64,000 bases of DNA, from NCBI RefSeq assembly GCF_018130065.1, contig NZ_JAFCME010000006.1, positions 186,001 through 250,000 on the forward strand, read 5' to 3'. How positions within the stretch are numbered: position 1 is the first letter of the stretch; every line of letters starts with the position of its first letter. The stretch is from Bradyrhizobium sp. AUGA SZCCT0158 (lineage in GTDB: Bacteria > Pseudomonadota > Alphaproteobacteria > Rhizobiales > Xanthobacteraceae). The position numbers were made by a program, and so were the translations under genes. The notes beneath the pieces are model-generated. The model worked only from the letters and a program-made list of their open reading frames with translations, did no database searches and had not been told where the DNA came from. This document shows positions 1 through 64,000 of this stretch, in pieces.

Positions 1-544
1 CGCAGGAAAGTCCGGACGCGAGCTCGCGATGGATCTGGCTTTCCGTGGTTCGCGCGCCGATCGCCGCCCACGCCACCAGGTCGGCGATGTATTGCGGCGT
101 CGTCATGTCGAGGAATTCGGTGCCGGCCGGCAGACCAAGATTGTTCACCGCCGAAAGCACGTTGCGCGCGAGACGCAGGCCCCTGTTGATGTCGAAGCTG
201 CCGTCGAGGCCGGGATCGTTGATCAATCCTTTCCAGCCGACCGTCGTGCGCGGCTTCTCGAAATAGACGCGCATCACGATCTCGAGGCGGTCGGCCAGCC
301 GCTCGCGCAGGGCGACGAGGCGTTCGGCGTATTCCACGGCCGCAGCGGGATCGTGCACCGAGCAGGGGCCGACGACAACCAGAAGCCGGTCATCGGTTCC
401 GTTCAGGATCGCGTGGATGGCGTTGCGCGCCGCCATCACGATGCGCGTGGCGGTCAAAGTGCGCGGTATCTCGCGCATGACCTCTTGCGGCGTCGTCAGC
501 TCTTTCAGTTCGCTTATTCGAAGATCGTCGGTGGTGCTCAACAC
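1..544 (-). CDS. aroG: 3-deoxy-7-phosphoheptulonate (DAHP) synthase, class I, N-terminal part
   Basis: The enzyme condenses phosphoenolpyruvate with erythrose 4-phosphate, the first step of the shikimate pathway to Trp, Tyr and Phe, in the cytoplasm. About 181 N-terminal residues are visible; the gene runs off the left edge. The family signatures GPCSVHD (residues 59-65), [13 protein letters not shown] and the Arg/Ser/Gln-containing segment [15 protein letters not shown] are those of the AroF/AroG/AroH type. I chose the GTG start at 544 because AGGAG lies 8 nt upstream and the conserved region begins soon after it. A leader peptide and intrinsic terminator lie directly upstream (580-712), so expression is probably controlled by attenuation. 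Which isozyme it is cannot be told from this part, so the symbol is a family label. Confidence 0.93.
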
Positions 545-579
545 GGCTCTGGCTCCTGTTTTGAAGAACCTGCCGGCCA

Positions 580-607
580 ATAAAAAAGCCGCCAGGATTT
601 GGCGGCT
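580..607 (-). terminator. Intrinsic terminator (attenuator) in the leader of the DAHP synthase gene
   Basis: On the minus strand AGCCGCCA (600-607) and TGGCGGCT (587-594) form a perfect 8-bp stem with a 5-nt loop, followed by a U-rich run. It sits between the leader peptide and the GTG start of the DAHP synthase gene. It is therefore not a terminator of an upstream gene in the normal sense; position and structure fit a transcription attenuator. Confidence 0.85.
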
Positions 608-700
608 GTTCGGACTTTTTGCTGCAATTATTTAGATTGCGCGTGATCCTCCCACCGCCAGCGAGCTGTCGAAGCTAAAATACCAATAGTTGCTGGCGGC
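587..700 (-). promoter_or_regulatory. Attenuator with alternative hairpins 1:2, 2:3 and 3:4
   Basis: Reading the minus strand, segment 1 is GCCGCCAGC (692-700, within the leader peptide), segment 2 GCTGGCGGT (654-662, also within the peptide), segment 3 AGCCGCCA (600-607) and segment 4 TGGCGGCT (587-594). Segment 1 pairs with 2, 2 with 3 and 3 with 4, each over 7-9 bp. Stalling at the Tyr/Trp/Phe codons would cover segment 1, allow the 2:3 antiterminator and prevent the 3:4 terminator. This is the classic trp-type arrangement. The pairings are seen directly; the regulation is inferred. Confidence 0.8.
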
Positions 701-712
701 GATCATGATCAT
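632..712 (-). CDS. Aromatic leader peptide (26 aa) of the DAHP synthase attenuator
   Basis: The ATG at 712 opens a 26-codon frame ending in TAA (632-634). Residues 8-14 read NYWYFSF, that is Tyr-Trp-Tyr-Phe then Phe, all three aromatic amino acids whose synthesis begins with the enzyme encoded downstream. A second in-frame ATG at 706 is an alternative start. The ribosome binding site is weak to my eye. The Ala-Ala-Ser codons before the aromatic run and the Leu-Ala-Val codons after it contain the two arms of an alternative hairpin. The inferred role is to sense charged aromatic tRNAs by ribosome stalling, as in the trp leaders of enteric and rhizobial bacteria. Confidence 0.75.
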   Translation of the reverse strand: MIMIAASNYWYFSFDSSLAVGGSRAI

Positions 713-792
713 GGTCGGCTCTATAGCTCACGCATCGGGACTTGTCATCCCCTATTCGGCGGGGGAGTTGGCTCGCGCAGCGCCAGCCCGTG

Positions 793-1380
793 TCAGGCCT
801 TGCGCGCGGCAAGCGCCATGCCGACCAGCGACGCGCCGCCGAGCACCAGGTTGATCCCGACCAGGAGACCGATCGCCCATTCCGCTGAACCCGGCAGGCC
901 GGCAATGATCAGGAACGAGATCAGGAGGTCCATCACTCCGGAGACCAGCAGCCAGGACCAGCGCCCGGACAATTCGCGGCGGTGCTCCAGCGCGTACATG
1001 ATGGTGGTGACGCCTTCGATCAGAAAGTAGGCGCCGAGGACGATGGTCAGCGTCAGCACGCCCTGCATCGGCCGCGCCAACAGCACGAGGCCGGCGAGCA
1101 CGGCAAGTGCCGCCGAAAACAGCGACCACCAGAAGCCCGGCATCTGCCGCGCCCAGTAGGTGACGACCAGCCCGGCGATGCCGCTGATCAGGAACATCCA
1201 GCCCAAGAAGATTGCAACCGCCAGGCTTGCCAGCGGCGGCACGATCATCGCGGCCAGGCCGAGCACCGCCAGCAGAATGCCTTCGAACAGGAAGGCTTTC
1301 CAATGCGTCTTCACGGCAGCGTTCATCTCGGACTGCAATTTGGCGATGTCTTTGGGCAGCCTATCTTGGGGAAGGGTCAT
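793..1380 (-). CDS. HdeD family membrane protein (DUF308)
   Basis: This 195-aa protein has a short polar N-terminus and about six hydrophobic helices in pairs, for example FEGILLAVLGLAAMIVPPL and SLFSAALAVLAGLVLLARPM, with the short polar turns typical of HdeD/DUF308 proteins. Escherichia coli HdeD is linked to acid resistance; the role in Alphaproteobacteria is not established. The ATG at 1380 is preceded by GGGAGAG on the minus strand. An in-frame GTG lies one codon upstream. No partner gene is evident. Confidence 0.85.
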   Translation of the reverse strand: MTLPQDRLPKDIAKLQSEMNAAVKTHWKAFLFEGILLAVLGLAAMIVPPLASLAVAIFLGWMFLISGIAGLVVTYWARQMPGFWWSLFSAALAVLAGLVLLARPMQGVLTLTIVLGAYFLIEGVTTIMYALEHRRELSGRWSWLLVSGVMDLLISFLIIAGLPGSAEWAIGLLVGINLVLGGASLVGMALAARKA

Positions 1381-1383
1381 CAC

Positions 1384-1491
1384 AGCTCTCCCGCTACGCG
1401 CGGGCTGATACTAGAGCGTTTTGCAGCGAACAGGAATGGTTGGCGCGAGGAATTGGACGGGAGGAGAACGCGTCCAATTTTAGCTGACGCG
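1384..1491. repeat. Partial copy of the two-hairpin palindromic repeat
   Basis: The stretch contains CTAGAGCGTTTTGCAGCGAA (from about 1412) and then GGTTGGCGCG, resembling the first half of the repeat found whole at 38108-38217 and 39158-39265. The second hairpin is not recognisable. It is noncoding between the HdeD and PrsW genes. Confidence 0.4.
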
Positions 1492-2529
1492 CTAACCAGC
1501 CTCGTTCGCCGACGAAAAGCCCTCCGACGTCGTGCGCATCCGGTTGCGGCCAAAAACGTAGACAGCCGTGGTTGCGACCAGCAGGGCGAGGCCGAGCAGG
1601 ATCGATGTGAAACCGATCGGGATCAGCACCAGCGAGGCGTTGCGTTCCGGGTTGATGAACCAGTGGTGCAGCGAGGTCAGCAGGAACGACACGCCCGCAA
1701 AGCCGGCACCGCCGCCCACGACCAGCAGCGCCCACATCCGCCGCAGCTGGCTCAGCCGCTCGCGCGCAACTTCCGTGCGCGGCGCGTGATGGCGGCCGAC
1801 GCGCCGCACCAGCCGCGCCGCAAATCCGATCGAGCTGAAGCCGATGATCAGGCTGGCTGTTCCCAGCATCATCCGCGTGGTGGAGCCGAGATCGGGATGC
1901 TTTTGCAGAATCAGCAGCGGAAAATCGAACGCCGCATGCAGCGCGACCGGCGCAAGCAGGGCCAGCGTCCAGCTCGAGATGCGGGCGAGATCGCGATTGT
2001 GCCGGTTGGCACCGAGTGCGGTGCCGGCACGTGCGATGGCGATATAGGCGCCGGCGATAATGCCGAGCGCACCGTGGAACGGCACGGTGAGGACGCTGCG
2101 CAATGCCGCCAGCGATCGCCACATGTCGGCGTGCTGCACCAGGTAAGCGAGATTTTCGTAGGCTGCGAATCCGAGGCCCGCGGCCGCGCCGTAGACGACG
2201 GTGTCCATCGGATCGGCAAAGGTGCGGCGCTTCCACGACACTCCGATGATCACGAGCACCTTGACGATCTCCTCGGGCGCGGCAACGCCGAACACCGAGC
2301 GGAGCCCCTGGGTCATCCAGGGATTTCCGGGGACCGCGAGAATCGCTGCGAACGGCGCCCGAGCGATTCCCAGTAGCGAAATGCTGGCCGCGCCCAGCAC
2401 GAACGCGATCCACACCTGCGCCGGCGGGCCGGGGCGCTCGTCAGCGGCGATGACCAGCCACAGCAAAAGCAACGCGGGCGCGATCGCGGCGACGCCGATG
2501 ACAGTCGGGAGGGATTGCAGCAGGAGCAT
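1492..2529 (-). CDS. PrsW-type glutamic intramembrane protease
   Basis: The 345-aa polytopic membrane protein contains APEEIVKVLVI, AAYENLAYL, FHGALGII and HAAFDFPLL, corresponding to the Glu-Glu, Glu-Asn, His and His-x3-Asp motifs of the PrsW (Peptidase M82/CPBP-like) family. In Bacillus, PrsW cleaves the anti-sigma factor RsiW; the substrate here is unknown. The ATG at 2529 starts a clear first membrane helix; the frame stays open to a TTG at 2613 with no good ribosome binding site, so the start is uncertain. The C-terminal third carries further helices and a short basic loop. Confidence 0.8.
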   Translation of the reverse strand: MLLLQSLPTVIGVAAIAPALLLLWLVIAADERPGPPAQVWIAFVLGAASISLLGIARAPFAAILAVPGNPWMTQGLRSVFGVAAPEEIVKVLVIIGVSWKRRTFADPMDTVVYGAAAGLGFAAYENLAYLVQHADMWRSLAALRSVLTVPFHGALGIIAGAYIAIARAGTALGANRHNRDLARISSWTLALLAPVALHAAFDFPLLILQKHPDLGSTTRMMLGTASLIIGFSSIGFAARLVRRVGRHHAPRTEVARERLSQLRRMWALLVVGGGAGFAGVSFLLTSLHHWFINPERNASLVLIPIGFTSILLGLALLVATTAVYVFGRNRMRTTSEGFSSANEAG

Positions 2530-2808
2530 TTGGGGGACTTTGTTCGGATGGATCGAAAATGGCCGTAAATTCAGCGCTTTGCAAGGAAAGCGAACGCGAC
2601 TTGTTGTCGCCAAAAGGTGAGGGGTACGAACCGGCTAACCCGAGCGTTTGGAGGTGGATTTCCCAGCAATTCGGGAGCGGGCAAGGCCGTTGAGCAGGGG
2701 AGTTTCGAGCTTGACTCTTTCCTCCTGACTGTGACCGCCGCGCCACAGCATTAACTGCCTAATTCGTCTACAACCATTGGCAGCAATTGTCGCCCAAGGG
2801 GAATCAAC

Positions 2809-3582
2809 ATGAAGAAATTTGCACTGGGAATGCTTGCAGCTGTCGCGATGACCGGGTCGGCTGTCGCGGCTGACATGGCCCCTCGTTACACCAAGGCGCC
2901 GCCTCCGGCTCCGGTCGTGGTGTACAACTGGACCGGCTGCTACATCGGCGGCAACATCGGTGGCGGCTGGGCACGAACCTCGCAGCAGCGCACCGACGTC
3001 CTCGCTGTTCCACCATTCGCGGCCCCGGCCAATTTCGGTTCAAGCGATGGTAGTGACTTTGTCGTCGGCGCTCAGATCGGCTGCGACTACCAGTTTGCTG
3101 GCAATTGGGTGCTCGGCATCCAGGGCATGTACAACTACGCGCGCATCGACAGCTCGCATTTCCTGACGGACTTCCCGGCCTTCCGGTCGGATATCGAAAA
3201 CAAGGACATTTTCACGGTCACGGGCCGGCTGGGTTATCTGTTCACGCCCCAGCTGCTCGGCTACGTCAAGGGCGGTGGCGCCTGGACCCGGTCTGACTAT
3301 GTGATCTTCCAGCCGGGTGGCGTGCTGGTGTCCGAAAACGCGTTTGGCGTCAACCGCAGCGGCTGGACCGTCGGCGGCGGCCTCGAATGGATGTTCGCTC
3401 CGGGTTGGTCGGTGTTCGGCGAATACAACTACATGGACTTCGGTCACAAGGACGTCGCGTTTACGACGCCCGTCATCGGGGCATTCCCGGACCGTGTCCG
3501 CACGAAGCTGGAAGTCTCCACGGCTCTGGTTGGCGTGAACTACAAGTTCAACTGGGGTGGTCCGGTCGTCGCCCGGTACTGA
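2809..3582 (+). CDS. Outer-membrane beta-barrel protein (Omp25/RopB-like)
   Basis: The 257-aa protein has a signal peptide MKKFALGMLAAVAMTGSAVAA with likely cleavage after VAA, then a short proline-rich linker and NWTGCYIGGNIGGGW, the hallmark start of the eight-stranded alphaproteobacterial barrel family. The C-terminus ends VGVNYKFNWGGPVVARY, alternating aromatic residues as in the last strand. Such proteins are abundant surface proteins of Rhizobiales. ATG at 2809 follows an upstream GGGGAATCAAC. A strong terminator follows at 3636. Confidence 0.9.
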   Translation: MKKFALGMLAAVAMTGSAVAADMAPRYTKAPPPAPVVVYNWTGCYIGGNIGGGWARTSQQRTDVLAVPPFAAPANFGSSDGSDFVVGAQIGCDYQFAGNWVLGIQGMYNYARIDSSHFLTDFPAFRSDIENKDIFTVTGRLGYLFTPQLLGYVKGGGAWTRSDYVIFQPGGVLVSENAFGVNRSGWTVGGGLEWMFAPGWSVFGEYNYMDFGHKDVAFTTPVIGAFPDRVRTKLEVSTALVGVNYKFNWGGPVVARY

Positions 3583-3635
3583 GCTTTCAAGGAGAGCTGG
3601 TACCAGGTACTGAGTTCTTCCCGAGACTAATTAAA

Positions 3636-3665
3636 AGCCCCGGCATCGTCCGGGGCTTTTTTTGT
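3636..3665 (+). terminator. Intrinsic terminator after the barrel gene
   Basis: AGCCCCGG (3636-3643) pairs with CCGGGGCT (3650-3657), a perfect 8-bp stem with a 6-nt loop, followed by eight T. It ends the transcript of the outer-membrane protein gene. Confidence 0.92.
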
Positions 3666-3758
3666 TCGGGCAAACGCTCGGAGATGACCGTCGTGGAGTC
3701 GGCTTGGCGCGCAGCGAGGCTGATTTCGACCTGCGGGGCGCAATGGGAGCGTACCCGC

Positions 3759-4991
3759 TTAGCCCGCCAGCAGGCGCCGGCAGGCGTCGACAAACACTGC
3801 GGCGCCGGTGACGATGTCGGCGTCCGCCGTGTTCTCGGTCCAGTGATGGCTGATGCCGCCGATCGAGGGTACGAACAGCATGCCTGACGGCATGATGGTC
3901 GAGAGAATCTGGGCGTCGTGACCGGCGGCGCTGGGCATGCGGATCGACCTGCCACCGGCAAATGCCTTGCTCGCAGCTTCGATCGCTTGCTGAAACGAGG
4001 CGTCCATCATCGCGGGCGCGCCGGTGCGAATGCGCTCTACCGCAACCGTGCAGGGGCCGCGCGCGCTGACGTCGACGGCCATGCTTCGCAGCAAAGCCTC
4101 CAGGCGATCGATCACAGCGGGATCGTCGTCGCGAATCTGGAACAGCATTTCCGCAGATCCCGGGATGATGCTCGGCGCACCCGGATCGAGCGTGATCGAG
4201 CCGGTGGTCCAAACCGTGCGCGACCCGCAGGCTTTCGGAAACCGTTCGTCGATATCGACGCAGAATTTCGCCAGCGCGAGGCCAGCGTCCTTGCGCACGG
4301 CCATCCGCGTCGTGCCGGCGTGGTTTTGCTCGCCGGTGAAGGTGATCCGGTATTGCCAGATACCGACGATGGAGGTGACGACGCCGATATTGAGCGCACC
4401 GCCCTCGAGGGTCTGACCCTGTTCGATATGCGCCTCGAGATATCCGATGTGACGCCCGCGTTCGGCCGTGGCGCGCGGACGGCCGGCGAGGCCGACCCCG
4501 CGCAAGGCGTCGCGCATGCTGCGATCGCTGTTGCGGTCGCGCGCGGCGTCGACGTCAGCCTCGGTGAGCGCGCCGACATAGGAACGGCTGCCGAGGAAAC
4601 TGCCGAAATGGCCTTCCTCATCGCACCAGGATGCGACCTCGACGGCGCCCTTGATGTTCGGGTCGGAATTGATGACGCGGGCGGCTTCAAGCGCATAGAT
4701 GACGCCCAGCGGACCATCGAGCCAGCCCGCGTAATTCTGGCTTTCGAGATGCGAGCCCGCCAACAGCTTCGGCCCCGGTTTCGTGCTGGTGCCCAGCACG
4801 TTGCCGATGCCGTCGATCTCGGCGGCAAGGCCCGCCTCGGGAAGCCGCTGCACCAGCCATTCCAGCGAGCGCATATGCGGCTCCGAGAAGGTCGGCTTGT
4901 GGACACCGGTCTTGTAGGTGCCGATGCCACGCAGCGCATGAAGGTCTGCGAGGACGCGGGCGCCGTCGAAGGGCAGGGTCTTGTCGGGCAT
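3759..4991 (-). CDS. Zn-dependent hydrolase, allantoate amidohydrolase / N-carbamoyl-L-amino-acid hydrolase family
   Basis: The 410-aa M20-type enzyme family (AllC/HyuC/AmaB) cleaves C-N bonds in allantoate, ureidoglycine or N-carbamoyl amino acids using two metal ions. Visible metal motifs are GSHLESQ, GWLDGPLG, WCDEEGHF and the C-terminal GISHHWTEN; the dimerisation part contains TGEQNHAGTTRM. Note that the common GSHIDTV is replaced by GSHLESQ, so the substrate may differ from AllC. AAGGAG precedes the ATG at 4991 by about 8 nt. It lies 26 nt after the NTF2-like gene and is probably in the same operon. Confidence 0.85.
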   Translation of the reverse strand: MPDKTLPFDGARVLADLHALRGIGTYKTGVHKPTFSEPHMRSLEWLVQRLPEAGLAAEIDGIGNVLGTSTKPGPKLLAGSHLESQNYAGWLDGPLGVIYALEAARVINSDPNIKGAVEVASWCDEEGHFGSFLGSRSYVGALTEADVDAARDRNSDRSMRDALRGVGLAGRPRATAERGRHIGYLEAHIEQGQTLEGGALNIGVVTSIVGIWQYRITFTGEQNHAGTTRMAVRKDAGLALAKFCVDIDERFPKACGSRTVWTTGSITLDPGAPSIIPGSAEMLFQIRDDDPAVIDRLEALLRSMAVDVSARGPCTVAVERIRTGAPAMMDASFQQAIEAASKAFAGGRSIRMPSAAGHDAQILSTIMPSGMLFVPSIGGISHHWTENTADADIVTGAAVFVDACRRLLAG

Positions 4992-5017
4992 GGCTGGTGC
5001 CTCTCCTTGATTGGCCG

Positions 5018-5401
5018 TCAGGGGCCGGTCGGCTTGCGATAGACATCCTTGGTCGCGAGCCGTCCATCGCGAAACGTATAACACTCGACGCCGCGTTGTT
5101 CGCGCTGCTCGCCGGTGGCGCGCACGGTTTCGCTGACACGGAACGTCATGAAGGTCATATCACCGGCGTGATGATAGGCCACGTCATGGAAGCGTTGCGC
5201 CGAGAACAGGGCCTTTTGCTCGGCGAGATGTTCGGCAATGGCGGCGGCGCCGGCGAGGGATTTGGTCACCGCCAGACCGTCGTGAAAGGTCCAGAGAAAG
5301 TCAGGCGTCACTACGGAATAGAGCGCAACCATGTCGCCCTTGAACAGGGCGCGCGCGAAGCCTTTGAACAGCTCATCGCGTTCGGTGGAGGAGGGCGCCA
5401 T
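5018..5401 (-). CDS. Nuclear transport factor 2 (SnoaL-like) family protein
   Basis: The 127-aa cone-fold protein has the usual pattern: an N-terminal helix (ERDELFKGFARALFKGD), PDFLWTFHDG, and a C-terminal strand with FRDGRLATKDVYRKP. Such proteins are small-molecule isomerases, cyclases or binding proteins, so the substrate cannot be named. I prefer the ATG at 5401; an in-frame GTG at 5413 is nearly on top of the GGAG and is less likely. It is upstream of and probably co-transcribed with the amidohydrolase. Confidence 0.75.
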   Translation of the reverse strand: MAPSSTERDELFKGFARALFKGDMVALYSVVTPDFLWTFHDGLAVTKSLAGAAAIAEHLAEQKALFSAQRFHDVAYHHAGDMTFMTFRVSETVRATGEQREQRGVECYTFRDGRLATKDVYRKPTGP

Positions 5402-5675
5402 GATTTTATTCACGCTCCAACAATCCCTGGCTGAGAATGTGTACCGGCTGACAAACTTTTTTCGATCGCGTGCGGCAGCAGAGCGAACCGGTGCGCACGA
5501 GTCAAATCTCTAATATGTTGAGGCGGTTGTAACGCACCTGACGCGACGGATTGGTCCCACACGCGAGACATCGTTCAGAAGAATGTTTGCGTCGATCTCT
5601 TGACGGATTTTAAATCTTCTGCGCATACCAACGCCCCTTCGCCGGAATCCGCCGGCGCTCTAAAGGACCGAAGCC

Positions 5676-5828
5676 ATGTTGAGCCTGCGCTCACATATCG
5701 TCGCGAAAGCCGCCGCCGCGCTGCCGTTTATTCGGCCGTGCGATTGGTCGCGCATGTGCGTGGCGAAGCAAGGTCCGAGCTATCTGGCGCCCGAAAATCT
5801 CGGGACCACCAGGACGCCAAGAGCGTAA
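5676..5828 (+). CDS. Small hypothetical protein, 50 aa
   Basis: ATG at 5676 is preceded by AAAGGA at 9 nt and opens a 50-aa frame that begins MLSLRSHIVAKAAAALPF and ends TRTPRA. It has one short hydrophobic segment. I do not recognise the family. The same-strand small gene at 5874 follows 45 nt downstream. Confidence 0.45.
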   Translation: MLSLRSHIVAKAAAALPFIRPCDWSRMCVAKQGPSYLAPENLGTTRTPRA

Positions 5829-5873
5829 ACCGGCAGCGGGAATCTACCCTCTGCCTCAAGGCAGAGAGCGAAG

Positions 5874-6068
5874 ATGACCCGCGACAGCACCACAGGACTC
5901 GAGGACCGTGACCGCCAGAGGATTTTGTCCTCGCCGGTGGCGCATGCCTTCGTGCGCATAGTGACGCAGCGCCGGGGCATTTCCGAGGCCGAGGCCGAGC
6001 AAGTCTATCTCGATTACATCAACCGAGCGCAGCCGGCGGACAACTGCCGGGGTCGTGAGGACGCTTGA
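5874..6068 (+). CDS. Small hypothetical helical protein, 64 aa
   Basis: The frame encodes an acidic, mostly helical protein with AHAFVRIVTQRRGISEAEAEQ at its centre. Codon use resembles the neighbours. It is the last protein-coding gene before the tRNA array. No function can be assigned. Confidence 0.55.
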   Translation: MTRDSTTGLEDRDRQRILSSPVAHAFVRIVTQRRGISEAEAEQVYLDYINRAQPADNCRGREDA

Positions 6069-6230
6069 TCATTTGAAGCGATTTCGAATTCAGGATGGCC
6101 GTCCCTGCAAGGACATAAGACGGCCCGCTGATCCGGTACTGGTCCCCTTTGGTGGGGCGGCAAACGGTGGTTTCAGGCAGCGAAACAATTTCCATTGGCC
6201 GGGATCGTCCGGCCGTTTGTAAGTTTTCAG

Positions 6231-6302
6231 GCTGGCGTAGCTCAGATGGAGAGCAGCGGTTTTGTAAACCGAAGCGCGGAGACTCGAGCCCTCCCGTCAG
6301 CA
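6231..6302 (+). tRNA. tRNA-Thr(TGT), first gene of the array
   Basis: Acceptor GCTGGCG pairs with CGTCAGC (one G-U), the D-arm is GCTC/GAGC, and the anticodon loop TTTGTAA gives UGU (Thr). The T-loop reads CTCGAGC rather than TTCGANT, the first anticodon-stem pair is G-A, and CCA is not encoded (ATCA follows the stem). It is divergent and may be partly decayed. Confidence 0.65.
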
Positions 6303-6334
6303 TCAATTGTCGAGTGTGATCTTCAATACGTAAA

Positions 6335-6419
6335 GCGAGCGTGGCGAAACTGGTAGACGCACCGCACTCAGACTGCGACGGGCTTGCCCGTGGGGGTTCA
6401 ATTCCCTCCGCTCGCACCA
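6335..6419 (+). tRNA. tRNA-Leu(CAG)
   Basis: Acceptor GCGAGCG/CGCTCGC, anticodon loop CTCAGAC giving CAG, long variable arm (GGGCTTGCCC) and T-loop TTCAATT. ACCA is encoded. A well-formed type II leucine tRNA. Confidence 0.93.
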
Positions 6420-6423
6420 TCAC

Positions 6424-6497
6424 GCTCCCGTAGCCAAGCGGTAAGGCATCGGTTTTACGCACCGACATACGCTCGTTCGATCCGAGCGGGGGCACCA
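6424..6497 (+). tRNA. tRNA-Val(TAC)
   Basis: Acceptor GCTCCCG/CGGGGGC, D-arm GCC/GGC with GG in the loop, stem TCGGT/ACCGA and loop TTTACGC giving anticodon UAC. The T-loop is TTCGATC and ACCA is encoded. It lies 4 nt after tRNA-Leu. Confidence 0.85.
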
Positions 6498-6501
6498 ACA
6501 T

Positions 6502-6574
6502 GCGCTTTTAGCTCAGTGGCAGAGTACCGCCGCGACATGGCTTGTCCGCGGTTCGATTCCGTGAAGGCGCACCA
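6502..6574 (+). tRNA. tRNA-Val(GAC)-like, divergent
   Basis: Acceptor GCGCTTT/AAGGCGC, D-arm GCTC/GAGT, T-loop TTCGATT and encoded ACCA are clear. The anticodon loop GCGACAT gives GAC, as in bacterial valine tRNAs (TTGACAT), but has C at position 33 instead of the near-universal U. Only three of five anticodon-stem pairs form and the variable region is 3 nt. It may be a decaying gene. Confidence 0.6.
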
Positions 6575-6580
6575 ATTCAC

Positions 6581-6654
6581 GCTCTTGTAGCACAATGGCA
6601 GTGCGACCGCTCGATAAGCGGTTGATGCAGGTTCGATTCCTGACTGGAGCACCA
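6581..6654 (+). tRNA. tRNA-Ile(GAT)
   Basis: Acceptor GCTCTTG/CTGGAGC has one T-T mismatch; D-arm GCAC/GTGC, anticodon stem ACCGC/GCGGT, loop TCGATAA giving GAU. Position 33 is C, not U. T-loop TTCGATT and ACCA are present. Confidence 0.75.
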
Positions 6655-6669
6655 CCAAGGGAGACCGAC

Positions 6670-6783
6670 ATGACCGTCGCTTTCACGACCTTGATGGAAC
6701 GCAGCGATGCCATCAAGGCACTTGCGAAACCGGGCGCGACTCGCCGCCACAAGCCATCGAGGCGATGGATCCGGAGCGTTAAA
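6670..6783 (+). other. Spacer with a possible short ORF running into tRNA-Lys
   Basis: The 112-nt gap 6655-6766 is the longest gap in the first part of the array without a tRNA. An ATG at 6670 preceded by GGGAG opens a frame (MTVAFTTLMERSDAIKALAK...) that continues into the tRNA-Lys gene, so it is more likely a remnant than a gene. No serine or cysteine tRNA could be folded here. Confidence 0.3.
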
Positions 6784-6849
6784 CCTGACTGGAGATGGAG
6801 CGGCCTTTTAAGCCGTGCGCAAGTGGTTCGAAACCACCCGGATCCTCCA
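6767..6849 (+). tRNA. tRNA-Lys(TTT) with enlarged D-arm
   Basis: Acceptor GGATCCG/CGGATCC is perfect, anticodon stem GCGGC/GCCGT and loop CTTTTAA give UUU. T-loop is TTCGAAA and TCCA is encoded (U73 is unusual for lysine). The segment between acceptor and anticodon stem is about 26 nt, six or seven longer than usual. Confidence 0.8.
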
Positions 6850-6854
6850 ATCAA

Positions 6855-6939
6855 GGACCAGTGCCCCAGCGGCCAAGGGAGCGGATTCTTAATCCGTCGA
6901 CGCAAGTCACCGTCGGTTCGAGTCCGACCTGGTCCTCCA
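6855..6939 (+). tRNA. Type II tRNA with anticodon CTT (Lys)
   Basis: Acceptor GGACCAG/CTGGTCC, T-arm GTCGG/CCGAC with loop TTCGAGT, TCCA encoded. The D-arm CCC-AGCGGCCAA-GGG resembles bacterial tRNA-Tyr, and a 14-nt variable arm (GAC-GCAA-GTC) makes it type II. The loop TTCTTAA gives anticodon CUU, which reads the Lys codon AAG; lysine tRNAs are normally type I. The aminoacylation identity is uncertain. Confidence 0.7.
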
Positions 6940-6975
6940 TTTCGAAACAGACTCTGGCCGAGCTCAGATAACTTT

Positions 6976-7058
6976 GCGGCCGTGGTGGAACGGTAGACAC
7001 CCGCGCTTGAGGGGCGCGCGCCATGTGCATCCGAGTTCGAGTCTCGGCGGCCGCACCA
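6976..7058 (+). tRNA. tRNA-Leu(GAG)
   Basis: Acceptor GCGGCCG/CGGCCGC, anticodon stem CGCGC/GCGCG with loop TTGAGGG (GAG), long variable region and T-loop TTCGAGT. ACCA is encoded. Confidence 0.92.
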
Positions 7059-7097
7059 TGTTGCAGACCTAGATTGCGCTCAATTTGCGCTCAAACT

Positions 7098-7172
7098 GCT
7101 CCTGGACCCAGCTGGTGAGGGGCTCGACTGTCGATCGAGTTGCGGCGAGTTCGATTCTCGTCAGGGGCGCCA
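7098..7172 (+). tRNA. tRNA-Asp(GTC)
   Basis: Acceptor GCTCCTG/CAGGGGC, D-stem CCC/GGG, anticodon stem CTCGA/TCGAG with loop CTGTCGA (GUC), T-loop TTCGATT, discriminator G73 as expected for aspartate, CCA encoded. It directly precedes the HNH gene. Confidence 0.88.
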
Positions 7173-7227
7173 CTGCGAATTCACATTGAAAGAATTCCGC
7201 CATCAGCATCAACGCGAGGAGGTTTTC

Positions 7228-7764
7228 ATGTTCCAGAATTGCTCCGCGCTCGTGCTCAACGCGGATTTCCAGCCGCTCAGCTATTTCCCACTCAGCCTGT
7301 TCGGCTGGGAAGACGCCATCAAGGCGGTCGTCAAGGGATCTCACGTCGTCGTCGCTGAATACGACGAGGTCGCCCGTAGCCCGTCGATCCAGATGAAGTT
7401 GCCATCGGTGATCGCGCTGCGCTGTTATGTGCGGCCGCCGAACCGGGTCGCCTTCACCCGGTTCAACGTGTTCCTTCGGGATCACTTCGTGTGCCAGTAT
7501 TGCAGCGTTCCGCACCGCCCGAACGATCTTACCTTCGACCATGTCCTGCCGCGCGCCGCCGGAGGCATGACGTCCTGGGAGAACATCGCAACGGCATGCA
7601 GCCCCTGCAATATGCGGAAAGACACACGGCTGGAGAAGCCCCGCCGGAAGCCGTTCGAGCCCACGGTGCATCAGCTGATGGCGGCGCAGCGCCATTTCCC
7701 GCCGAACTTCCTGCACGAGACCTGGCGCGACTTCCTGTACTGGGATGTCGAACTCGAGAAGTAA
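7228..7764 (+). CDS. HNH endonuclease inside the tRNA array
   Basis: The 178-aa protein has an N-terminal domain of about 90 residues (LVLNADFQPLSYFPLSLFGW...) and an HNH nuclease domain: CQYC (about residues 90-93), FDHVLPRAAGG with the metal-binding Asp-His, WENIATACSPCN and a second zinc CxxC. These are the residues of the free-standing bacterial HNH family. ATG at 7228 has AGGAGG 6 nt upstream, an excellent site that argues for expression. It sits between tRNA-Asp and tRNA-Tyr on the same strand. Possible roles are homing or mobility of the array, or a nuclease whose damage the tRNAs offset; the sequence does not decide. Confidence 0.93.
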   Translation: MFQNCSALVLNADFQPLSYFPLSLFGWEDAIKAVVKGSHVVVAEYDEVARSPSIQMKLPSVIALRCYVRPPNRVAFTRFNVFLRDHFVCQYCSVPHRPNDLTFDHVLPRAAGGMTSWENIATACSPCNMRKDTRLEKPRRKPFEPTVHQLMAAQRHFPPNFLHETWRDFLYWDVELEK

Positions 7765-7818
7765 GCCGCCGGCCACGGCCGGCGGTTTCGGTTCTGCGGC
7801 AGGCTTTCAAAACATTTC

Positions 7819-7903
7819 GGGTAACGCCAAGTCTGGTGACTGAGCGGGCCTGTAAAGCCTGCGCCTTTGCGCACGCGCGGTTCAATTCCGCGGTTACCCA
7901 CCA
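7819..7903 (+). tRNA. tRNA-Tyr(GTA)
   Basis: Acceptor GGGTAAC/GTTACCC, anticodon stem CGGGC/GCCTG with loop CTGTAAA (GUA), long variable arm, T-loop TTCAATT, ACCA encoded. Confidence 0.9.
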
Positions 7904-7937
7904 TCGTTCGGCAGATGCCCAACAGCCGTCCAAACCC

Positions 7938-8011
7938 GCGGACCTGGTATATTGGGAGTGCCATGCGCTGCCCGCGCATTGATAGCGGTTCGATCCCGCT
8001 GGTCCGCGCCA
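7938..8011 (+). tRNA. tRNA-Gly(GCC)
   Basis: Acceptor GCGGACC/GGTCCGC, anticodon stem ATGCG/CGCAT with loop CTGCCCG (GCC), T-arm AGCGG/CCGCT with loop TTCGATC, GCCA encoded. Discriminator G is unusual for bacterial glycine tRNA, which normally has U73. Confidence 0.88.
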
Positions 8012-8044
8012 TCTTGCGAAACTGCGCGCGTCGCGCAATTCGCC

Positions 8045-8120
8045 GTCCAGAAAGCTAATCCAGTGAAAGCATCGGCTTGAAACGCCGGGGAGGTCAGGGC
8101 GGCACTGACTCTGGACACCA
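8045..8120 (+). tRNA. tRNA-Phe(GAA) with GGCGGCA T-loop
   Basis: The 76-nt gene has a perfect acceptor GTCCAGA/TCTGGAC, D-stem GCT/AGC, anticodon stem TCGGC/GCCGG with loop TTGAAAC (GAA), T-stem GTCAG/CTGAC and encoded ACCA. The T-loop is GGCGGCA in place of TTCGANT, and the 11-nt D-loop AATCCAGTGAA lacks the GG pair that normally docks with the T-loop. All helices are intact, so this is not random decay. Confidence 0.8.
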
Positions 8121-8124
8121 TCAC

Positions 8125-8194
8125 GGGGGTGCACAAGGTGCATTTGATCCTTGCAAGATCGAAGCGGCCGGGGCGGTACCGGCACTCTCCACCA
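8125..8194 (+). tRNA. tRNA-Ala(TGC)-like with GGCGGTA T-loop, divergent
   Basis: The anticodon stem TGATC/GATCG with loop CTTGCAA gives UGC (Ala). T-stem GCCGG/CCGGC carries loop GGCGGTA. The acceptor GGGGGTG pairs with CACTCTCC if one T is bulged, keeping the G3:U70 pair and A73 that identify alanine tRNAs; CCA is encoded. The D-arm is very short and cannot form together with all five anticodon-stem pairs. It begins 5 nt after tRNA-Phe. Confidence 0.6.
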
Positions 8195-8200
8195 TCTCAT

Positions 8201-8276
8201 TCCCGTCGAGCCATCTCGGTGAGGGCACCCGGCTGTTAACCGGGGTAGCGCGGTTCGAAACCGTGGTCGGGAGCCA
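8201..8276 (+). tRNA. tRNA-Asn(GTT)
   Basis: Acceptor TCCCGTC/GTCGGGA with one mismatch, D-arm GCC/GGC with GG in the loop, anticodon stem CCCGG/CCGGG with loop CTGTTAA (GUU), T-loop TTCGAAA, G73 and CCA encoded. Confidence 0.9.
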
Positions 8277-8304
8277 ATGCCGCTTGTCAGCCGATTACCA
8301 TCAA

Positions 8305-8383
8305 CGACCTGTAGCTCAGTTGGATTCAGAGCGCCGTGCTACGAACGCGGAGGGCGGGGGTTCGAGTCCCTCCAGGTCGGCCA
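8305..8383 (+). tRNA. tRNA-Arg(ACG)
   Basis: Acceptor CGACCTG/CAGGTCG, D-stem GCTC/GAGC, anticodon stem CCGTG/CGCGG with loop CTACGAA (ACG), T-loop TTCGAGT, GCCA encoded. An ACG anticodon needs deamination of A34 by TadA to read all CGN codons it serves. Confidence 0.92.
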
Positions 8384-8390
8384 AAATTGA

Positions 8391-8469
8391 CAGTCTGTAG
8401 GGGAGCCTGGTCGTCCCTACCTGCCTTGGAAGCAGGGGATCGCTGGTTCGAATCCAGCCAGACTGACCA
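8391..8469 (+). tRNA. tRNA-Pro(TGG)
   Basis: Acceptor CAGTCTG/CAGACTG, anticodon stem CCTGC/GCAGG with loop CTTGGAA (UGG), T-loop TTCGAAT, ACCA encoded. It is unlike the ordinary tRNA-Pro(TGG) at 19305, which begins CGGGGTA. Confidence 0.9.
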
Positions 8470-8515
8470 CAATCGATTCAAAGACAAAGCGGGACGCTCG
8501 CGCCTCGCCAGCCTT

Positions 8516-8590
8516 TGCCTCTTGGCTCGGTCGGTAGAGCGCCCGGTTCTGATTCGGGATATCAGCGGTTCAATCCGCGAGGGGCTGCCA
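8516..8590 (+). tRNA. tRNA-Gln(CTG)
   Basis: The anticodon stem CCCGG/TCGGG with loop TTCTGAT gives CUG. T1 does not pair and G73 is present, as in glutamine tRNAs with a weak first pair; CCA is encoded. The T-loop is one nucleotide short (TTCAAT). Confidence 0.8.
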
Positions 8591-8592
8591 AT

Positions 8593-8666
8593 GCGGGCTT
8601 AGGTCATAGGCTGATCACCTGGTTTCCAGCCAGGCAAAGTCGGTTCGAGTCCGGCAGCCCGCGCCA
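8593..8666 (+). tRNA. tRNA-Gly(TCC)
   Basis: Acceptor GCGGGCT/AGCCCGC, anticodon stem CCTGG/CCAGG with loop TTTCCAG (UCC), T-loop TTCGAGT, GCCA encoded. Two nucleotides separate it from tRNA-Gln. Confidence 0.9.
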
Positions 8667-8667
8667 A

Positions 8668-8979
8668 TCACAAGTCAGCTACCTTCCTGGCTGCCGCGAG
8701 GCTGTCCTTGATACTATTCGAGTTGAGGATCCCATCTTCGAATGCGATTCGCGCTGCGGTGAGCCTTCGGTTCAGTTGCAGCTTGGGTCCGGCTCCAAAT
8801 AGCCGGTCGATCTCCGAGTTTATCTCGAGCATTTGCGCGGCGGCTTCATGGGCGACACCAAGCTCATCAAGCCGTGCAGCGACCGACATTTCCCGTTGCG
8901 TTAGCGGCCGTTTCTTTGCCGATTTCGGTTTCCACTTTTTCGCGATCGCCCTTTTGGTCTTCTTCGCTTTCTTTATCAC
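8668..8979 (-). CDS. Lysine-rich hypothetical protein antisense to the array
   Basis: The 103-aa frame has a very basic N-terminus (KKAKKTKRAIAKKWKPKSAKK) followed by a helical, more acidic region ending AAARKVADL. The start would be GTG at 8979, with GGGAG in the complement of the tRNA-Glu gene upstream. It fills the only long tRNA-free gap in the second half of the array and is the only gene on the minus strand there. No family is recognised; a nucleic-acid-binding role is only a guess from the charge. Confidence 0.55.
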   Translation of the reverse strand: MIKKAKKTKRAIAKKWKPKSAKKRPLTQREMSVAARLDELGVAHEAAAQMLEINSEIDRLFGAGPKLQLNRRLTAARIAFEDGILNSNSIKDSLAAARKVADL

Positions 8980-8986
8980 CGTAGCC

Positions 8987-9063
8987 GCTCCCTTCGTCTG
9001 GCGGTCCAGGATAACACCCTTTCACGGTGAAGATCACCGGTTCGAATCCGGTAGGGAGCGCCA
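8987..9063 (+). tRNA. tRNA-Glu(TTC), array copy
   Basis: Acceptor GCTCCCT/AGGGAGC, loop CTTTCAC giving UUC, T-loop TTCGAAT, GCCA encoded. It shares the acceptor and anticodon arm with the ordinary tRNA-Glu at 9493-9567 but differs in the D-arm, variable region and T-arm. Confidence 0.9.
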
Positions 9064-9146
9064 TTGCGGGCGCGTCGCCAAGTTGGCCTAAGGCGCCGGA
9101 TTTTGATTTCCGGTGACCGCTGGTTCGAATCCAGCCCCGCTCACCA
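9064..9146 (+). tRNA. tRNA-Gln(TTG)-like with 8-nt anticodon loop
   Basis: T-arm GCTGG/CCAGC with loop TTCGAAT and encoded ACCA are clear; D-arm GCC/GGC. The anticodon stem CCGGA/TCCGG encloses eight nucleotides, TTTTGATT, one more than normal, with UUG (Gln) in the usual place. The acceptor pairs only in its inner five positions (TTGCGGG with CCCGCTC), and two extra nucleotides precede the D-stem. It may be degenerate or able to shift frame. Confidence 0.55.
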
Positions 9147-9153
9147 AATCCAT

Positions 9154-9225
9154 CGCTCGGCCTCTCGGGAGGGTTTGCTGCTCATAACGGCGAACAGGAC
9201 GGTTCGAAACCGTTACGAGCGACCA
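9154..9225 (+). tRNA. tRNA-Met/Ile2(CAT)
   Basis: Acceptor CGCTCGG/ACGAGCG (six pairs), anticodon stem TGCTG/CGGCG with loop CTCATAA (CAU), T-loop TTCGAAA, ACCA encoded. Whether it is an elongator methionine, initiator, or lysidine-modified isoleucine tRNA cannot be told here. Confidence 0.82.
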
Positions 9226-9231
9226 CCTGCT

Positions 9232-9306
9232 TCCGACCTCGTCTATCAGCTAGGACGCTTGCTTGTGGAGCAGGAAAACACGCGGCGGCACCGTGGGTCG
9301 GGACCA
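9232..9306 (+). tRNA. tRNA-His(GTG) with GGCGGCA T-loop
   Basis: Acceptor TCCGACC/GGTCGGG, D-stem GTC/GAC, anticodon stem CTTGC/GCAGG with loop TTGTGGA (GUG), ACCA encoded. T-stem CACGC/CCGTG (innermost pair C-C) bears the loop GGCGGCA, as in the tRNA-Phe of this array, and the D-loop TATCAGCTAG lacks adjacent GG. Confidence 0.75.
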
Positions 9307-9311
9307 CTTCA

Positions 9312-9387
9312 GGGAGTGAAGCTCAAGTGGACGAGCGCTGGTCTCCAAAACCAGAGGTTCCAGGTTCGAGGCCTGGTTCTCCCGCCA
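9312..9387 (+). tRNA. tRNA-Trp(CCA), last gene of the array
   Basis: Acceptor GGGAGTG/TTCTCCC, D-stem GCTC/GAGC, anticodon stem CTGGT/ACCAG with loop CTCCAAA (CCA), T-loop TTCGAGG, G73 and CCA encoded. Confidence 0.9.
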
Positions 9388-9492
9388 TTTTCTCCGCGGC
9401 AGTGAGGAATGATTGCCGTGCCCGGAAATGAATTAGTTTGCGCGCGGTGGGCGCCCACGGCTTCCTGTGATTTCAATGGCCGAAAAACGGGA

Positions 9493-9567
9493 TGGCGCTC
9501 CCTAGCGGAATCGAACCGCTCTCTCCACCGTGAAAGGGTGGCGTCCTAACCGATAGACGAAGGGAGC
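9493..9567 (-). tRNA. tRNA-Glu(TTC), ordinary chromosomal-type gene
   Basis: On the minus strand GCTCCCT/AGGGAGC, loop CTTTCAC (UUC), T-loop TTCGATT and GCCA. All arms are canonical. Its 3' end faces the tRNA array, about 105 nt away, the place where integrative elements usually insert. Confidence 0.95.
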
Positions 9568-9816
9568 AAAAACAACCGGAAAATCAGTGCTTTACAGCAT
9601 GATGCGCCGTGTTGGTCGCCGATAATCGGGTTGGATCAGGCCGGCGACCGGCGAACGTATAGTGGCGTTTTGCCGGGCGGGCAAGCGGCCTGAAACCGCC
9701 TTTTTCCGGGCGCTTGCGGCCCGCGCCGGCAAGGGAGCACCGGCCAAAAAACCCGATGTTTTGCAACGGATTTTAAAGCCGCCTGGAGTAGGGCTGGTGG
9801 CAGGGGAACTTCTGAC

Positions 9817-10074
9817 ATGGCCTTGGGCACCAAAAAGCGCGAGTCGCGCAAATCGTTGCATCAATCCGGGTGGATCACGCTGGACGGCGGTTTTGCGGCA
9901 CGGCCCTGCGTGGTGCAGGATATGTCCACGACGGGTGCCAAGGTTACGATCGACGATCCCAACACGCTGCCCGCCAAATTGAAGCTGGCGTTTTCGCGCG
10001 ACGCCCGCACGGGCCGAAACTGCGAAGTGGTCTGGCGCCGCGGCAAGTCGGTCGGCATCAAGTTCGTCCGCTAG
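9817..10074 (+). CDS. PilZ domain protein
   Basis: The 85-aa single-domain protein has KKRESRKSLHQSGWI (the basic arginine region), DMSTTGAKV (variant of the DxSxxG motif) and a terminal strand VVWRRGKSVGIKFV, all typical of PilZ. PilZ domains bind cyclic di-GMP and pass the signal to motility or polysaccharide machinery. The first motif RxxxR is present as RESRK, so binding is plausible. AGGGGAAC precedes the ATG. No operon partner is clear. Confidence 0.85.
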   Translation: MALGTKKRESRKSLHQSGWITLDGGFAARPCVVQDMSTTGAKVTIDDPNTLPAKLKLAFSRDARTGRNCEVVWRRGKSVGIKFVR

Positions 10075-10105
10075 CGCCCCGCGGCGCGAGACGATAAAAG
10101 GCGGG

Positions 10106-10360
10106 ATGCGAAACTTCCTTCTTGCGATCCCGGTTCTGGTACTGACTGGCGTGGCGGCGTTGGCCGCCGAACCATCGGGACATCAGAAGTCCGACAGGAC
10201 GGCTCCTTCGGGCAAGCTGCTTCCGCTGAAGGGAGCGACATCAGGCAATCCATGCGCGGCATACGGGGCGGGATTCGTCAGGGTCGAGGGCACCGAGACC
10301 TGCGCGAAGATCGGCGGTGCCGTCAGTATCGAGGCCGGCACATCGGCCCGGTCGCGCTGA
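10106..10360 (+). CDS. Small secreted protein with a porin-like motif
   Basis: The 84-aa protein has a signal peptide (RNFLLAIPVLVLTGVAALAAE) and then NPCAAYGAGFVRVEGTETC-AKIGG, the sequence found just after the signal peptide in alphaproteobacterial Omp2b-type porins. No barrel follows; the protein stops 30 residues later. It could be a porin remnant or an independent small periplasmic protein with two cysteines that might form a disulfide. Confidence 0.65.
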   Translation: MRNFLLAIPVLVLTGVAALAAEPSGHQKSDRTAPSGKLLPLKGATSGNPCAAYGAGFVRVEGTETCAKIGGAVSIEAGTSARSR

Positions 10361-10363
10361 GCG

Positions 10364-11008
10364 TCACGTCATCGGCGGCGCGATGAACTGGATAAATCCG
10401 GGGCGCTCCGAGATCTGCGCGAACCAGCGCTCGAGGTTCGGAAGTTTCGGCTTGGTGACGCCCTCGACGCCGAACCAGCGCCGCGCGAAAGCGCCGAGCG
10501 CGATGTCGGCGATCGTGAACTGATCGCCTTCGATATAGCGGCGCGTTGCCACTTGTGCGTCGACGATCCGCCATTGCACGGCTTCCGCGTCGGCGTCCTT
10601 CTGGACCTGGACCATGTCGCGTTTTTCCGGCGCCGTGCGCACCAGCGCCCAGAACACCGGCCGGTCCACCGGTTGCAGGGTCGACAGCGTCCAGTCCAGC
10701 CAGCGGTCGACGGCCGCGCGTGCCTGCGGACTGTGCGGATAGATCGGCGAATTCTGGCCGTAGGCGAGACAGAGGTAGCGCATCACCGAATTGGATTCCC
10801 ACAGCACGAAATCGCCGTCGATCAGCGTCGGCACGCGGCCATTGGGATTCATCGCAAGGTAGGGCGCTTCATTATTCTTGCCGAACTGCATGCCGGCATC
10901 GATGCGGTCATAGCCGAGATCGAGCTCGCGCAGGCACCACAGGACTTTCTGAACGTTGACCGAATTGGCCCGGCCCCAGATGGTGAGTTGTTGTTTGTTG
11001 TCAGCCAC
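10364..11008 (-). CDS. Glutathione S-transferase
   Basis: The 214-aa protein has the N-terminal thioredoxin-like domain (LTIWGRANSVNVQKVLWCL, NPNGRVPTLIDGD, WESNSVMRYL) and the alpha-helical C-terminal domain ending with a GxxxTIADIALG N-capping motif. Such enzymes conjugate or reduce electrophiles with glutathione in the cytoplasm. The start is GTG at 11008 with GGGAG upstream. Ser or Asn near residue 16 may be the catalytic residue. Substrate unknown. Confidence 0.9.
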   Translation of the reverse strand: MADNKQQLTIWGRANSVNVQKVLWCLRELDLGYDRIDAGMQFGKNNEAPYLAMNPNGRVPTLIDGDFVLWESNSVMRYLCLAYGQNSPIYPHSPQARAAVDRWLDWTLSTLQPVDRPVFWALVRTAPEKRDMVQVQKDADAEAVQWRIVDAQVATRRYIEGDQFTIADIALGAFARRWFGVEGVTKPKLPNLERWFAQISERPGFIQFIAPPMT

Positions 11009-11124
11009 GTGTTTTGCTCCCGGCGGTTTTCTTGCGGTGATCTTCTTGCAACCGGTTCATAGCGGAAGATCAGCAAAAAAGCGCGGGCCGCCTTGGCTTG
11101 GACCAAACAAAACCTGGACCAAAC

Positions 11125-11163
11125 AAAAACAGGCTCCGCCGCGGCGCGACGGAGCCTGTTTTT
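11125..11163. terminator. Bidirectional intrinsic terminator
   Basis: AAAAACAGGCTCCG (to 11138) pairs with CGGAGCCTGTTTTT (from 11150), a long symmetric stem with A on one side and T on the other. It lies between the GST gene start and the small gene at 11178, so it mainly serves the minus-strand small gene. Confidence 0.85.
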
Positions 11164-11177
11164 ACGTACGCTTGCCG

Positions 11178-11258
11178 TCAGCGGCCGAAGAACAACCACA
11201 ACAGAAGGATTATCGGTATCGGCACGCCCAACAGCCACAACAAAATTCCTCGTCCCAT
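11178..11258 (-). CDS. 26-aa single-pass membrane peptide
   Basis: ATG at 11258 follows GGAGGATACGAG on the minus strand, a very good ribosome binding site. The peptide begins MGRGILLWLLGVPIPI, is almost entirely one hydrophobic helix and ends FFGR. The strong start signal, the terminator directly downstream and the clear membrane character support a real gene although it is far below usual length cut-offs. Function unknown. Confidence 0.7.
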   Translation of the reverse strand: MGRGILLWLLGVPIPIILLLWLFFGR

Positions 11259-11525
11259 CCTCGTATCCTCCAAAATATCAATCAAGGAGAGAACGTGCGG
11301 CCGCGTGTCTTGTTCCTTCGCGCGGACCGAAACTGCGCACGCGATGCCGTGTTATGATGGTGGAATATCGGAGAGCGACAGTCCGATTCGAAACAGCGAA
11401 TAGCCGTCTCGATCGACGGGTGCGCGTCAACGTCCATTCGTCTTCCGAGGTTTCTGAGGGAAACGGCACGTCCGCTTTCGTCACCAGCCGGTAGCTGGGA
11501 TGGCGGACGTGCACGAAGAAGTTGT

Positions 11526-11611
11526 ACCGTAACGTTTCAAGCGAAGTGGATTCCGGTTCGCGTCAAGAGAGCCAGAGCCCGTTTTGATTCATTAAAGAAC
11601 CGAACAGGCTC
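11526..11611. repeat. Degenerate copy of the two-hairpin palindromic repeat
   Basis: GTTTCAAGCGAAGTGGATTC followed by CGGTTCGCGTCAAGA and AGAGCCCGTTTTGATTCA matches the order of elements in the copies at 38108 and 39158, with the middle segment shortened. It ends next to the stop codon of the glyoxalase gene and its hairpin may act as the terminator of that gene. Confidence 0.6.
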
Positions 11612-11616
11612 AACGC

Positions 11617-12069
11617 CTACCAGTGGCCGGTGTTCGGCATCGAGGTCCACGGCTCGGCCGGCGGCTTCGGGTCACCCTTCTGCAAGAGCTCGATCGAATG
11701 CAGATCCGGCGAGCGGACGAACGCCATATTGCCGTCGCGCGGCGGGCGATTGATGGTGATGCCCATCTTCATCAGCCGGTCGCAGGTGGCGTAGATGTCG
11801 TCGACCTCATAGGCGAGGTGACCGAAATAGCGGTCTTCGCCGTATTTCTCTTCGTCCCAATTGTAGGTCAGTTCGACCAGCGGCGCGCCGCGGGTGGCCG
11901 GCGAGGCCTTGAGCAGGCCTTCGTCTTCGGCGGCGCACAGGAACACCAGCGTGAAGCGGCCCTTGTCGTTGTCGATCCGGCGCACTTCCTTCAGCCCCAG
12001 CGCATCAGAATAGAATTTCATCGCGGCATCGAGATTGCGGACGCGCAGCATGGTATGGAGAAAACGCAT
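11617..12069 (-). CDS. gloA: Lactoylglutathione lyase (glyoxalase I), VOC superfamily
   Basis: The 150-aa protein begins MRFLHTMLRVRNLDAAMKFY, continues with GLKEVRRIDNDKGRFTLVFL and has GHLAYEVDDIYATCDRL and DLHSIELLQ. This is the glyoxalase I pattern, with metal ligands His5, a Glu around 70 (VELTYNW), His near 90 and Glu near 138. It isomerises the hemithioacetal of methylglyoxal and glutathione to S-lactoylglutathione. AAGGGAG precedes the ATG at 12069. Confidence 0.9.
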   Translation of the reverse strand: MRFLHTMLRVRNLDAAMKFYSDALGLKEVRRIDNDKGRFTLVFLCAAEDEGLLKASPATRGAPLVELTYNWDEEKYGEDRYFGHLAYEVDDIYATCDRLMKMGITINRPPRDGNMAFVRSPDLHSIELLQKGDPKPPAEPWTSMPNTGHW

Positions 12070-12215
12070 GTTTCTTGGCTCCCTTTGCGAGGCTTGGTTT
12101 TTGGTTCGGGGCTTGAATAGCAGCAAAATCCCCCACGGGGCAGGGGGCAAGATGCCATTCAGGCGCCACCCCGGGGCCCTTTACATAGCGGTGTGGCTGG
12201 GAAAGTGATGGCAGT

Positions 12216-12565
12216 ATGAAATACCTGCTTGGCGCTCTTCTCATCTCCGGCACGGCTCATGCAGCCGACCAACTTCCCAACAGCATGCTCGGGAAGTGGG
12301 CCTCTGACGCTGCTGCGTGCGGACAGCAGTCCAGCGAACTCGGGATGACGGTCGAACCCCGGACAGTGCTGTTTTACGAGCATGGCTTTCAGATCAAGCG
12401 CATTACCCGGCTAAGGATGGCTCACTAAAGGGAACAGGGTATGGTTTTGCAGACGATGGTCGGTCCAACGGTTCAATCACGCTTAAGCTGATTGATCCCA
12501 ACAAGCTTCAGACCAAGGGAGATATCTATCATCGGTGCGAAAAGCGAAATGGAGGCGCACGATGA
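12216..12565 (+). pseudogene. Frameshifted small secreted protein
   Basis: The first frame encodes a signal peptide (KYLLGALLISGTAHAA) and SMLGKWASDAAACGQQ up to about 12405. The remaining sense is in another frame: KDGSLKGTGYGFADDGRSNG and ITLKLIDPNKLQTKGDIYH. Together they make one plausible protein of about 115 aa with a length change near 12405-12415. It is either a decayed gene or a sequencing error. Confidence 0.65.
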
Positions 12566-12962
12566 GTGAAGCCGAAGTGAGCGGCCTTGCTGCGACCTTC
12601 CTCAACTATCACCGTTGCGGGAAAGATAAGCGCGCCGGGCGGGCCAAGCACGAGTCCCGGCGCGTCTGAACTGTGGGTAATTCGACCGTGGGCTGGACAG
12701 GCAAGCCCGTCCGCACATTATGCGTCGCGAGACGGAATCTCTGGAGGGCCTAGGGGGACAGTCTCGCTGAAGGCCACGCGGCGTAACGCCCGCGTGGCCT
12801 TTTGTTTTCCAATTATTTACGATTGCTCGTCCGCAAAATTGCGGACGCTGTTCGTTCTCCGAGAACAAAAGCGGAGCCGGCAGGCTAGCCATTGATCGCC
12901 TGGCGGGTGACGGCCGGAACGAACTTTTTCCCGCCGGGTTCTTTCCACAAAGGAGAGGAGCC
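12566..12962. other. Noncoding stretch with one terminator
   Basis: No convincing gene. It holds the strong hairpin at 12771-12808, which suggests a transcript (possibly a small RNA) ending there, and a dyad CTGTTCGTTCT-CC-GAGAACAAAAG at 12848-12871 that recurs at 15060. Confidence 0.5.
12771..12808 (+). terminator. Intrinsic terminator
   Basis: AGGCCACGCGG (12771-12781) pairs with CCGCGTGGCCT (12790-12800), 11 bp, followed by TTTTGTTTT. No intact gene lies immediately upstream on the plus strand. Confidence 0.85.
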
Positions 12963-13283
12963 ATGACGGAGATCATCAAAGGCGTCAGCCCCATTACCCT
13001 TATCAACGTCCTCACCGTTGCCCCGGAAAAGGCCGACGAACTCGTCAAATTGCTCGACGAGGCGACTGACAAGGTCATGAAGCATCAGCCGGGATTCGTC
13101 TCTGCCAACATTCACCGCAGCCTTAGCGGCAAGCACGTCGCGAATTACGCTCAATGGCGATCGAACGAGGATTTCGAGGCCATGCAGCGCAATCCCGAGT
13201 GCAAAGAGCACATGATGGCGGCAGGCAAGCTCGCGGAAAAATTCGAGCCCGAACTCTATGCGGTGGCCAGCGTCCACGAATAG
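12963..13283 (+). CDS. Antibiotic biosynthesis monooxygenase (ABM) family protein
   Basis: The 106-aa dimeric ferredoxin-like domain protein has TLINVLTVAPEKADELVKLL, QPGFVSANIHRSL and YAQWRSNEDFEAM, the usual order in ABM proteins. Members are cofactor-free oxygenases or heme-degrading enzymes; the substrate cannot be read from this. AAAGGAGAGGAG precedes the ATG, and a terminator follows at 13319. Confidence 0.85.
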   Translation: MTEIIKGVSPITLINVLTVAPEKADELVKLLDEATDKVMKHQPGFVSANIHRSLSGKHVANYAQWRSNEDFEAMQRNPECKEHMMAAGKLAEKFEPELYAVASVHE

Positions 13284-13318
13284 CAAGACGCGCGCGCGGG
13301 CTTACGGCTACACAAGCG

Positions 13319-13347
13319 AAAGCCCCGCTCGGGGGAAGCGGGGCTTT
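13319..13347 (+). terminator. Intrinsic terminator after the ABM gene
   Basis: AAAGCCCCGCT (13319-13329) and AGCGGGGCTTT (13337-13347) form an 11-bp stem with a 7-nt loop. Confidence 0.9.
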
Positions 13348-13498
13348 CTGATGGGGATGAGTGTCTGGGGGACTACTCATCCATAAGTCACCGCACCGCG
13401 CAATTGGTTCAAACCGATTTTCGCGCGCTGCTGATCCGGAGTACTTGCCAAATTGTTCTTGTTATGTTCTATTCAAGCCATTCCCTGGAGGTTGATTC

Positions 13499-13636
13499 AT
13501 GGACATCGAGAAACAACGCGAAATCATCAGGCTCTGGAACCGCATGCGCCGGGTCGAAGGCCCGATCGCCGAGGAAATCCGCATTCAGATCCTCGAATAT
13601 TTTGCACAGCAGGACCGTCCGAAACGCGCGGCCTGA
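13499..13636 (+). CDS. Small hypothetical protein, 45 aa
   Basis: ATG at 13499 is preceded by TGGAGG at 7 nt. The product starts MDIEKQREIIRLWNRMRRVE and continues with an amphipathic helix (EEIRIQILEYF) and a basic tail. It is charged, helical and soluble. No known domain. The good start signal supports it. Confidence 0.6.
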   Translation: MDIEKQREIIRLWNRMRRVEGPIAEEIRIQILEYFAQQDRPKRAA

Positions 13637-14029
13637 TGAGGTTTGCTCGCGCGCGTCGCCACGGCGACGGCGTTGAAACGCCAAAGCGTCGAGGGCAGAC
13701 ACACACACACACACACACACGCGCATTAGAGCGGCTGCGCCCTTTCTGCGCATGCCCTCAACTTAACGTGCGTCAGGTCGCAGTTACGCTTCTTCCCGGT
13801 GCCCGTCAGAGCCGCGGTTGAACACGCCGTAATGGCTCGACTTCTGGCCGTCGCCATTCGTCGGTGCGACCGTCAGTCCCAATCGCAACAGCTCGCACAG
13901 AGCGCAGGTCGGCAATCGCCGTCGCGCCGCATCAATCGCAGAAAATGAAATCGTCGGTCGCACGGGCCCTGTCCCTCGGCGGCAGGCAAGTCGCCGGCAG
14001 CGCGAGGGACCCGGCTCACTTCCGATGGG
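13637..14029. other. Noncoding stretch
   Basis: It contains the AC dinucleotide repeat at 13699-13720. Nothing else could be supported on either strand. Confidence 0.5.
13699..13720. repeat. (AC)11 microsatellite
   Basis: Eleven uninterrupted AC units, followed by GCGC. It lies about 60 nt after a small gene, outside any supported reading frame. Confidence 0.95.
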
Positions 14030-14227
14030 CTAGACCTTGACGTCGACCAATGGGGTTGGCTCGGCCTGGGCGTGTTGTTCGATCTGCGCTTGCTGGGCCT
14101 GCGCCTTGGCGTCGTAGACGGCCTTCAGATCTTCGTTAATCGTATTGGGCGGCGCCTTGGCGGTTTGGTCGACAAGGAGCTGGATTCTGGCCTGCGTCAC
14201 TTCAACAGGTACGGGATAAACAAGCAT
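14030..14227 (-). CDS. Small hypothetical protein, 65 aa
   Basis: ATG at 14227 has AGGAGG 7 nt upstream. The product begins MLVYPVPVEVTQARIQLLVD and has a helical Gln/Ala-rich segment (AKAQAQQAQIEQHAQ). The frame stays open upstream, but the ribosome binding site fixes this start. No known domain. Confidence 0.65.
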   Translation of the reverse strand: MLVYPVPVEVTQARIQLLVDQTAKAPPNTINEDLKAVYDAKAQAQQAQIEQHAQAEPTPLVDVKV

Positions 14228-14365
14228 GAGATTATCCTCCTGACCAAAAGCTGTCAGGCGCCCGTTTACACTTTGTAAAGAGATTGGGTTAACGGCGAAT
14301 TGGGTTAATTGCCGAGCGGACCAAGGGACGGGTACGTCCAAGCGAGCAAGGGCAGGGAAGCCGAG

Positions 14366-14662
14366 ATGATTTTGGTGACAGGAAGTATTCTGGCGCGTGA
14401 GGACAGCTTTGATGAGGTGCTGGCCGCCTGCCTTGATCATGGCGAGCGCTCGCGGACGGAGCCGGGCTGCATCTCGCATGACGTGCATGTCGACTGCCAA
14501 AATCCAATGCGCCTGTTTTTCTTCGAGCAATGGGCGGACGAGGCGGCTCTGCGCACCCACTTCGCCGTTGAAGGTTCGAAAGCGTTTGTCAGATCACTCA
14601 AGGGCCGGATCGCCGAAACCACCGGGACCAGGATCTATCGCGCAGAATCAATTCCGCGATAG
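14366..14662 (+). CDS. Putative quinol monooxygenase, ABM family
   Basis: The 98-aa protein has the ABM/YgiN order: VTGSILAREDSFDEVLAACL, TEPGCISHDVHVD, LFFFEQWADEAALRTHF. E. coli YgiN oxidises menadiol; the substrate here is unknown. AGGGAAG precedes the ATG. It is separate from the ABM gene at 12963 and only distantly similar. Confidence 0.85.
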   Translation: MILVTGSILAREDSFDEVLAACLDHGERSRTEPGCISHDVHVDCQNPMRLFFFEQWADEAALRTHFAVEGSKAFVRSLKGRIAETTGTRIYRAESIPR

Positions 14663-14716
14663 CCGCGCTGCAAGCCATGACGCGCAACGCGCCACGCTAT
14701 TGGTCGCCTGTGGGCC

Positions 14717-14863
14717 TTAGAGGATCTTTTCCAGCCGTTCGGCATAGAGCCGGAATTCCTCGGCCATCTCGATGAGCTTCTTCGAGGCCTCGGGATCCCT
14801 GACAGCGTGCGCCAAACGCTTGGCTCGGATCGACTGGTCGCGGTAGTGATCTGCCTGGGTCAT
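14717..14863 (-). CDS. Small helical protein, 48 aa
   Basis: The product begins MTQADHYRDQSIRAKRLAHA and ends AERLEKIL, two amphipathic helices with many Arg, Glu and Ala. AAAAGGTG precedes the ATG at 14863. It resembles in style the small proteins at 53832 and 62396, which also read like short two-helix bundles. Function unknown. Confidence 0.6.
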   Translation of the reverse strand: MTQADHYRDQSIRAKRLAHAVRDPEASKKLIEMAEEFRLYAERLEKIL

Positions 14864-15459
14864 GTCAGCACCTTTTCGGATAGGTGCAAATCGCCTCAAA
14901 AAGGTTCGATCACGACGATGCGAACAGCAATCGTGCCCGTGGCGCTCCGATCAGGCAAGCCTGGCGGGGGCGGCGAGGGGCCACGATGCGGTTTGCTGTC
15001 GGCGAGCGCTCGCGAAGTAACCCGATCTTAAGGGGCGGCCGATCCGGAAAACGCGCCCCCTGTTCGTTCTTTGAAGAACAAAAGGAGTCTTGCTTCGATA
15101 TTTCGGATTCGCTGGCGCAGCGCTTCACGTGTCTCCCCAACTCCTGGGCAGATCCATTTGGCTGTGGCGATGCGTATTCCTCTTGAAGGGAAAGCTCGAT
15201 GCGGTCCCTCCGCCGGGGGTGTGGACGGGTGCGCAGCAAGCATTGGGCGCAACGCCGGAAAACCCATTTTGCGCCCTGTGATTTACCTGTGGATTTGCTG
15301 CGGACAAGTGCGTGCGTACAGGATCGGGTGGGGTGCGCGCCAACCGGCGAGGTCAACGATCCCTTTCCGAACCGCCAATAACCCTATTCAGTTAGGTTAA
15401 GACCGGGATTGCGTTGTGCTTATCAGAGGTTGCGCTAGGGATGGCTGGAGGAAACAGCC
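14864..15459. other. Noncoding stretch
   Basis: No gene is supported. A dyad CTGTTCGTTCTTTGAAGAAC plus AAAAG at 15060-15084 repeats the one at 12848. Confidence 0.45.
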
Positions 15460-15645
15460 ATGGTCCCTTCGTTTCATAACGCCGACAAGCCGACGCACCG
15501 ACGCGTGATGGTGGTCGGGCTGCTGTTTTGCCTGGCCTTCGTCGGCATCAGTTTTTCACTGCGGTCGCAACCGGAAACCGGACATGTGCTGGTCAAAGCT
15601 GACAGGCTGGTCCGGACGGCGGGCGAGCCGCACAAGGCGAACTAG
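15460..15645 (+). CDS. Small single-pass membrane protein, 61 aa
   Basis: A basic N-terminus (HNADKPTHRRVMV) precedes one helix VVGLLFCLAFVGISFSL and a polar tail. CTGGAGGAAACAGCC precedes the ATG, an excellent site. Its stop codon overlaps that of the opposite small gene. Confidence 0.65.
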   Translation: MVPSFHNADKPTHRRVMVVGLLFCLAFVGISFSLRSQPETGHVLVKADRLVRTAGEPHKAN

Positions 15646-15746
15646 CGGTCCGGCAATTTTTCGCCGCGCGGCTTGTGATATTTGGCGATGCCGATAAAGC
15701 CGGCAAACGCGATCACGTTCAGCAGAACTTCCAGCCATGGGGGCAT
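15642..15746 (-). CDS. Small membrane protein, 34 aa
   Basis: ATG at 15746 opens MPPWLEVLLNVIAFAGFIGI followed by AKYHKPRGEKLPDR. One hydrophobic helix and a basic tail. GAAAGAGGTG upstream is an acceptable ribosome binding site. Its TAG overlaps the TAG of the facing gene (15643-15645). Confidence 0.6.
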   Translation of the reverse strand: MPPWLEVLLNVIAFAGFIGIAKYHKPRGEKLPDR

Positions 15747-15848
15747 CGTTGCACCTCTTTCGGGAACAAATTCCCGGGGCGGCAATCGGTTCCTTCGTGC
15801 CTGGATGGGCGTGGATATTTTGCGGGCAGGGCCCTCCGCGAAATGAAA

Positions 15849-15886
15849 AACCCCGCCAGCCTCCGAAGACGCTGACGGGGTCTTTC
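15849..15886 (+). terminator. Intrinsic terminator
   Basis: ACCCCGCCAGC pairs with GCTGACGGGGT (one mismatch), followed by CTTTC; A-rich on the other side, so it could also serve the minus-strand small gene's upstream region. Confidence 0.7.
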
Positions 15887-16062
15887 ATGCTTTCACCTCT
15901 GGCAAGGTTGCTGCACTTGGCCTGAGAACGCGCATCCGCAGGGTTCGTTCCCGGCGCTCCGAAAATTTTTTGGAAGAAATGGCGGGCCGATTCCGCCTGG
16001 TGGCGCACTTACAAAAAAGCCCGGAGCATCACCCCAGGGCTTTTGCTGATCGGACTTTGGCG

Positions 16063-16230
16063 CTAGCGCCAGAACGATGGGCGGTTAAATCCGCTCCAGG
16101 CTTTGCCAAGCGTAGTGGCGTAATATTCCTCGCGCTCGCGTTCGAATTTTTCCTGGGTGGCCTTGAAGCTCGCGACCCGTGCTGCGATTTCTTCGCGCGC
16201 ACGCGCGAGCCTGTCGTCCTGTTCGTTCAT
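16063..16230 (-). CDS. Small hypothetical protein, 55 aa
   Basis: The product starts MNEQDDRLARAREEIAARVA and ends KAWSGFNRPSFWR; a charged helix then an aromatic tail. AAAAGGA lies 7 nt before the ATG at 16230. A hairpin AGCCCGGAGCATCACCCCAG followed by GGCTTTT at 16018-16044 is downstream. Function unknown. Confidence 0.65.
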   Translation of the reverse strand: MNEQDDRLARAREEIAARVASFKATQEKFEREREEYYATTLGKAWSGFNRPSFWR

Positions 16231-16423
16231 TGCCCATCCTTTTTGGAGTCGTGTTTTTGAGTCGTCCCGGTTGCCATTGACGGTTGCGATTGGGGCGTGA
16301 ATTGGGAAGCCACGTTGCGAGATTGTGGTCGTCTGTTTGCGAAGCGAAGGCGGTGGATAAGGCCCGCGCGCCGCTTGTTGCGTGCGCACCTTCCCGGTAG
16401 CGACGAGCAAATCGGAGGTTCCC

Positions 16424-16660
16424 ATGGCAAAGATCGATCTGGATTCACTGAGCATCGAAGAACTCGCAGCACTGCGCGAGCACGCCACCGACAAGCTGTT
16501 CGAGAAGGTCGCCGCACGCCGCGCCGAGCTCGATGCGGAACTGGAAAAACTCGCGCAATACGGCAAGCCTGCGAAGAAAACGGAGAGCGCGCCCGTCGCC
16601 AAGGTCAAGAAGACCGAAGAAGTGCGGGAACCCAAGGAACCCGTCGCCAAAGCCGCTTGA
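16424..16660 (+). CDS. Small coiled-coil, Lys/Ala-rich tailed protein, 78 aa
   Basis: The N-terminal half (DLDSLSIEELAALREHATDK) followed by KVAARRAELDAELEKLAQYG looks like the helical oligomerisation part of H-NS/MvaT-type proteins; the C-terminal half is Lys, Ala, Pro and Glu-rich without a recognised DNA-binding motif. GGAGG precedes the ATG. It may be a nucleoid-associated protein, but that is only a resemblance. Confidence 0.6.
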   Translation: MAKIDLDSLSIEELAALREHATDKLFEKVAARRAELDAELEKLAQYGKPAKKTESAPVAKVKKTEEVREPKEPVAKAA

Positions 16661-16823
16661 TGATGCCTGCTTGATGGCGCGGCTGATGTTCGGTTGTGCG
16701 GGGGCTGACCGAACAGCCGATCCGATTGGCCGCGCTACCGTCGGCGCGGCCAATTTTGTTTGACGTGTTTTCCGTTGCGGGGCAGGCTTCCGCCTGGAAA
16801 CGCTTTGAAAATCGGATGTTGAC

Positions 16824-17585
16824 GTGATCGCACCAGACCTTCGCAGCGGCGTCGAACAGCTCGGCAACATGATCGCCGAGGCATCGTCCATCGTTCCCTT
16901 TACCGGCGCCGGCATCTCGACCGAATGCGGCATTCCCGATTTCCGCTCGCCTGGCGGATTGTGGACTCGCAATCGTCCGATTCCGTTCGACGAGTTCGTC
17001 GCCAGTTCCGAGGCCCGTGACGAGGCCTGGCGGCGGCGCTTTGCGATGGAGCCGACCTTTGCCGCGGCGAAGCCCGGCCGTGGACACCGGGCGCTGGCCT
17101 CGCTCTACAAGGCCGGCAAAATCCCCGCGATCATCACCCAGAACATCGACAATCTGCACCAGACGTCCGGTTTCAAGGCCGACGACGTGGTCGAACTGCA
17201 CGGCAACACCACCTACGCCCGCTGCATCGGCTGCGGGCAGGCCTACGATCTGCCCTGGGTCAAGGCGCGCTTTGACGAGACCGGCAGCGCGCCCGATTGC
17301 ACGGTTTGCGACGAACCGGTCAAGACCGCGACCATTTCGTTTGGACAGGCAATGCCGGAAGACGCGATGCGCCGCGCCACGGAACTGGCCCAGCATTGCG
17401 ACCTGTTCCTCGCCATCGGATCCTCGCTAGTCGTTTGGCCGGCCGCAGGTTTTCCGCTGATGGCCAAGAACTGCGGCGCCAAGCTCGTCATCATCAATAA
17501 CGAGCCGACGGAACAGGACGATGTCGCCGATCTCGTGATCCGGCACGACATCGGAGAGACGCTTGGACCGTTTGTAGGCAATTGA
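16824..17585 (+). CDS. cobB: NAD-dependent protein deacylase, sirtuin family
   Basis: The 253-aa protein shows the Rossmann motif FTGAGIS (residues 26-32), GIPDFRSPGGLW, ITQNIDNLHQ, the catalytic His in VELHGN, four zinc cysteines (CIGC and CTVC) and GSSLVVWPAAGFP. It removes acyl groups from lysines using NAD. The start is GTG at 16824. Arg in PDFRSP and no Tyr/Arg pair typical of desuccinylases suggest deacetylase use, but this is weak evidence. Confidence 0.93.
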   Translation: MIAPDLRSGVEQLGNMIAEASSIVPFTGAGISTECGIPDFRSPGGLWTRNRPIPFDEFVASSEARDEAWRRRFAMEPTFAAAKPGRGHRALASLYKAGKIPAIITQNIDNLHQTSGFKADDVVELHGNTTYARCIGCGQAYDLPWVKARFDETGSAPDCTVCDEPVKTATISFGQAMPEDAMRRATELAQHCDLFLAIGSSLVVWPAAGFPLMAKNCGAKLVIINNEPTEQDDVADLVIRHDIGETLGPFVGN

Positions 17586-17733
17586 ACTGCAATTGATTCG
17601 AGGCTTGCAAGCCTGTTCATAGTTCCCGCCTGAATTGTTTTTTTAGCTATGCGCCGCATGCGGGAGTGTTATCTTTTGATTCGAGAGATTCGCGCGGCGT
17701 TATCATGAGTGGTCATGGATGGGCGCGTGTTCC

Positions 17734-17757
17734 GGTCCGCTACGGCGATAGCGGACC
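17734..17757 (+). promoter_or_regulatory. Hairpin upstream of the double cold-shock gene
   Basis: GGTCCGCTA and TAGCGGACC form a perfect 9-bp stem with a 6-nt loop, 28 nt before the start codon and without a T-run. It is probably in the 5' untranslated region and might be an RNA element. Confidence 0.5.
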
Positions 17758-17784
17758 GCATTTGAATGTGTGAGGTCCGGGGTC

Positions 17785-18450
17785 ATGGGGTCGGACGGAT
17801 TTGAGTCCAAGAAGCTCGGGGGGCCGCCGTCAGGCGGGACAGGGCAGAACAGGCTTGGACCAGGTGAATATTCTGCCGGCGCCGAGCGCGATCCGGGGAT
17901 GGATGCTCTTTCTGGTCTCGGCGAAACTGCTGCGAACCTGGTCGAAATATCCGGCGTCATCAAATGGTTCGATGCCTCGAAAGGCTACGGCTTCATCGTT
18001 CCCGACAATGGCTGGCCCGACGTGCTGCTGCACGTCACGGTGCTGCGCCGCGATGGCTATCAGACCGCGTATGAAGGTGCGCGGCTTGTGGTCGAATGTG
18101 TGCAACGCGCCAAGGGCTATCAGGCCTTCCGCATCGTCTCGATGGACGAGTCCACTGCGATCCATCCGGCGCAGATGCTGCCGCCGCGAACCCATGTCAG
18201 CGTTACGCCGACCTCAGGTCTGGAGCGCGCACAGGTCAAATGGTTCAACCGGCTGCGCGGTTTCGGCTTCCTGACCTGCGGCGAAGGGACGCCCGACATC
18301 TTCGTGCATATGGAAACGCTGCGCCGCTTCGGCATGACCGAGCTGCGGCCTGGCCAGTACGTGCTGGTGCGGTTCGGGCCCGGCTCCAAGGGCATGATGG
18401 CCGCGGAGATCCACCCCGAGACCGGGCCGTCGGCACTGTCGTCGCACTAA
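17785..18450 (+). CDS. Protein with two cold-shock domains
   Basis: The 221-aa protein carries two CSDs: GVIKWFDASKGYGFIVPDN (about residues 57-75) with LLHVTVLRRDG, and AQVKWFNRLRGFGFLTCGEG with IFVHMETLRRFG. Both keep the RNP1 and RNP2 aromatic residues that bind single-stranded RNA or DNA. The N-terminal 50 residues are Gly/Pro-rich and disordered. This tandem form is common in Alphaproteobacteria. ATG at 17785 with GAGG upstream is preferred to the GTG five codons before. Confidence 0.88.
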   Translation: MGSDGFESKKLGGPPSGGTGQNRLGPGEYSAGAERDPGMDALSGLGETAANLVEISGVIKWFDASKGYGFIVPDNGWPDVLLHVTVLRRDGYQTAYEGARLVVECVQRAKGYQAFRIVSMDESTAIHPAQMLPPRTHVSVTPTSGLERAQVKWFNRLRGFGFLTCGEGTPDIFVHMETLRRFGMTELRPGQYVLVRFGPGSKGMMAAEIHPETGPSALSSH

Positions 18451-18613
18451 CTGCCCGTATCCGCTGTCCGGCCTGTCACCTGACGGAATCGTGAGCCGGT
18501 CGGTGGCTGCGCGTGCGCCGGCCTCTGGCCTTTGCCGCAATCATCGGGTTAGGATTTCCTGGCAATAGCCTAAATCCCCCTGGATCATCCTGGTGTCCGG
18601 CGTGAGTGTTGTG

Positions 18614-19108
18614 ATGAATTTGGTTTCGATGGTTGCGCCCGTCTTGCGCGGGCGGCTGACGGCGTCGCTGCTCGCAGCGCTGGGCCTGCTCGTTAGCCTC
18701 GGCGCAAGCCCAGCCGCGCAGGCCGCCAGCATTCAGCCGCTCGAGATCGTCACCAAATCCGGCGTGCAGGTGTTCTCGGTCGAGATGGCGACGACCGAAG
18801 AGGAGAAGACCACGGGGCTGATGCACCGCAAGGAATTGCCCGACGGCAAAGGCATGCTGTTCGATTTCTCGCCCGAACAGCAGATATCGATGTGGATGAA
18901 GAACACCTACATCTCGCTCGACATGATCTTCATCCGCGCCGACGGCCGCATCCTGCGGATCGCGGAGAATACCGAGCCTATGTCGACCAAGATCATCTCG
19001 TCGGGCGGGCTCGCCAAGGGCGTGCTGGAGGTGATCGCCGGCACGGCGCAAAAATACGGCATCAGGCCCGGTGACCGGGTGGCCCATCCCCTGTTCAACG
19101 GCCGATAG
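18614..19108 (+). CDS. DUF192 family protein
   Basis: A signal peptide or anchor (LLAALGLLVSLGASPAAQAA) is followed by the DUF192 domain: MATTEEEKTTGLMHRKELPD, GMLFDF, SMWMKNTYISLDMIFI and AENTEPMS. The family's function is not established. The protein is probably periplasmic. Start ATG at 18614; the frame is open to 18593. Confidence 0.85.
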   Translation: MNLVSMVAPVLRGRLTASLLAALGLLVSLGASPAAQAASIQPLEIVTKSGVQVFSVEMATTEEEKTTGLMHRKELPDGKGMLFDFSPEQQISMWMKNTYISLDMIFIRADGRILRIAENTEPMSTKIISSGGLAKGVLEVIAGTAQKYGIRPGDRVAHPLFNGR

Positions 19109-19304
19109 GGCATAGGGCCGCCAGCGCGTTGCTGCGCCCGTTCGGCGCGCCATGGGCGGTCCGCTGCAGGGCCTGGACACAAAATATCAAAAACAACCCC
19201 ATGCAAAGTTAGCACGGCCCCCGGCCAGAGCCGACGCCAGGCCGCCCAGCGCCTTGCTGGCGGGCCCCCAAGCGTGTATCGACGTGTCCATTCCCAGCAC
19301 CAAT

Positions 19305-19381
19305 CGGGGTATAGCGCAGCCTGGTAGCGCGGCAGTTTTGGGTACTGCAGGTCGTTGGTTCGAATCCAGCTGCCCCGACCA
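19305..19381 (+). tRNA. tRNA-Pro(TGG), ordinary chromosomal type
   Basis: Acceptor CGGGGTA/TGCCCCG, D-arm GCGC/GCGC, loop TTTTGGGT giving UGG, T-loop TTCGAAT, ACCA encoded. Confidence 0.96.
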
Positions 19382-19443
19382 ATAACCGTTTGAATTTACT
19401 GGTTATTTTTGATTGCAAGCGCCCGCGTTCCTTTAGACGGATA

Positions 19444-20217
19444 TCAGCGCTGCGCGGCCTGCCACGCCAGCAGGCGGTGTTCGGCCATCGACATCGCCAC
19501 CGACGTTACGTAGCCGGTCAGGCCGAGCAGGATGACGCCGGCGAACAGATCAGCCGAGCGGAAGGCTCTGGCCGAGAGCAGCACCCAATGGCCGAGACCG
19601 TCGAGGCCGGCGAGGATTTCGCAGACCACGGAGAGGATCAGCGCCACCGTCAGGCTAAGGCGCATGCCGGCCAGAATGTCGGGACTGGCCGACGGCAGCG
19701 CGACCTTGAATATCACAGCCAGTCTGGACATCTGCAGTGACCGCGCCACCTCGTAGAGCCGCGGCTCGACTGCGGCAAAACCATGAATGGTCGCCAGCAT
19801 GATCGGCCAGATCGCGCCGAACGCGATCACGAACAGCGCCATGGCCTGGGTCAGCCCCAGCATCGCAATCGCGACCGGGATGATGGCCGATACCGGCAAC
19901 GGCCGCAGAAACTCCAGCGACGGCGCCACATAGGTCCGCATTATCCGCGACGAGCCGATGATCGCGCCGATCGCGATGCCGGCGATCGATGCGGCGAGCC
20001 AGCCATAAGCCATGTGCTCGAGCGTACCTGCGAGCTTGTTCCCGAGATCGCCGTTGGAAAATCCACGCACCAGCGAGGTCCAGGCCCGGTCCGGGCCCGG
20101 CAGGAACACCGGCGAGACCAGTTTCAAATTGGCAATCAATTGCCACAGCGCAATGAAGGAGGCGGCGACCGCAAAGCTTGCGGCGCGCCATAGCCAGACA
20201 GTCGCGTTGCGGTTCAT
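19444..20217 (-). CDS. ABC transporter permease (nitrate/taurine/sulfonate type)
   Basis: The 257-aa inner-membrane protein has six predicted helices and the EAA loop region (YEVARSLQMSRLAVIFKVALP) of SsuC/TauC-type permeases. It overlaps the second permease gene by 4 nt (ATGA). The importer cluster is substrate-binding protein, GntR, ATPase, and two permeases. Confidence 0.9.
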   Translation of the reverse strand: MNRNATVWLWRAASFAVAASFIALWQLIANLKLVSPVFLPGPDRAWTSLVRGFSNGDLGNKLAGTLEHMAYGWLAASIAGIAIGAIIGSSRIMRTYVAPSLEFLRPLPVSAIIPVAIAMLGLTQAMALFVIAFGAIWPIMLATIHGFAAVEPRLYEVARSLQMSRLAVIFKVALPSASPDILAGMRLSLTVALILSVVCEILAGLDGLGHWVLLSARAFRSADLFAGVILLGLTGYVTSVAMSMAEHRLLAWQAAQR

Positions 20218-20990
20218 GCGCTGTCTCCGCTCAACGCGGCGCGGCCGAACAGGCGGTGCTGCGCCACCACCAGCAGGATATTCAGCGCGTAACCGATGGC
20301 GCCGATCCAGACCAGATAGGCCAGCATCAGGTCGGGCCGCAGCGCCTGCTGCGCCAGCATGATCCCGGCGCCCAGCCCCAGCGGATTGATCGCGATTTCG
20401 ACTGTGACGGCGACGATCAGCGCGATACCGGCCGACAGCCGGAACGCCACGAAGATCCGCGGCAGCGCGGCGGGGATGATGATCTTCCAGACCCGCTGCG
20501 CAGCGGGTAGCCGCAGCGCCCGCGACACTTCCATCAGCCGCGGTTCGATACTGCGTACCGCCGCCCGGCTCAGGATCAGAATCGGCCAGACGCAGGCGAA
20601 CGCCACGATCACGATTTCCATGCGATAGCCGAACCCGAGCGCAATCAGCGCGATCGGCAGCAAGGCGATCGACGGGATCGGCCTGACAGCCTCGACCGTC
20701 ACCTCCATCAGGCGGTTGAGCGTGTCTGAAATCCCGAAGGCAATGCCGAGCGCCAGCCCGATGACGGTGCCGATCGCGAGGCCCGCAAAGGCCGAGAACA
20801 GCGTGTCACGCGTTGCTGTGAGGATGGAGAAGTCTGCAAAGGCGCCGGCGAGCGCCATGATGATTTCGCTTGGTGGCGCCAGGCTGTCGCTTTGCAGATG
20901 GGTCGCGCGCGCCCAGGCCTCGAAGGCAAGCAGTACCGCTAGCGGCAGCAGCAGCGCCTTGGCTTTTTCCTTGGCCCTATCCGTCGTCAC
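20214..20990 (-). CDS. ABC transporter permease, second subunit
   Basis: The 258-aa paralogue has the EAA loop (MEVSRALRLPAAQRVWKIIIP) and the same helix pattern. The start overlaps the stop of the ATPase gene. Two different permeases in one system suggest a heterodimeric channel. Confidence 0.9.
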   Translation of the reverse strand: MTTDRAKEKAKALLLPLAVLLAFEAWARATHLQSDSLAPPSEIIMALAGAFADFSILTATRDTLFSAFAGLAIGTVIGLALGIAFGISDTLNRLMEVTVEAVRPIPSIALLPIALIALGFGYRMEIVIVAFACVWPILILSRAAVRSIEPRLMEVSRALRLPAAQRVWKIIIPAALPRIFVAFRLSAGIALIVAVTVEIAINPLGLGAGIMLAQQALRPDLMLAYLVWIGAIGYALNILLVVAQHRLFGRAALSGDSA

Positions 20991-21790
20991 TGTTCGGCCG
21001 CCTTGATGAAGTCGAACAGCTGCCGCCGCAGCCGCAGAAATTCCGGGTGTTCGCGGGTCGAAAGCTGATCGCGCGGCCGCGGCAGATTGACCGCAAGCTC
21101 AATGCCGATCCTTCCGGGATGCGGCAACAGGCCGATGACGCGGTCGCCGAGATAGATGGCTTCGTCCAGATCATGCGTCACGAAGATCACGGTTGCGCCG
21201 CTTGCAGCCACCAGTGCCAGCACCTCGTCCTGCAAGCCCTGCCGTGTCATCGCATCAAGCGCGCCGAATGGTTCGTCCATCAGCAGCGTCTTCGGCTCCT
21301 GCGCGAGGCAGCGCGCGATCTGCAGCCGCTGCTGCATGCCGCCGGACATTTCGGCGGGATATTTTCCGGCATGGCCGGGCAGGCCCACCGTGCGCAGCAA
21401 TTCCTCGATGCGGGCAGGGCGCTCGGCGGCGGGCATCCCGCCCGCTTCGAGCGCCAGCGACACATTGCCGGCCGCGGTGCGCCACGGCAGCAGCGCCTTG
21501 CCGTAATCCTGGAAGACGATGGCGATCTCGCGCCGCGGATGCAGCATCAGCTGGCCGTCGAAATCCACCCTGCCGCTGGTCGGCTGGTAGAGCCCCGCCG
21601 CCAGCCGCAGCGCGGTGGTCTTGCCGCAACCGGACGCACCGACGACGCAGAGGAATTCGCCGGGCCGGACGCCAAGGCTCAAATTCTCGATGATGGTCTT
21701 GCCGCCGAGCTGGAGCGTAACGTCCGTGAACGCGATCTGCGGTCTCGGTTGGCCGGGAATGACTTCGAAGCGTTTTGCGGCGTTTGCCAT
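20987..21790 (-). CDS. ABC transporter ATP-binding protein
   Basis: Walker A GASGCGKTTAL, Q-loop VFQDYGKALLPWR, signature AEMSGGMQQRLQIAR, Walker B TLLMDEPFGALD and the switch His (VTHDLDEA) are all intact, so the 267-aa protein is a functional ATPase of the SsuB/TauB class. The start ATG at 21790 lies 4 nt after the GntR stop; an in-frame ATG at 21811 overlaps that gene. Confidence 0.93.
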   Translation of the reverse strand: MANAAKRFEVIPGQPRPQIAFTDVTLQLGGKTIIENLSLGVRPGEFLCVVGASGCGKTTALRLAAGLYQPTSGRVDFDGQLMLHPRREIAIVFQDYGKALLPWRTAAGNVSLALEAGGMPAAERPARIEELLRTVGLPGHAGKYPAEMSGGMQQRLQIARCLAQEPKTLLMDEPFGALDAMTRQGLQDEVLALVAASGATVIFVTHDLDEAIYLGDRVIGLLPHPGRIGIELAVNLPRPRDQLSTREHPEFLRLRRQLFDFIKAAEQ

Positions 21791-21794
21791 GGCG

Positions 21795-22493
21795 TCAGCT
21801 CTCGCTTCCATTGGGGTAGACGATGTCGATCGTCGAACGCAGATGCGCCTCCAGCATCGCCTGCGCGCCGGCGATATCGCGGGAAAGAACGCGGTCGGCA
21901 AGCAATTGGTGGACGCGTACGAACTTCTTGCCGCTGTCGAGGGAGCGCATCATCACGCGGCGGTAGCGGTAGGCTTGGTCGTAGAGATCGGAATGCGCGG
22001 CCAGCAGCCGCCTGGAGCCGCAGCCGGTCAGAAGCGCGGTGTGGAAACCCTTGTGCAGCCGGTCGAAGTCCTCGGCGCCTTCGCGGAATTCATCGCCGGT
22101 CCGCTCGATGTGCCGGCGCATTTGGTGCAGCGTGCTGACAATGCCGGCCTCCCAGGCATCGTCGCCATGGGTGATCGCCAGCTTGATCGCCTCGATCTCG
22201 ACCGCGGTCCGCATCACGGTGATATCGTGCAGGTCTTCGCGGCTGACGTCGGCAACACGAAAGCCGCGCTGTCCGGTTCCGACGATCAGCCCGCGCGACA
22301 TCAGCCGCGACAAACCTTCGCGCAGCGGCGTCGCGCCGATCTCATAGCGCTGAACCAGATCGACGATCCCAAGCCGCGATCCCGGCGCGAGATGCCCGGC
22401 CAGTATGTCGTGCTCGACCAGCGTGGCTGCGCGCTCGCTTAAAGTTGCGGCCTCAGTCGCGGGTTGGCTCGAATTGCGCTCGGTAGTCGACAT
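21795..22493 (-). CDS. GntR family regulator, FCD type
   Basis: The 232-aa protein has the winged-helix domain (LGIVDLVQRYEIGATPLREGLSRL) and the C-terminal helical FCD ligand domain (RLHKGFHTALLTGCGSRRLL, with metal-binding Asp and His residues). FCD regulators usually bind the substrate or an intermediate of the pathway they control. It lies inside the importer operon. A palindrome at 23461-23484 in the divergent promoter region is the likely operator. Confidence 0.9.
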   Translation of the reverse strand: MSTTERNSSQPATEAATLSERAATLVEHDILAGHLAPGSRLGIVDLVQRYEIGATPLREGLSRLMSRGLIVGTGQRGFRVADVSREDLHDITVMRTAVEIEAIKLAITHGDDAWEAGIVSTLHQMRRHIERTGDEFREGAEDFDRLHKGFHTALLTGCGSRRLLAAHSDLYDQAYRYRRVMMRSLDSGKKFVRVHQLLADRVLSRDIAGAQAMLEAHLRSTIDIVYPNGSES

Positions 22494-22503
22494 TGCAACA
22501 GCC

Positions 22504-23427
22504 TCACTTCAGAACCAGTTTGGCGGTATCGAGCCTGGATTGCAGCATTTTCTGCGACGACATTACCTCGATCCACCAGCTCAACTGCTCGGGCTTGAGC
22601 ACCGGCTCGGATTGGTTCGGGGGCGTCGCCTTGACCAATTCGATCGGCTGCTTGGTGAATTTGGCAATCGACGCGGAGGCCTTTTCGCGATCGCCATTGA
22701 CGATCAGCGCGGATTCAGCGATCGCATCGCGAAATTTCTTGATCGCGACGGCGTTCTTGTCGGCCCATTCGCGGGATGCCGCGTAGAAAATGATCGGCTC
22801 GGTGCGCGCGAGTTCGACCGCATAACGCGCGCCGACCGAGCCCAATCCTGCGTTGAGCATACGCGTCACGAACGGCTCGGCGGTCAGCACGGCATCGACG
22901 CCGCCTGATTTGATGATGTCGGACATGGTCGGGAAGGTGACCTCGACGAAATTGACGCGTCTGGGATCGACACCTTTGTCCACCAGCCACTTTACGAACA
23001 GCACATGCAGGAAGGCGTTGAGGCCGGGCGCGCCGACTTTCTTGCCGACGAAATCCTTTGGCTCCTTGATGGTGATGCCGTTGCGGACGAAGGCGGCGAT
23101 GCTGTCCTGGTTCACCGGGCTCATCACGCTCGCGCCGGCAATGGCGACGAGGTCGAGGCCGCCGTCAACGGCCTGCAGGAACACGGTCGAGGTTGGTCCA
23201 CCGATCTGAATCGAGTTGGAAAGGATCGCGGCGGGGATGTTCGAATTGATGCCGATCGGCGTCATCTCGACATCGAGCCCATGCTTTTTGAAGATGCTTT
23301 CGTCGATCGCCACCATGGCGGAGGCGCAATCCGACGTCGCCGTGCAGCCGACCTGAATCTTGGCCTGTGCGACGGCAGCTCCCGTCAGCGCCAGGCTGAC
23401 CGCAAGGGTTGCTAGGATCGTTTTCAT
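22504..23427 (-). CDS. ABC transporter substrate-binding protein (NMT1/SsuA-like)
   Basis: A signal peptide (MKTILATLAVSLALTGAAVAQA) precedes a two-lobe binding protein of 307 aa with KIQVGCTATSDCASAM, GGPTSTVFLQAVDGGLDLV and GGVDAVLTAEPFV. The family binds sulfonates, nitrate or small aromatic and pyrimidine ligands. I start at 23427 because GGGGAGA is correctly spaced for it. It is first in the importer operon. Confidence 0.9.
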   Translation of the reverse strand: MKTILATLAVSLALTGAAVAQAKIQVGCTATSDCASAMVAIDESIFKKHGLDVEMTPIGINSNIPAAILSNSIQIGGPTSTVFLQAVDGGLDLVAIAGASVMSPVNQDSIAAFVRNGITIKEPKDFVGKKVGAPGLNAFLHVLFVKWLVDKGVDPRRVNFVEVTFPTMSDIIKSGGVDAVLTAEPFVTRMLNAGLGSVGARYAVELARTEPIIFYAASREWADKNAVAIKKFRDAIAESALIVNGDREKASASIAKFTKQPIELVKATPPNQSEPVLKPEQLSWWIEVMSSQKMLQSRLDTAKLVLK

Positions 23428-23460
23428 CACCATCTCCCCGGATTACATTTTTGGTGCTTG

Positions 23461-23484
23461 ATTATCGATATTTTTTTCGATCAT
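23461..23484. promoter_or_regulatory. Candidate GntR operator between divergent operons
   Basis: ATTATCGA-N8-TCGATCAT is an inverted repeat matching at 7 of 8 positions, in AT-rich DNA between the substrate-binding protein gene (start 23427, minus) and the FAH-family gene (start 23517, plus). Its place fits control of both directions by the GntR protein encoded in the cluster. Confidence 0.55.
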
Positions 23485-23516
23485 ATATTTCATCCAAAAG
23501 CAAGAGGGCGGCAAAA

Positions 23517-24500
23517 ATGAAACTCGCAACATTCAAATTCGGCGGTCAGGAAAAGGTCGGGATCGTGCATTCCGGCGACGGCAAACTGTTCGATCTGGCC
23601 GCGGCCGCCGGCCGGAACGGCGCCGCCAATCCGGCCTTCGTTTCCATGCTTGCCCTGATTGATGCCGGCGAAGGCGCGCTCGAACAGGCGTCGGCCGTGT
23701 TCGACAAGCACGGCAAGGACGAAACCCTGTCGGTATCCGCAGCAACGGCCGATATCCTCGCCCCGATCCCGGAGCCGCGGCAGATGCGGGACGGCATGTC
23801 GTTTCCGCTGCACATTCTCCAGGCCCCGCGCGGCCAGCTCAAGCTCGCCGCACGCGCCAGGAACGACATGGCGGAACTGGCGCGGATCGAGGCCGAGCCG
23901 CTCGGCGAATTGCCGGAGGTCTATCGCAAGCAGCCGATCTATTACATTACCAACCGCTTCAGCGTCCGCGGCACCAACACCACCGTAAAGTGGCCGCGCT
24001 ACAGTCAGGTGATGGATTATGAATGCGAATTCGGCATCATCACCAAGAACAAGGGTGCCAACATTTCCGCCGCGAAAGCCAAGGATCACATCTTCGGTTT
24101 TACGATCTTCAACGATTTTTCTGCGCGCGACGCCCAGCGTATCGAAATGGAGGGGCGGCTCGGCCCCGCAAAAGGCAAGAGTTTCGATGGCGGCAATGTA
24201 ATGGGACCGTGGATCATCACGCCCGACGAGCTCGGTGATCCCTACAAATTGAAGATGGAAGTGCGCGTCAACGGCAAGATGCGCTCGCAAGGGGTTTCCG
24301 ATGGAATGCTGTTTTCATTCGAGGAGATTATCGCCCATGTCACCAGGGACGAGACGCTGATGCCCGGCGAATTCATCGGCTCCGGAACGGTCGGCAATGG
24401 CTGCGGACTGGAACTCGGCTGGTATCTCGAACACGGCGACAGCATCGAGCTTGAAGTCGAAAAGATCGGTATCCTGAAGAACCGGGTCGAACGGCAATAG
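23517..24500 (+). CDS. Fumarylacetoacetate hydrolase family protein
   Basis: The 327-aa protein has an N-terminal SH3-like part and the FAH core: MDYECEFGIITKNKG (metal-binding Glu residues), GFTIFNDFSARDAQ, GPAKGKSFDGGNVMGPWI, and GTVGNGCGLELGWYLEHGD. FAH-family enzymes cleave C-C bonds or hydrate ring-opened acids of aromatic catabolism. The ATG at 23517 follows AAGAGGGCGG. It is followed 57 nt later by the cyclase-family gene. Confidence 0.9.
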   Translation: MKLATFKFGGQEKVGIVHSGDGKLFDLAAAAGRNGAANPAFVSMLALIDAGEGALEQASAVFDKHGKDETLSVSAATADILAPIPEPRQMRDGMSFPLHILQAPRGQLKLAARARNDMAELARIEAEPLGELPEVYRKQPIYYITNRFSVRGTNTTVKWPRYSQVMDYECEFGIITKNKGANISAAKAKDHIFGFTIFNDFSARDAQRIEMEGRLGPAKGKSFDGGNVMGPWIITPDELGDPYKLKMEVRVNGKMRSQGVSDGMLFSFEEIIAHVTRDETLMPGEFIGSGTVGNGCGLELGWYLEHGDSIELEVEKIGILKNRVERQ

Positions 24501-24557
24501 GCCGCCGCGACCACGCCACCACAACAAGAACCAAAAACATTCAGCGAGGAAACGCCA

Positions 24558-25334
24558 ATGGCGCGCAAGTTGATCGATATCTCCGTTCCCCTGCAAAACG
24601 ATGTACCCGCCGATCCGCCGGGCGGTCATCCGACCATCCAGTACATCGACCACCAGCAGGGCCTGCCGCGCATGCTGCAGTTCTTTGACGGGCTGAAGGC
24701 CGTAGATCTGCCGGACGGGCAGGGCTGGGCGGTCGAGCAGGTGCAGCTCTCGACCCACAACGGCACGCACCTGGATGCGCCCTGGCACTTCCATCCCACC
24801 ATGAACCGGGGTGAGCGATCCTGGACCATCGACGAGGTGCCGCTGGAATGGTGCCTACAGCCGGGGGTGAAGCTCGACTTCCGGCATTTTGCCGACGGCT
24901 ATGTGGCGACCGCCAAGGACGTGGAGAACGAGCTCAAGCGTATCGGTCATACCCTGTCGCCGCTGGAAATCGTGGTGGTCAACACCAGCGCCGGCGTCAA
25001 ATACGGCCGGCAGGATTACGTCACCTCGGGCTGCGGCATGGGCTATGAGGCGACCATGTATCTTCTGGAGCGCGGCGTGCGGCTGACCGGCATCGACGGC
25101 TGGAGCTGGGATGCGCCGTTCGTCTACACCGCAAAGAAATATGCCGAGACCAAGGACGCCAGCCTGATCTGGGAAGGCCACAAGGCCGGCCGTCACATCG
25201 GCTATTGCCACATCGAGAAGTTGCACAACCTCGAGCAACTGCCATCAACCGGGTTCACGGTGTCCTGCTTCCCGGTGAAGATCGAACGCGCTTCGGCGGG
25301 CTGGACCCGGGCCGTCGCTATTCTCGACGGATAG
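24558..25334 (+). CDS. Cyclase family protein (kynurenine formamidase-like)
   Basis: The 258-aa protein shows the family motif STHNGTHLDAPWHF (HxGTHxDxPxH) that binds the divalent metal, and DGWSWDAPF further on. Relatives hydrolyse N-formylkynurenine, isatin or related amides. AGGAAAC precedes the ATG. With the FAH-family gene and importer it suggests uptake and breakdown of a heterocyclic or aromatic compound; the compound is not known. Confidence 0.88.
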   Translation: MARKLIDISVPLQNDVPADPPGGHPTIQYIDHQQGLPRMLQFFDGLKAVDLPDGQGWAVEQVQLSTHNGTHLDAPWHFHPTMNRGERSWTIDEVPLEWCLQPGVKLDFRHFADGYVATAKDVENELKRIGHTLSPLEIVVVNTSAGVKYGRQDYVTSGCGMGYEATMYLLERGVRLTGIDGWSWDAPFVYTAKKYAETKDASLIWEGHKAGRHIGYCHIEKLHNLEQLPSTGFTVSCFPVKIERASAGWTRAVAILDG

Positions 25335-25641
25335 ATCCGTCGCTAGCGAGAAACGCCGAGAGGAATTTCAGGATGGAATTGCGCCGAGCTTGTTGGCAGA
25401 TGCTTCTGCGGGAGTGAGTCCGTTTCGTCGATCAGCCCGATGCCGCCGCGGCTTCATCCTGACGGCGCGCTGACACTGACAACAGCGATCGCGCGCCGCA
25501 ACGCGACAGCGCGCATGTCGATTGAGCGCAGCCCGCTCAGTGGAAGTGTCAAATTAGCGGCAAAGAAAAAGGCGCGCCGGTTGTCCGGCACACCTGATTA
25601 TTGTTTAGACCGTGCGTAAATTTTCGCCGATCAATCCGATA
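25335..25641. other. Noncoding stretch
   Basis: No gene or clear terminator is visible; GC-rich sequence downstream of the cyclase gene and downstream of the Gly-rich gene. Confidence 0.45.
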
Positions 25642-25953
25642 TCAGTAATACCTGCAGACGCGAACGCCGTACGCATTCCACCAGCAGCGGGGTCCGCCGC
25701 GAACCACGGGAACACCGTAGAAGCCATAGCCCCGGCCCCGGCCATAATAACCACGGCCGCGACCCCAGCCGCCGCCGCGATAGAAACCACGACCGCCACC
25801 GCGACCCCACCCGCCGCCACGGCCTCGTCCACCGCGGGCTTCCGCCGGCGACGTCGTTGCACCTACCAGAATGGCAGACGTGCTGGCGACGTAGACGAAC
25901 AACAAGGCGAGCGCTGCAAGACAACGCGTCAGGATATTGTAGCGTTTAGCCAT
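25642..25953 (-). CDS. Gly/Arg-rich secreted protein
   Basis: The 103-aa protein has a signal peptide (LTRCLAALALLFVYVASTSA) then repeats of GRGGG, YRGGGWGRGRGYYGRG, and ends in a Cys/Trp/Tyr-rich tail (CWWNAYGVRVCRYY). GGGAG precedes the ATG. Such Gly/Tyr-rich exported proteins are common in Bradyrhizobium; function unknown. Confidence 0.75.
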   Translation of the reverse strand: MAKRYNILTRCLAALALLFVYVASTSAILVGATTSPAEARGGRGRGGGWGRGGGRGFYRGGGWGRGRGYYGRGRGYGFYGVPVVRGGPRCWWNAYGVRVCRYY

Positions 25954-26346
25954 TCTAGAATCTCCCGGTCACTTTCTAAACCACCTGGACTTCCGCATTA
26001 TCAAACTTAGACGCTCGAAAATGCCTTTGGTTCAGATGAGCTAAGATAATATCTTTACTAAGGTTCTTTCGGCAATTCGGGACTTTATTAAGACGGAAAG
26101 ATAAGGTCAAGTTACACTCCGGCTTGCGACGAATTCTCGCGTTGCGCCGTTCATCTTCGTTCATCTTCGTTCATCTTTCTGTCCGACGATTGTGCACTGC
26201 AGAATTACCGAAACGAAAATTCGGCAAGACAAACCAGCCGAACACCAGGCAAAAAAACAGGCAAGAAAAATCAGGCAAGCCCAAGCCAGCAACTTGACGT
26301 CGACACGATCTCGCGCACGACGGTCCCCCCGCCTTAAAGAGTATCC
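25954..26346. other. AT-rich intergenic stretch upstream of the carbamoyltransferase gene
   Basis: Base composition is clearly more AT-rich than the surroundings. It holds a short tandem repeat at 26149-26178. No gene is supported; it probably contains the promoters of both flanking divergent genes. Confidence 0.5.
26149..26178. repeat. Short tandem repeat
   Basis: The 10-mer TCATCTTCGT occurs twice, followed by TCATCTTT, with a CGT before the first unit. It lies in the AT-rich leader region about 170 nt before the carbamoyltransferase start. Confidence 0.8.
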
Positions 26347-28155
26347 ATGCCCAAACAGCACACCTACGTTCTCGGCCTGAACACCTACGACCATGACGTG
26401 AGCGCCTGCCTGCTACGCGACGGCGCCATCGCATTCGCGATCGCCAAGGAGCGGATCACGCGGGTCAAGCACGCGTCCGGCTTCTACAAGGAGGTGATCG
26501 ATTATTGCCTCGAGGCAGAAGGCATCACGCTGGATGACATCGATCTGATCGTTCGCAATTGCTACATCATGCCGGTAGGGGAAATGGAAGAACGGCTGGT
26601 CTATTTTGACGCGCCGGGCTTCCTTCCCGAATTTGAACGGGACGACGCGGCCAAGCACCCGTTGTATTTGTCGCACTCGGAGAAGGTGGTAACGATCTCC
26701 CACCATCTGGCGCACGCCTACAGCGCGTTCGCGGTATCGCCGTTCGAGGAAGGCGTGGTGATGATCGTCGATGGCGTCGGCAGCTATCAGTCCGACGTCA
26801 TGGAGTCCTATCCCTCGGGCGACACCGCAACGCCGCTCGCGCGCGAATCCGAGAGCTATTACAAGTTCAAGGGATCGACGATCGAATGCCTGAAGAAGGT
26901 TTTCATGGAGCCGGACCGCGGCTTCCTGAGCGATGAATTCTACAACATGCCGGGGATGGGCGCGCTCTACAGCCGGGCGTCGACCTACATTTTCGGCGAC
27001 TGGAATAAATGCGGCGAGCTGATGGGGCTCGCACCCTATGGCCGCCACAACGCGGTCGCGAGCCTGATGGGGCTGAAAGACGGCACGCTGCAGGTGCCGC
27101 ACTGGACCACCGATCTCAAGCAGCCCTACATCCAGGACGGCAGCAACTGGGAAAAGAGCCCGGCGATGCGGCACTGGGAGGATCTGGCCTGGCGGGTGCA
27201 GGACGACACCGAGAACGTGCTGCTCGCCCGCGCGCGCTGGCTGCGCGAAACCACCGGGGCCAAGAACCTGACGATGGCCGGTGGTGTCGCCCTGAACTGT
27301 GTGGCCAATGGCCGGCTCGCCCGTGAAGCCGGTTTCGACAATATCTGGATCCAGCCGGCGACCGGCGATGACGGCATTGCGATCGGCTGCGCCTATTACG
27401 GCTGGCTCGAGATCCTGAAGCAGCGCCGCAACTTTGTCATGGAGCATTCCTATATCGGCAAGCCCTATAGCGATGCGGATGTCGCGGCTGCGCTGCAGCG
27501 GTTTCTGGTGCGTATCCAGATCGACGCGAGACGCAGCGACAATGTTTGCCGCGATACCGCGAAGCTGCTCGCCGATCAGCGCGTGATCGGCTGGTTTCAG
27601 GGCGGCTCGGAGTTCGGACCGCGGGCGCTCGGCAACCGCAGCCTGCTCGGCGATCCCCGCAAGCCCGAGATGAAGGACATCCTGAACAGCCGCGTCAAGC
27701 ACCGGCAGGCGTTCCGCCCGTTCGCGCCGATCGTATTGGCCGAGCGGATGAAGGATATTTTCGAGGGCGACGCGGATTCGCCGTTCATGCTGCTTGCGAA
27801 GCCGGTGCGCCCTGAGTGGCGCGACAAGATACCGGCGATCGTGCATGTCGACGGTACGGCGCGCGTCCAGACCGTGCGCGAAGCGACCAATCCGAAGCTG
27901 TACCAGTTGTTGAAGGAGTTCGATGCGTTGACCGGCGTTCCCGTGCTGATCAACACGTCATACAACATCAAGGGCGAGCCGATCGTCGAGACGCCGCGCG
28001 ATGCCGTGGCCTGCTTCCTGACCACGGGGGTCGACCATCTGATCATGCACGACACGGTGGTATCGAAGACCGCCATGCACAAGATCGTCGGACCGCTGGT
28101 CGATACCTACGACGACGTGAGGAACCTGGTGTCAGCGACCGCCCGGTCGGCCTGA
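26347..28155 (+). CDS. Carbamoyltransferase, NodU/CmcH family
   Basis: The 602-aa protein starts YVLGLNTYDHDVSACLLRDG and has SHHLAHAYSAF (the HHxxHA metal motif of the Kae1-like domain), GGVALNCVANGR, GDDGIAIGCAYYGW and, in the YrdC-like C-terminal domain, GSEFGPRALGNRSLLGDPR. The family moves a carbamoyl group from carbamoyl phosphate, through carbamoyl-AMP, to a hydroxyl of a sugar or antibiotic. NodU acts on Nod factors, but no nod genes are here, so a surface glycan or another metabolite is more likely. Confidence 0.93.
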   Translation: MPKQHTYVLGLNTYDHDVSACLLRDGAIAFAIAKERITRVKHASGFYKEVIDYCLEAEGITLDDIDLIVRNCYIMPVGEMEERLVYFDAPGFLPEFERDDAAKHPLYLSHSEKVVTISHHLAHAYSAFAVSPFEEGVVMIVDGVGSYQSDVMESYPSGDTATPLARESESYYKFKGSTIECLKKVFMEPDRGFLSDEFYNMPGMGALYSRASTYIFGDWNKCGELMGLAPYGRHNAVASLMGLKDGTLQVPHWTTDLKQPYIQDGSNWEKSPAMRHWEDLAWRVQDDTENVLLARARWLRETTGAKNLTMAGGVALNCVANGRLAREAGFDNIWIQPATGDDGIAIGCAYYGWLEILKQRRNFVMEHSYIGKPYSDADVAAALQRFLVRIQIDARRSDNVCRDTAKLLADQRVIGWFQGGSEFGPRALGNRSLLGDPRKPEMKDILNSRVKHRQAFRPFAPIVLAERMKDIFEGDADSPFMLLAKPVRPEWRDKIPAIVHVDGTARVQTVREATNPKLYQLLKEFDALTGVPVLINTSYNIKGEPIVETPRDAVACFLTTGVDHLIMHDTVVSKTAMHKIVGPLVDTYDDVRNLVSATARSA

Positions 28156-28201
28156 AGGTGGCCGTTCTGGAAGTTGAGGGACACCGATCAAGCCGCTTCG
28201 A

Positions 28202-29350
28202 TCAAGCGGCCGCTTTCGGCGCCGGCTTGGGCAACGGCTTGTCCTGCCGTTTCGACCAGGAAATATAGTAGGCGACGATCGTCATGATCGCGATGCCGGT
28301 CACGCTGACGAAGATCTGCGCGAACAGCGAGCCGGAGCTCAGCGACAGCTGGAAGTGCCCGACGAACGACAGGAACACGCCGACGCAGAATACCGCGAGC
28401 GATTGCTGGCCGCAGACCACCAGCGGATCGAATATTCTCCATTCCAGCGCCGGCCAATCCTTCGGGATGAACCGGATCACCATGATCACGATCACCACGA
28501 AATGGATGAAGCGGTAGGGCGCCAAATTGGTCTTGTCGTTCGGATTGAACATCGAATAGAGCCAATGCGGGAACATGTTTCCGAAATCCGGAAACCTGCC
28601 GGCCATCGTCATGACCAGCGCCAACAGCAGATAGGCGATACAGAAATACAGCGTCAGCGGGTGATTGATCACCGCCGCCGACCGCCGGGCGCCGCCGAGC
28701 GCGCACCAGGAGCCGAACACGAACAGCACCTGCCAGGCGAACGGGTTGAAGTACCAGGTTCCGGTCGGGTAGGCCGCCAGGTTCCAGCCGGTTTGCCGCG
28801 ACACCAGCCACAGCACGATTGCGGCGACCATGGTCCAGTTGGGCTGGCGCAGCATCATCCACAGCACCGGCGGGAACAGTCCCATCAGCACGATGTAGAG
28901 CGGCAGCACGTCGAGGTTCACCGGCTTGAACTTCAGGAACAGGCCCTGGCGCAACGTTTCGGTCGCGTTGTCGACCAGGCCGACGACGTTGAACTCGTTG
29001 ACGAGCTCGGAATCGCCAAACCGCAGCGCGAGGTAGCTGATCGAGGCGATATAGATCACGAACAGGATGATGTGGGCGACGTAGAGCTGCCAGACGCGCT
29101 TGGTCAGCCGCGTGGCGCCGACGATGAAGCCGCGGTCGAGCATCATCCGGGCATAGACGAAGGAGGCGGTATATCCGGAAATGAAAACGAACAGGTCGGC
29201 CGCGTCGCTGAAGCCGTAGTTGCGGGTCGTGATCCAGTTCACCACGTTGTCCGGGATGTGATCCAGATAGATCGCCCAGTTCGCAACCCCGCGAAACAGG
29301 TCGAGCCGGAGGTCGCGTCCTTTTTCGGGCAGGGTGGCGTTGATTTTCAT
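28202..29350 (-). CDS. opgC: OpgC-type membrane acyltransferase
   Basis: The 382-aa protein has about ten membrane helices, beginning RDLRLDLFRGVANWAIYLDH, with FSDAADLFVFISGY, PTGTWYFNPFAWQ and a basic C-terminus (KRQDKPLPKPAPK). This is the OpgC_C/acyltransferase-3-like family that succinylates osmoregulated periplasmic glucans in other bacteria. It converges with the carbamoyltransferase gene, 46 nt between the stops. Confidence 0.85.
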   Translation of the reverse strand: MKINATLPEKGRDLRLDLFRGVANWAIYLDHIPDNVVNWITTRNYGFSDAADLFVFISGYTASFVYARMMLDRGFIVGATRLTKRVWQLYVAHIILFVIYIASISYLALRFGDSELVNEFNVVGLVDNATETLRQGLFLKFKPVNLDVLPLYIVLMGLFPPVLWMMLRQPNWTMVAAIVLWLVSRQTGWNLAAYPTGTWYFNPFAWQVLFVFGSWCALGGARRSAAVINHPLTLYFCIAYLLLALVMTMAGRFPDFGNMFPHWLYSMFNPNDKTNLAPYRFIHFVVIVIMVIRFIPKDWPALEWRIFDPLVVCGQQSLAVFCVGVFLSFVGHFQLSLSSGSLFAQIFVSVTGIAIMTIVAYYISWSKRQDKPLPKPAPKAAA

Positions 29351-29618
29351 TGGAGCCGCTTCGATGTGATGCTGTCGGGACGATCGCGCCGCCGGACCAA
29401 GCCTTGAATCAGGCCTCGAACCATACGCGGGCCGCAGGGCGGACGAAGATTGTCACAGTGCAGCATAATGACTATACCGGTCCGGAATGGTACATCCGGG
29501 GTTATGGAATCACCGATCAAATCCCTGAAAGGTGTCTCTATACTATCCCGGCCGTCTGCGCCAAACGTCTCCAAGTCTCGTGTCTTTAAGTCGCACATCT
29601 CTGAAGGTTCGACCATCC

Positions 29619-29924
29619 ATGACCGCACGCATTTTTAAGCCCGCCAAAAACGCGATGCAATCGGGCAGGGCCAAGACCCGGGAATGGCAGCTCGACTACG
29701 AGCCCGAGCAGCCCCGGGCGATCGAACCGTTGATGGGCTGGACCTCATCCGGCGACATGAAGCAGCAGCTCACGCTCCACTTCGACACCAAGGAAGACGC
29801 GGTGGCCTATTGCGAACGCAAGGGCATTCCCTACCAGGTGATCGAGCCCAAGGACTCCGCGCACCGCCAAGTCGCCTATGCCGACAATTTCGCGTTCCGG
29901 CGCGGCGAGCCCTGGACCCACTAA
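29619..29924 (+). CDS. NADH dehydrogenase accessory subunit (ETC complex I subunit, NDUFS4-like)
   Basis: The 101-aa protein shows the conserved core: ARIFKPAKNAMQSGRAKTREW, GWTSSGDMKQQLTLHFDTKEDAVAYCERKGI and NFAFRRGEPWTH. It is the alphaproteobacterial homologue of the NDUFS4 (18 kDa) subunit at the peripheral arm of complex I. It stands alone, away from the nuo operon, as usual in Rhizobiales. Confidence 0.92.
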   Translation: MTARIFKPAKNAMQSGRAKTREWQLDYEPEQPRAIEPLMGWTSSGDMKQQLTLHFDTKEDAVAYCERKGIPYQVIEPKDSAHRQVAYADNFAFRRGEPWTH

Positions 29925-29956
29925 GTCCTGAACTAAGCGCTGAACCCATTGAAGCG

Positions 29957-30451
29957 CTAGGGATCGGTTCGGGGCGTCGGGTCCCCCGGGATCGGCAAAG
30001 GCGCATCCTTCGCGACGCCAAGGACCGGCAAGCTTCTGATAGTCCGGACCTCGGGCATGGCGGCGAACTGCCGAAGCTGCTGATGCATCCCCTCGACATC
30101 GGGCGCGACGCATTTGAGTAAAAAGTCCGCTTCTCCCGAGATGCGCCAGCTTTGCAGAACCAGCGGCAGGGCCGCGATCGAGGCTTCGAACGCTTCCAGC
30201 GTCGCCTTGGCCTGGCTCGCCAGCTGGATCGATACGAACGACACGACCTCGTAGCCGAGCACCTTCTCGTCGATCGTGGCGCGGATCGCCTTGATCACGC
30301 CGCGGCTGCGCAGGGATCGTACGCGCCGCAGGCAAGGCGGCAGGGACAGGCCGACACGACTGGCCAGTTCGTTGATCCGGATGCGTCCATCCTTCTGAAG
30401 CTCGGACAATATCCTCAGGTCGATGTCGTCGAGCTTGTGATTGGCTGTCAT
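29957..30451 (-). CDS. Lrp/AsnC family regulator
   Basis: The 164-aa protein has the HTH (DLRILSELQKDGRIRINELASRVGLSLPPCLRRVRSL) and the RAM ligand domain (VSFVSIQLASQAKATLEAFE, GEADFLLKCVAPDVEGM). It probably senses an amino acid. The neighbouring leucine catabolic operon is a possible target, but that is only proximity. Confidence 0.9.
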   Translation of the reverse strand: MTANHKLDDIDLRILSELQKDGRIRINELASRVGLSLPPCLRRVRSLRSRGVIKAIRATIDEKVLGYEVVSFVSIQLASQAKATLEAFEASIAALPLVLQSWRISGEADFLLKCVAPDVEGMHQQLRQFAAMPEVRTIRSLPVLGVAKDAPLPIPGDPTPRTDP

Positions 30452-30484
30452 GGCTGCTCGTCCGCGCTCAGGAGTCCGCCGCTG

Positions 30485-31132
30485 CTAGACAGCTGCAACC
30501 CGCCGTGGCTTGCGGATGCTGCGGGCAGGGGCGCTCGCGGCCTGCGGCGACACGCCCGACAGCACCAGCTTCTCATGGGCGGCGATGATCGCGTCCCTGG
30601 TCAGGCGTCCGCCCGGCCGGTACCAGGTGCAGAGGCCGGTCAGGAGCGCCAGGATCGCAAACGTCGCCACCTTGACATCGACGACTTCGAAGACGCCTTC
30701 GGAAACGCCCTCCGAGAGGATACGCGCCAGCCGCGCCTCATAGGCGCTGCGCAGCGCCACGATCGCCTCATAGTTCTTCGGCTCCAGGCTGCGCAGTTCG
30801 GAATTGGCGATGAAGACCTCGCGCTTGCGGCTCATGTGGTAGGTGACGTGGAATGCGACGAAGGCGCGGAGCTTTTCCTCCGGACCTTGCTTACCTTCCA
30901 GCGCGAGATCGAGCTGACGAATGAGCTCGTTGACGTGGTCCTGCACCAGTTCGAACAGCAGTTCCTGCTTGGTGCTGATATGATTGTACAGCGATCCCAC
31001 CTGGATCCCGACCTCGGCGGCGAGGTCGCGCAGGCTCATCGCCGAATAGCCCTGTTCGAAGATCAGGCGTAGCCCGGCCTTGCGGATCGCTTCCAGCGTC
31101 TTCGGGCCATAGGAGCCGATCGTACGTGCCAT
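30485..31132 (-). CDS. TetR family regulator of the adjacent carboxylase operon
   Basis: The 215-aa protein has the TetR HTH (AGLRLIFEQGYSAMSLRDLAAEVGIQVGSLYNHISTKQELL) and a helical ligand domain. It is divergent from the methylcrotonyl-CoA carboxylase operon, and two copies of a near-palindromic 16-mer lie between them. Acyl-CoA-responsive TetR proteins commonly control such operons. ATG at 31132 has GAGGA upstream. Confidence 0.9.
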   Translation of the reverse strand: MARTIGSYGPKTLEAIRKAGLRLIFEQGYSAMSLRDLAAEVGIQVGSLYNHISTKQELLFELVQDHVNELIRQLDLALEGKQGPEEKLRAFVAFHVTYHMSRKREVFIANSELRSLEPKNYEAIVALRSAYEARLARILSEGVSEGVFEVVDVKVATFAILALLTGLCTWYRPGGRLTRDAIIAAHEKLVLSGVSPQAASAPARSIRKPRRVAAV

Positions 31133-31173
31133 CTGGTCCTCGGGGTAGTAGATTGAGACGCTTATAAAGATAC

Positions 31174-31189
31174 AAACGACCGTATGTTT
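31174..31189. promoter_or_regulatory. Candidate TetR operator, copy 1
   Basis: AAACGACCGTATGTTT, a partly symmetric 16-mer 42 nt upstream of the TetR gene start, matches the second copy in reverse orientation at 13 of 16 positions. Confidence 0.6.
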
Positions 31190-31280
31190 ATTGCATGAGA
31201 TGTGAGGAATTTCAACGGCATAACATGCCATTTTGGCAAAACTCAAAAATCATGACCATCCTCTTGCAGCTCTATTAAAA

Positions 31281-31296
31281 AAACGTATGATCGTTT
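31281..31296. promoter_or_regulatory. Candidate TetR operator, copy 2
   Basis: AAACGTATGATCGTTT; its reverse complement AAACGATCATACGTTT is symmetric in the outer AAACG/CGTTT and resembles copy 1. It lies 167 nt upstream of the carboxylase start, in AT-rich DNA likely to hold the promoter. Confidence 0.65.
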
Positions 31297-31462
31297 TTAA
31301 TTCGGAGGAGGCGTGATCGTGCAAGCGGGCCCGCAATCCCGGCTGCCGGGACACTTCGCCGCAAAGATGGTACAGCCTGTCGCGCCGTTTCGCGAGAGGT
31401 CTTGTCCCGTCAGTCCTAGAGGCCACGCACCAACCGCCCGTCACCCAAAGAAACGATAGGCC

Positions 31463-33067
31463 ATGTCGCTTCATTCAACGATCGATCCCACATCCGCCGA
31501 TTTTGCCCGCAACGCCGAAGTGATGCGCGGCCTCGTCGCCGACCTCAGAGAAAAACTCAAGGTGGTTGCCGGCGGCGGCGGTAAAACCTCACGCGCACGG
31601 CATACCTCGCGCGGCAAAATGCTGGCGCGCCAGCGCGTCGACCTGCTGATCGATCCCGGCACCGCATTCCTCGAATTGTCGCCGCTGGCTGCCCACGGTC
31701 TCTATGGCGGCGACGTCCATTCCGCCAGCGTCATTACCGGGGTAGGGCGCATCTCGGGCCGCGAATGCGTCATCGTCGCCAACGACGCCACCATCAAGGG
31801 CGGCACCTACTATCCGATGACCGTGAAGAAGCATCTGCGCGCGCAGGACATCGCGCGGCAGAACAATCTGCCTTGCGTCTACATGGTCGATTCCGGCGGC
31901 GCGTTCCTGCCGCTGCAGGACGAGATCTTTCCCGACGAGCGGCATTTCGGCCGCATCTTCTACAACCAGGCGCAGATGTCGGCAGCTGGCATTCCGCAGA
32001 TCGCCATTGTGATGGGCTCCTGCACGGCGGGCGGCGCCTATGTGCCCGCGATGTCGGACGAGAGCATCATCGTGCGCAACCAGGGCACGATCTTTCTAGG
32101 CGGACCGCCGCTGGTGAAGGCCGCGACCGGCGAGGTGGTCACGGCCGAAGAACTCGGCGGCGCCGACGTGCACTCGCGGCAGTCCGGCGTCACCGACCAT
32201 TACGCGCAGAACGACGCCCATGCGATCGGGATCGCGCGGCGCATCGTGGCTACGCTGAAGCCGCCGACGCGCGCCGCGCTCAACATGCGCGAGCCGCGCG
32301 AGCCGCTGTTCCCGGCGGAAGAAATATACGGCGTGGTTTCCGCCGACGGCCGCAAGCCGTTCGACGTTCATGACATCATCGCGCGGATCGTCGACGGTTC
32401 CGAATTCGACGAGTTCAAGAAGCTTTACGGTACGACCTTGATCTGCGGCTTTGCCCATATCTGGGGCTATCCGGTCGGCATCATCGCCAATAACGGCATC
32501 CTGTTCAGCGAGAGCTCGCTGAAGGGCGCGCACTTCATCGAATTGTGCTGCCAGCGCAATATCCCGCTGGTGTTCCTGCAGAACATCACCGGCTTCATGG
32601 TCGGCAAGAAATACGAGGCCGGCGGCATCGCGCGCGACGGCGCCAAGCTGGTGACGGCGGTGGCGACCGCCGGGGTGCCGAAATTCACCGTCGTGATCGG
32701 CGGCTCCTATGGCGCCGGCAATTACGGCATGTCGGGCCGCGCCTACAGCCCGCGCTTCCTCTGGATGTGGCCGAACGCCCGCATCTCGGTGATGGGCGGC
32801 GAACAGGCGTCGATGGTTCTGGCCCAGGTGCGGCGCGACGGTATCGAGGCCAAGGGCGACACCTGGTCGGCCGAAGAGGACGAGAAGTTTCGTGCGCCTA
32901 TTCGTGCCCAGTATGAGAGCCAGGGCAGTCCCTATTATGCCACCGCGCGGCTATGGGATGATGGGGTGATTGATCCCGCCGATACGCGGCTGGTGCTCGG
33001 CCTTGGATTGTCCGCGGCTGGCAACGCGCCGATCGAACCGACGAAGTTCGGCCTGTTCAGGATGTGA
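31463..33067 (+). CDS. mccB: Methylcrotonyl-CoA carboxylase beta subunit (carboxyltransferase)
   Basis: The 534-aa subunit transfers the carboxyl group from carboxybiotin to 3-methylcrotonyl-CoA in leucine degradation. Two crotonase-like halves are visible: [20 protein letters not shown] with [19 protein letters not shown], and [20 protein letters not shown] with [20 protein letters not shown], the last being characteristic of MCC and geranyl-CoA carboxylases. It overlaps the alpha gene by one base (TGATG), so the pair is translationally coupled. Geranyl-CoA carboxylase is an alternative, but the HMG-CoA lyase downstream favours MCC. Confidence 0.9.
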
Positions 33068-35079
33068 TGCAGATGGACCGCTCGAAACTATACCGGCGTT
33101 TCCGCACGCTCTTGATCGCCAACCGCGGCGAGATCGCCTGCCGCGTGATCCGCTCCGCCCGCGCCATGGGCCTGCGCACCGTGGCCGTTTATTCCGAGGC
33201 CGACCGCGACGCCATGCATGTCGCCATGGCCGACGAGGCCGTGCTGCTCGGGCCGGCGCGGGCCCGCGACAGCTACCTCAACGTCGAGCGCGTCATTGAA
33301 GCGGCGCGCCAGACGGGCGCCGAAGCGGTGCATCCCGGCTACGGGTTTCTGTCGGAGAATGCCGAGTTCGCGCAAGCCTGCCTCGACGCCGGCCTGGTGT
33401 TCGTCGGTCCGACCGCCGCGATGATGACGGCGATGGGCTCCAAATCCGGCTCCAAGGCGCTGATGGAAAAGGCCGGCGTGCCGCTGGTGCCAGGCTATCA
33501 CGGCGAGGCCCAGGACGAGGCTGTTCTGGCGCAGGCCGCCGACAAGATCGGCTTCCCGGTACTGGTCAAGGCCTCCGCCGGTGGCGGCGGGCGCGGTATG
33601 CGCGTGGTCAATTCGGCCGGTGAACTGGCGGCTGCCATCGTCAGTGCCAAGCGCGAAGCAAAGGCCGCGTTCGGCGACGATCGCATGCTGATCGAGAAAT
33701 TCGTCCAGAATCCGCGCCACATCGAGGTGCAGATCATCGGCGACAGCCACGGCAACCTGCTCTCGCTCTGGGAGCGCGAATGCACGCTGCAGCGGCGGCA
33801 TCAGAAGGTGATCGAGGAAGCGCCGTCGCCGACGCTCGACGCCGCCCAGCGCGAGGCGGTCTGCGCCGCCGCGCGCAAGGCGGCCGCGGCGGTCAATTAT
33901 GTCGGCGCTGGCACCATCGAATTCGTCTCCGACGGCAAGGAGGTGTTCTTCATCGAGATGAACACCCGCCTGCAGGTCGAGCATCCCGTGACCGAACTGA
34001 TCACCGGCGTCGATCTCGTGGAATGGCAGTTGCGGGTGGCGTTCGGCGAGAAGCTGCCGCTGGCGCAAAATGAGATCAAACTGAACGGCCATGCCATCGA
34101 GGCGCGGGTCTACGCGGAAAATCCGCAGAAGAATTTTATGCCCTCGGTCGGCCGGATCAAGACATGGCGCACGCCTGACGCCGTTGACGGCCTGCGCATC
34201 GATGCCGGCTATCGCAGCGGCGATGCGGTGTCGCCCTATTACGACGCCATGCTCGCCAAGGTGATCGCGTGGGCGCCGACCCGACAGGCCGCGATTGAGA
34301 GACTGAACCGCGGGCTGGAAGAGACCGACGTCCGCGGCATCGTGACCAACATCCCGTTCCTGTCAGCGCTGGTGACGCATCCGCAAGTTCGGGCGAACAC
34401 CATCGACACCGGTTTTATTGAACGCGAATTGAAAGGCCTGACCGACCCGAAATACGCTTGCGGCGATCTGGAACTCTGTGCGGCGGTCGCCGCTATCGTA
34501 GTCGAGGAGCGCAAGGTCGCAGCCAAGGAGGCCCATTCGCCGTGGCAGGCCTTTGGCTGGCAGCCGGTCGGCCAGCGGCAGCGCGTGTTCGCGCTTCGCC
34601 AGGGACAGGGCGCCGAGCAGAAGGTCACGCTGGACTATGGCAACGGGGCGTCGAGGCTGTCGATCGGCGAGCGTCAGTTCGTTTTCACGACGTCGCCTGC
34701 CGATGATGGTGGTTTTGATCTGACGCTCGACGGGATGAAATCCCATGTCGTCGCGGTGATCGAGGGTCACGAACTCTATCTGCGCACCCGCAACGGCCGT
34801 TTCGACCTGCATTGGGTCGATCCGTTCGGCGGCGAGACCGAGGAGCATGTCGGCGAGGACAAGATCGTGGCGCCGTTGCCGGGCACCGTGGTGGCGCTGC
34901 TGGCCGAGGAGGGGGCGACGCTGGAGAAGGGGGCTGCGATCCTGACGCTGGAAGTCATGAAGATGGAGCAGACCCTGCGCGCGCCGTTTGCCGGCGTGTT
35001 GAAGAAGATCAAATGCAAGGTCGGCGATATCGTTGGCGAAGGCGTAGAACTTGCCGAAGTCGAACCTGCAGCCTCGTGA
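33067..35079 (+). CDS. mccA: Methylcrotonyl-CoA carboxylase alpha subunit (biotin carboxylase + BCCP)
   Basis: The 670-aa subunit has the biotin carboxylase part (LIANRGEIACRVIRSARAMG, ATP-grasp KASAGGGGRGMRVV, EMNTRLQVEHPVTE), a middle linking domain, and the C-terminal biotinyl domain with the lysine in LEVMKMEQ about 40 residues from the end. It carboxylates biotin with bicarbonate and ATP. Length and order are as usual for MccA. Confidence 0.92.
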   Translation: MQMDRSKLYRRFRTLLIANRGEIACRVIRSARAMGLRTVAVYSEADRDAMHVAMADEAVLLGPARARDSYLNVERVIEAARQTGAEAVHPGYGFLSENAEFAQACLDAGLVFVGPTAAMMTAMGSKSGSKALMEKAGVPLVPGYHGEAQDEAVLAQAADKIGFPVLVKASAGGGGRGMRVVNSAGELAAAIVSAKREAKAAFGDDRMLIEKFVQNPRHIEVQIIGDSHGNLLSLWERECTLQRRHQKVIEEAPSPTLDAAQREAVCAAARKAAAAVNYVGAGTIEFVSDGKEVFFIEMNTRLQVEHPVTELITGVDLVEWQLRVAFGEKLPLAQNEIKLNGHAIEARVYAENPQKNFMPSVGRIKTWRTPDAVDGLRIDAGYRSGDAVSPYYDAMLAKVIAWAPTRQAAIERLNRGLEETDVRGIVTNIPFLSALVTHPQVRANTIDTGFIERELKGLTDPKYACGDLELCAAVAAIVVEERKVAAKEAHSPWQAFGWQPVGQRQRVFALRQGQGAEQKVTLDYGNGASRLSIGERQFVFTTSPADDGGFDLTLDGMKSHVVAVIEGHELYLRTRNGRFDLHWVDPFGGETEEHVGEDKIVAPLPGTVVALLAEEGATLEKGAAILTLEVMKMEQTLRAPFAGVLKKIKCKVGDIVGEGVELAEVEPAAS

Positions 35080-35086
35080 GGCCGAA

Positions 35087-36001
35087 ATGAGCGACGCTGT
35101 CCGTATCATTGAAGTAGGGCCGCGCGACGGGCTGCAGAACGAGAAGACCCCGATCAGTGTGGCTGATCGGATTGCCTTCATCGAGGCGTTGATCGGTGCA
35201 GGATTGCACACCGTCGAGGTCGGTGCCTTCGTGTCACCGAAAGCGATCCCGCAGATGGTTGGCTCGGACCAGGTGTTGCGTGGCGTCAGCCATATCGCAG
35301 GCAGCGAGTTCCACGTGCTGGTGCCGAACGAAAAGGGATACGAAGCCTCGCAAGCGGCCGGCGCCAAGGTCATTGCCGTGTTCGCCTCCGCCTCGGAAGG
35401 ATTTTCCCGCGCCAACATCAATTGCTCGATCGCGGAGTCGATTGAGCGCTTCAAGCCGGTGGTCGCCCGCGCTAAGGCAGACGGCGTCAAGGTGCGTGGT
35501 TATATCTCCTGCGTGCTCGGCTGTCCCTTCGACGGCGAGATCAAGCCGCAGGCCGTGGTGGACGTCGCCAAAACGCTGTGGGACCTCGGCTGCTACGAGG
35601 TCTCGCTCGGCGACACCATCGGCGTCGGTACGCCGCTGAAGGCACGGCAACTGCTGCGAGCGGTAGCCGGCAGCGTGCCGATGGAAAAACTCGCAATGCA
35701 TTTCCACGACACGTACGGGCAGGCATTGGCCAACCTCTATGCGGGGATGGAGGAAGGCGCGCGCGTGATCGACTCCGCCGCCGGCGGCCTCGGTGGCTGC
35801 CCCTACGCGCCGGGCGCCACCGGCAATGTCGCGACCGAAGATGTGGTCTATATGCTCGAGGGCTTGGGGATCAAAACCGGCGTGGACATGACAAAGCTGC
35901 TAGCTGCGACGAACGAGGTCAGCCGCTTGATTGGCAGGCCGCCGGTCAGCCGCGTCGCTTCGGCGTTGAACGCGAAGAGGCGCATGGCGAGTAGCGAATA
36001 G
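35087..36001 (+). CDS. mvaB: Hydroxymethylglutaryl-CoA lyase
   Basis: The 304-aa TIM-barrel enzyme splits HMG-CoA to acetyl-CoA and acetoacetate, the last step of leucine breakdown. Motifs are EVGPRDGLQNEK (Arg and Asp catalytic), VEVGAFVSPKAIPQM, GCPFDGEI, HFHDTYGQALAN (metal His-x-His) and the active-site Cys in GGLGGCPYAPGATGN. It starts 8 nt after mccA and completes the operon. Isovaleryl-CoA dehydrogenase and the hydratase are not in this window. Confidence 0.94.
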   Translation: MSDAVRIIEVGPRDGLQNEKTPISVADRIAFIEALIGAGLHTVEVGAFVSPKAIPQMVGSDQVLRGVSHIAGSEFHVLVPNEKGYEASQAAGAKVIAVFASASEGFSRANINCSIAESIERFKPVVARAKADGVKVRGYISCVLGCPFDGEIKPQAVVDVAKTLWDLGCYEVSLGDTIGVGTPLKARQLLRAVAGSVPMEKLAMHFHDTYGQALANLYAGMEEGARVIDSAAGGLGGCPYAPGATGNVATEDVVYMLEGLGIKTGVDMTKLLAATNEVSRLIGRPPVSRVASALNAKRRMASSE

Positions 36002-36043
36002 CAAATGGAAGTCCCGCTATTCGCCATTCGCTACTCGCCCGCT
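35985..36043. terminator. Inverted repeat between converging genes
   Basis: GGCGAGTAGCGAATAGC, at the 3' end of the lyase gene, is followed after 12 nt by GCTATTCGCCATTCGCTACT and CGCC, a complement with a 7-nt duplication. It can form a long hairpin between the lyase and the facing DctP gene and may stop transcription from both sides, although a T-run is missing. Confidence 0.55.
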
Positions 36044-36053
36044 TCACCGGGCA

Positions 36054-37076
36054 TCAGGCGGCGACGTCGGTTGCGAGCTTCAGCAGATTGGCCGACGTCG
36101 CCGTCGCGGCACTGTAGTCTTTCCACGCAGTATCGCGCGCGATGTCGCGCCACTTGGCGACGGTTGCCGCATCGAGCGCGCTGACTTTGGCGCCGGCCTT
36201 CTCATAAACCTTCGCGACTTCGATATCGTCGTCCTGCGCACCCTTCTTGCCGAAGGCTTCGAGGTCAGCGCCGACCGCGCGAATGATGTCCTGCTGGTTC
36301 TTGGGCAGCTTGTCGAAGCTCGCCTTCGACATCAACAACGGCTCCAGCATGAACCAGTAGGAGGCGCCCGCGCCCGAGGTCAGCGATTTTGCGACCTCCT
36401 CCAGACGGAACGAGATCAGGCTGGTGGAGGAGGTAATTCCGGCATCGCAGGCGCCGCTCTGCATCGCCGCATAGAGTTCGTTTGATGGTACCGAGAGCAC
36501 CGCTGCGCCCGCGGTCAGCAGCACCATGTCCATCTCGCGCGAACCGCCCCGAACCTTGAGGCCCTTGGCGTCTTCCGGATCGACGATCGGCCTGGACCGG
36601 CTGGCGACGCCGCCGGCCTGCCAGACCCAGCTCAGCAGGATGATGCCCTTGTCGGCCAGGAAATCGGTCAGCGCCTTGCCGACGGGGTGCGTTTTCCAGC
36701 GCAAGCCCTGATCGTAGGTCGAAACCAGTCCGGGCATCAGGCCGATATTGGTTTCCGGCAACTCGCCGCCGGCATAGGGAAGGGGATAGAGGCTTAGATC
36801 GAGTTCGCCTTTGCGCATCGCCGAGAATTGCGCGTTGGTCTTGATCAGCGAGGAGTTCGGATAGACCTCGGCCGCAATCTCGCCGCCGCTGCGCTTGGCC
36901 ACTTCCTGCGCGAACGTACGGCACAGGCGGTCGCGGAAATCACCCTTGTCGATGGTGCCGCCCGGAAACTGATGCGAAATCTTCAGCCTCGTTGCGGCGT
37001 GTGCGGTGCCCGTGCCGAAGCGAAGAATGGCAGGCGCGGCGAGCGCGGATCCGAGAACATGGCGGCGTGTGAGCAT
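36054..37076 (-). CDS. TRAP transporter solute-binding protein, DctP family
   Basis: The 340-aa periplasmic protein has a Tat-like signal (LTRRHVLGSALAAPAILRFG), then RLKISHQFPGGT, AAEVYPNSSLI, KGELDLSLYPLPYA and KVRGGSREMDMVLLTAGAAV, the order of DctP proteins with the conserved Arg that binds the ligand carboxylate. GGGGAG precedes the ATG. No DctQ/DctM membrane subunits are next to it, so it is an orphan in this window. Confidence 0.9.
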   Translation of the reverse strand: MLTRRHVLGSALAAPAILRFGTGTAHAATRLKISHQFPGGTIDKGDFRDRLCRTFAQEVAKRSGGEIAAEVYPNSSLIKTNAQFSAMRKGELDLSLYPLPYAGGELPETNIGLMPGLVSTYDQGLRWKTHPVGKALTDFLADKGIILLSWVWQAGGVASRSRPIVDPEDAKGLKVRGGSREMDMVLLTAGAAVLSVPSNELYAAMQSGACDAGITSSTSLISFRLEEVAKSLTSGAGASYWFMLEPLLMSKASFDKLPKNQQDIIRAVGADLEAFGKKGAQDDDIEVAKVYEKAGAKVSALDAATVAKWRDIARDTAWKDYSAATATSANLLKLATDVAA

Positions 37077-37596
37077 GGTTCTCCCCTGAATTGCATTCTT
37101 GATCGGCGTGTCCAAGCCGGCGTTGAGCACCGTTTAGCCGGCGGCCGTGCGTAGAGTTTCTGTTCTGGTCGTTCGAGGCAGCCTGTCGCTCAAGGCAGCA
37201 GTGGCTGATTCCAGAGCCAGACTTCAAGGTCTGCCGCAGCGCACACGCAGGACGGGGAGGGGTTTTGTGGTCTCGTCGACCATGCGTTCGCCTCCGTTTC
37301 TCGGGACGCGTGCGCTGGCCTGCTTCAATTATCCGCTATGGCGGCAACGGCGCTCTCCTGCCGCCGTCCAGGACTATAAGCGCAAGGACGACCCACGAAG
37401 AACGACTCGCTATTCAACACGCCAGGAGTGTCACGAAGAAGGACAGGACATGATGAAGACGGATGCCATCAAAGGACGGCGGGTTGGCGAAAGACGGTAT
37501 GAACAATAGCCAAGCCGTCGTTTGCTTTTGCAATCGGGCTCGCCTGCGCGGAGTCTTGCGATTTCCGGCGCGGTTACCCGCGCCCGAACGAGCGCG
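37077..37596. other. Intergenic stretch
   Basis: Nothing certain. A 19-codon frame at 37450-37509 (MMKTDAIKGRRVGERRYEQ) has an AAGGACAGG ribosome binding site and could be a micropeptide; the remainder shows no gene, repeat or RNA that I can support. Confidence 0.35.
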
Positions 37597-37953
37597 TTAC
37601 TTCTTCTTGCCTTTGCCGCTCTTGCGGGCCGCGTAGCGCGCATCGCGCTTGGCCTTTGCTTCGGCCTCGAGGGCTGCCTGTCTGGCGGCCTCTTCTTCCT
37701 TTTCGCGGGCAAGCTGGGCGGCAGCCGCGGCCGCAGCCTCTTCCTCGCGCGCCTTGGCTTCGGCCTTGGCGGCTTCGCGGGCTTCCTTGGCCTTGGCGCG
37801 GGCGGCCGCCTGCGCTTCGCGCTCGGCCTGACGCTGCTTCACCTCCGGATCGTCAGGGCCGGGCTGGGCCTTGAACTTGTTCAGGATGTTCTGTCTCGCT
37901 TGCTGGGCGGCCTTCTGGCGGTCGGCGAAGCTGGGTTCCTTGAATCCACTCAT
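37597..37953 (-). CDS. DUF6481 family protein
   Basis: The 118-aa protein begins MSGFKEPSFADRQKAAQQAR and continues as a long Ala/Glu/Lys coiled-coil ending GKGKKK. This is the typical DUF6481 pattern of Rhizobiales and Sphingomonads. Highly charged, cytoplasmic, function unknown. Confidence 0.85.
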   Translation of the reverse strand: MSGFKEPSFADRQKAAQQARQNILNKFKAQPGPDDPEVKQRQAEREAQAAARAKAKEAREAAKAEAKAREEEAAAAAAAQLAREKEEEAARQAALEAEAKAKRDARYAARKSGKGKKK

Positions 37954-38107
37954 AAAAAGGGGCCTTGTCGTTTTCTTGATTGGTTGTGAAACGCAGGGAA
38001 TGGCGGTTTGCGCTTCAGTAGGTGAACCGGCGACAAAATGCCAGCACCGAAGGGGGCAAACAGGGAGATTTCCGTGAACGACCCGGTTGGTCGACCGCTG
38101 CCGGTGA

Positions 38108-38217
38108 GCGCGCTAAAGCGTTTTCCAGCGAAGTGGACACCGGTTCGCGTCAAGAAAACGCGTCAAGACAAGAATCTAGAGCCCCGTTCCGATTCCATCG
38201 GAACGGAAAGGCTCTAG
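38108..38217. repeat. Two-hairpin palindromic repeat, copy A
   Basis: GCGTTTTCCAGCGAAGTGG ... AAGAAAACGC forms the first hairpin; AGAGCCCCGTTCCGATTCC with ATCGGAACGG and GGCTCT forms the second. Copy B at 39158-39265 is about 85 percent identical by eye. It is intergenic and resembles a REP-type element common in Bradyrhizobium. Confidence 0.85.
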
Positions 38218-38323
38218 CGGCGGCCGTGGCCGGATCGCCAATGGCGTTGGCCTCGACACAAGCGACGGCTGAAACCCGGTTCCGAGCCGAGCCAGGCAGT
38301 GGCTGTTCCAATCAGTCGCTGTT

Positions 38324-38548
38324 CTAATCAGTCCTGGATTGGTCGCGGCGGCCGCCCGGACCGAGAATTTTCGCAACCGTCACGGCCGTCATCGCCACGC
38401 GATCGGAAGTCCGCTGGGCTTCCAGCCTGTCGCGGGCTCCCTCCTTGATCATGAGATCGATGAGTTCGAGCCGTTTGGCATCGTCGGTCGCTTCAGCCAG
38501 GAGTTTTCGATAGCGATCGTAGTCGTAGCCCACTTCCTGCTTGCTCAT
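38324..38548 (-). CDS. Small hypothetical protein, 74 aa
   Basis: Begins MSKQEVGYDYDRYRKLLAEA, then ELIDLMIKEGARDRLEAQR and a tail GPGGRRDQSRTD. Helical and charged. It reads as a real coding sequence of unknown function; no ribosome binding site is strong. Confidence 0.55.
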   Translation of the reverse strand: MSKQEVGYDYDRYRKLLAEATDDAKRLELIDLMIKEGARDRLEAQRTSDRVAMTAVTVAKILGPGGRRDQSRTD

Positions 38549-38872
38549 GGCACGCTCCGCACACGCGCTTTCCCCAAACCAACACTGTTGATCAACCTCT
38601 GCACGCGCGCAACGAATTTGCGGGACTTATACCCCTGCCGCGCATCTTGGCGTGCGAGTGTTGCAGAATTGATCCGGCAGATAGCGCACAGGTTGTGGCG
38701 CGGTCGGATGTCGGGAGAGGGAACCCGATACGATCGGTAGCGCCGCCCCGCTTGGGCCGGAACGTGCCGGCGCAATCGGTCGCACCTGAAAGCCGAAACA
38801 CTGTGAATTCGCTCACATAAGGACGGCCGGCGCGAGCCTATGTTGCGGCAGGTCCTGAAAGGAACGACGGCC

Positions 38873-39121
38873 ATGATCCCGAATTGGTGCACCCCTAAAA
38901 ATGTCGTTCTCGCCGCAGCGATCGTTTTGTTCGCCTGCGTCGCGGGCGGTGTTGCGACCGGACTGGCGTATCCGGAGCCGGTGTCCAGCGCCGCGCTCGG
39001 GCCAGATTGGCAGTGCAGCCGGATGGCGTTTGTCTGGACCACTTGCAGGAGACTGACGCACGCCAAATCTGCATCGATTCGTGTAGCGAGGGAACCGGTC
39101 TGCACGCGAATCCGGACCTAG
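38873..39121 (+). CDS. Small membrane-anchored protein, 82 aa
   Basis: MIPNWCTPKNVVLAAAIVLF leads into one membrane helix, followed by a tail with PDWQCSRMAFVWTTC-RRL, containing three cysteines. CTGAAAGGAACG precedes the ATG. Probably secreted or anchored in the inner membrane; function unknown. Confidence 0.65.
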   Translation: MIPNWCTPKNVVLAAAIVLFACVAGGVATGLAYPEPVSSAALGPDWQCSRMAFVWTTCRRLTHAKSASIRVAREPVCTRIRT

Positions 39122-39157
39122 GCGCGAGAAGGTCCGGCAACGTTGCGTTGGGTCGTC

Positions 39158-39265
39158 GCTGGAGCGTTTTCCAGCGAAGACGCTACCGGTTCGTGTCAAG
39201 AAAACGCGTCAGATCAAAAATCCAGAGCCCCGTTCCGGTTTCAATCGGAACGGACAGGGCTCTAG
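39158..39265. repeat. Two-hairpin palindromic repeat, copy B
   Basis: GAGCGTTTTCCAGCGAAGAC ... AAGAAAACGC and CCCCGTTCCGGTTTCAATCG ... GGGCTCT repeat the structure of copy A. Its right end touches the stop codon of the degenerate repeat-protein gene, and may serve as its terminator. Confidence 0.85.
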
Positions 39266-41586
39266 ACGATGGTCGTGAGCACGTACGAATGCCACGCACT
39301 CCAGTCGATTCCATCAAACGCGCGGACATACATGGTCTCGCCGCCGGTCGCAGCGCCACCACGGAGCCAGACATTGGAGAGGTCGGCTGGGCTGACATCG
39401 ATCACCGTGCTGGCAGCCCAGTGGGAATTCGTGGGCGTCCAGAAGTAGCCGCTGTTAGCGCCGGAGCCTCCGTCCCAGAACTGATATTGGGTTGCCGGAT
39501 GTCCGTCGGCATCGGAATAGGACACCAGGTTGCCGATCTGGCTCCACTCATTGACGTGCAGGGTCTGGTTGTTGATCGAAGCCACCGGTGCATGATTAGC
39601 CAGCGTCGTCAACGCGAACGAGTCCCAATTGCCCCACGCGGTTCCATCGAAAGCCCGTATGTACATGGTATCGGTACCGCCCGCCGTGCCGCCTCGCACC
39701 CAGATATTGGCGAGGTCGGATGGTGCGATATCAACGGCCGTACCGGCCGCCACGTGTGAATCGGTGGGTGTCCAGAAATAGGCGCTGGTTGCGGACAAGC
39801 CGCCGTCCCAGATCTGGTACTTCGTAATCGCGTCGCCATCGGCGTCGGACGACGTCGTCCAATTGACGAGTTTGGCCCATTGGGCCGCGTTCAGCGTATG
39901 GTCGTTGACCGTCGCGGTCGGCGCCGTATTCGTCGACGTCAGGGTGAAACTGTCCCAGTTGCCCCACGCGGTGCCGTCGAACGCGCGCACATACATGGTT
40001 TCGGAGCCAGTGGTCGCACCGGTGCGCAGCCAGAAATTGCCGAGATCGGCGGCCGAAACGTCGATCGTGGTGCCCGAGGCCCAATGCGCATTGGTGGAGG
40101 ACCAGAAGTAACCGCTGTCTGTACCCCGCCGCCGTCCCAGAACTGGTACTTGGTAATTGTATCGCCTTCGGCATCGGACGCGCTGAGCCAGTTCTGCGGC
40201 TTGACCCACTGGTTGACGTGCAGCGACTGGTCATTGATGGTCGCGACGGGAACGGTATTTATCGTCGATGTCAGCACGAACGTATCCCAGCCCCCCATTC
40301 GGTGCCGTCAAATGCGCGGACCCACAGCGTCTCGGACCCCGTCGCGGTACCGCCCTGGACCCAGACATTGCCGAGATCGGCGGCGGAAACCTCGATGGTG
40401 GTGTTGGCGGTCCAATGCGAATTAGTGGGCGTCCAGAAATAGGCGCTGGTTGCGGCCGTGCCACTGTCCCAGAACTGGTACTTCGTGATCGTATCGTTAT
40501 CCCCGTCGACCACGCTGATCCAACTGTCGATCTTGGCCCATTGACCGACATGCAGCGAATGATCGTTGACGGTGGCGACAGGCGTTGCGTTCGTCGACGT
40601 CAGGGTGAAGGTATCCCAAGCGCCCCATTCGAAGCCGTCGAACGCACGAACCCACAGCGTCTCGGAGCCTGTCGCCGAGCCGCCCTTTATCCAGACATTG
40701 GCGAGATCGGCGGCTGAAACTTCGATGGTGGTATTGGCGGCCCAATGAGAATTATTGGGTGTCCAGAAATAGGCGCTGGTTGCGGCCGTGCCACTGTCCC
40801 AGAACTGGTACTTCGTGATCGTATCGCTATCCCCGTCGACCACGCTGGTCCAATTGTCGATCTTGGCCCATTGACCAACATGCAGCGTATGATCGTTGAC
40901 GGTCGCGACAGGCGTTGCGTTCGTCGAAGTCACCGTGAAAGTGTCCCAGGCGCCCCAGTCGGAGCCGTCGAAGCGCGTACCCACAACGTCTCGGAGCCGG
41001 TCGTCGAGCCGCTCCGGAACCAGACATTGGCAAGCTCGGCAGCTGAAACTTCGATCGTCGTGTTGGCGGCCCAATGCGTGTTGGTGGGAGTCCAGAAATA
41101 GGCGCTGGTCGCCGACGTGCCGCTGTCCCAGAACTGGTATTTGGTGGCGGCATCTCCGTTGGGGTCGGAGTAGCTCAGCAGGGTGGATACCTGTTTCCAT
41201 GTATGTATTGAGGTGCACCGATTGGTCACTGATCGCGGCAATCGGGATTCCATTGGGCGTCGTCGTGAAGGTAAACGAAGCCCAACTGCTCCAGTCTATT
41301 CCGTCGAACGCGCGTACCCACATTGTCTCGCTGCCGCTGGCCGAACCGGAACGCAGCCAGACGTCGGAGAGTGCGACGCCGGAACGTCAATCGTGGTGCC
41401 GGCGGCCCAATGGGCATTTGTGGGAGTCCAGAAATAGCCGCTGGTCGCGGACGTACCGCTATCGAAGAGCTGGTAGCTTACCGCTGGGTTGCCGTCGGCA
41501 TCGGAATAGCTGATCCAGGGCTGCAGCCGCTGCCAGTGGTTGGACAGCATGCTTCGATTGCCGATGGATACGACGGGAGCAGTCAT
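39262..41586 (-). pseudogene. Tandem-repeat surface-type protein with five frame breaks
   Basis: From ATG at 41586 the minus strand encodes about seven units of roughly 109 residues. A typical unit has NDHSLHVGQWAKI, ITKYQFWDSGT, SAYFWTPTNSHWAANTTIEV, SAADLANVW and ETLWVRAFDG. Such repeats occur in large secreted or adhesin-like proteins of Rhizobiales. The frame changes near 41375 (loss of 1), 41200 (ACAT duplicated, +4), 40970 (-1), 40293 (-1) and 40130 (+1); the sense is otherwise preserved throughout. There is no signal peptide, so type I secretion would be expected. Either the gene is decayed or the assembly has errors here. Confidence 0.8.
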
Positions 41587-41892
41587 GATGTGCGTCCTCG
41601 TGATGTGCCGGTCAAAAATACCGGGCTGTTTCCAAGGTACAGCGCGATCGATGTCGCCTTCAAAACAAGGCAGCCAGCTTCAGTCCTGCGTAATCGAAAC
41701 AAACCGAGCATCTTAGAAAATCATCAAATCGAAACAGTAGGCCGACACGATCGTCTGATCTAATCAGCATCGCAATTCTGGCGCTATCTGTCTGTGATTC
41801 AGGTCACGGACGTTGAAAAAATTGACAAAGCAATTCGTTGAAGTGACGCGCTTGTTGCGCGTTCGCCGCCACCACGCGTTCTCCAGTATCGC
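41587..41892. other. Intergenic stretch
   Basis: AT-richer leader upstream of the repeat-protein gene; no gene or RNA was supported. Confidence 0.4.
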
Positions 41893-42090
41893 TCAAAGAC
41901 GCGCCACACTCAGCGGGGCGGATGCGGTCTTGCAAGCGCGGTCAACGGCAAGTACGATCGCTGTCACGGCGGCGCTGCGCGTCTTGGCTTCGCCTGTTTT
42001 CGTGGTGAGATCGTCGAGCGACACAGCCCATCGCCACGAATTTGGCTGATCGCCTTCGAAGATCGAATAATTCTTGCCGTGACACTCCAT
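41893..42090 (-). CDS. Small hypothetical protein, 65 aa
   Basis: MECHGKNYSIFEGDQPNSWR is followed by WAVSLDDLTTKTGEAKTRSAA and a helix VTAIVLAVDRACKT. The layout (beta hairpin with a Trp-rich centre, then an alpha helix) resembles the small protein at 61883. Function unknown. Confidence 0.55.
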   Translation of the reverse strand: MECHGKNYSIFEGDQPNSWRWAVSLDDLTTKTGEAKTRSAAVTAIVLAVDRACKTASAPLSVARL

Positions 42091-42746
42091 CAGAAAAATT
42101 CACAAACGCCTGATCGGGAGCGTCGAGTATCTAAAGGGTCTTGCTTGCAACGAAATGAGTCGCGAGTTTTTTACTTGCGCCGCGTATCATATTGAAATTA
42201 TTGGCGATCCCAGCAGAACGGACACATCGACTAACCTCAAGTACTTAACTTGGCAAACTAAGCTATCGCGGCTGGCTGACACTATTGAGCTTTTACCAGC
42301 ACTGGCAAATTTGCGGTCGCGCCAATCCAAAGTAGAGGGAAGTAGAGAAGGGCGCCCAGCGGTAGCTGATTGAGCGCGGGCTAAAGAACGGGTTGGTTTG
42401 ACGACTGTCCCCGTTCTCGTCCGCGCACTGGGGCCTTCTCTGCTCGTGGACGTCATCAGCCGTCAGGTTACCGGACCAAAAATCCGGGTTGCACCGCCGG
42501 AACTTCAGGTGAAAGCCCTTCCGACGGCCCGACTGCCCGAGCATGGGCTGAGGGATAGCGAGGATCACGAACCCCGGTGTTGTTGCTGTGTTGCGCAACG
42601 GGGAGGCGGCTGGCCACCGATAAAGGGCAGTCCTCGGTAAACGGTGCTGAAATGTGCTCCCTCTATACCGCTCCTCTTTTCAGGACAGTTCCTGGGGAGG
42701 GGGAGGACGCGGAAGGCGGACTATTGTCCTAATTTAGGAGGAGTGA
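42091..42746. other. Stretch without supported genes
   Basis: Several short frames exist on both strands but none has a ribosome binding site and coherent composition. It may hold remnants of decayed genes near the integrase region. Confidence 0.35.
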
Positions 42747-43349
42747 ATGGGTAAAAGCCGTCAGCGGGTTTGCTTACAAGATGGATTGAAGCTCGATTTA
42801 AATAGGCTCGCAAAAAAAGGGTTCATTCGCCGGGACGCGAACATCGGCCTTCGGGGCATTACGTGGACGCATTCGTATTGGGGCGACGTTGCGACTGGTC
42901 TGATCACGGCGGACATGACAGCGCCGCATGCAGGTTGGTTTCGAATTCAGATCGGGAATCTTGACCAACGGATCACGCTCGTATCGGAGAAACGGCATTT
43001 CGGTGGCCGGCAATGGTACTTTATTTGCCCCATCAAAAATCGACGGGCTTCGGTGTTATGGAAGCCAAATGGTGCCCCTCGATTTTGCAGCCGCCAAACC
43101 TGGGGCAGGCAAGTTGCCTATCAGTCGCAGTTTAATGACGTCACAAATCGGGCGCACGCGGGCAAAGCCCGGATCAAGTCACGGCTAATCGCGGACCTAG
43201 ATCCCGATGAGTGGGATTTCCCCCCGAAGCCGAAATGGATGCGTTGGGAAACCTACAAGCGCTACGAAGCGGTGTACGATCACTATGAGGAGATTTTGGA
43301 CTATGGATGCATCGCTCTCGTTGCAAAGCTTGGGAAAAATCTCTTTTGA
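42747..43349 (+). CDS. Hypothetical protein, 200 aa
   Basis: The protein begins MGKSRQRVCLQDGLKLDLNR and contains FIRRDANIGLRGITWTHSYW, CPIKNRRASVLWKPNGAPRF and FPPKPKWMRWETYKRYE. TTAGGAGGAG lies 6 nt before the ATG. It is basic and Trp/Arg-rich, with a CP-x-C-like pair suggesting a possible zinc site (FICP...RFCSRQ). I have an impression of similar proteins in mobile regions of Alphaproteobacteria but no function is known. Confidence 0.75.
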   Translation: MGKSRQRVCLQDGLKLDLNRLAKKGFIRRDANIGLRGITWTHSYWGDVATGLITADMTAPHAGWFRIQIGNLDQRITLVSEKRHFGGRQWYFICPIKNRRASVLWKPNGAPRFCSRQTWGRQVAYQSQFNDVTNRAHAGKARIKSRLIADLDPDEWDFPPKPKWMRWETYKRYEAVYDHYEEILDYGCIALVAKLGKNLF

Positions 43350-43475
43350 AAATCAATGGCTGCGGGCGAGTTAGACAACATATTTCGATTCAAAGAACGC
43401 TGCTTCTTTTTGCGTGCTGCGAGACAAGGCATTGGCACACGTCGAGCGGTCGCGAACGCCGGGATAGGGCGCTCT

Positions 43476-44045
43476 TTAGCAGCCCTTGCAGATACTTTTC
43501 ACCTTCGCATCGACCTTGGCGTTCTCTTGGTTAATTACCGCGTCAGCGGGAGTCGTTGGGCCACCCGGTGTCACCGTACCATCGATGCGGCCAGTGCTTG
43601 TGCCGCCGGCTCTGTTACCTGCCGTCCCCGTTGTAACAGAGCCGCGAGGTGCAGAGTTTCCCCCGCTAGCATTTCCAAGCGAACCACTAGAGTTTGCGGT
43701 CCCTACCGTATTCGTTCCCGGTGCATTCGGTGCTGTAGCAGCATTCGCTGCCCCACTGGGGTCATTCAACGAATTGTTGAGACCCGCAGGATTGCCGGGG
43801 CCGTTCGGTGCGCCACTGATTGCCGAGCTGCCAGCTCCAGCGGAGCCTGCGCTAGGAGCTGCGGTTCCAGGGCTGGTCCCAACAGACCCTGCCGAAGCGC
43901 CGCCGGCAGACGCGCCGCCCCCCGCGGACCCGCCGCCCGAACTTCCACCACCGCCTCCGCCTCCGCCGCCTTGAGCAAATGAGGCAATGGGCGAAAGCAC
44001 AAGAGCAGCTGTAATGAGCAATTTGACGGGGAGGCGTACCGACAT
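43476..44045 (-). CDS. Gly/Ser/Ala-rich low-complexity secreted protein
   Basis: A signal peptide (VKLLITAALVLSPIASFAQG) is followed by about 150 residues of Gly, Ser, Ala, Thr, Pro and Asn, starting with nine consecutive Gly. The C-terminus is NQENAKVDAKVKSICKGC with two cysteines. AAGGAG precedes the ATG at 44045. The composition suggests a disordered surface or matrix protein. Confidence 0.7.
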   Translation of the reverse strand: MSVRLPVKLLITAALVLSPIASFAQGGGGGGGGGSSGGGSAGGGASAGGASAGSVGTSPGTAAPSAGSAGAGSSAISGAPNGPGNPAGLNNSLNDPSGAANAATAPNAPGTNTVGTANSSGSLGNASGGNSAPRGSVTTGTAGNRAGGTSTGRIDGTVTPGGPTTPADAVINQENAKVDAKVKSICKGC

Positions 44046-44461
44046 AGCCAATCTCCTTCTCCGCCCGACAATCATTTGAGGGAGGGGTTGTTCCTATCCC
44101 CGTAAGGGCGCTCGGCCGCATCCTTTGAGATGGCTAGACGTCATCCCGTAGCGGGTTTTCGATTGCGGGCCGCTTTCCCTTTTTCTTCAACAAATCATTC
44201 AACGCCTCGATTGCCTGTGCATGAAGCGCTGTATCCGTCAGCAGAGAGCATCCGCAGCAGCGACCGCCAACCGTCCAGGTTCATCCGGACCGCAAATCCC
44301 TTGTAGGATCGGGATCGCGGGATTTCAGTCGGTCGGGTCGTCGGGTGCGTGCCATCCAAGATGGACTCACGCAGCCGCAGTCTCAACCTGACCACGAGCT
44401 TGTTTGCTATCACGCAATAATGTTAGCTTCCGATAATCCTTATTCCCGGAAGTGAAATGTC
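44046..44461. other. Region upstream of the integrase with a probable gene remnant
   Basis: On the minus strand two coherent pieces in different frames, one ending GWRSLLRMLSADGYSA (within 44195-44413) and one reading TALHAQAIEALNDLLKKKGK then RPAIENPLRDDV (to about 44141), could be one frameshifted small gene. No start for the second piece is visible. Confidence 0.35.
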
Positions 44462-45424
44462 ATGGTGATTAAGCTGCCGATCTCACCCCCAATGGTCACC
44501 CTGCCGGCCACGCTGAACGAGGACTTTGCCGCGGCCCTAGACCTTGCCAAGGCTGAGAAGGCCCCCAGCACGCGCAGGGCCTATGGGACGGACTTTCGGC
44601 TATTCAGAGCCTATTGCGACGGCAAGGGCGTCAGCGCGCTCCCGGCTTCGCCCGAGACCGTGGCGTCCTATTTGGCCGCAGAGGCCTTGACCGCAAAGCC
44701 ATCAACCATAGGCCGGCGGATCGCGGCCATCAGGTACGCCCACAGACTAGCAGGGCTCGAGACCCCGACCGATGCGGAAGGGGTCAAAGCCACAGTGCGG
44801 GGTATCCGCCGGACGTTCGGTGGCGCAACGACCAAAAAAGCCCCGGCTGTCGCGGCGCGGATGAAAAGCATGGCGGCGCTGGCGCCTGCGAACCTGACCG
44901 GGTTGCGGGACCGCGCGTTGTTACTGGTCGGCTTTGCCGGCGCGTTTCGTCGATCCGAACTGGTCGCGCTAGACGTGGCAGACGTGTTGGAGACCGACGA
45001 GGGGCTGCGGATCAAAATCCGCCGCGGCAAGACGGACCAGGAGGGAGAGGGCCGATCGATTGCCGTCCCCCGGGGGGACGTCATGTGCCCTGTAAAGGCT
45101 TTGCGAGCCTGGCTGGTCGCAGCTCGGATTGAGGCTGGGCCAATCTTTCGGCCGATTGATAAGGCCGGGACGGTGCGGGCCTCGCGGCTTACATGCCGTT
45201 CGGTCGCTAATTGCGTGAAGGCTTATGCGGAGCGAGCTGGCTTCGATCCTCGAACTTATTCCGGACACTCACTCCGCGCCGGCTTTCTTACATCGGCTGC
45301 AGCAAACCGGGCGAACATCTTCAAGATGATGGATCAGTCGGGACACAAATCGGTCGAAACCATGCGCGGTTATGTCCGAGATGCTGAGTTGTTTCAGGAT
45401 CACGCAGGCACCGGGCTACTTTAA
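44462..45424 (+). CDS. Tyrosine recombinase / site-specific integrase
   Basis: The 320-aa protein has the N-terminal SAM-like core-binding domain (STRRAYGTDFRLFRAYC) and the catalytic domain with all five conserved residues: Arg in GAFRRSEL, Lys in RRGKTDQ, HSLRAGF (His-x-x-Arg), His in GHKSVETM and the nucleophile Tyr in MRGYVRD. It is thus probably active. It begins with ATG at 44462. No attachment site could be located, and the nearest tRNA gene is far away. Confidence 0.92.
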   Translation: MVIKLPISPPMVTLPATLNEDFAAALDLAKAEKAPSTRRAYGTDFRLFRAYCDGKGVSALPASPETVASYLAAEALTAKPSTIGRRIAAIRYAHRLAGLETPTDAEGVKATVRGIRRTFGGATTKKAPAVAARMKSMAALAPANLTGLRDRALLLVGFAGAFRRSELVALDVADVLETDEGLRIKIRRGKTDQEGEGRSIAVPRGDVMCPVKALRAWLVAARIEAGPIFRPIDKAGTVRASRLTCRSVANCVKAYAERAGFDPRTYSGHSLRAGFLTSAAANRANIFKMMDQSGHKSVETMRGYVRDAELFQDHAGTGLL

Positions 45425-45457
45425 AATTGCAAAAGCGAATTTACTTCGGAGTGGGTT

Positions 45458-45655
45458 ATGAGTTTAGAACAAATTTCTGATGAAAGCGTAGTTCGATACT
45501 ATGAGAGCATTCGCCAGCAAGCCGAGGCTGATCGAAAGCACAAGAGCCAATTCACGGCTAGCCCTAGCGTACGCGAGCGCGCGGAGAAATTACGCCAGGA
45601 GATGATCAAGCGACGGTTGCAGCATTCACCAATCATCTGGCCGTCTCAAGTTTGA
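45458..45655 (+). CDS. Small hypothetical protein, 65 aa
   Basis: Begins MSLEQISDESVVRYYESIRQ, all helical, and ends HSPIIWPSQV. CGGAGTGGGTT precedes the ATG. It follows the integrase by 33 nt on the same strand and may be co-transcribed. Function unknown. Confidence 0.6.
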   Translation: MSLEQISDESVVRYYESIRQQAEADRKHKSQFTASPSVRERAEKLRQEMIKRRLQHSPIIWPSQV

Positions 45656-45685
45656 TCTATGGCGATTTAAGCCGCACTCGGAAAC

Positions 45686-45967
45686 TCACCTTGGCGGTGG
45701 GGGATCTTTCAATTCTGATTCCGCCTGCAGCCAGAACTCCAGGTCCCGTCCACTCGGACGACCGTGCTGCACCCACAGCTCGTGGGCGCGCGCCCTGATT
45801 TCCTCTTTGGTCCGTCTCGCCGCCTGGCGCTGCCGTAGCTTCTGTCTGAGCTCTTCGACCCAAGCAGTAAGGCGCTGATAGGTCGTCTGGTCCGTGACGC
45901 GAGAGACTATGCGGGTCGCCTGCTCGATCTTGCGTTCCAGTTCGCGGGGATCCTCGTTCTGGTCCAT
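45686..45967 (-). CDS. DUF2934 domain protein
   Basis: The 93-aa protein has an N-terminal coiled coil (DPRELERKIEQATRIVSRV) and the DUF2934 motif IRARAHELWVQHGRPSGRD then LEFWLQAESEL. GGAGG lies 6 nt upstream of the ATG at 45967. DUF2934 proteins are frequent in Rhizobiales; function unknown. Confidence 0.85.
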   Translation of the reverse strand: MDQNEDPRELERKIEQATRIVSRVTDQTTYQRLTAWVEELRQKLRQRQAARRTKEEIRARAHELWVQHGRPSGRDLEFWLQAESELKDPPPPR

Positions 45968-46142
45968 GGCCAACCTCCGTCGATATTAAGACGGCCTTGG
46001 CCGGAGATTGTTCAATTTGGTCGCGCTCAAGTGCTTCCCTATTGACCACAGCGCCCAAAATCGAACCCAGGGGGCATCCTGATTTAATGGACACGTAGTT
46101 TAGACTCGCTCAAAAATCGTCTCACAGACTTGGAGCAGCTCT

Positions 46143-46322
46143 ATGCAAGAGTACAGGGCCTACATTCTTGATCGGAAAGGCCACGTCCAGAGCCGCGTTG
46201 ACCTAATTTGCACGGATGAAGGCACGGCCATGCAACACGCCAAGCAGTTGGTTGACGGGCACGACGTTGAGCTTTGGCAGGGTGACCGGAAGATTGCCGT
46301 GTTTCCCCATCTCAATAGTTAG
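46143..46322 (+). CDS. Small hypothetical protein, 59 aa
   Basis: Begins MQEYRAYILDRKGHVQSRVD and ends DGHDVELWQGDRKIAVFPHL then NS. The pattern of a beta hairpin, helix (TAMQHAKQLVD) and final strands with VELWQ is a familiar small-protein type in Bradyrhizobium. GGAGCAGC is upstream. Function unknown. Confidence 0.65.
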   Translation: MQEYRAYILDRKGHVQSRVDLICTDEGTAMQHAKQLVDGHDVELWQGDRKIAVFPHLNS

Positions 46323-46501
46323 CCAGAATTTTTCACTCGGCGGCTTAACAATCATTGTAAACGGCCCCGGCGCGGAGAACAACTGCACCGAGGCCGCCAA
46401 CCCAGTGTGGGGGTTTTCTCCCGGTAGGGGGAAAGGGGCATACCGGGAGCGCAGAATCGATTCCTCCGGCGCCTGATGGTTCCTAACGCTCGAAGTTCCG
46501 C

Positions 46502-46603
46502 TTAGCGGATCACCGACAAAAAGATGAGCAGCCCAATGCCCCCGAGGCCGATGGCAACGGCGCTGATAAGATGTTTGGGCCGCGGCGTTACTTCGAATTT
46601 CAT
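46502..46603 (-). CDS. 33-aa single-pass membrane protein
   Basis: ATG at 46603 follows GGAGAGCGCG on the minus strand. MKFEVTPRPKHLISAVAIGL is followed by GGIGLLIFLSVIR; one helix with a short polar N-terminus. Composition and start signal support it. Confidence 0.6.
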   Translation of the reverse strand: MKFEVTPRPKHLISAVAIGLGGIGLLIFLSVIR

Positions 46604-46799
46604 GCGCGCTCTCCACTAAGGGATGCACGACAACGGGTCGATGAACGCAATTGTTGCGTGACAAAACGATGAAGTTACGGTGCGAGGGTTCCCTCCGCTG
46701 TGGCCGAATGTCATCATTCCGTAATTTTAGGTGGCCGAACCTTTTCCCGGTTCTCGCACTTGGGGTAGAACAGGCGCCGGGCAATCAGTGGGGTGCGTA

Positions 46800-47000
46800 A
46801 TGACGGGACACACTCAGTTGGCAATAACACCGCGTGACCGCTTTCTTGAGGCGGCGCAAAAGGAGCTTGCGGCTTTCGAGCAGCGCGAGCGCGAGTTTTC
46901 CAAGAAGGAACGGAAAGAACGGGCTGCTGCGATGCAGATGCCCGTCGAGAACATCAGACTAAGCAGTCAGGCGGGGGCGCCTGTAACAAAACGGTCATGA
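46800..47000 (+). CDS. Small charged helical protein, 66 aa
   Basis: Begins MTGHTQLAITPRDRFLEAAQ and continues KELAAFEQREREFSKKERKE, a long charged helix. No clear ribosome binding site. A terminator follows at 47057. Function unknown. Confidence 0.5.
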   Translation: MTGHTQLAITPRDRFLEAAQKELAAFEQREREFSKKERKERAAAMQMPVENIRLSSQAGAPVTKRS

Positions 47001-47056
47001 ACCGGAAGTAACAGTTGAAGCTCATCCCCGTGGATGGACGTCAAAGGTTAAACTTA

Positions 47057-47083
47057 AAGCCGCCCTTCGGGCGGCATTTCTCT
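47057..47083 (+). terminator. Intrinsic terminator
   Basis: AAAGCCGCCC-TTCG-GGCGGCATTTCT: a 6-bp stem with a stable UUCG-type loop and T-rich tail, downstream of the small helical protein gene. Confidence 0.8.
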
Positions 47084-47520
47084 TGACGAAACACGCCGCC
47101 TGCGCACCATCGGCACACAGGCGGTCTTTCAGATGCCAGCTAGACACTTGCCGAGCATGGCAAACACCATGCTGATTTGAAGCAGGCACGGCCTGCGTAC
47201 AGTCGGATCAGCGCATTGCTTCACCTCTGCCGGGCTGCTGCTTGGCTTCCCTGCCGGCCGCAATGATGACCAGGCGGACATGCTGGGGCTGCTGGGGCAA
47301 CTGCTGCCTCCTTCAAACCAGGCCCTGTTTTCACCATGACGGAAGAGCACGCCGATCAAATTCACCTTGCTGCTGATGCGGTCCAGGCGGCAAATAATGA
47401 AACTCTCGCGGCGTTAGCGCCAGCCGTCCACCATCAGGACTGCTTCGCAGATTTCCCGGCTTCCATCATGGCTCTAGGGACAATCAACTAGAACGACGCT
47501 CCGGATATGCTTGGTCTGCC
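47084..47520. other. Stretch of gene remnants
   Basis: No intact gene. The minus-strand frame ending at 47132 (FIICRLDRISS... to CLAGI) recalls a resolvase fragment (RLDRIS) but is broken, and its last 83 nt recur inverted at 49419-49504. Confidence 0.4.
47132..47214 (-). repeat. Dispersed inverted repeat, copy 1
   Basis: The minus strand reads CGACTGTACGCAGGCCGTGC ... CTCGGCAAGTGTCTAGCTGGC and is about 88 percent identical by eye to 49419-49504 on the plus strand. Both copies end in the codons for LAGI followed by a stop. Confidence 0.75.
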
Positions 47521-47709
47521 CTAAGTAGTGTTACCGCCGCGGTTACGCCGGAACGTGGGAGCATAATTTAGATCGTATCGGCAACCGATTTTCATGGCCG
47601 CGTAAGTCTCGTTGCGATCGATGAGATAGTTTCCTGGCGGTTCGGTCTTGAGAGGGACCTGATTGTCCACCGGGACTTGGCCGTGGTCTGCTCCGAGGTA
47701 GATCACGCG
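47521..47709 (-). CDS. Small hypothetical protein, possibly coupled to the membrane peptide upstream
   Basis: The frame from GTG at 47709 overlaps the TGA of the next gene (GTGA) and encodes VIYLGADHGQVPVDNQVPLK, then RNETYAAMKIGCRYDLNYAP and a basic tail. Composition looks coding, but the start is only inferred. Confidence 0.35.
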   Translation of the reverse strand, partial: RVIYLGADHGQVPVDNQVPLKTEPPGNYLIDRNETYAAMKIGCRYDLNYAPTFRRNRGGNTT

Positions 47710-47825
47710 GTCTGTTGTCCGACGAACCAATAGACAACGATGGCGCTGACAATCAGGATGACAACGATCCCAAGATTGCGGACATCGATATTGAACTTTG
47801 CCGCAGTTAAAAACGATTCGGTCAC
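47703..47825 (-). CDS. 40-aa membrane peptide
   Basis: A GTG at 47825 opens TESFLTAAKFNIDVRNLGIV then VILIVSAIVVYWFVRQQTA, one hydrophobic helix with a basic end. No good ribosome binding site, so confidence is limited. Confidence 0.4.
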   Translation of the reverse strand: MTESFLTAAKFNIDVRNLGIVVILIVSAIVVYWFVGQQTA

Positions 47826-47861
47826 GAAATTGGTTCGCTTAGGGGCGACGATTGACGTGCT

Positions 47862-48266
47862 TCATGCAAGCTGCGAATCCATCATATGCGCTTCGTAAAT
47901 GTGACGCTCGGTTACCGCTACGTCGATCGTGGCGCCACAGAAACAGCGAGCCTGTCCACTGTTCGATTGGGTCGGCAGCGGGAGGCCGGCCTCGTGCATG
48001 GCGTACTTCCAAGCTGTCCAAGCGCGTTCCCGCCGATACTCGTTAAAATCATCTTCCGTGCATTTCGGCAGCTAGTCTTTCCAGGCGGCCTCGAAGCATG
48101 CCCGCGCCTGCTCGAAGGTTGCAGCGTAACCCGAGCGAGACCGCCCACGGTGCGATAGCGGAAAGAAGCCGCATTGGACTGCGATCGTGCCGACCTGCAC
48201 GTCACCGTAGTAGACGTGCCAAGTGTCGGAGCGGTCGGGATGAGGGCGGCGGGTGAGGGCGGGCAT
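47862..48266 (-). pseudogene. Conserved hypothetical protein with internal amber codon
   Basis: From ATG at 48266 the product reads MPALTRRPHPDRSDTWHVYY, GDVQVGTIAVQCGFFP and ARACFEAAWKD, then TAG at 48072-48074. The same frame continues with LPKCTEDDFNEYRRERAWTA, WKYAMHEAGLPLPTQS and CFCGATIDVAVTERHIYEAH to TGA at 47862. I recognise this as a small Bradyrhizobium-type protein normally of the full length, so the TAG is probably a nonsense mutation. Confidence 0.65.
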
Positions 48267-48365
48267 GGCGCTATTGAAGCGCGGCTGGACCACCTAGCGC
48301 AAATTTTTTATCCCTTGGGAATCGGAACGACGAAGGGCTACAGCGCGTCGTGGGTGTGGAAAACG

Positions 48366-48566
48366 TCATTCATCACTCAGCCTTGCTTCCAGCCACGGAA
48401 ACGGCGGCACGCGCCACAGTGCAAGGAACGCTCCCAGCAACTCTATGCCTACCGGGACCGCTAACGCCAGATTGAAGCTGCCCGACGGGACAAACCAGAC
48501 TGCCGCGAGCGCGCCTGGAATTGCGGCTACACCCATACCCAAGATTGCGCGTTCAGGTCGCGTCAT
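48366..48566 (-). CDS. Small membrane protein, 66 aa
   Basis: Two hydrophobic segments (RAILGMGVAAIPGALAAVWF and LALAVPVGIELLGAFLALW) and a short polar end. Starts MTRPERA at 48566. It is one of several tiny minus-strand genes in a row. Function unknown. Confidence 0.6.
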   Translation of the reverse strand: MTRPERAILGMGVAAIPGALAAVWFVPSGSFNLALAVPVGIELLGAFLALWRVPPFPWLEARLSDE

Positions 48567-48584
48567 GATATTTTGGCCATGTCC

Positions 48585-48671
48585 TCAGCCAATGATCGTA
48601 GAAATCAGAAATGCTATCCCGCCGCAAAGGATGAGCAGGCCGCCAACGATCAAAAAAGCCCGATCGCTCAT
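48585..48671 (-). CDS. 28-aa single-pass membrane peptide
   Basis: ATG at 48671 after GGGGAA opens MSDRAFLIVGGLLILCGGIA then FLISTIIG. One clean helix, 18 nt upstream of the 66-aa membrane protein gene, so probably in one transcript. Confidence 0.5.
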   Translation of the reverse strand: MSDRAFLIVGGLLILCGGIAFLISTIIG

Positions 48672-48684
48672 TTCCCCTTCGCCT

Positions 48685-48843
48685 TCAGCCGCTCTCCGGC
48701 ACGATTGCAAAACCTCGCTCTATGGCGGCCTTGAAGACGTCCTTCAGCCCAGGCTCCGCCATGACCTCGTCGGCTGCGCTAAAGGGTATAATTACCCGCC
48801 AGCGCGACCGCGGCCTAGCGTCAGGAAGCGCGGTCTCCGACAT
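48685..48843 (-). CDS. Small hypothetical protein, 52 aa
   Basis: The frame from ATG at 48843 encodes RWRVIIPFSAADEVMAEPGL and KDVFKAAIERGFAIVPESG, with a strand-helix-strand look. The frame is open further upstream without a start codon. Ribosome binding site weak. Confidence 0.45.
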   Translation of the reverse strand: MSETALPDARPRSRWRVIIPFSAADEVMAEPGLKDVFKAAIERGFAIVPESG

Positions 48844-48906
48844 GGCGTAGGCCAGACGGAGTTCTTGGCATCTGGCATGGTCTCGATGTATTTCGAAGTC
48901 GGTTCA

Positions 48907-49101
48907 CTATTTCGCCCTCGATCGCGCAGTACGCGCCTGAGTGTCCAAGGCAATCTGCTTGGCGAGCTTGACTCCAAGTCGAAGAGCGGCGGCGCGAACG
49001 AAATTTGGTGGTCGACCGCTGCGCTTCACCACTTCATCGAAGGATTTTGCGGATGCGGCTATCTCCATGAAACGGCGCTGCTCTTTGAACGACCACGGCA
49101 T
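48907..49101 (-). CDS. Small hypothetical protein, 64 aa
   Basis: MPWSFKEQRRFMEIAASAKS followed by FDEVVKRSGRPPNFVRAAAL and a basic tail. The pattern of short helices with SGRPPNFVRAAALRLGV resembles a helix-turn-helix. It lies 10 nt downstream of the RHH gene and is probably in its operon. Confidence 0.6.
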   Translation of the reverse strand: MPWSFKEQRRFMEIAASAKSFDEVVKRSGRPPNFVRAAALRLGVKLAKQIALDTQARTARSRAK

Positions 49102-49111
49102 TACAGAACCA

Positions 49112-49306
49112 TCATTTAGTTTTTGCCTTCAATCCCAACTCTACAAGCCGGCGGATGGCTTCGGAGCGGGATTCCGCGCCGTGCTTACTGGCCCAAGCGT
49201 CGATCTCGACGGTCAAATCAGCGGGTAGTCGTACCGCGGAAACAGGATCTTGCCCAGTAGCAGGCCTGCCGCGTCTTTTTGCGTTTACGGAAATTGACTT
49301 CTTCAT
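49112..49306 (-). CDS. Ribbon-helix-helix (CopG/Arc-like) DNA-binding protein
   Basis: The 64-aa protein has a basic arm (KKSISVNAKRRGRPATG), a beta strand VSAVRLPADLTVEIDAWASK and the helix SRSEAIRRLVELGL, the RHH fold. Such proteins act as antitoxins or plasmid and island regulators. No toxin gene is recognisable next to it; the 64-aa neighbour is a possible partner. Confidence 0.8.
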   Translation of the reverse strand: MKKSISVNAKRRGRPATGQDPVSAVRLPADLTVEIDAWASKHGAESRSEAIRRLVELGLKAKTK

Positions 49307-49418
49307 TATTTACGTTTACACAAAAAGCAGACCCGACGGAAGCGGTAACTTCCGTGCCGGCCCTAACCCAGACGGCCCCTGAAAACGGTGGGACGACAAC
49401 AGGCGGCGATGGGTTGAA

Positions 49419-49504
49419 GCGCCTGATCCGACTGTACGCAGGCCGCGCCTGCTTCAAGATCAGCATCGCCTTTGCCATGCTCGGCAATTGTCTGGCTGGC
49501 ATCT
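49419..49504 (+). repeat. Dispersed inverted repeat, copy 2
   Basis: Plus-strand copy of the element at 47132-47214, ending in the codons CLAGI and a TGA stop at 49504. The frame upstream does not match between copies. Confidence 0.75.
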
Positions 49505-49673
49505 GATGGTGCTCCCACCTGTGCGCTCAGGCGCGCACCGATGAGGTACCCGCTGTTTTTTGACTCGAAACGCTAGCGACACTCGCATTATAGTTGCTTT
49601 TTTACGTAAGCACTTTTCATCCGCAATGCCGGCCCAAACTGACCGGCCGGTTATTCACAGCGAGCTAGCAAGG

Positions 49674-49898
49674 ATGGCGAAAACCAAGATTTCGAGCACT
49701 GATCTCGCATGGTTATTTCACGAGGAATTGCAGACGTTCGACGACTTTCCTCTCCACGGGATTGCGATTGCGATCGTGCCAACTGCGAAGGGCACGTTGG
49801 CGAGCACTGACGCCTCGCAACGTCAAGGCACTCCGTCGGGAAGCCGCGTTGAAGCAATCGAAAAACGACTTCAAAAGACGTACGCATTGACCAGCTAA
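49674..49898 (+). CDS. Small hypothetical protein, 74 aa
   Basis: MAKTKISSTDLAWLFHEELQ starts a helix followed by PLHGIAIAIVPTAKG and a C-terminal helix RVEAIEKRLQKTYALTS. CAAGG precedes the ATG. It is a recognisable Bradyrhizobium-style small protein of unknown function. A terminator follows at 49979. Confidence 0.65.
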   Translation: MAKTKISSTDLAWLFHEELQTFDDFPLHGIAIAIVPTAKGTLASTDASQRQGTPSGSRVEAIEKRLQKTYALTS

Positions 49899-49978
49899 AG
49901 TTCTTTAACCACCGATCGATATGCTGGCAGGCAATCGTGGAACGGACCCCAAAGCCCCCGCGAGAGTAATGCGTAAGG

Positions 49979-50017
49979 AAACCCGCCGGGGGCAGCTACC
50001 GGCGGGTTTTTCTTGGA
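49979..50017 (+). terminator. Intrinsic terminator
   Basis: AAACCCGCCGG and CCGGCGGGTTT enclose GGGCAGCTA, followed by TTCTT. It ends the transcript of the 74-aa protein gene. Confidence 0.88.
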
Positions 50018-50165
50018 GCTAGGAACGATCTGGCGCCCCAGGAATCGATTCTGCGCTCCCGGAAAGCCCCTCCGGGAGAGAAAACCCTTCATTGGGTTGG
50101 CGGCCTTTGGTGCAGAGTGGCGTTCTCCGCGCCGGGGCCGTTTGTGCCGATGCTGCAACGCGGGT

Positions 50166-50412
50166 CTAGTTAAGGGGCTTCCGCAGCTTCTTAATAATCT
50201 CACGCTGGTCTTCGGCGTATTCCTCGGCAACTTGCCGAGCCTGCTCGGTGCGCGACTTAGGGGTGGATCTCGCCCGAGCTCGGACAATGCACAGACGGCC
50301 TTTAATTGCGGATGCCGAGCGTCTCATGGCCATACGATCTGCCGCTGTCTCGTAATTCAAGCAGCCGGCGATCATCTTCCTCCGTCCAAGGCTTGTTCCT
50401 ACTTCCAGCCAT
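50166..50412 (-). pseudogene. Small SANT/Myb-like protein, frameshifted
   Basis: From ATG at 50412 the frame reads MAGSRNKPWTEEDDRRLLEL then RDSGRSYGHE; near 50330 the sense moves to another frame, SASAIKGRLCIVRARARS and on to KKLRKPLN. PWTEEDDRRLLEL...GRS...SASAIKGRL is the layout of short Myb-like proteins in Bradyrhizobium. A single length change explains it. Confidence 0.6.
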
Positions 50413-50613
50413 CGCAAGGTTCAGGGCGTCAGGGCGTATGCGACGTGGGGTTAATTCAAGACGCAGGGCGCCGTTCCTAACGGATCGCGGCCTCAGAACT
50501 CACAACCGCGATGGCTTTTGGAATAGCCCCGACTCAACCCGGCGGGTTTTTCTTGCGCGCTTAGCTGCGCCCCATTTAGGATCGCGCCGGGGACGATACA
50601 CCGGAGAACGAAC

Positions 50614-50817
50614 GTGCCGATAGGTACTGTGAAATGGTTCAATCCGTCCAAGGGCTTTGGTTTCATCCAACCCGACAATGGCGGAAAGGACGTGTTCGTA
50701 CATATTTCGGCGGTGGAGAAGGCTGGCTTAAGCAGCCTCAATGAAGGTGCGAAGGTGAGCTATGAGGTCGTGGCAAACCGCGGCAAGGAGTCGGCTGAAA
50801 ACCTACGGGTAGGGTAG
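50614..50817 (+). CDS. Cold-shock protein, CspA family
   Basis: The 67-aa protein has [20 protein letters not shown] (RNP1) and [13 protein letters not shown] (RNP2) and is a standard nucleic-acid chaperone. The start is GTG at 50614 with CCGGAGA upstream. A 5' leader of unknown length precedes it. A terminator follows at 50881. Confidence 0.95.
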
Positions 50818-50880
50818 ACCGAGGTCAGCCTGATAAGCTGCCCGGCGGCCTGCAAGCGGGCTTAGCAATGATATCTCCTC

Positions 50881-50912
50881 GCCCGCCGGAAACGGCGGGT
50901 TTTTTTTGGCAG
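50881..50912 (+). terminator. Intrinsic terminator after the cold-shock gene
   Basis: GCCCGCCG and CGGCGGGT flank GAAA, followed by eight T. Confidence 0.9.
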
Positions 50913-51644
50913 AAGGAACGGCGCCACAGGAAATCGACTCCGCGCTTCCGGTGCCCTTCTGGGCAGGCGGGAGCATGATCGGCACTCAGTCACCGGCGCT
51001 ACATCCCGCACCTGAGACCAGATGCTAGGCTGCTTGGGACTTCGCGAGGGACGCGACCCGGAAGCATCACGACGAAGCTGCCTATAACTTGGCAATCGAC
51101 GTGCGCGATGAAGGTGGACCAATAATGCAGGTAAAATTTACATTTGCCCGGGAAATTGAGGCCCTAAATCCGTCTCCAGTTCGGTACTAGATGGATGAAG
51201 GCGAGCGCAACGCTGATATTGGGCGCGTCAATCCGTTAGCTTGGGCCAAGGTAATGAGAGCCTTTTTCGCATTTCCACCCAGCTTCCCGTCCGCTGCGCT
51301 GGCAAGACAGATGCAAATAGAAGAACTGATGAAGAACTCGTTCGGGCGCCTAGCGCGTGGCCGCCGTCGCCGCTAATTTCGGGTTAGCAAGGAACCCTCC
51401 ACTGAGACTATTGTTCTCATCGCCGCGACTGTTGGCCGCTGCCGGTCGCAGGGTGGTCGTCTGTCTCACGCCCATTGGGTTTCTACCGGCTTTTCGCGCC
51501 GGCCCAGCGTGACCGCGGTTTCTCCTCTGTTCAATGATTGATATACCGGCAACGCAGGTGATTCAGATAGACGGAAGCCGATCCGTTTATCCTTCAGGAA
51601 ACCTGGCGCGGCTTGGCTGTCCTCATAAACTGACGGAGCACGAT
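50913..51644. other. Stretch with little support for genes
   Basis: A 61-codon frame at 51191-51376 (MDEGERNADIGRVNPLAWAK..., ending RGRRRR) is the best candidate but has no ribosome binding site. The rest shows nothing I can support. Confidence 0.35.
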
Positions 51645-52334
51645 ATGGCAAGCAAGTCAGGCACAGACTCGTTTGACCCACAGGACTTTCTTGAAAAAGT
51701 CGGGGCGGGCAAAACGATATCGAAATTCCAAAAGGATCAGATTATCTTTTCCCAGGGCGATGCGGCAGATGCCGTGTTTTACATCCAAAAAGGCCGGGTC
51801 AAGGTCGTCGTCATGTCGGATCAGGGCAAGGAAGCCGTCGTGGGGATCCTGGAAGCCGGCCAGTTCTTTGGCGAGGGCTGTATTAACGGTCATCATTTGC
51901 GCATCGCAACAACGACCGCCATGGAGGAATGTCTGCTCACCGCAATAGGGAGGTCGACAATGATTGCGGCGCTGCACGACGAGCCGAAGTTTTCGGAGTT
52001 GTTCGTCGCCTACCTATTGAAGCGGAACAGCCGGGTCGAGGAAGACCTAATCGACCAATTGTTCAATTCGAGCGAAAAGCGCCTCGCCCGACTTCTATTG
52101 TTGCTGGCGAATTTCGGCAAGGAAGGCAATCCGACGCCGATCAGTCCGAATATCAGTCAAGAGACGTTGGCTGAAATGATTGGCACGACACGCTCGCGGG
52201 TGAGCTTTTTCATGAACAAATTCCGGAAGCTCGGCTTCATTAGCTACAACGGAAAAATCGAAGTCCATCGTTCGCTGTTGAATGCAGTTCTCTACGAAAA
52301 GCCAAGTTTGGCACGAGATGACACGCGGGTCTAA
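51645..52334 (+). CDS. Crp/Fnr family regulator
   Basis: The 229-aa protein has the cyclic-nucleotide-binding-like domain (IIFSQGDAADAVFYIQKGRVKVVV, GQFFGEGCI) and a C-terminal winged helix (SQETLAEMIGTTRSRVSFFMNKFRKLGF). No cysteine cluster for an Fe-S centre is present. The effector is unknown. GGAG precedes the ATG at 51645. Confidence 0.92.
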   Translation: MASKSGTDSFDPQDFLEKVGAGKTISKFQKDQIIFSQGDAADAVFYIQKGRVKVVVMSDQGKEAVVGILEAGQFFGEGCINGHHLRIATTTAMEECLLTAIGRSTMIAALHDEPKFSELFVAYLLKRNSRVEEDLIDQLFNSSEKRLARLLLLLANFGKEGNPTPISPNISQETLAEMIGTTRSRVSFFMNKFRKLGFISYNGKIEVHRSLLNAVLYEKPSLARDDTRV

Positions 52335-52391
52335 TTGGCTGAGACCGGCCCATTGCCTCCCTTCGAGTTGACCGGAACACATCGTATCGGT

Positions 52392-53609
52392 TCAAGCCGA
52401 ACTGGATTCGTGGAGGTGGGATAGGATGGGCAGATCGAGCAAGAAACGAGTCCCTGTTTGATTGTTTGAAAGCGTAAGATGGCCCTGAAGCTGCCTCACC
52501 ATGCCGGTAACCACCTTGAAGCCCAGGCTTGCTCGCGGCTGATCGATATCGAACCCTTCTGGAAGGCCGGTGCCATGGTCGGAGACTTCGACGTGTAGGT
52601 GTCCGTTCATTTCCCGGGCCGAGACTTCAATGTCGCCGCTTCCCTCCGGGTAGGCGTATTTGACCGCGTTGGTGACCAGTTCGTTGATCAAAAGACCCAG
52701 GGGAACTGCGTGATCGGCCCCGAGTAACATTCGATCTGCGTGGCAGTGCAGGGTGTGCTTTCCGGTACTGCCTCGTAGCTTCTTGCAGAGCTCGGTCATG
52801 AAGTCCGCAAGTTCGACGTAGCCGATGTGTGAACTGCGCCAAAGATGATCGTGTACCTCGGCTATCGTGGACACCCGTAAACTCGCGTCTTGCAGCGCAT
52901 TCTTCACATCCTCGGACTGGGCACTGCGCGCCTGGACACGGAGCAGGCCCACGACGGAGGTGAGGCTGTTCTTGACGCGGTGGCTCATCTCCCGAGTAAG
53001 CAATGCCTGGTGCTTGAGCGCTTCTTCAAGCCTGGCATCGGCCTGTTGACGCTCGATCGCGATCCCGAGCAGGCCGGCAAAGCCGGCTAGAAAATTGGCG
53101 TCGTCCCGATCGAACTGGCCGGGATCGGCACTGTCGACTTCGAGCACGCCGAAGAAGGCCTTACCTTCTCCGCCCCTTTCTATCAGCACGTTGATGGCGC
53201 GTCTGATGCCGTAAGCAGCCAATAGCCGTGGTGTGCGGAAGCGGGTATCGGCCTCCAGGTGGTTCGAAATGATGGGAACTCCGGTCCGGTAGGCGTATCC
53301 GGCCGGCGATCCAATGTCGGCGGCGACTGAGACGGCATCGATGGTGCCCGGCGCCCAGCCAACCCCCGCGCGCACCATCAGACGCTTTCCGGCCGGTTCA
53401 TATTCCAGAACCTTGGCGAACGCAGCCTGCAATCCGGTGGCGCACAGTTCGGTGGCGCGCTGCAGAATTTCCCGCAAGTCGCGGGTCTGCATGGCGGTGC
53501 GCCCGAACTCCCCGAGTAGCGACTGTTGCCGCAGCCGATAGCCGAGTTCGTCCCGCCTTTCCGGAGAAGGAGTTTCAACCGGCTCCAGGACTGCTGCGAA
53601 CTCATGCAT
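52392..53609 (-). CDS. HWE-type histidine kinase with GAF domain
   Basis: The 405-aa protein has an N-terminal GAF domain (ILQRATELCATGLQAAFAKV to FLAGFAGLLGIAIER), then the phosphorylation motif REMSHRVKNSLTSVVGLL and an ATPase domain with LLINELVTNAVKYAYPEG and SDHGTGLPEGF. These are the marks of the HWE/HisKA_2 kinases of Alphaproteobacteria. It has no membrane helix, so it senses a cytoplasmic signal. GGAG lies 9 nt before the ATG at 53609. A single-domain receiver gene lies nearby at 54017. Confidence 0.92.
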   Translation of the reverse strand: MHEFAAVLEPVETPSPERRDELGYRLRQQSLLGEFGRTAMQTRDLREILQRATELCATGLQAAFAKVLEYEPAGKRLMVRAGVGWAPGTIDAVSVAADIGSPAGYAYRTGVPIISNHLEADTRFRTPRLLAAYGIRRAINVLIERGGEGKAFFGVLEVDSADPGQFDRDDANFLAGFAGLLGIAIERQQADARLEEALKHQALLTREMSHRVKNSLTSVVGLLRVQARSAQSEDVKNALQDASLRVSTIAEVHDHLWRSSHIGYVELADFMTELCKKLRGSTGKHTLHCHADRMLLGADHAVPLGLLINELVTNAVKYAYPEGSGDIEVSAREMNGHLHVEVSDHGTGLPEGFDIDQPRASLGFKVVTGMVRQLQGHLTLSNNQTGTRFLLDLPILSHLHESSSA

Positions 53610-53831
53610 AACAAATGCTCCGAACACGGTTGCGCCCGGCAATAGATCCCGAAACTTGCAATCTGTCCCGCTGAAGTATGTCCGCTTTTCTTGGGAGAGT
53701 CTGAGCAAAATAGCTCACCTGCCCAGTTCCACCCAATCCTGCCGATGATGAGGCTCTGTGGTCTGCACCACCGACAGCGACGGTGCCGGCGTGCGACTAC
53801 TCACCTTGGATTTTAGAGGATTGATGCGGTC

Positions 53832-54017
53832 ATGCCTAGTTCGAAGAACGATAGCAAACTTGAGCTCGAGCGCCTGCGCCTCGCTTCGGACCTTCGGCAG
53901 CTCGCCAAGGAAACACTTGACCCCGATTTGAGAGAACATTGCCTGCGGATGGCGGAGCTATGGTCTGGCGAGGCGGACAAGGATGATCCCGGGATCGACA
54001 AGGATTTAGGTCCCTGA
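53832..54017 (+). CDS. Small helical protein preceding the receiver gene
   Basis: The 61-aa product reads MPSSKNDSKLELERLRLASD then LRQLAKETLDPDLREHCLRM. The stop TGA overlaps the ATG of the receiver gene (TGATG), so the two are translationally coupled. It resembles other two-helix small proteins here (14717, 62396). It might modulate the receiver; that is inference from coupling. Confidence 0.65.
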   Translation: MPSSKNDSKLELERLRLASDLRQLAKETLDPDLREHCLRMAELWSGEADKDDPGIDKDLGP

Positions 54018-54400
54018 TGAGCACATTAGCCAGCAGATCATGGCCAGTCGTCCTTGTCGTGGAGGATGAACCCCTACTGCGGATGCTTGCCGTCGAGGTC
54101 GTCGAGGAAGCGGGATACACGGCGATCGAGGCCCGCGATGCAGATGAAGCGGTCGTCTTGCTGGAATCTCGTGCCGATATTGCTCTGCTTTTCACGGATA
54201 TCGACATGCCCGGCAGTATGGACGGGCTGAAATTGGCTCATGCGGTGCGCAACCGTTGGCCCCCGATCAAGATCCTAATTGTGTCCGGCAAACAGCAACT
54301 TCAGACCTGCGATCTCCCGTCGAACAGTTGTTTTTTTGGAAAGCCTTACCGGACGGCGGCCTTGGTCGAGGAACTTCGATCGATGGTCGGTTCCAAATAG
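54017..54400 (+). CDS. Single-domain response regulator (receiver), first copy
   Basis: The 127-aa protein has VVLVVEDEPLLR (acidic pair), FTDIDMPGSMDGLKLA with the phosphorylatable Asp, VSGK (Ser/Thr and Lys) and KPYRTAALVEEL. No output domain follows. It is a paralogue of 57824-58204. CheY-like receivers of this kind usually accept phosphate from HWE kinases. Confidence 0.93.
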   Translation: MSTLASRSWPVVLVVEDEPLLRMLAVEVVEEAGYTAIEARDADEAVVLLESRADIALLFTDIDMPGSMDGLKLAHAVRNRWPPIKILIVSGKQQLQTCDLPSNSCFFGKPYRTAALVEELRSMVGSK

Positions 54401-54468
54401 TCAAGCGCGGTAATCAACGCGGGTGATTGAGCGCTTTTGCTCAGACTCACCTGCAGAAAGAGTGCAAA

Positions 54469-55326
54469 ATGACGGTCCGGATCCCACGCGCTCCCATCGC
54501 CGTCCCCAATTTCCGGATCACGCAGGAAGCGGAACCGGAACAACGGAAGGCTTTGCTTAAAGTGCAAACGGACCATGATCTGCGAAGCAATCGACTGCTG
54601 GGGGCGTTGGAGCCGGTCAGCCGCAAGCGAATAGATCCCCATCTCGAGCCGATCTCGTTCAAACTTGGCGATATGGTCTGCGACGCGGGAGGCCTGCTCA
54701 AGCATGCCTACTTTCCCCAGGGTTCGGTGCTGTCGCTGCTAACCGTGCTGGAAAATGGTGCAGCGCTCGAGACTGCGAATATCGGCCGCGAGGGTGCGTT
54801 CGGCCTGTTCGCCGCTATGTACAGCCGCGTCACCTTCAACCGGTGCATCGTGCAGCTCGAGGGCCATATGGTCCGCTGTCCTATCCAACTGTTGCAGTAT
54901 GAATTCAAGAACAGCGAGCACGTGCGCGACCTGTTCGTGAGCTACTCGGAAACGCTGCTGTCTCAGGTCCAGCAAACGGTCGCATGCAACGCGATGCATG
55001 CGACAGAAGAGCGGATGTGCCGCTGGCTCCTAATGATGCACGACAGGGCCGAGGGAGAGGCTCTTCCTTACACCCACGAATTTCTGTCTCATATCCTCGG
55101 CGCCAACCGGAAATCCGTAACGCTTGCAGCGCAATCGATGCAGACCGCGGGCCTCATCAGCTATCGCCGCGGAGCGATTCAGGTCCTGGATCGTCACGGT
55201 TTGGAGAAGGCGTCGTGCGAGTGCTACGCGATCGTAAAAGAACGCTTCGACGCGTTCCTCACGCCCCCGTCCACCGCGGTCGCGGGCCACAACAAAAGCC
55301 GAAGCGCCCAGAGCGATAGGGATTAA
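54469..55326 (+). CDS. Crp/Fnr family regulator, second copy
   Basis: The 285-aa protein has a 40-residue N-terminal extension, a degenerate cNMP-like domain (ISFKLGDMVCDAGGLLKHAY, GREGAFGLFAAMY) and a winged helix (HEFLSHILGANRKSVTLAAQSM). It belongs to the subtype that often controls stress responses in rhizobia. It follows the receiver gene by 68 nt on the same strand. Confidence 0.9.
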   Translation: MTVRIPRAPIAVPNFRITQEAEPEQRKALLKVQTDHDLRSNRLLGALEPVSRKRIDPHLEPISFKLGDMVCDAGGLLKHAYFPQGSVLSLLTVLENGAALETANIGREGAFGLFAAMYSRVTFNRCIVQLEGHMVRCPIQLLQYEFKNSEHVRDLFVSYSETLLSQVQQTVACNAMHATEERMCRWLLMMHDRAEGEALPYTHEFLSHILGANRKSVTLAAQSMQTAGLISYRRGAIQVLDRHGLEKASCECYAIVKERFDAFLTPPSTAVAGHNKSRSAQSDRD

Positions 55327-55761
55327 GTTTTTGGACGGCGTTTCCGATCGGGGGAACACGTCCTCAACATGACGGGACACAAACGCGCCGATTCAACCAA
55401 TCCTCCATGCAAGCCTGCTGTGGAGGTTTTTTTTACCGGCTGTCAGGGTGAGCGGCATCGTGAAGACAAACAGAGTTTCATCCTCTGTGGACGTCGCGTT
55501 GACCTGCCGCCGTGCGCATGCGCAATCTGCGAGGCAATGTGGAGCCCCAGAGCGAGACCCTGACGGCTGTCGCGCACGTCGCTCCGGGTGGGAAGATTTT
55601 ATCTGCATTTCAAAAGTGGCGATGGCCTATTCTACGACGAGGAGGGCGCATCAAGCTGAACAAGCGACCGAACCATGTGCCTAATTCAACCAGGCGAAGG
55701 CTGCTCTTAAGACCGAGAGACTCCACCTCGCATCGCATTAAGCTCAAAGGTTAAGGCACCA
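55327..55761. other. Intergenic stretch
   Basis: A possible terminator CCTCCATGCAAGCCTGCTGT then GGAGGTTTTTTT at 55404-55436 would end the upstream operon. A short frame at 55369-55563 with a CACAIC motif crosses it and is doubtful. Confidence 0.4.
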
Positions 55762-56667
55762 CTACGATTCTTTCAGCTTCGCCGGTCGGGAGGCCGCTTC
55801 AATTGGCTCGCGACTAATCCGCTCATATTCTGCGATCACCTGAGCGCCGATCAACAAGACCAATGCGCCAAGCTCAACACTCAATAGCACAGCGATCGAC
55901 GTGGTGAGCGAGCCGTAAACAAGTTGAATCTGAGACATGGTTGCGTAGTACCAAGCCAGAATGTGCCTCATCACTTCCCAAAGGAGCGTGGCCGTCACTC
56001 CGCCAATCAGCGCATGACGCAGGGACAGTCGCCCCACAGGCATGACAAAATAGATCGCAGTTAGCAGTAAAATCTCACCGGTAACTCCGACGATATAGAG
56101 GAGAACAATGGAGAATTGGTTCAGGGAGTGTGGCTGACCTAGAATCACGATACTTCGAGTGCCGACGAACTGCAGCACCCCAGAAAGGACGGTGACGATG
56201 AGGAGCCCTACGCCCAAAAACAGGATGAACAAGTATGGCATTATGGCTGAGACCAGGAAATGTCGGCGTTTAATTTTAACTCGGTGAAAGAAAATCACCG
56301 ACATTGCGTTCTCGAGAATAGTGAACGCCAGGGCACTGAAGAAAAGCATAGTGACGAACAGAATCCCGCCGACGACTTGTTTCTGAGCGAGGAACGTCCG
56401 CACTTCCTCCACTAAGGCTGCTGATTGCCCGGGAATTACAAACTCGAGATATTCACTTAGGGTCAAAAGAAGGCGGTCTTCCGGAACGATATGGGAGAGG
56501 GCCATTAGAATGAGGATAAGCAGCGGGACTAACGACAATAACGTGTAGTACGCCACCGCCCCAGCAAGCAAAACACCTTGGTTGGCACGAAACTGTGTGA
56601 CCACGGCCAAAGCGAACGCGCCTGGTTGCTTGAAAACCTTCTTGGCGGCCCGGCCTGCAGTCCACAT
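55762..56667 (-). CDS. YihY/virulence factor BrkB family membrane protein
   Basis: The 301-aa protein has six helices and the family features GVLLAGAVAYYTLLSLVPLL, the ENAMSVIF segment and RHALIGGVTATLLWEVMRHI. It was once called ribonuclease BN by mistake; the real function is unknown, perhaps transport. The C-terminal tail (RISREPIEAASRPAKLKES) is polar. Confidence 0.9.
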   Translation of the reverse strand: MWTAGRAAKKVFKQPGAFALAVVTQFRANQGVLLAGAVAYYTLLSLVPLLILILMALSHIVPEDRLLLTLSEYLEFVIPGQSAALVEEVRTFLAQKQVVGGILFVTMLFFSALAFTILENAMSVIFFHRVKIKRRHFLVSAIMPYLFILFLGVGLLIVTVLSGVLQFVGTRSIVILGQPHSLNQFSIVLLYIVGVTGEILLLTAIYFVMPVGRLSLRHALIGGVTATLLWEVMRHILAWYYATMSQIQLVYGSLTTSIAVLLSVELGALVLLIGAQVIAEYERISREPIEAASRPAKLKES

Positions 56668-56727
56668 CGACCAAGTCCGCCTTGTTACAGAGCCACCGTA
56701 ATGAAAGTTTCTATGTCGGGCTTGGGG

Positions 56728-56967
56728 CTAGTCCTCGAGAATTGATTTTGTGGCGTCAAATACCTGTTCAGCCGTGCCCTTGATTATACCATTCGCCCAT
56801 GCCTGAAATACCGTTACGTAGGCGTTCTTGTAGGCCGCATCGTTCGCCGAAAAATAAACTTCGTCGGTAGCGGTATCTAAAATAAGCGCCCCTTTGTCGA
56901 TGCAAATTTCCTCAATAAGAGCCAGACGCTCTTCTTGTTCCGCTAGGTGACGCTTTACAATGCTCAT
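56728..56967 (-). CDS. Hypothetical protein, 79 aa
   Basis: Starts MSIVKRHLAEQEERLALIEE and contains CIDKGALILDTATDEVYFSA and a helix AYKNAYVTVFQAWANGI. Acidic and compact. It is upstream of the BrkB-type gene in the same orientation. Function unknown. Confidence 0.6.
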   Translation of the reverse strand: MSIVKRHLAEQEERLALIEEICIDKGALILDTATDEVYFSANDAAYKNAYVTVFQAWANGIIKGTAEQVFDATKSILED

Positions 56968-57059
56968 TTGAAACACCTGTTTGTTCTTAAGAGGACCTTT
57001 CGCACTGAAGAACTGACGAACCCATTCTCGGGCTATATCAGGCAGCGCCGTGCCTGGCT

Positions 57060-57503
57060 TCAGTCGTCAATTACCATCTCAACCAATTTGGCAATCTTGT
57101 CCCGTGTCAGATCCCCCGAATTCGAAATATGCGGTTCCACGTCTGGAGCGTAGACATAAGGCGTCCCTTTGGCTGTTCCGCTGTCTCCAACCCGGGTTAC
57201 GATGATATTCCCGAATGCAGTTGTGATGCTGGTTGGTGCGCCGTTGCCAATGGTGAAGGACACCCCGACGGGCCGATGATCATTAAGCTCGATCTGGGCG
57301 GCAAACGAGAACTGGTCGCCCAAATGGTGCTTCAGCTCCGTTAGAAACGGCATAACCTCCCTCTCCATTGCACGTTTGCAATGTCCAGTATCCGCAGTTC
57401 TCTTTTCAATATTCTCCGCTGCAAGGCCTGTCTGCCGTTCTTTTTCGACTACGGCAGCGGCGATCTTGTCTCTAAATTTATGAGCCAGTTGCTCGGCGTT
57501 CAT
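57060..57503 (-). CDS. Hypothetical protein, 147 aa
   Basis: Begins MNAEQLAHKFRDKIAAAVVE, with a helical N-terminal part and a beta-rich C-terminal part (FSFAAQIELNDHRPVGVSFT). It is well composed and has GAACTGGAAC upstream. No domain recognised; the overall layout recalls small toxin-immunity or host-associated proteins, which is not evidence of function. Confidence 0.65.
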   Translation of the reverse strand: MNAEQLAHKFRDKIAAAVVEKERQTGLAAENIEKRTADTGHCKRAMEREVMPFLTELKHHLGDQFSFAAQIELNDHRPVGVSFTIGNGAPTSITTAFGNIIVTRVGDSGTAKGTPYVYAPDVEPHISNSGDLTRDKIAKLVEMVIDD

Positions 57504-57823
57504 TTGTTAGTTCCAGTTCAGTTGGCGGCCGCAGCATGACTTTGCGCCATGACTGTGGCTTATCAACGTTCAACACTTTATGAGCAAGTCGCCGCAGCCT
57601 GTTCGTGCCGAAAAATGCTTCCGTCAGAAACGAATCCGCTTTTCCTCGACAAATCGTCATTCCACATGGAACGGGCTATCGTTTGAACTGTTGTCAATTG
57701 ATCACCAGCGAAATAGTTAGTTCCAATGGTCAAAGCGTGCTCTGCCGCGCTGGCGAGATTTAGTTACTCAGCTTCAGCTACAGTTTGTCCGTTCGTCCCT
57801 CAGCGGCAACGTGGGGAGACGCA

Positions 57824-58204
57824 ATGAATCACGAGCATCGATCTGCTGTCTTGGTCGTCGAGGACGAGTGGCTCCTGCGGTTGCTTGCAGTTGAACTTGT
57901 CGAGGATGCTGGATTTGTTGCTCTACAGGCCGCTAACGCTGACGAGGCCATCGTAATACTGGAACAACGAGTGGACATTGCGGTGATGTTTACGGATGTC
58001 GACATGCCCGGAACTATGGATGGTCTAAAACTCGCGCACGCCGTGCGGCGTCGGTGGCCTCCCATCAAGATCATAATCGTCTCTGGTAAAACACGTTTAT
58101 CCGACGCGGAGTTGCCGTCCGATGCGCGATTTGTTTCGAAGCCGTATTCTGTGCCCGACATGATTAGCGAGATGCGGTCGCTTGTTGCTCCCCCCTCCGT
58201 CTAG
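57824..58204 (+). CDS. Single-domain response regulator (receiver), second copy
   Basis: The 126-aa protein reads VLVVEDEWLLRLLAVELVED, FTDVDMPGTMDGLKLAHAVR and KPYSVPDMISEM. It is about 60 percent identical to the receiver at 54017 by eye, including the rare RRWPPIKIIIVSGK segment. GGGGAGA precedes the ATG. It lies in a cluster with an HWE kinase (59049). Confidence 0.93.
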   Translation: MNHEHRSAVLVVEDEWLLRLLAVELVEDAGFVALQAANADEAIVILEQRVDIAVMFTDVDMPGTMDGLKLAHAVRRRWPPIKIIIVSGKTRLSDAELPSDARFVSKPYSVPDMISEMRSLVAPPSV

Positions 58205-58300
58205 AGGGTCGCTTAAGGTAGTCGTTCGAGTATCAATCGCCACCAGTTCGGCAATGTTCTGCTTCCACAGCTTGGTTCGGTTCGTACCGAGGAGAGTTCT

Positions 58301-59026
58301 TTGATCGTCAAACTAGCCTTCGCAGCGCTTTTAAGCGTCGCATTCATCGCAGAGTGCAGTGCTGACTGCCAAATTGCCGATGCGGGTCTTGAAGAGGCCG
58401 TGCTGCAAAATCCAAGACTTCGGGGGCCGGCAAACAGCCAATCGGTCCGCGATCTTCGGAGTCTCAGAGATGCTGCGTTTACCCTGCGCTCATACGGTCG
58501 TCACGATGATTGCGAACGCCTCCTGGCAAACATCCGCGAGCTAATCGCCGGTCCGCCCATGGGGTCTCTTGGAGATAACGATGAGGACGAAGCAGAGAAA
58601 CAGACCAACGCTCGTCAACCTAAAGTCCAGCGCGGCGCTGCTCTTGGGACCCGCGGAAAAACGGATGCAAAGCCCTTGATGGACATTAGTGACCTGGCTC
58701 CAAGCCTGAGGTCGGATGAAATCGTAGGTGCTGAAGTCCGTAGTTCGGACGATAAAATCGTGGGCGAAGTCAGAAATATTGTATTCGGCGCCAAGGACAG
58801 TCGGGATTACGTGATCGTAGCTTCAGGTGGATTTTTCACAACGGGGAAGAAAAGCGTGGTCGTTCCACTTAAGCTGCTTAAGGTCTCGCAGGACCGGTCG
58901 AGCTTTTATCTGTTAGTGACAAAGGATGCGTTGAAGGCAATACCCTCTATGCCTGACCAGGACTACAACTGGCTTACGGACGAAAAGTGGAGGGCCCGCA
59001 ACGACCAACTGTTCAAGCAGCAATGA
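58301..59026 (+). CDS. Secreted PRC-barrel domain protein
   Basis: The 241-aa protein has a signal peptide (KLAFAALLSVAFIAECSA), a cysteine-containing helical segment, a charged linker and a C-terminal PRC barrel (SDEIVGAEVRSSDDKIVGEV, RDYVIVASGGFFTTG). The start is TTG at 58301 with GGAGAG upstream. Periplasmic PRC-barrel proteins are frequent in Rhizobiales; function not established. Confidence 0.85.
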   Translation: MIVKLAFAALLSVAFIAECSADCQIADAGLEEAVLQNPRLRGPANSQSVRDLRSLRDAAFTLRSYGRHDDCERLLANIRELIAGPPMGSLGDNDEDEAEKQTNARQPKVQRGAALGTRGKTDAKPLMDISDLAPSLRSDEIVGAEVRSSDDKIVGEVRNIVFGAKDSRDYVIVASGGFFTTGKKSVVVPLKLLKVSQDRSSFYLLVTKDALKAIPSMPDQDYNWLTDEKWRARNDQLFKQQ

Positions 59027-59048
59027 CTCTCAGAACATCGCAAACCAA

Positions 59049-60065
59049 ATGGAAGGTTACTCCTTGCCCGTATCAACATTATTTCTGGAGGGATGGCCTG
59101 CAAAGAAGGTCTCGTTGGCGCTAGAAGCCGGCGGCGTTGCGCTCTGGACCTGGAATGTAGACACTGACCGCTTTACCATGGATGAGCGGGCTTTCGGCCT
59201 CTGGGCAGTGCCGACCAGTGAGACTGTGACATTCGACGAACTCTCCAGCAAAATACACCCGGCCGACCGGGATAGGGTTAGAGCAGGTTTCAACGCAACG
59301 CGAAGCATTCACGGTCCTTACGAAATCGATTTTCGTATCATGATTGATAAGGAGGTTCGCTGGATATCAGCCCGTGGGCAAGGAAGCGATGCCGGCATCG
59401 TCGGCCGCATAATGCTAGGCATCTTCCTGGATGTTACCGGCCGGAAGCAGGTCGAGGAAGCAAATGAGCTCCTCGCGGGCGAGATGAGTCATAGGGTGAA
59501 AAACCTGCTGGCGATTGCTGCGGGTCTAGCGGCTCTCACATCACGATCTACTGAGACTGCTTCGGACATGGCACGGGAGCTCACGCAGCGGCTGACAGCC
59601 CTAGGACGGGCTCACGATCTCGTTCGCCCACTGCCCGGCGAAGAAACCAAAGACGCCCTATTGGGAGATCTAATTTCGGTGTTGTTGGCGCCTTACGATG
59701 ACATGGGAGCATTTAGCGGGCGAGTGCGGGTATCGGTTCCACGAATGGCGGTTAGCGAAGCGTCGGCAACTACGCTGGCCCTAGTGATTCATGAGCTGGC
59801 CACCAACTCTCTGAAATACGGTGCGCTATCGTCTGATGCTGGCACACTTGACGTATCTTGCGCTCCTCACCCAACGGAAGTGATACTCGTATGGACTGAA
59901 AGAGGGGGGCCACCGGTCAAAGCCCCCACCGGCCAGGGTGGGTTCGGCAGCAAACTGATAAATCGAGCGGTCGGCACACAGCTTGGTGGGACCATTACCC
60001 GAGAATGGCTCGATGAAGGTGTGGTAGTGGCGCTGACGGTGCAAAAAGACCGCTTGTCGCGCTAA
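59049..60065 (+). CDS. HWE-type histidine kinase with PAS domain
   Basis: The 338-aa protein has a PAS domain (LEAGGVALWTWNVDTDRFTM to FLDVTGRKQVEEANE), the HWE phosphoacceptor GEMSHRVKNLLAIAAGLAAL and an ATPase domain with VIHELATNSLKYGALS and GGFGSKLINRAV. No membrane helix. It lies 22 nt after the PRC-barrel gene. The receiver at 57824 is the natural partner. Confidence 0.92.
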   Translation: MEGYSLPVSTLFLEGWPAKKVSLALEAGGVALWTWNVDTDRFTMDERAFGLWAVPTSETVTFDELSSKIHPADRDRVRAGFNATRSIHGPYEIDFRIMIDKEVRWISARGQGSDAGIVGRIMLGIFLDVTGRKQVEEANELLAGEMSHRVKNLLAIAAGLAALTSRSTETASDMARELTQRLTALGRAHDLVRPLPGEETKDALLGDLISVLLAPYDDMGAFSGRVRVSVPRMAVSEASATTLALVIHELATNSLKYGALSSDAGTLDVSCAPHPTEVILVWTERGGPPVKAPTGQGGFGSKLINRAVGTQLGGTITREWLDEGVVVALTVQKDRLSR

Positions 60066-60192
60066 CCTTACTGGATCGCGATGGATGGCGTTGGACCTCG
60101 CGTTTGATGTTCGTGAGAACGAAAGCGCTCAAGCCAGCCCTTCGCAGTGAACCACGGGTCGCAATAGCAGGGGCAATCCTGAGGAGAGTGCC

Positions 60193-60393
60193 ATGGACAA
60201 GCCAATACAAGGGTACGTTCGCACCACCGTTCCTTTGCGTATTTTGGATACGGCGGTACAGAAGTCGCCAAGTGATCCCTCGGAGGGCTTTCTGGAAATT
60301 TCAACGGACGATGGCGTACTCCGACTCTCCATAAGTAGCGACGCGGCCAGAGATCTGCAGATTGATTTGGACCAATTTATAGGCGAAAAATGA
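60193..60393 (+). CDS. Small hypothetical protein, 66 aa
   Basis: Begins MDKPIQGYVRTTVPLRILDT and ends AARDLQIDLDQFIGEK. CTGAGGAGAG precedes the ATG, a strong site. Beta-rich followed by a helix. It follows the kinase gene in the same direction. Function unknown. Confidence 0.65.
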   Translation: MDKPIQGYVRTTVPLRILDTAVQKSPSDPSEGFLEISTDDGVLRLSISSDAARDLQIDLDQFIGEK

Positions 60394-60576
60394 GGTCCGC
60401 GCCGGGCTTCTATGGAACGATTGTTACCTAGTTTGCTTGATTCCACACTACCGGATGCAACGTCCGATGAAAGTCGGCTCCAGTCGCTGCCCCGCCACTG
60501 GGGCCGTTTTCTCGTCGTGTATTTGACGCTCAAGACACCAACACGGCGCGCGCAATGCCGACCAGGGGTTACTATT

Positions 60577-60614
60577 CTTGGCGTCCCGTTTTAACTCTTG
60601 GCGTCCCGTTTTAA
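60577..60614. repeat. 20-bp direct repeat
   Basis: CTTGGCGTCCCGTTTTAACT occurs twice in tandem (the second copy ends AACG). It lies just downstream of the minus-strand gene at 60619 and outside any supported frame. Confidence 0.85.
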
Positions 60615-60618
60615 CGCC

Positions 60619-60927
60619 TCACCCGTTTTGCCATTTCAATCTTAGCACTTCCCATTTTTTCTCTATCCACGCCAAGGCAGTAACGAGAGGCTTTTGCAAA
60701 AAGGGGATGTCCTGTGCAATCAACAGGAAACCGAGCGGCAGCATCCAGACACCCAACACAGGTAAGAAGCTAAAAATGCCACCGAGAATGAACAGTAAGG
60801 CCACCGCTAGCCGAGCCGCGAATGACGACGGTTTGCGCAACCAGCGAATGAACTGAGAGACCCTTGCCGGAACTCGCCGGTTGATCATCTCAAAATACCT
60901 GTTCAACTCCGCTTTGGTGGTTGGCAT
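60619..60927 (-). CDS. Small conserved membrane protein, 102 aa
   Basis: Starts MPTTKAELNRYFEMINRRVP, followed by a basic segment and hydrophobic helices LAVALLFILGGIFSFLPVLG and VWMLPLGFLLIAQDIPFL. The pattern FLPVLGVWMLPLGFLLIAQD is widespread in Proteobacteria but its role is unknown. ATG at 60927 is chosen over the open frame to 60981. Confidence 0.75.
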   Translation of the reverse strand: MPTTKAELNRYFEMINRRVPARVSQFIRWLRKPSSFAARLAVALLFILGGIFSFLPVLGVWMLPLGFLLIAQDIPFLQKPLVTALAWIEKKWEVLRLKWQNG

Positions 60928-61882
60928 TTTCTGCGCCTTCGCTAGTAGCGTGCTCGGATTTGCTATCCGACGAAAGACCAACGCTGCTGGTGATGAAAGT
61001 TTCCTGTTGAGGCAACTTAGGAACGCTCTCCTTTAGCGCACGTTTTCGGCCTGAACATTTGAGCGGGGCCGAAATGGCGAACACGATATAACCCGCGGCT
61101 CGATTGCCGTCCGGATCCCTTGATCGGATGCTTCCTCGCTGACTGGGCCGCTACTAGCTCCATCACCGCTTGATGGCTGCTCAACTAATGAGAACGCCCC
61201 AATACGTGCAAATCTGCGCCTCGACTTTTCATCATTTTTGGCTCACTGCCTTGCGTCGGTGCGCTTGCTAAAGACCAAGTGAAACCCGGCGCCAAGTGCC
61301 AGCAGACGACCCTCGAAGCCGCCCCAGGCCGTTACTTTTGGGGGTTCGCTTGTCTCCGGTTCCATCTGCTAGGGTGGGGGATGGGAATAAGCCGGTTGGG
61401 CCGGGCTTCGGTGCCATGCGACTATACCCGTGGCGGCTTCCAGCCAATCGGTCATCCGAAATTGAAGGCCACTTCCGCGACGTCTTGGCGTGATGCGAAT
61501 TGGACCGCAACCCTCCAACTGTCTACGATACGCAGGCTAGGGAGAGTTGCCACCCCAGCAATTGAAGCGCCGTTGCGAAAGACTGTTACCGTACAGACCG
61601 GACGGTTTTGCTGCTTGGACGGACTGCGCAAGGGGGACTACCGGAGTGACCAGCGCTTCTGGGGAGCAACTCTAGCGGGAATCGATTTCCGGACGGTATG
61701 GCCGCCGTTCTATGCGCGTGCCATCAGGCACCCCAAAAGAAACGGCCCCAGCACTGGGGAGAGCTGAGGCCGCCATTCCAACGGATGCCATCGAGCGCTG
61801 CCATCCGGTAGTTTGCAATGAATTCACCCCGGAAACATTCGTTCCAAATCAGTGGCCTGTTTTTTTGAATCTGCGAGTGGCT
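60928..61882. other. Long stretch without a supported gene
   Basis: Frames exist on both strands (for example 61279-61767 plus) but their composition changes abruptly, none has a ribosome binding site and no motif could be recognised. It may be a decayed region. Confidence 0.4.
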
Positions 61883-62077
61883 TTAAGTCTTCGGCGCGCG
61901 CGACCCGCTACGCTCTATCCCGTTGTTGATTTCGTTTATGCAGGCTTCGACGGCCTTCTCTCGGGTCGGGAAAAGGTCGCCGCTGATGACGGGACGCCCG
62001 TTGGCCGGAAGGATTATCCAGGCCCATCTGTGCGGCTCGATCTCGCGAACCTGGTATTCAACCGAACGGTACTGCAT
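61883..62077 (-). CDS. Small hypothetical protein, 64 aa
   Basis: Starts MQYRSVEYQVREIEPHRWAW then IILPANGRPVISGDLFPTRE and a helix KAVEACINEINNGI. Same layout as the protein at 41893, so probably a related family. An ATG three codons upstream is also possible. Function unknown. Confidence 0.6.
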   Translation of the reverse strand: MQYRSVEYQVREIEPHRWAWIILPANGRPVISGDLFPTREKAVEACINEINNGIERSGSRAPKT

Positions 62078-62395
62078 TCTAAGCATATAATCACAGCGGC
62101 CTACTTTGTTCCGGCGAGTGGCCTACTTCGGCCAGTACCGCCAAGGGCCACTGGCCTGTCTCGACCTCTAGTGCCTAATTTGAAACCGGAGTGGCCCGTT
62201 TTGGTTTTTGGGACATAATCAGGGTGATGTTTTATCAAGAGAAGATCGATCCTCCGGGGCCATTGCCGCCCGCCACGGGACCTCCCGATGTCCCCACCTT
62301 CACCGCACAATCGAATCCCTGAAACGCGAGAACGCTTGGCTTCGAGCGCGGCTAACCCGCTTGGCCCGAGCAAAGTAGGTTAGGGCCAGGGCCTG

Positions 62396-62581
62396 ATGCC
62401 AGATCAACACGCGGAACGCTTTCGTCAAGAAGCCGAGGAATGTAGGCATCAAGCGGAGAAGGCCATCAGTCAGCGCGACAAAGAGGAATGGCTCCGGCTT
62501 GCCGCTGAGTGGATCAAGCTGGCGCAATCGGCGATGGACGAAAGTCGCTATAAAGGAGGAAGGCGACCCTCAGTGGCGTAG
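62396..62581 (+). CDS. Small helical protein, 61 aa
   Basis: Reads MPDQHAERFRQEAEECRHQA then EKAISQRDKEEWLRLAAEWI. Two amphipathic helices, as often seen in multiple copies in Bradyrhizobium genomes. The ribosome binding site is weak. Function unknown. Confidence 0.6.
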   Translation: MPDQHAERFRQEAEECRHQAEKAISQRDKEEWLRLAAEWIKLAQSAMDESRYKGGRRPSVA

Positions 62582-62617
62582 CCGCCAAGATCATCCAGGC
62601 GATGCATCGGCGGACAA

Positions 62618-63003
62618 TTGAATCTCGTGACGCACGGTACCCAGAATCTGGCCAATCGCCAGCATGCGCTTCGTCAGGGAGACCGAACCGCAACGCCGGT
62701 TTGTGTTTCTGTGCAAGGCCGCGATCTATTCGGCCGGGACCACCTTTATGAGCTTCTTCATGCGCGAGCACCGCTATCTGTCCCGCGGCACTCGGCTGAT
62801 GATTCACGAGCGCAAACTGGCGAAGCACCTGGTGATCGACGGCGCGCTTACAACCTGCCTCGCGACCGTGCAGGCCACGCTGAACGAAATCGAGTGCTCG
62901 AATCGCCAGTCAGAACGAGGGTTTCCAGAAATCTGGTGCTGGGCTCCAGTTTCGGCCTCGATGAAGTGCTCAAGCGCGCGCCGTAGAACTGGTACAGACA
63001 TAA
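62618..63003 (+). pseudogene. Decayed ClpP-like (S14) peptidase
   Basis: A piece in one frame (from 62664) reads CKAAIYSAGTTFMSFFMREH then RYLSRGTRLMIHERKLAK, with the catalytic-type YSAG Ser and the His of IHERK. The end of the protein, VLGSSFGLDEVLKRA, is in another frame, and an upstream HGTQNLANRQHAL piece in a third. Together they match a ClpP-type serine peptidase with at least two frameshifts, so it is not functional. Confidence 0.6.
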
Positions 63004-63110
63004 AGAATATTATCAGCTAGAGCCCGTATGACGTTCTCGAAATGTGGTCATGAGGACGTTTCTGCGCTGGGAATAAATATCAGGGACTGGGTCAAGCAGG
63101 TCGGAGCATA

Positions 63111-63290
63111 TCACCGCTTCGACTTTTTCCCGGTCTTCTTGCTCTTAGAAGCTTTCTTCCCACTTTTTTTGGCGGTTTTTGCAGAGCGCTTTTTAGCCGC
63201 GGTTTTCTTTTTTTTCTTTGCCATGGCGTTCGTGATCTGGCGCCCCGTCATCGGTACGTTAGAGTCATTGCGTTTGGATTTCTTCGCCAT
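63111..63290 (-). CDS. Lysine-rich histone-H1-like small protein, 59 aa
   Basis: Begins MAKKSKRNDSNVPMTGRQIT and ends in KSKKTGKKSKR, with about 40 percent Lys in the second half (KKKKKTAAKKRSAKTAKKSG). AGAGAG lies before the ATG at 63290. Such proteins bind DNA nonspecifically in other bacteria; here this is inferred from composition. Confidence 0.7.
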   Translation of the reverse strand: MAKKSKRNDSNVPMTGRQITNAMAKKKKKTAAKKRSAKTAKKSGKKASKSKKTGKKSKR

Positions 63291-63347
63291 GGTTTCTCTC
63301 TCGCCCGGATGATGTGGGGCGTTTCAATGTCTGAGAAGGGCTGAACA

Positions 63348-63722
63348 TTAGCGCTTTGACGTACTTTTCCTCTTAGATGACTTTTTGGCGGATTTCTTAG
63401 ACGCCTTCTTAGCTGACTTCTTCGGTGCGGACTTCTTCGCGGCCTTTTTCGAAGACTTTCTGGCCGACTTTTTTGCTGACTTCTTCGAAGTCTTCTTGGC
63501 CGTCTTCTTAGCCGCTGCAGCCTTGGCCACTTTCTTGGTGGCCTTCTTGACCGACTTCGGCACGCGCTTCGCGACCGCTTTAGTGGCCTTCTTGGCGACA
63601 GTCTTGACGGCGGCCTCAGCCAATGTCCCGGCGGCCCCGGCGACCAGGTCGGTCATTTGCTCCATGATGGGCTTCTTGGATTGGTCGGCCTCATTAGCTT
63701 GCTCGGGCTTTTCAGTGTCCAT
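63348..63722 (-). CDS. Histone-H1-like Lys/Ala/Ser-rich protein, 124 aa
   Basis: An acidic start (MDTEKPEQANEADQSKK) and a hydrophobic helix (MTDLVAGAAGTLAEAAVKTV) precede about 75 residues of KKAAKK, KKSAKK and KKTSKK repeats, as in the C-terminal tail of eukaryotic H1 and bacterial Hc1/AlgP-like proteins. It is adjacent to another lysine-rich gene in the same direction. Nucleoid compaction is a likely role. Confidence 0.8.
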   Translation of the reverse strand: MDTEKPEQANEADQSKKPIMEQMTDLVAGAAGTLAEAAVKTVAKKATKAVAKRVPKSVKKATKKVAKAAAAKKTAKKTSKKSAKKSARKSSKKAAKKSAPKKSAKKASKKSAKKSSKRKSTSKR

Positions 63723-63956
63723 GGTGTCCTCCAGAATCAGTATCCTAGCTCAATTTTCCTTCAGGCGGCATTGATAGGGTGGGGTATCTCCCCAAGAAAT
63801 CATTCAGAGGGACTGATCTTATGGAAATAGTGGCAGCCATCATCACGGGGGTGTTGAGCTTAGGTTATCCCGGCTAAACGCCAATTAGCCATTCGGCCCC
63901 TAAGTTGCCACGCAATCGCTTAATGCTAGAAGGGCACCTCACAAAAGAAGTCCCTT

Positions 63957-64000
63957 GTGGCCACGAAAGCTAAGAAGAAAGCCAAGAAGACGGCGGCACG
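63957..64000 (+). CDS. Start of a further lysine-rich protein (partial)
   Basis: GTG at 63957 opens VATKAKKKAKKTAA and runs off the right edge. The composition matches the two lysine-rich proteins to its left. With 14 codons visible the call is tentative. Confidence 0.4.
   Translation, partial: MATKAKKKAKKTAA

Follow-up and report, generated by a model that had tools for sequence, protein, structure and literature searches.

A tRNA array operon in the chromosome of Bradyrhizobium sp. AUGA SZCCT0158 with counterparts in prophages

Introduction

Why should a bacterial chromosome carry a dense array of tRNA genes in addition to its ordinary set, and how did the array arrive there? The question is raised by a 64,000-nucleotide stretch of the Bradyrhizobium sp. 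AUGA SZCCT0158 genome (contig NZ_JAFCME010000006.1, positions 186,001 to 250,000; hereafter the window). To our knowledge, no function has been proven for the tRNA arrays of bacterial chromosomes. A near-complete tRNA set is carried on a mobile element, ICEAfe1, in Acidithiobacillus. No paper on Bradyrhizobium arrays was among the literature matches listed; the wide survey of tRNA arrays by Tran et al., cited in PMC5966550, may list some. In Mycobacterium, tRNA array units are described from chromosomes, plasmids and phages (PMC5966550, PMC12803027). The function of such arrays is called unknown or putatively antidefence in recent papers (PMC12803027).

Results

Composition of the array

ARAGORN called 18 tRNA genes in 3.16 kb (6231..9387), all on the + strand. 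The Rfam tRNA model added a tRNA-Phe-like gene (8045..8120; 37.9 bits), giving 19, and four further tRNA-like genes were kept in relatives. The five genes missed by ARAGORN (Lys-UUU, Phe, Ala, Met/Ile2 and His) diverged as a class by 3.3-4.1% from three close relatives, in which spacers diverged by 9.8-12.6%. Since they diverge like tRNAs and unlike spacers, the 23 genes of the first-pass annotation are a fair count with atypical members included. Rather than scoring as pseudogenes, 18 of the 23 (35.8-60 bits, Phe included) reached the Rfam tRNA gathering score of 29 bits. The sole Rfam match of tRNA-Tyr was tRNA-Sec, below cut-off.

The unit begins at approximately 5600, upstream of the 6231 first proposed, and comprises a promoter-like motif, two small open reading frames, a 130-nt RNA element and the tRNA genes, among which lies an HNH gene that the first-pass annotation had overlooked. 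The tRNA genes open with Thr(UGU) (6231..6305), Leu(CAG) (6335..6419), Val(UAC) (6423..6497), Val(GAC) (6502..6574, with C33) and Ile(GAU) (6581..6654, with C33). These are followed by a Lys(UUU)-like gene (6766..6851, 5' end set by eye), which had 1-2 differences in 67 nt (6785-6851) from each of three relatives, then Lys(CUU) (6855..6939), which has U73 and a long variable arm that is base-paired, Leu(GAG) (6976..7058) and Asp(GUC) (7098..7172). The HNH gene (7228..7764, + strand, 178 aa; PF14279, PF01844) precedes Tyr(GUA) (7819..7903), Gly(GCC) with G73 (7938..8011), the Phe-like gene, an Ala-like gene conserved in relatives (8121..8195), Asn(GUU) (8201..8276, ARAGORN and Rfam), Arg(ACG) (8305..8383), Pro(UGG) (8391..8469), Gln(CUG) (8516..8590; absent from relatives G012 and L067) and Gly(UCC) with G73 (8593..8666). 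A 103-aa open reading frame on the - strand (8668..8979), open in four relatives and with dN/dS of 0.19-0.48, gave no family match in profile searches including PHROGs. The array closes with Glu(UUC) (8987..9063), Gln(UUG) (9068..9146), Met/Ile2-like (CAU; 9153..9226) and His-like (GUG; 9228..9303) genes conserved in relatives, and Trp(CCA) (9312..9387). No Ser or Cys tRNA was called here, as first reported; both are present in prophage-borne Bradyrhizobium arrays. CCA was encoded in nearly all array tRNAs, again as first reported; Thr reads TCA through a private C>T change at 6303.

A search of the genus, as the first-pass annotation had suggested, found 23 other genomes in which a related HNH gene has 4-20 tRNAs, in similar order, no more than 1.5 kb away, and the array is therefore not a chance grouping. 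PMC5966550 defines tRNA array units by at least 2 tRNA genes per kb and at least 20 tRNA genes, with an embedded HNH gene common and not required. The window array has 18 ARAGORN genes in 3.16 kb, its total being 18 by ARAGORN, 19 with Rfam and 23 with atypical members, and an HNH gene is embedded. The Bradyrhizobium array is probably of this known kind.

The leader region

The motif TTGACG-N17-GCATA (5600..5627, + strand) was invariant in 26/26 aligned arrays. As a generic sigma-70 scan found no promoter at it, it is treated as a conserved motif and not as a proven promoter. ORF1 (5676..5828, + strand, 50 aa) and ORF2 (5874..6068, + strand, 64 aa) were open in all 26 arrays, at 48-52 and 61-67 aa respectively. 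The median dN/dS of ORF1 was 0.89, and little constraint at the protein level is thus shown; that of ORF2 was 0.55. Neither ORF1 nor the window ORF2 matched Pfam or PHROGs.

The RNA element (6091..6220, + strand) starts 22 nt 3' of ORF2, its last base lying 11 nt 5' of the first tRNA. In the alignment its 35 pairs were paired in 99.4% of cells, and 10 pairs had changed on both sides. None of 500 shuffles scored as high for paired cells, two-sided changes or covariation score; for the number of pair types, 142 of 500 did. A covariance model (R1), partly built from the window element, gave that element 146.9 bits. Searched against Rfam up to E=10, it had only a chance match on the opposite strand; membership of GOLLD, ROOL or another Rfam family was rejected, with no model match on its own strand. 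Of 265 genomes of the genus, 26 carry the element. They include 24 of the 25 in which an array-type HNH gene stands beside tRNAs, and in 14 of 24 loci the next ARAGORN tRNA lay 9-14 nt 3' of it. A 385-genome sample of the class, searched to look beyond the genus, gave the window genome itself and one weak match without tRNAs (G619), taken as chance.

In most intact arrays the last hairpin of the element ends 9-14 nt 5' of the first tRNA. On a reading we consider unlikely, the array would be a domesticated, stress-gated second tRNA set whose leader acts as an attenuator. ORF2 and the RNA element would then admit RNA polymerase to the tRNA genes only if host tRNAs fail, and the re-engineered tRNAs, such as the long-armed tRNA-Lys and the tRNA-Gly genes without U73, would not be recognised by attacking nucleases.

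Carriers and insertion site

Prophages and chromosomal sites without evident phage both carry the shared unit of motif, ORF1, ORF2, leader RNA, HNH and divergent tRNAs. In the G104 genome it lies in a prophage with DnaB, portal, head protease, tail tube, tape measure and tail-tip genes. The portal-HNH distance was 35-42 kb in G100, G101/G204, G102/G189, G104 and G137, and prophage carriers held 29-31 ARAGORN tRNAs. The chromosomal sites are each common to a group of species, with matching flanks in sets of 5, 4, 3 and 3 genomes, and no PF04860 portal was found in seven genomes assembled into one or two contigs or in the window genome. VirB4 (PF03135) was found in none of five carrier records; with phage genes instead in G104, an integrative conjugative carrier was rejected.

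The window array abuts an ordinary chromosomal tRNA-Glu(UUC) (9493..9567, - strand), which lies outside the operon with its 3' end facing the array; six relatives have no array at that site. The 3' end of this gene is an integration site in G012, and unrelated elements also enter there. In G230, tRNA-Glu and array are separated by 52 kb within which a prophage (terminase, portal, capsid) is found; the portals of this prophage and of G104 are only 28% alike. Left of the array no attachment repeat was found in the window other than the array's own tRNA-Glu. With proteins of one prophage (G104) as queries, no phage structural genes were found beside the window array, the matches being HNH and one at 48 kb; PHROGs searches of ten window ORFs placed an integrase at 44 kb. 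The mobile origin first proposed is indirectly supported by homologous arrays in prophages, but no phage gene was found beside the window copy itself. We put the probability at about one half that this is a phage-type tRNA array operon kept in the chromosome after the loss of its carrier prophage. The dissimilar G230 portal and the entry of unrelated elements at tRNA-Glu were counted against the array's own prophage having once stood at this site.

Selection and decay

The tRNAs, leader RNA and HNH are under purifying selection, ORF2 more weakly. tRNAs were approximately 2-3% divergent where spacers were 7-13%, and across ten pairs the ranges were 0.3-7.9% and 6.7-42%; the HNH columns of G001-G217 in this comparison are left out as misaligned (0.508). 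Nevertheless, the window branch carries seven private small indels in six tRNA genes, and G012 none. They comprise 1-nt deletions in Val-UAC, Lys(CUU), Asp and, twice, Ala, a 2-nt deletion in the anticodon stem of Val-GAC and a 1-nt insertion in Gln-UUG. The seven were kept from nine indels in tRNA columns, one being dropped as past the Ile gene and one at Gln-CUG, a gene that two relatives lack. The 8-nt anticodon loop of Gln-UUG at 9068, first taken as a noncanonical feature, results from the private insertion, and a quadruplet anticodon was rejected. Sequencing error is an unlikely source: neither 2.1 kb of flanking coding sequence nor HNH held a private indel.

These indels make it possible, if rather less than probable, that the array here is a dead or dying relic of which only HNH and the small ORFs are still used. 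Arg-CCG is missing though present in three relatives, the Thr CCA is mutated, and the second array of the same genome is a wreck in which 8 tRNAs are spread across 13.6 kb and HNH is reduced to a fragment. A possible end point is the BTAi1 kind of locus, in which tRNAs and RNA element are gone and ORF2 and HNH stay. A relic is harder to reconcile with the few private tRNA substitutions (11 in 1547 columns, where 614 spacer columns have 38), with an intact leader, ORFs and HNH, and with the 12 of 18 ARAGORN tRNAs that have neither private indel nor CCA loss. The near-complete second set of the first-pass annotation is a fair description of the prophage arrays and less so of this one, with private indels in six genes.

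ORF2 was present at 10/10 HNH-only loci of the BTAi1 kind (some being the same genome twice). As ORF2 and HNH persist there without tRNAs, selection is not for tRNAs alone. Six pairs of close relatives gave HNH dN/dS values of 0.04-0.14; for the BTAi1 kind the HNH comparison uses 4 of 9 genes. Array-type HNHs of the genus formed one set of 35 rows (100/100), deeper branches being unsure, and matches to solved structures were confined to the HNH core. A selfish homing unit, in which HNH promotes its own spread with the tRNAs as landing ground or passengers, would account for its position between Asp/Pro/Met and Arg-CCG genes in those Bradyrhizobium arrays where it is present, and for the relatives adjoining at least 3 tRNAs in 14/16 viral loci and, within 4 kb, in 5/14 sampled phage and plasmid loci; SegB offers a precedent (PMC13096335). 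The last count also led us to reject HNH as a universal companion of tRNA arrays. Homing is improbable given that the low dN/dS occurs at long-held chromosomal sites, unlike the expectation for a fixed homing gene, that the tRNAs are themselves conserved, and that in G122 and G260 both leader and tRNAs are retained with no HNH detected nearby.

Comparison with host tRNAs and codon use

In keeping with the first-pass annotation, which had most array tRNAs differing from ordinary chromosomal ones, those of the window array are 48-81% alike to host cognates (16 compared). Among array tRNAs with encoded CCA, the discriminator base was that of the host cognate in 247/294 (shuffled mean 133, maximum 158), which was counted as evidence that they can be charged. 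Gly (1/20) and Lys (7/17) depart from this. Anticodon loops were as in the host in 118/287 and different in 169/287, at position 32 in 119 and position 38 in 113; these figures exclude duplicate sequences, anticodon loops of any length but 7 nt, calls lacking an isotype and three host calls judged odd. In the window, Thr, Tyr, Asn, Arg, Glu and Trp have the host loop. Over the 287, loops had changed no more than other parts of the tRNA, and so bear no specific mark of evasion. Non-U33 was found in 17/305 array and 0/44 host tRNAs, which was not significant (p 0.14).

The odd tRNA bodies, the anticodon loops shared with the host in 118/287 and the foreign discriminators in Lys and Gly would also befit decoys, that is, uncharged look-alikes soaking up nuclease. 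This is most improbable, as discriminators are kept in most isotypes, the initiator-type C1xA72 is kept in array tRNA-Met, and Ala G3:U70 is kept (by eye).

Large phages do carry tRNAs, and the first-pass annotation had suggested a fit to a mobile element's codon usage. Two prophages use the codons of the host (r 0.985 and 0.983; GC3 0.767 and 0.772 against 0.765), and window anticodons duplicate the host set except for Ile-GAU and Ala-UGC, which have no host copy in an assembly also lacking 16S rRNA. Codon compensation for phage or element is therefore scarcely credible.

Discussion

Redundancy with the host set together with equal codon use make back-up the simplest use of the array. The best reading of the sequences is a phage back-up tRNA set, perhaps directed against tRNA-cleaving defence, that was captured by the chromosome and is partly decaying here; tRNA supply under nuclease attack would be its best functional reading. 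The leader would drive a single transcript that is cut into tRNAs, and host synthetases would charge these. The array tRNAs would step in when the host's own become depleted, with tRNA-cleaving immunity or toxins as the likeliest cause. HNH may be a free-standing DNA endonuclease that, like SegB, helps the unit to recombine and spread. Loss of tRNAs from the window copy, the Gly and Lys discriminators and the BTAi1 kind were counted against back-up.

ROOL RNAs are several hundred nt in size. Like ICEAfe1, the arrays bring a near-complete tRNA set onto a mobile element; unlike it, five carrier records gave no VirB4, and G104 has phage genes instead. With the Mycobacterium units, as the papers cited above describe them, they share dense clusters for nearly all amino acids, redundancy with and divergence from the host, an embedded HNH and mobile carriers. 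They differ in phylum, in a distant HNH, and in having both prophage-borne and vertically kept chromosomal copies with a shared leader, two ORFs and an RNA element. GOLLD and ROOL are structured RNAs of phages and prophages, often near tRNA islands and of unknown function (PMC12286853). The leader element resembles them as a structured RNA in prophages near tRNAs, but has 130 nt where GOLLD often exceeds 800 nt (PMC12286853). A further parallel, of a tRNA set near a free-standing endonuclease, comes from SegB of T-even phages and from phage tRNAs that escape cleavage by host tRNases (PMC10264068, PMC12409363, PMC13096335). Those phage tRNAs replace cleaved host tRNAs, and the array tRNAs may by analogy do the same; a difference is that the array tRNAs have no enrichment of anticodon-loop change.

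The 130-nt leader RNA, the long-armed tRNA-Lys and vertical retention are new relative to known tRNA array units. The leader that the arrays share, with its foldable RNA element, gives a handle on when they are expressed, and the tRNA-Lys genes with long variable arms are a test of which tRNAs can be accepted by lysyl-tRNA synthetase and by tRNA nucleases. Bradyrhizobium offers a natural experiment within one genus, with the operon in prophages, well-kept chromosomal copies, a breaking copy, and ORF2 with HNH persisting without tRNAs.

Content of the array

In the window genome (G000; 7.35 Mb, 67 contigs; window at C56:186001-250000), 18 tRNAs were called by ARAGORN at 6231-9387, all on the plus strand. 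The Rfam cut-off was exceeded by 18 array members, including Phe, which was added by Rfam. Four further tRNA-like genes (Lys-UUU, Ala, Met/Ile2 and His) were called by neither; together with Phe, they diverged from three relatives by 3.3-4.1%, a tRNA-like level. The dense same-strand array described in the first-pass annotation is therefore real. Its tRNAs were 48-81% alike to their host cognates, bearing out the statement that most are unlike ordinary chromosomal tRNAs. An HNH gene of 178 aa is embedded in the array, and the named organisms closest by this gene were Bradyrhizobium. Ordinary tRNA-Glu (9493-9567, minus strand) and tRNA-Pro (19305) genes were called by ARAGORN outside the array. 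The ordinary tRNA set is encoded elsewhere in the window genome; Ile-GAU and Ala-UGC were absent from this set in the assembly, as was 16S rRNA from the assembly itself.

Features of the array tRNAs

The discriminator base was that of the host in 247 of 294 cases from 19 arrays (shuffled mean 133, maximum 158), the exceptions being Gly and Lys (1/20 and 7/17 in agreement with the host). The initiator-type C1xA72 was retained, as was Ala G3:U70 on a by-eye reading. Of 305 distinct array tRNAs, 17 had a base other than U at position 33, versus 0 of 44 host tRNAs (p 0.14).

Of the 17 distinct Lys sequences from arrays, 15 carried a long variable arm and measured 84-94 nt; the tRNA-Lys of the G101 record was 76 nt, as was host tRNA-Lys. 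All counted cloverleaf pairs, variable stem included, were kept in the nine CUU-type Lys sequences, with one A-U/G-C swap in the variable stem and one U-A/A-U swap in the acceptor. The covariation score was matched by 2 of 500 shuffles and the number of such pairs by 192 of 500. The covariation, comprising two pairs, may be taken as modest evidence.

In the arrays of G047, G033, G001, G024, L070 and L077, some tRNA-Leu genes measured 76-79 nt and had a short variable loop (host tRNA-Leu, 85-87 nt). The array of genome G230 contained, at the Trp position (L069:7093-7168), a tRNA whose anticodon, TCA, would decode the stop codon UGA.

Leader region and RNA element

The flanks of arrays at different sites were compared. 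Approximately 650 nt immediately 5' of the first tRNA was common to arrays; the unit extends beyond the tRNA array itself. This stretch comprised, in order, a TTGACG/GCATA pair, ORF1, ORF2 and an RNA element. TTGACG was invariant in 26 aligned arrays, with GCATA 17 nt downstream in the window; the pair was not counted by a generic promoter scan. Both ORFs were open in 26/26 arrays (ORF1: 48-52 aa, median dN/dS 0.89; ORF2: 61-67 aa, median dN/dS 0.55).

The structure of the RNA element comprised 35 pairs, with 99.4% of cells paired and 10 pairs changed on both sides; it was derived from the same alignment used to test it, which favours the structure. Its paired cells, double-sided changes and covariation score were matched by 0 of 500 shuffles, and its number of pair types by 142 of 500. 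Sliding the structure reduced paired cells to 30-57%. No Rfam family fitted the element on its strand. One of the 26 rows, NAS80.1, lacked most of the element and scored 17 bits with its covariance model, R1.

R1 detected the element in 26 of 265 Bradyrhizobium genomes. Array-type HNH genes were found in 35 genomes at 72-100% identity (at most 61% in the other rows listed). The tRNA-bearing kind accounted for 25 of these 35, a class identified as 24 + 1 in two separate comparisons, and the element was present in 24 of the 25. It was present in 0 of 10 genomes of the BTAi1 kind. Two genomes, G122 and G260, had the element without an array-type HNH gene, with 10 and 2 same-strand tRNAs downstream, respectively; this is an out-of-sample success for R1. 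A second, weak copy in G001 was accompanied by ORF2 and no tRNAs. The next ARAGORN tRNA started 9-14 nt downstream of the element in 14 of 24 loci and 48-2501 nt downstream in nine; one had none.

Selection on the unit

In ten array pairs, tRNAs diverged by 0.3-7.9% versus 6.7-42% for spacers. HNH dN/dS was 0.04-0.14 in six pairs among the four close relatives (window, G012, L066, L067); the corresponding range for six BTAi1-kind pairs was 0.06-0.10. Judged from these comparisons, the operon is under constraint. The tRNA surroundings of array-type HNH genes were examined at 30 of 35 loci. Loci of the BTAi1 kind had 0-2 tRNAs within 1.5 kb of HNH (6/6 fetched loci) and kept ORF2 in 10/10 and ORF1 in 7/10, some loci being the same genome twice. 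Examples are L076, L078, L079 and L080, which carry ORF2 and HNH (mostly ORF1 also) without tRNAs or RNA element. Because ORF2 and HNH survive there without tRNAs, selection acts partly on the proteins. In an HNH tree, all 35 rows of Bradyrhizobium array-type genes grouped together (100/100), and the window set (7 rows, 6 genomes) was nested within this group; the ordinary HNH genes included were from other Alphaproteobacteria, not Bradyrhizobium's own.

Phage carriers

IMG/VR relatives of HNH were found at 16 loci, with at least three tRNAs nearby in 14. Five, from records of 46-132 kb, were close (73-77% identity); two of these five were located in Bradyrhizobium genomes C9 and Ai1a-2. VirB4 was found in 0/5 close carrier records. 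The prophage record G104 (121 kb) contained DnaB, portal, head protease, tail tube, tape measure and tail-tip genes, with 30 tRNAs close to one record end. Its array also encloses a gene for an 823-aa AAA ATPase (L192:13044-15515; phrog_14719, function unknown). The portal-to-HNH distance was 35-42 kb in G100, G101/G204, G102/G189, G104 and G137; the portal search of the 46 kb fragment G103 was without match.

Chromosomal copies and insertion site

No portal of the PF04860 family, the only one searched, was found in G272, G047, G294, G178, G217, G175 or G205, array genomes of 1-2 contigs. Array flanks were common within four groups of genomes (G000, G012, G230, G231, G232; G001, G175, G217, G024; G042, G049, G205; G178, G294, G033), and so the copies stayed put as species diverged.

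Arrays of the window group were located 3' of tRNA-Glu(UUC). Six other Bradyrhizobium genomes (L174-L179) had this tRNA-Glu without an array and with outer synteny on both sides. The array adjoined tRNA-Glu directly in G000 and G232. Array and tRNA-Glu were separated in G012 by a phage-satellite-like element (integrase, VapE and capsid at L164:7410-8723, 4188-5399 and 1363-2454), which had duplicated approximately 47 bp of the tRNA-Glu end. The intervening DNA was approximately 12 kb of other sequence in G231; in G230 it measured approximately 52 kb and included a prophage (terminase, portal, capsid) besides other genes (L257-L259; G230:C25:217-269 kb). Since different DNA was inserted in these three genomes, the site is an integration hot spot. 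Beside tRNA-Glu in G012 (L180:3793-10008), metallophosphatase, GASH, double-GTPase and GAP1 genes were observed, perhaps a defence cluster.

The G230 layout is compatible with an array at the far prophage end, as in G101 and G104. The G230 portal was only 28% like theirs, so the layout was not counted as proof, and this prophage may or may not be the carrier. Neither G231 nor G230 showed a repeat of the tRNA-Glu end on the side of the array, and no attachment repeat revealing how the array arrived was found in the window. A tyrosine integrase at 44462-45424 of the window, 35 kb from the array, probably belongs to another island.

Decay in the window strain

Private substitutions on the window branch affected 11 of 1547 tRNA columns versus 38 of 614 spacer columns, and seven small private indels were distributed across six tRNA genes. 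G012 had no private tRNA indels and had lost Gln-CUG; L066 lacked Gln-UUG and part of Glu, L067 lacked Gln-CUG and Gly-UCC, and the window array lacked Arg-CCG. Assembly error is an unlikely source of the window indels, since no private indels were found in 2.1 kb of flanking coding sequence in any of the four relatives. Private spacer indel events numbered 20 in the window array (9, 5 and 11 in the other three), and those in non-coding flank 2 (5, 15 and 2). Across 6150-9480, small indels in tRNAs and spacers were commoner on the window branch than in the three relatives.

A second, broken array in the window genome (L162, G000:C46:2026-15621) had 8 tRNAs across 13.6 kb, interspersed with radical-SAM, metallo-hydrolase and other genes. 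Its array-type HNH was reduced to the first 30 residues, and the leader element was absent.

Novelty and possible function

tRNA arrays with HNH are a kind already known. No literature was found on Bradyrhizobium tRNA arrays (in the wider searches, among the matches listed), nor on long-armed tRNA-Lys among the matches listed. As far as literature searches go, the array family in Bradyrhizobium, its vertical retention, the common leader containing an undescribed RNA element, and the long-armed tRNA-Lys are new.

Bypass of tRNA-cleaving defence by phage tRNAs is described in PMC12409363 and PMC13096335 and proposed in PMC10264068. Mycobacterium arrays are termed putative antidefence in PMC12803027. 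No direct mark of such bypass was found in the Bradyrhizobium arrays, in which anticodon loops were changed no more than the body. Matches of HNH to PtuB models and to restriction HNH models were weak and confined to the HNH core.

A fit of the array to mobile-element codon use, as initially suggested, was not upheld: codon use in two prophages equalled that of the host (r 0.985 and 0.983). Because of this equality, and because the operon is constrained and its tRNAs, which duplicate those of the host, look chargeable, a back-up tRNA set would be the simplest use of the array.
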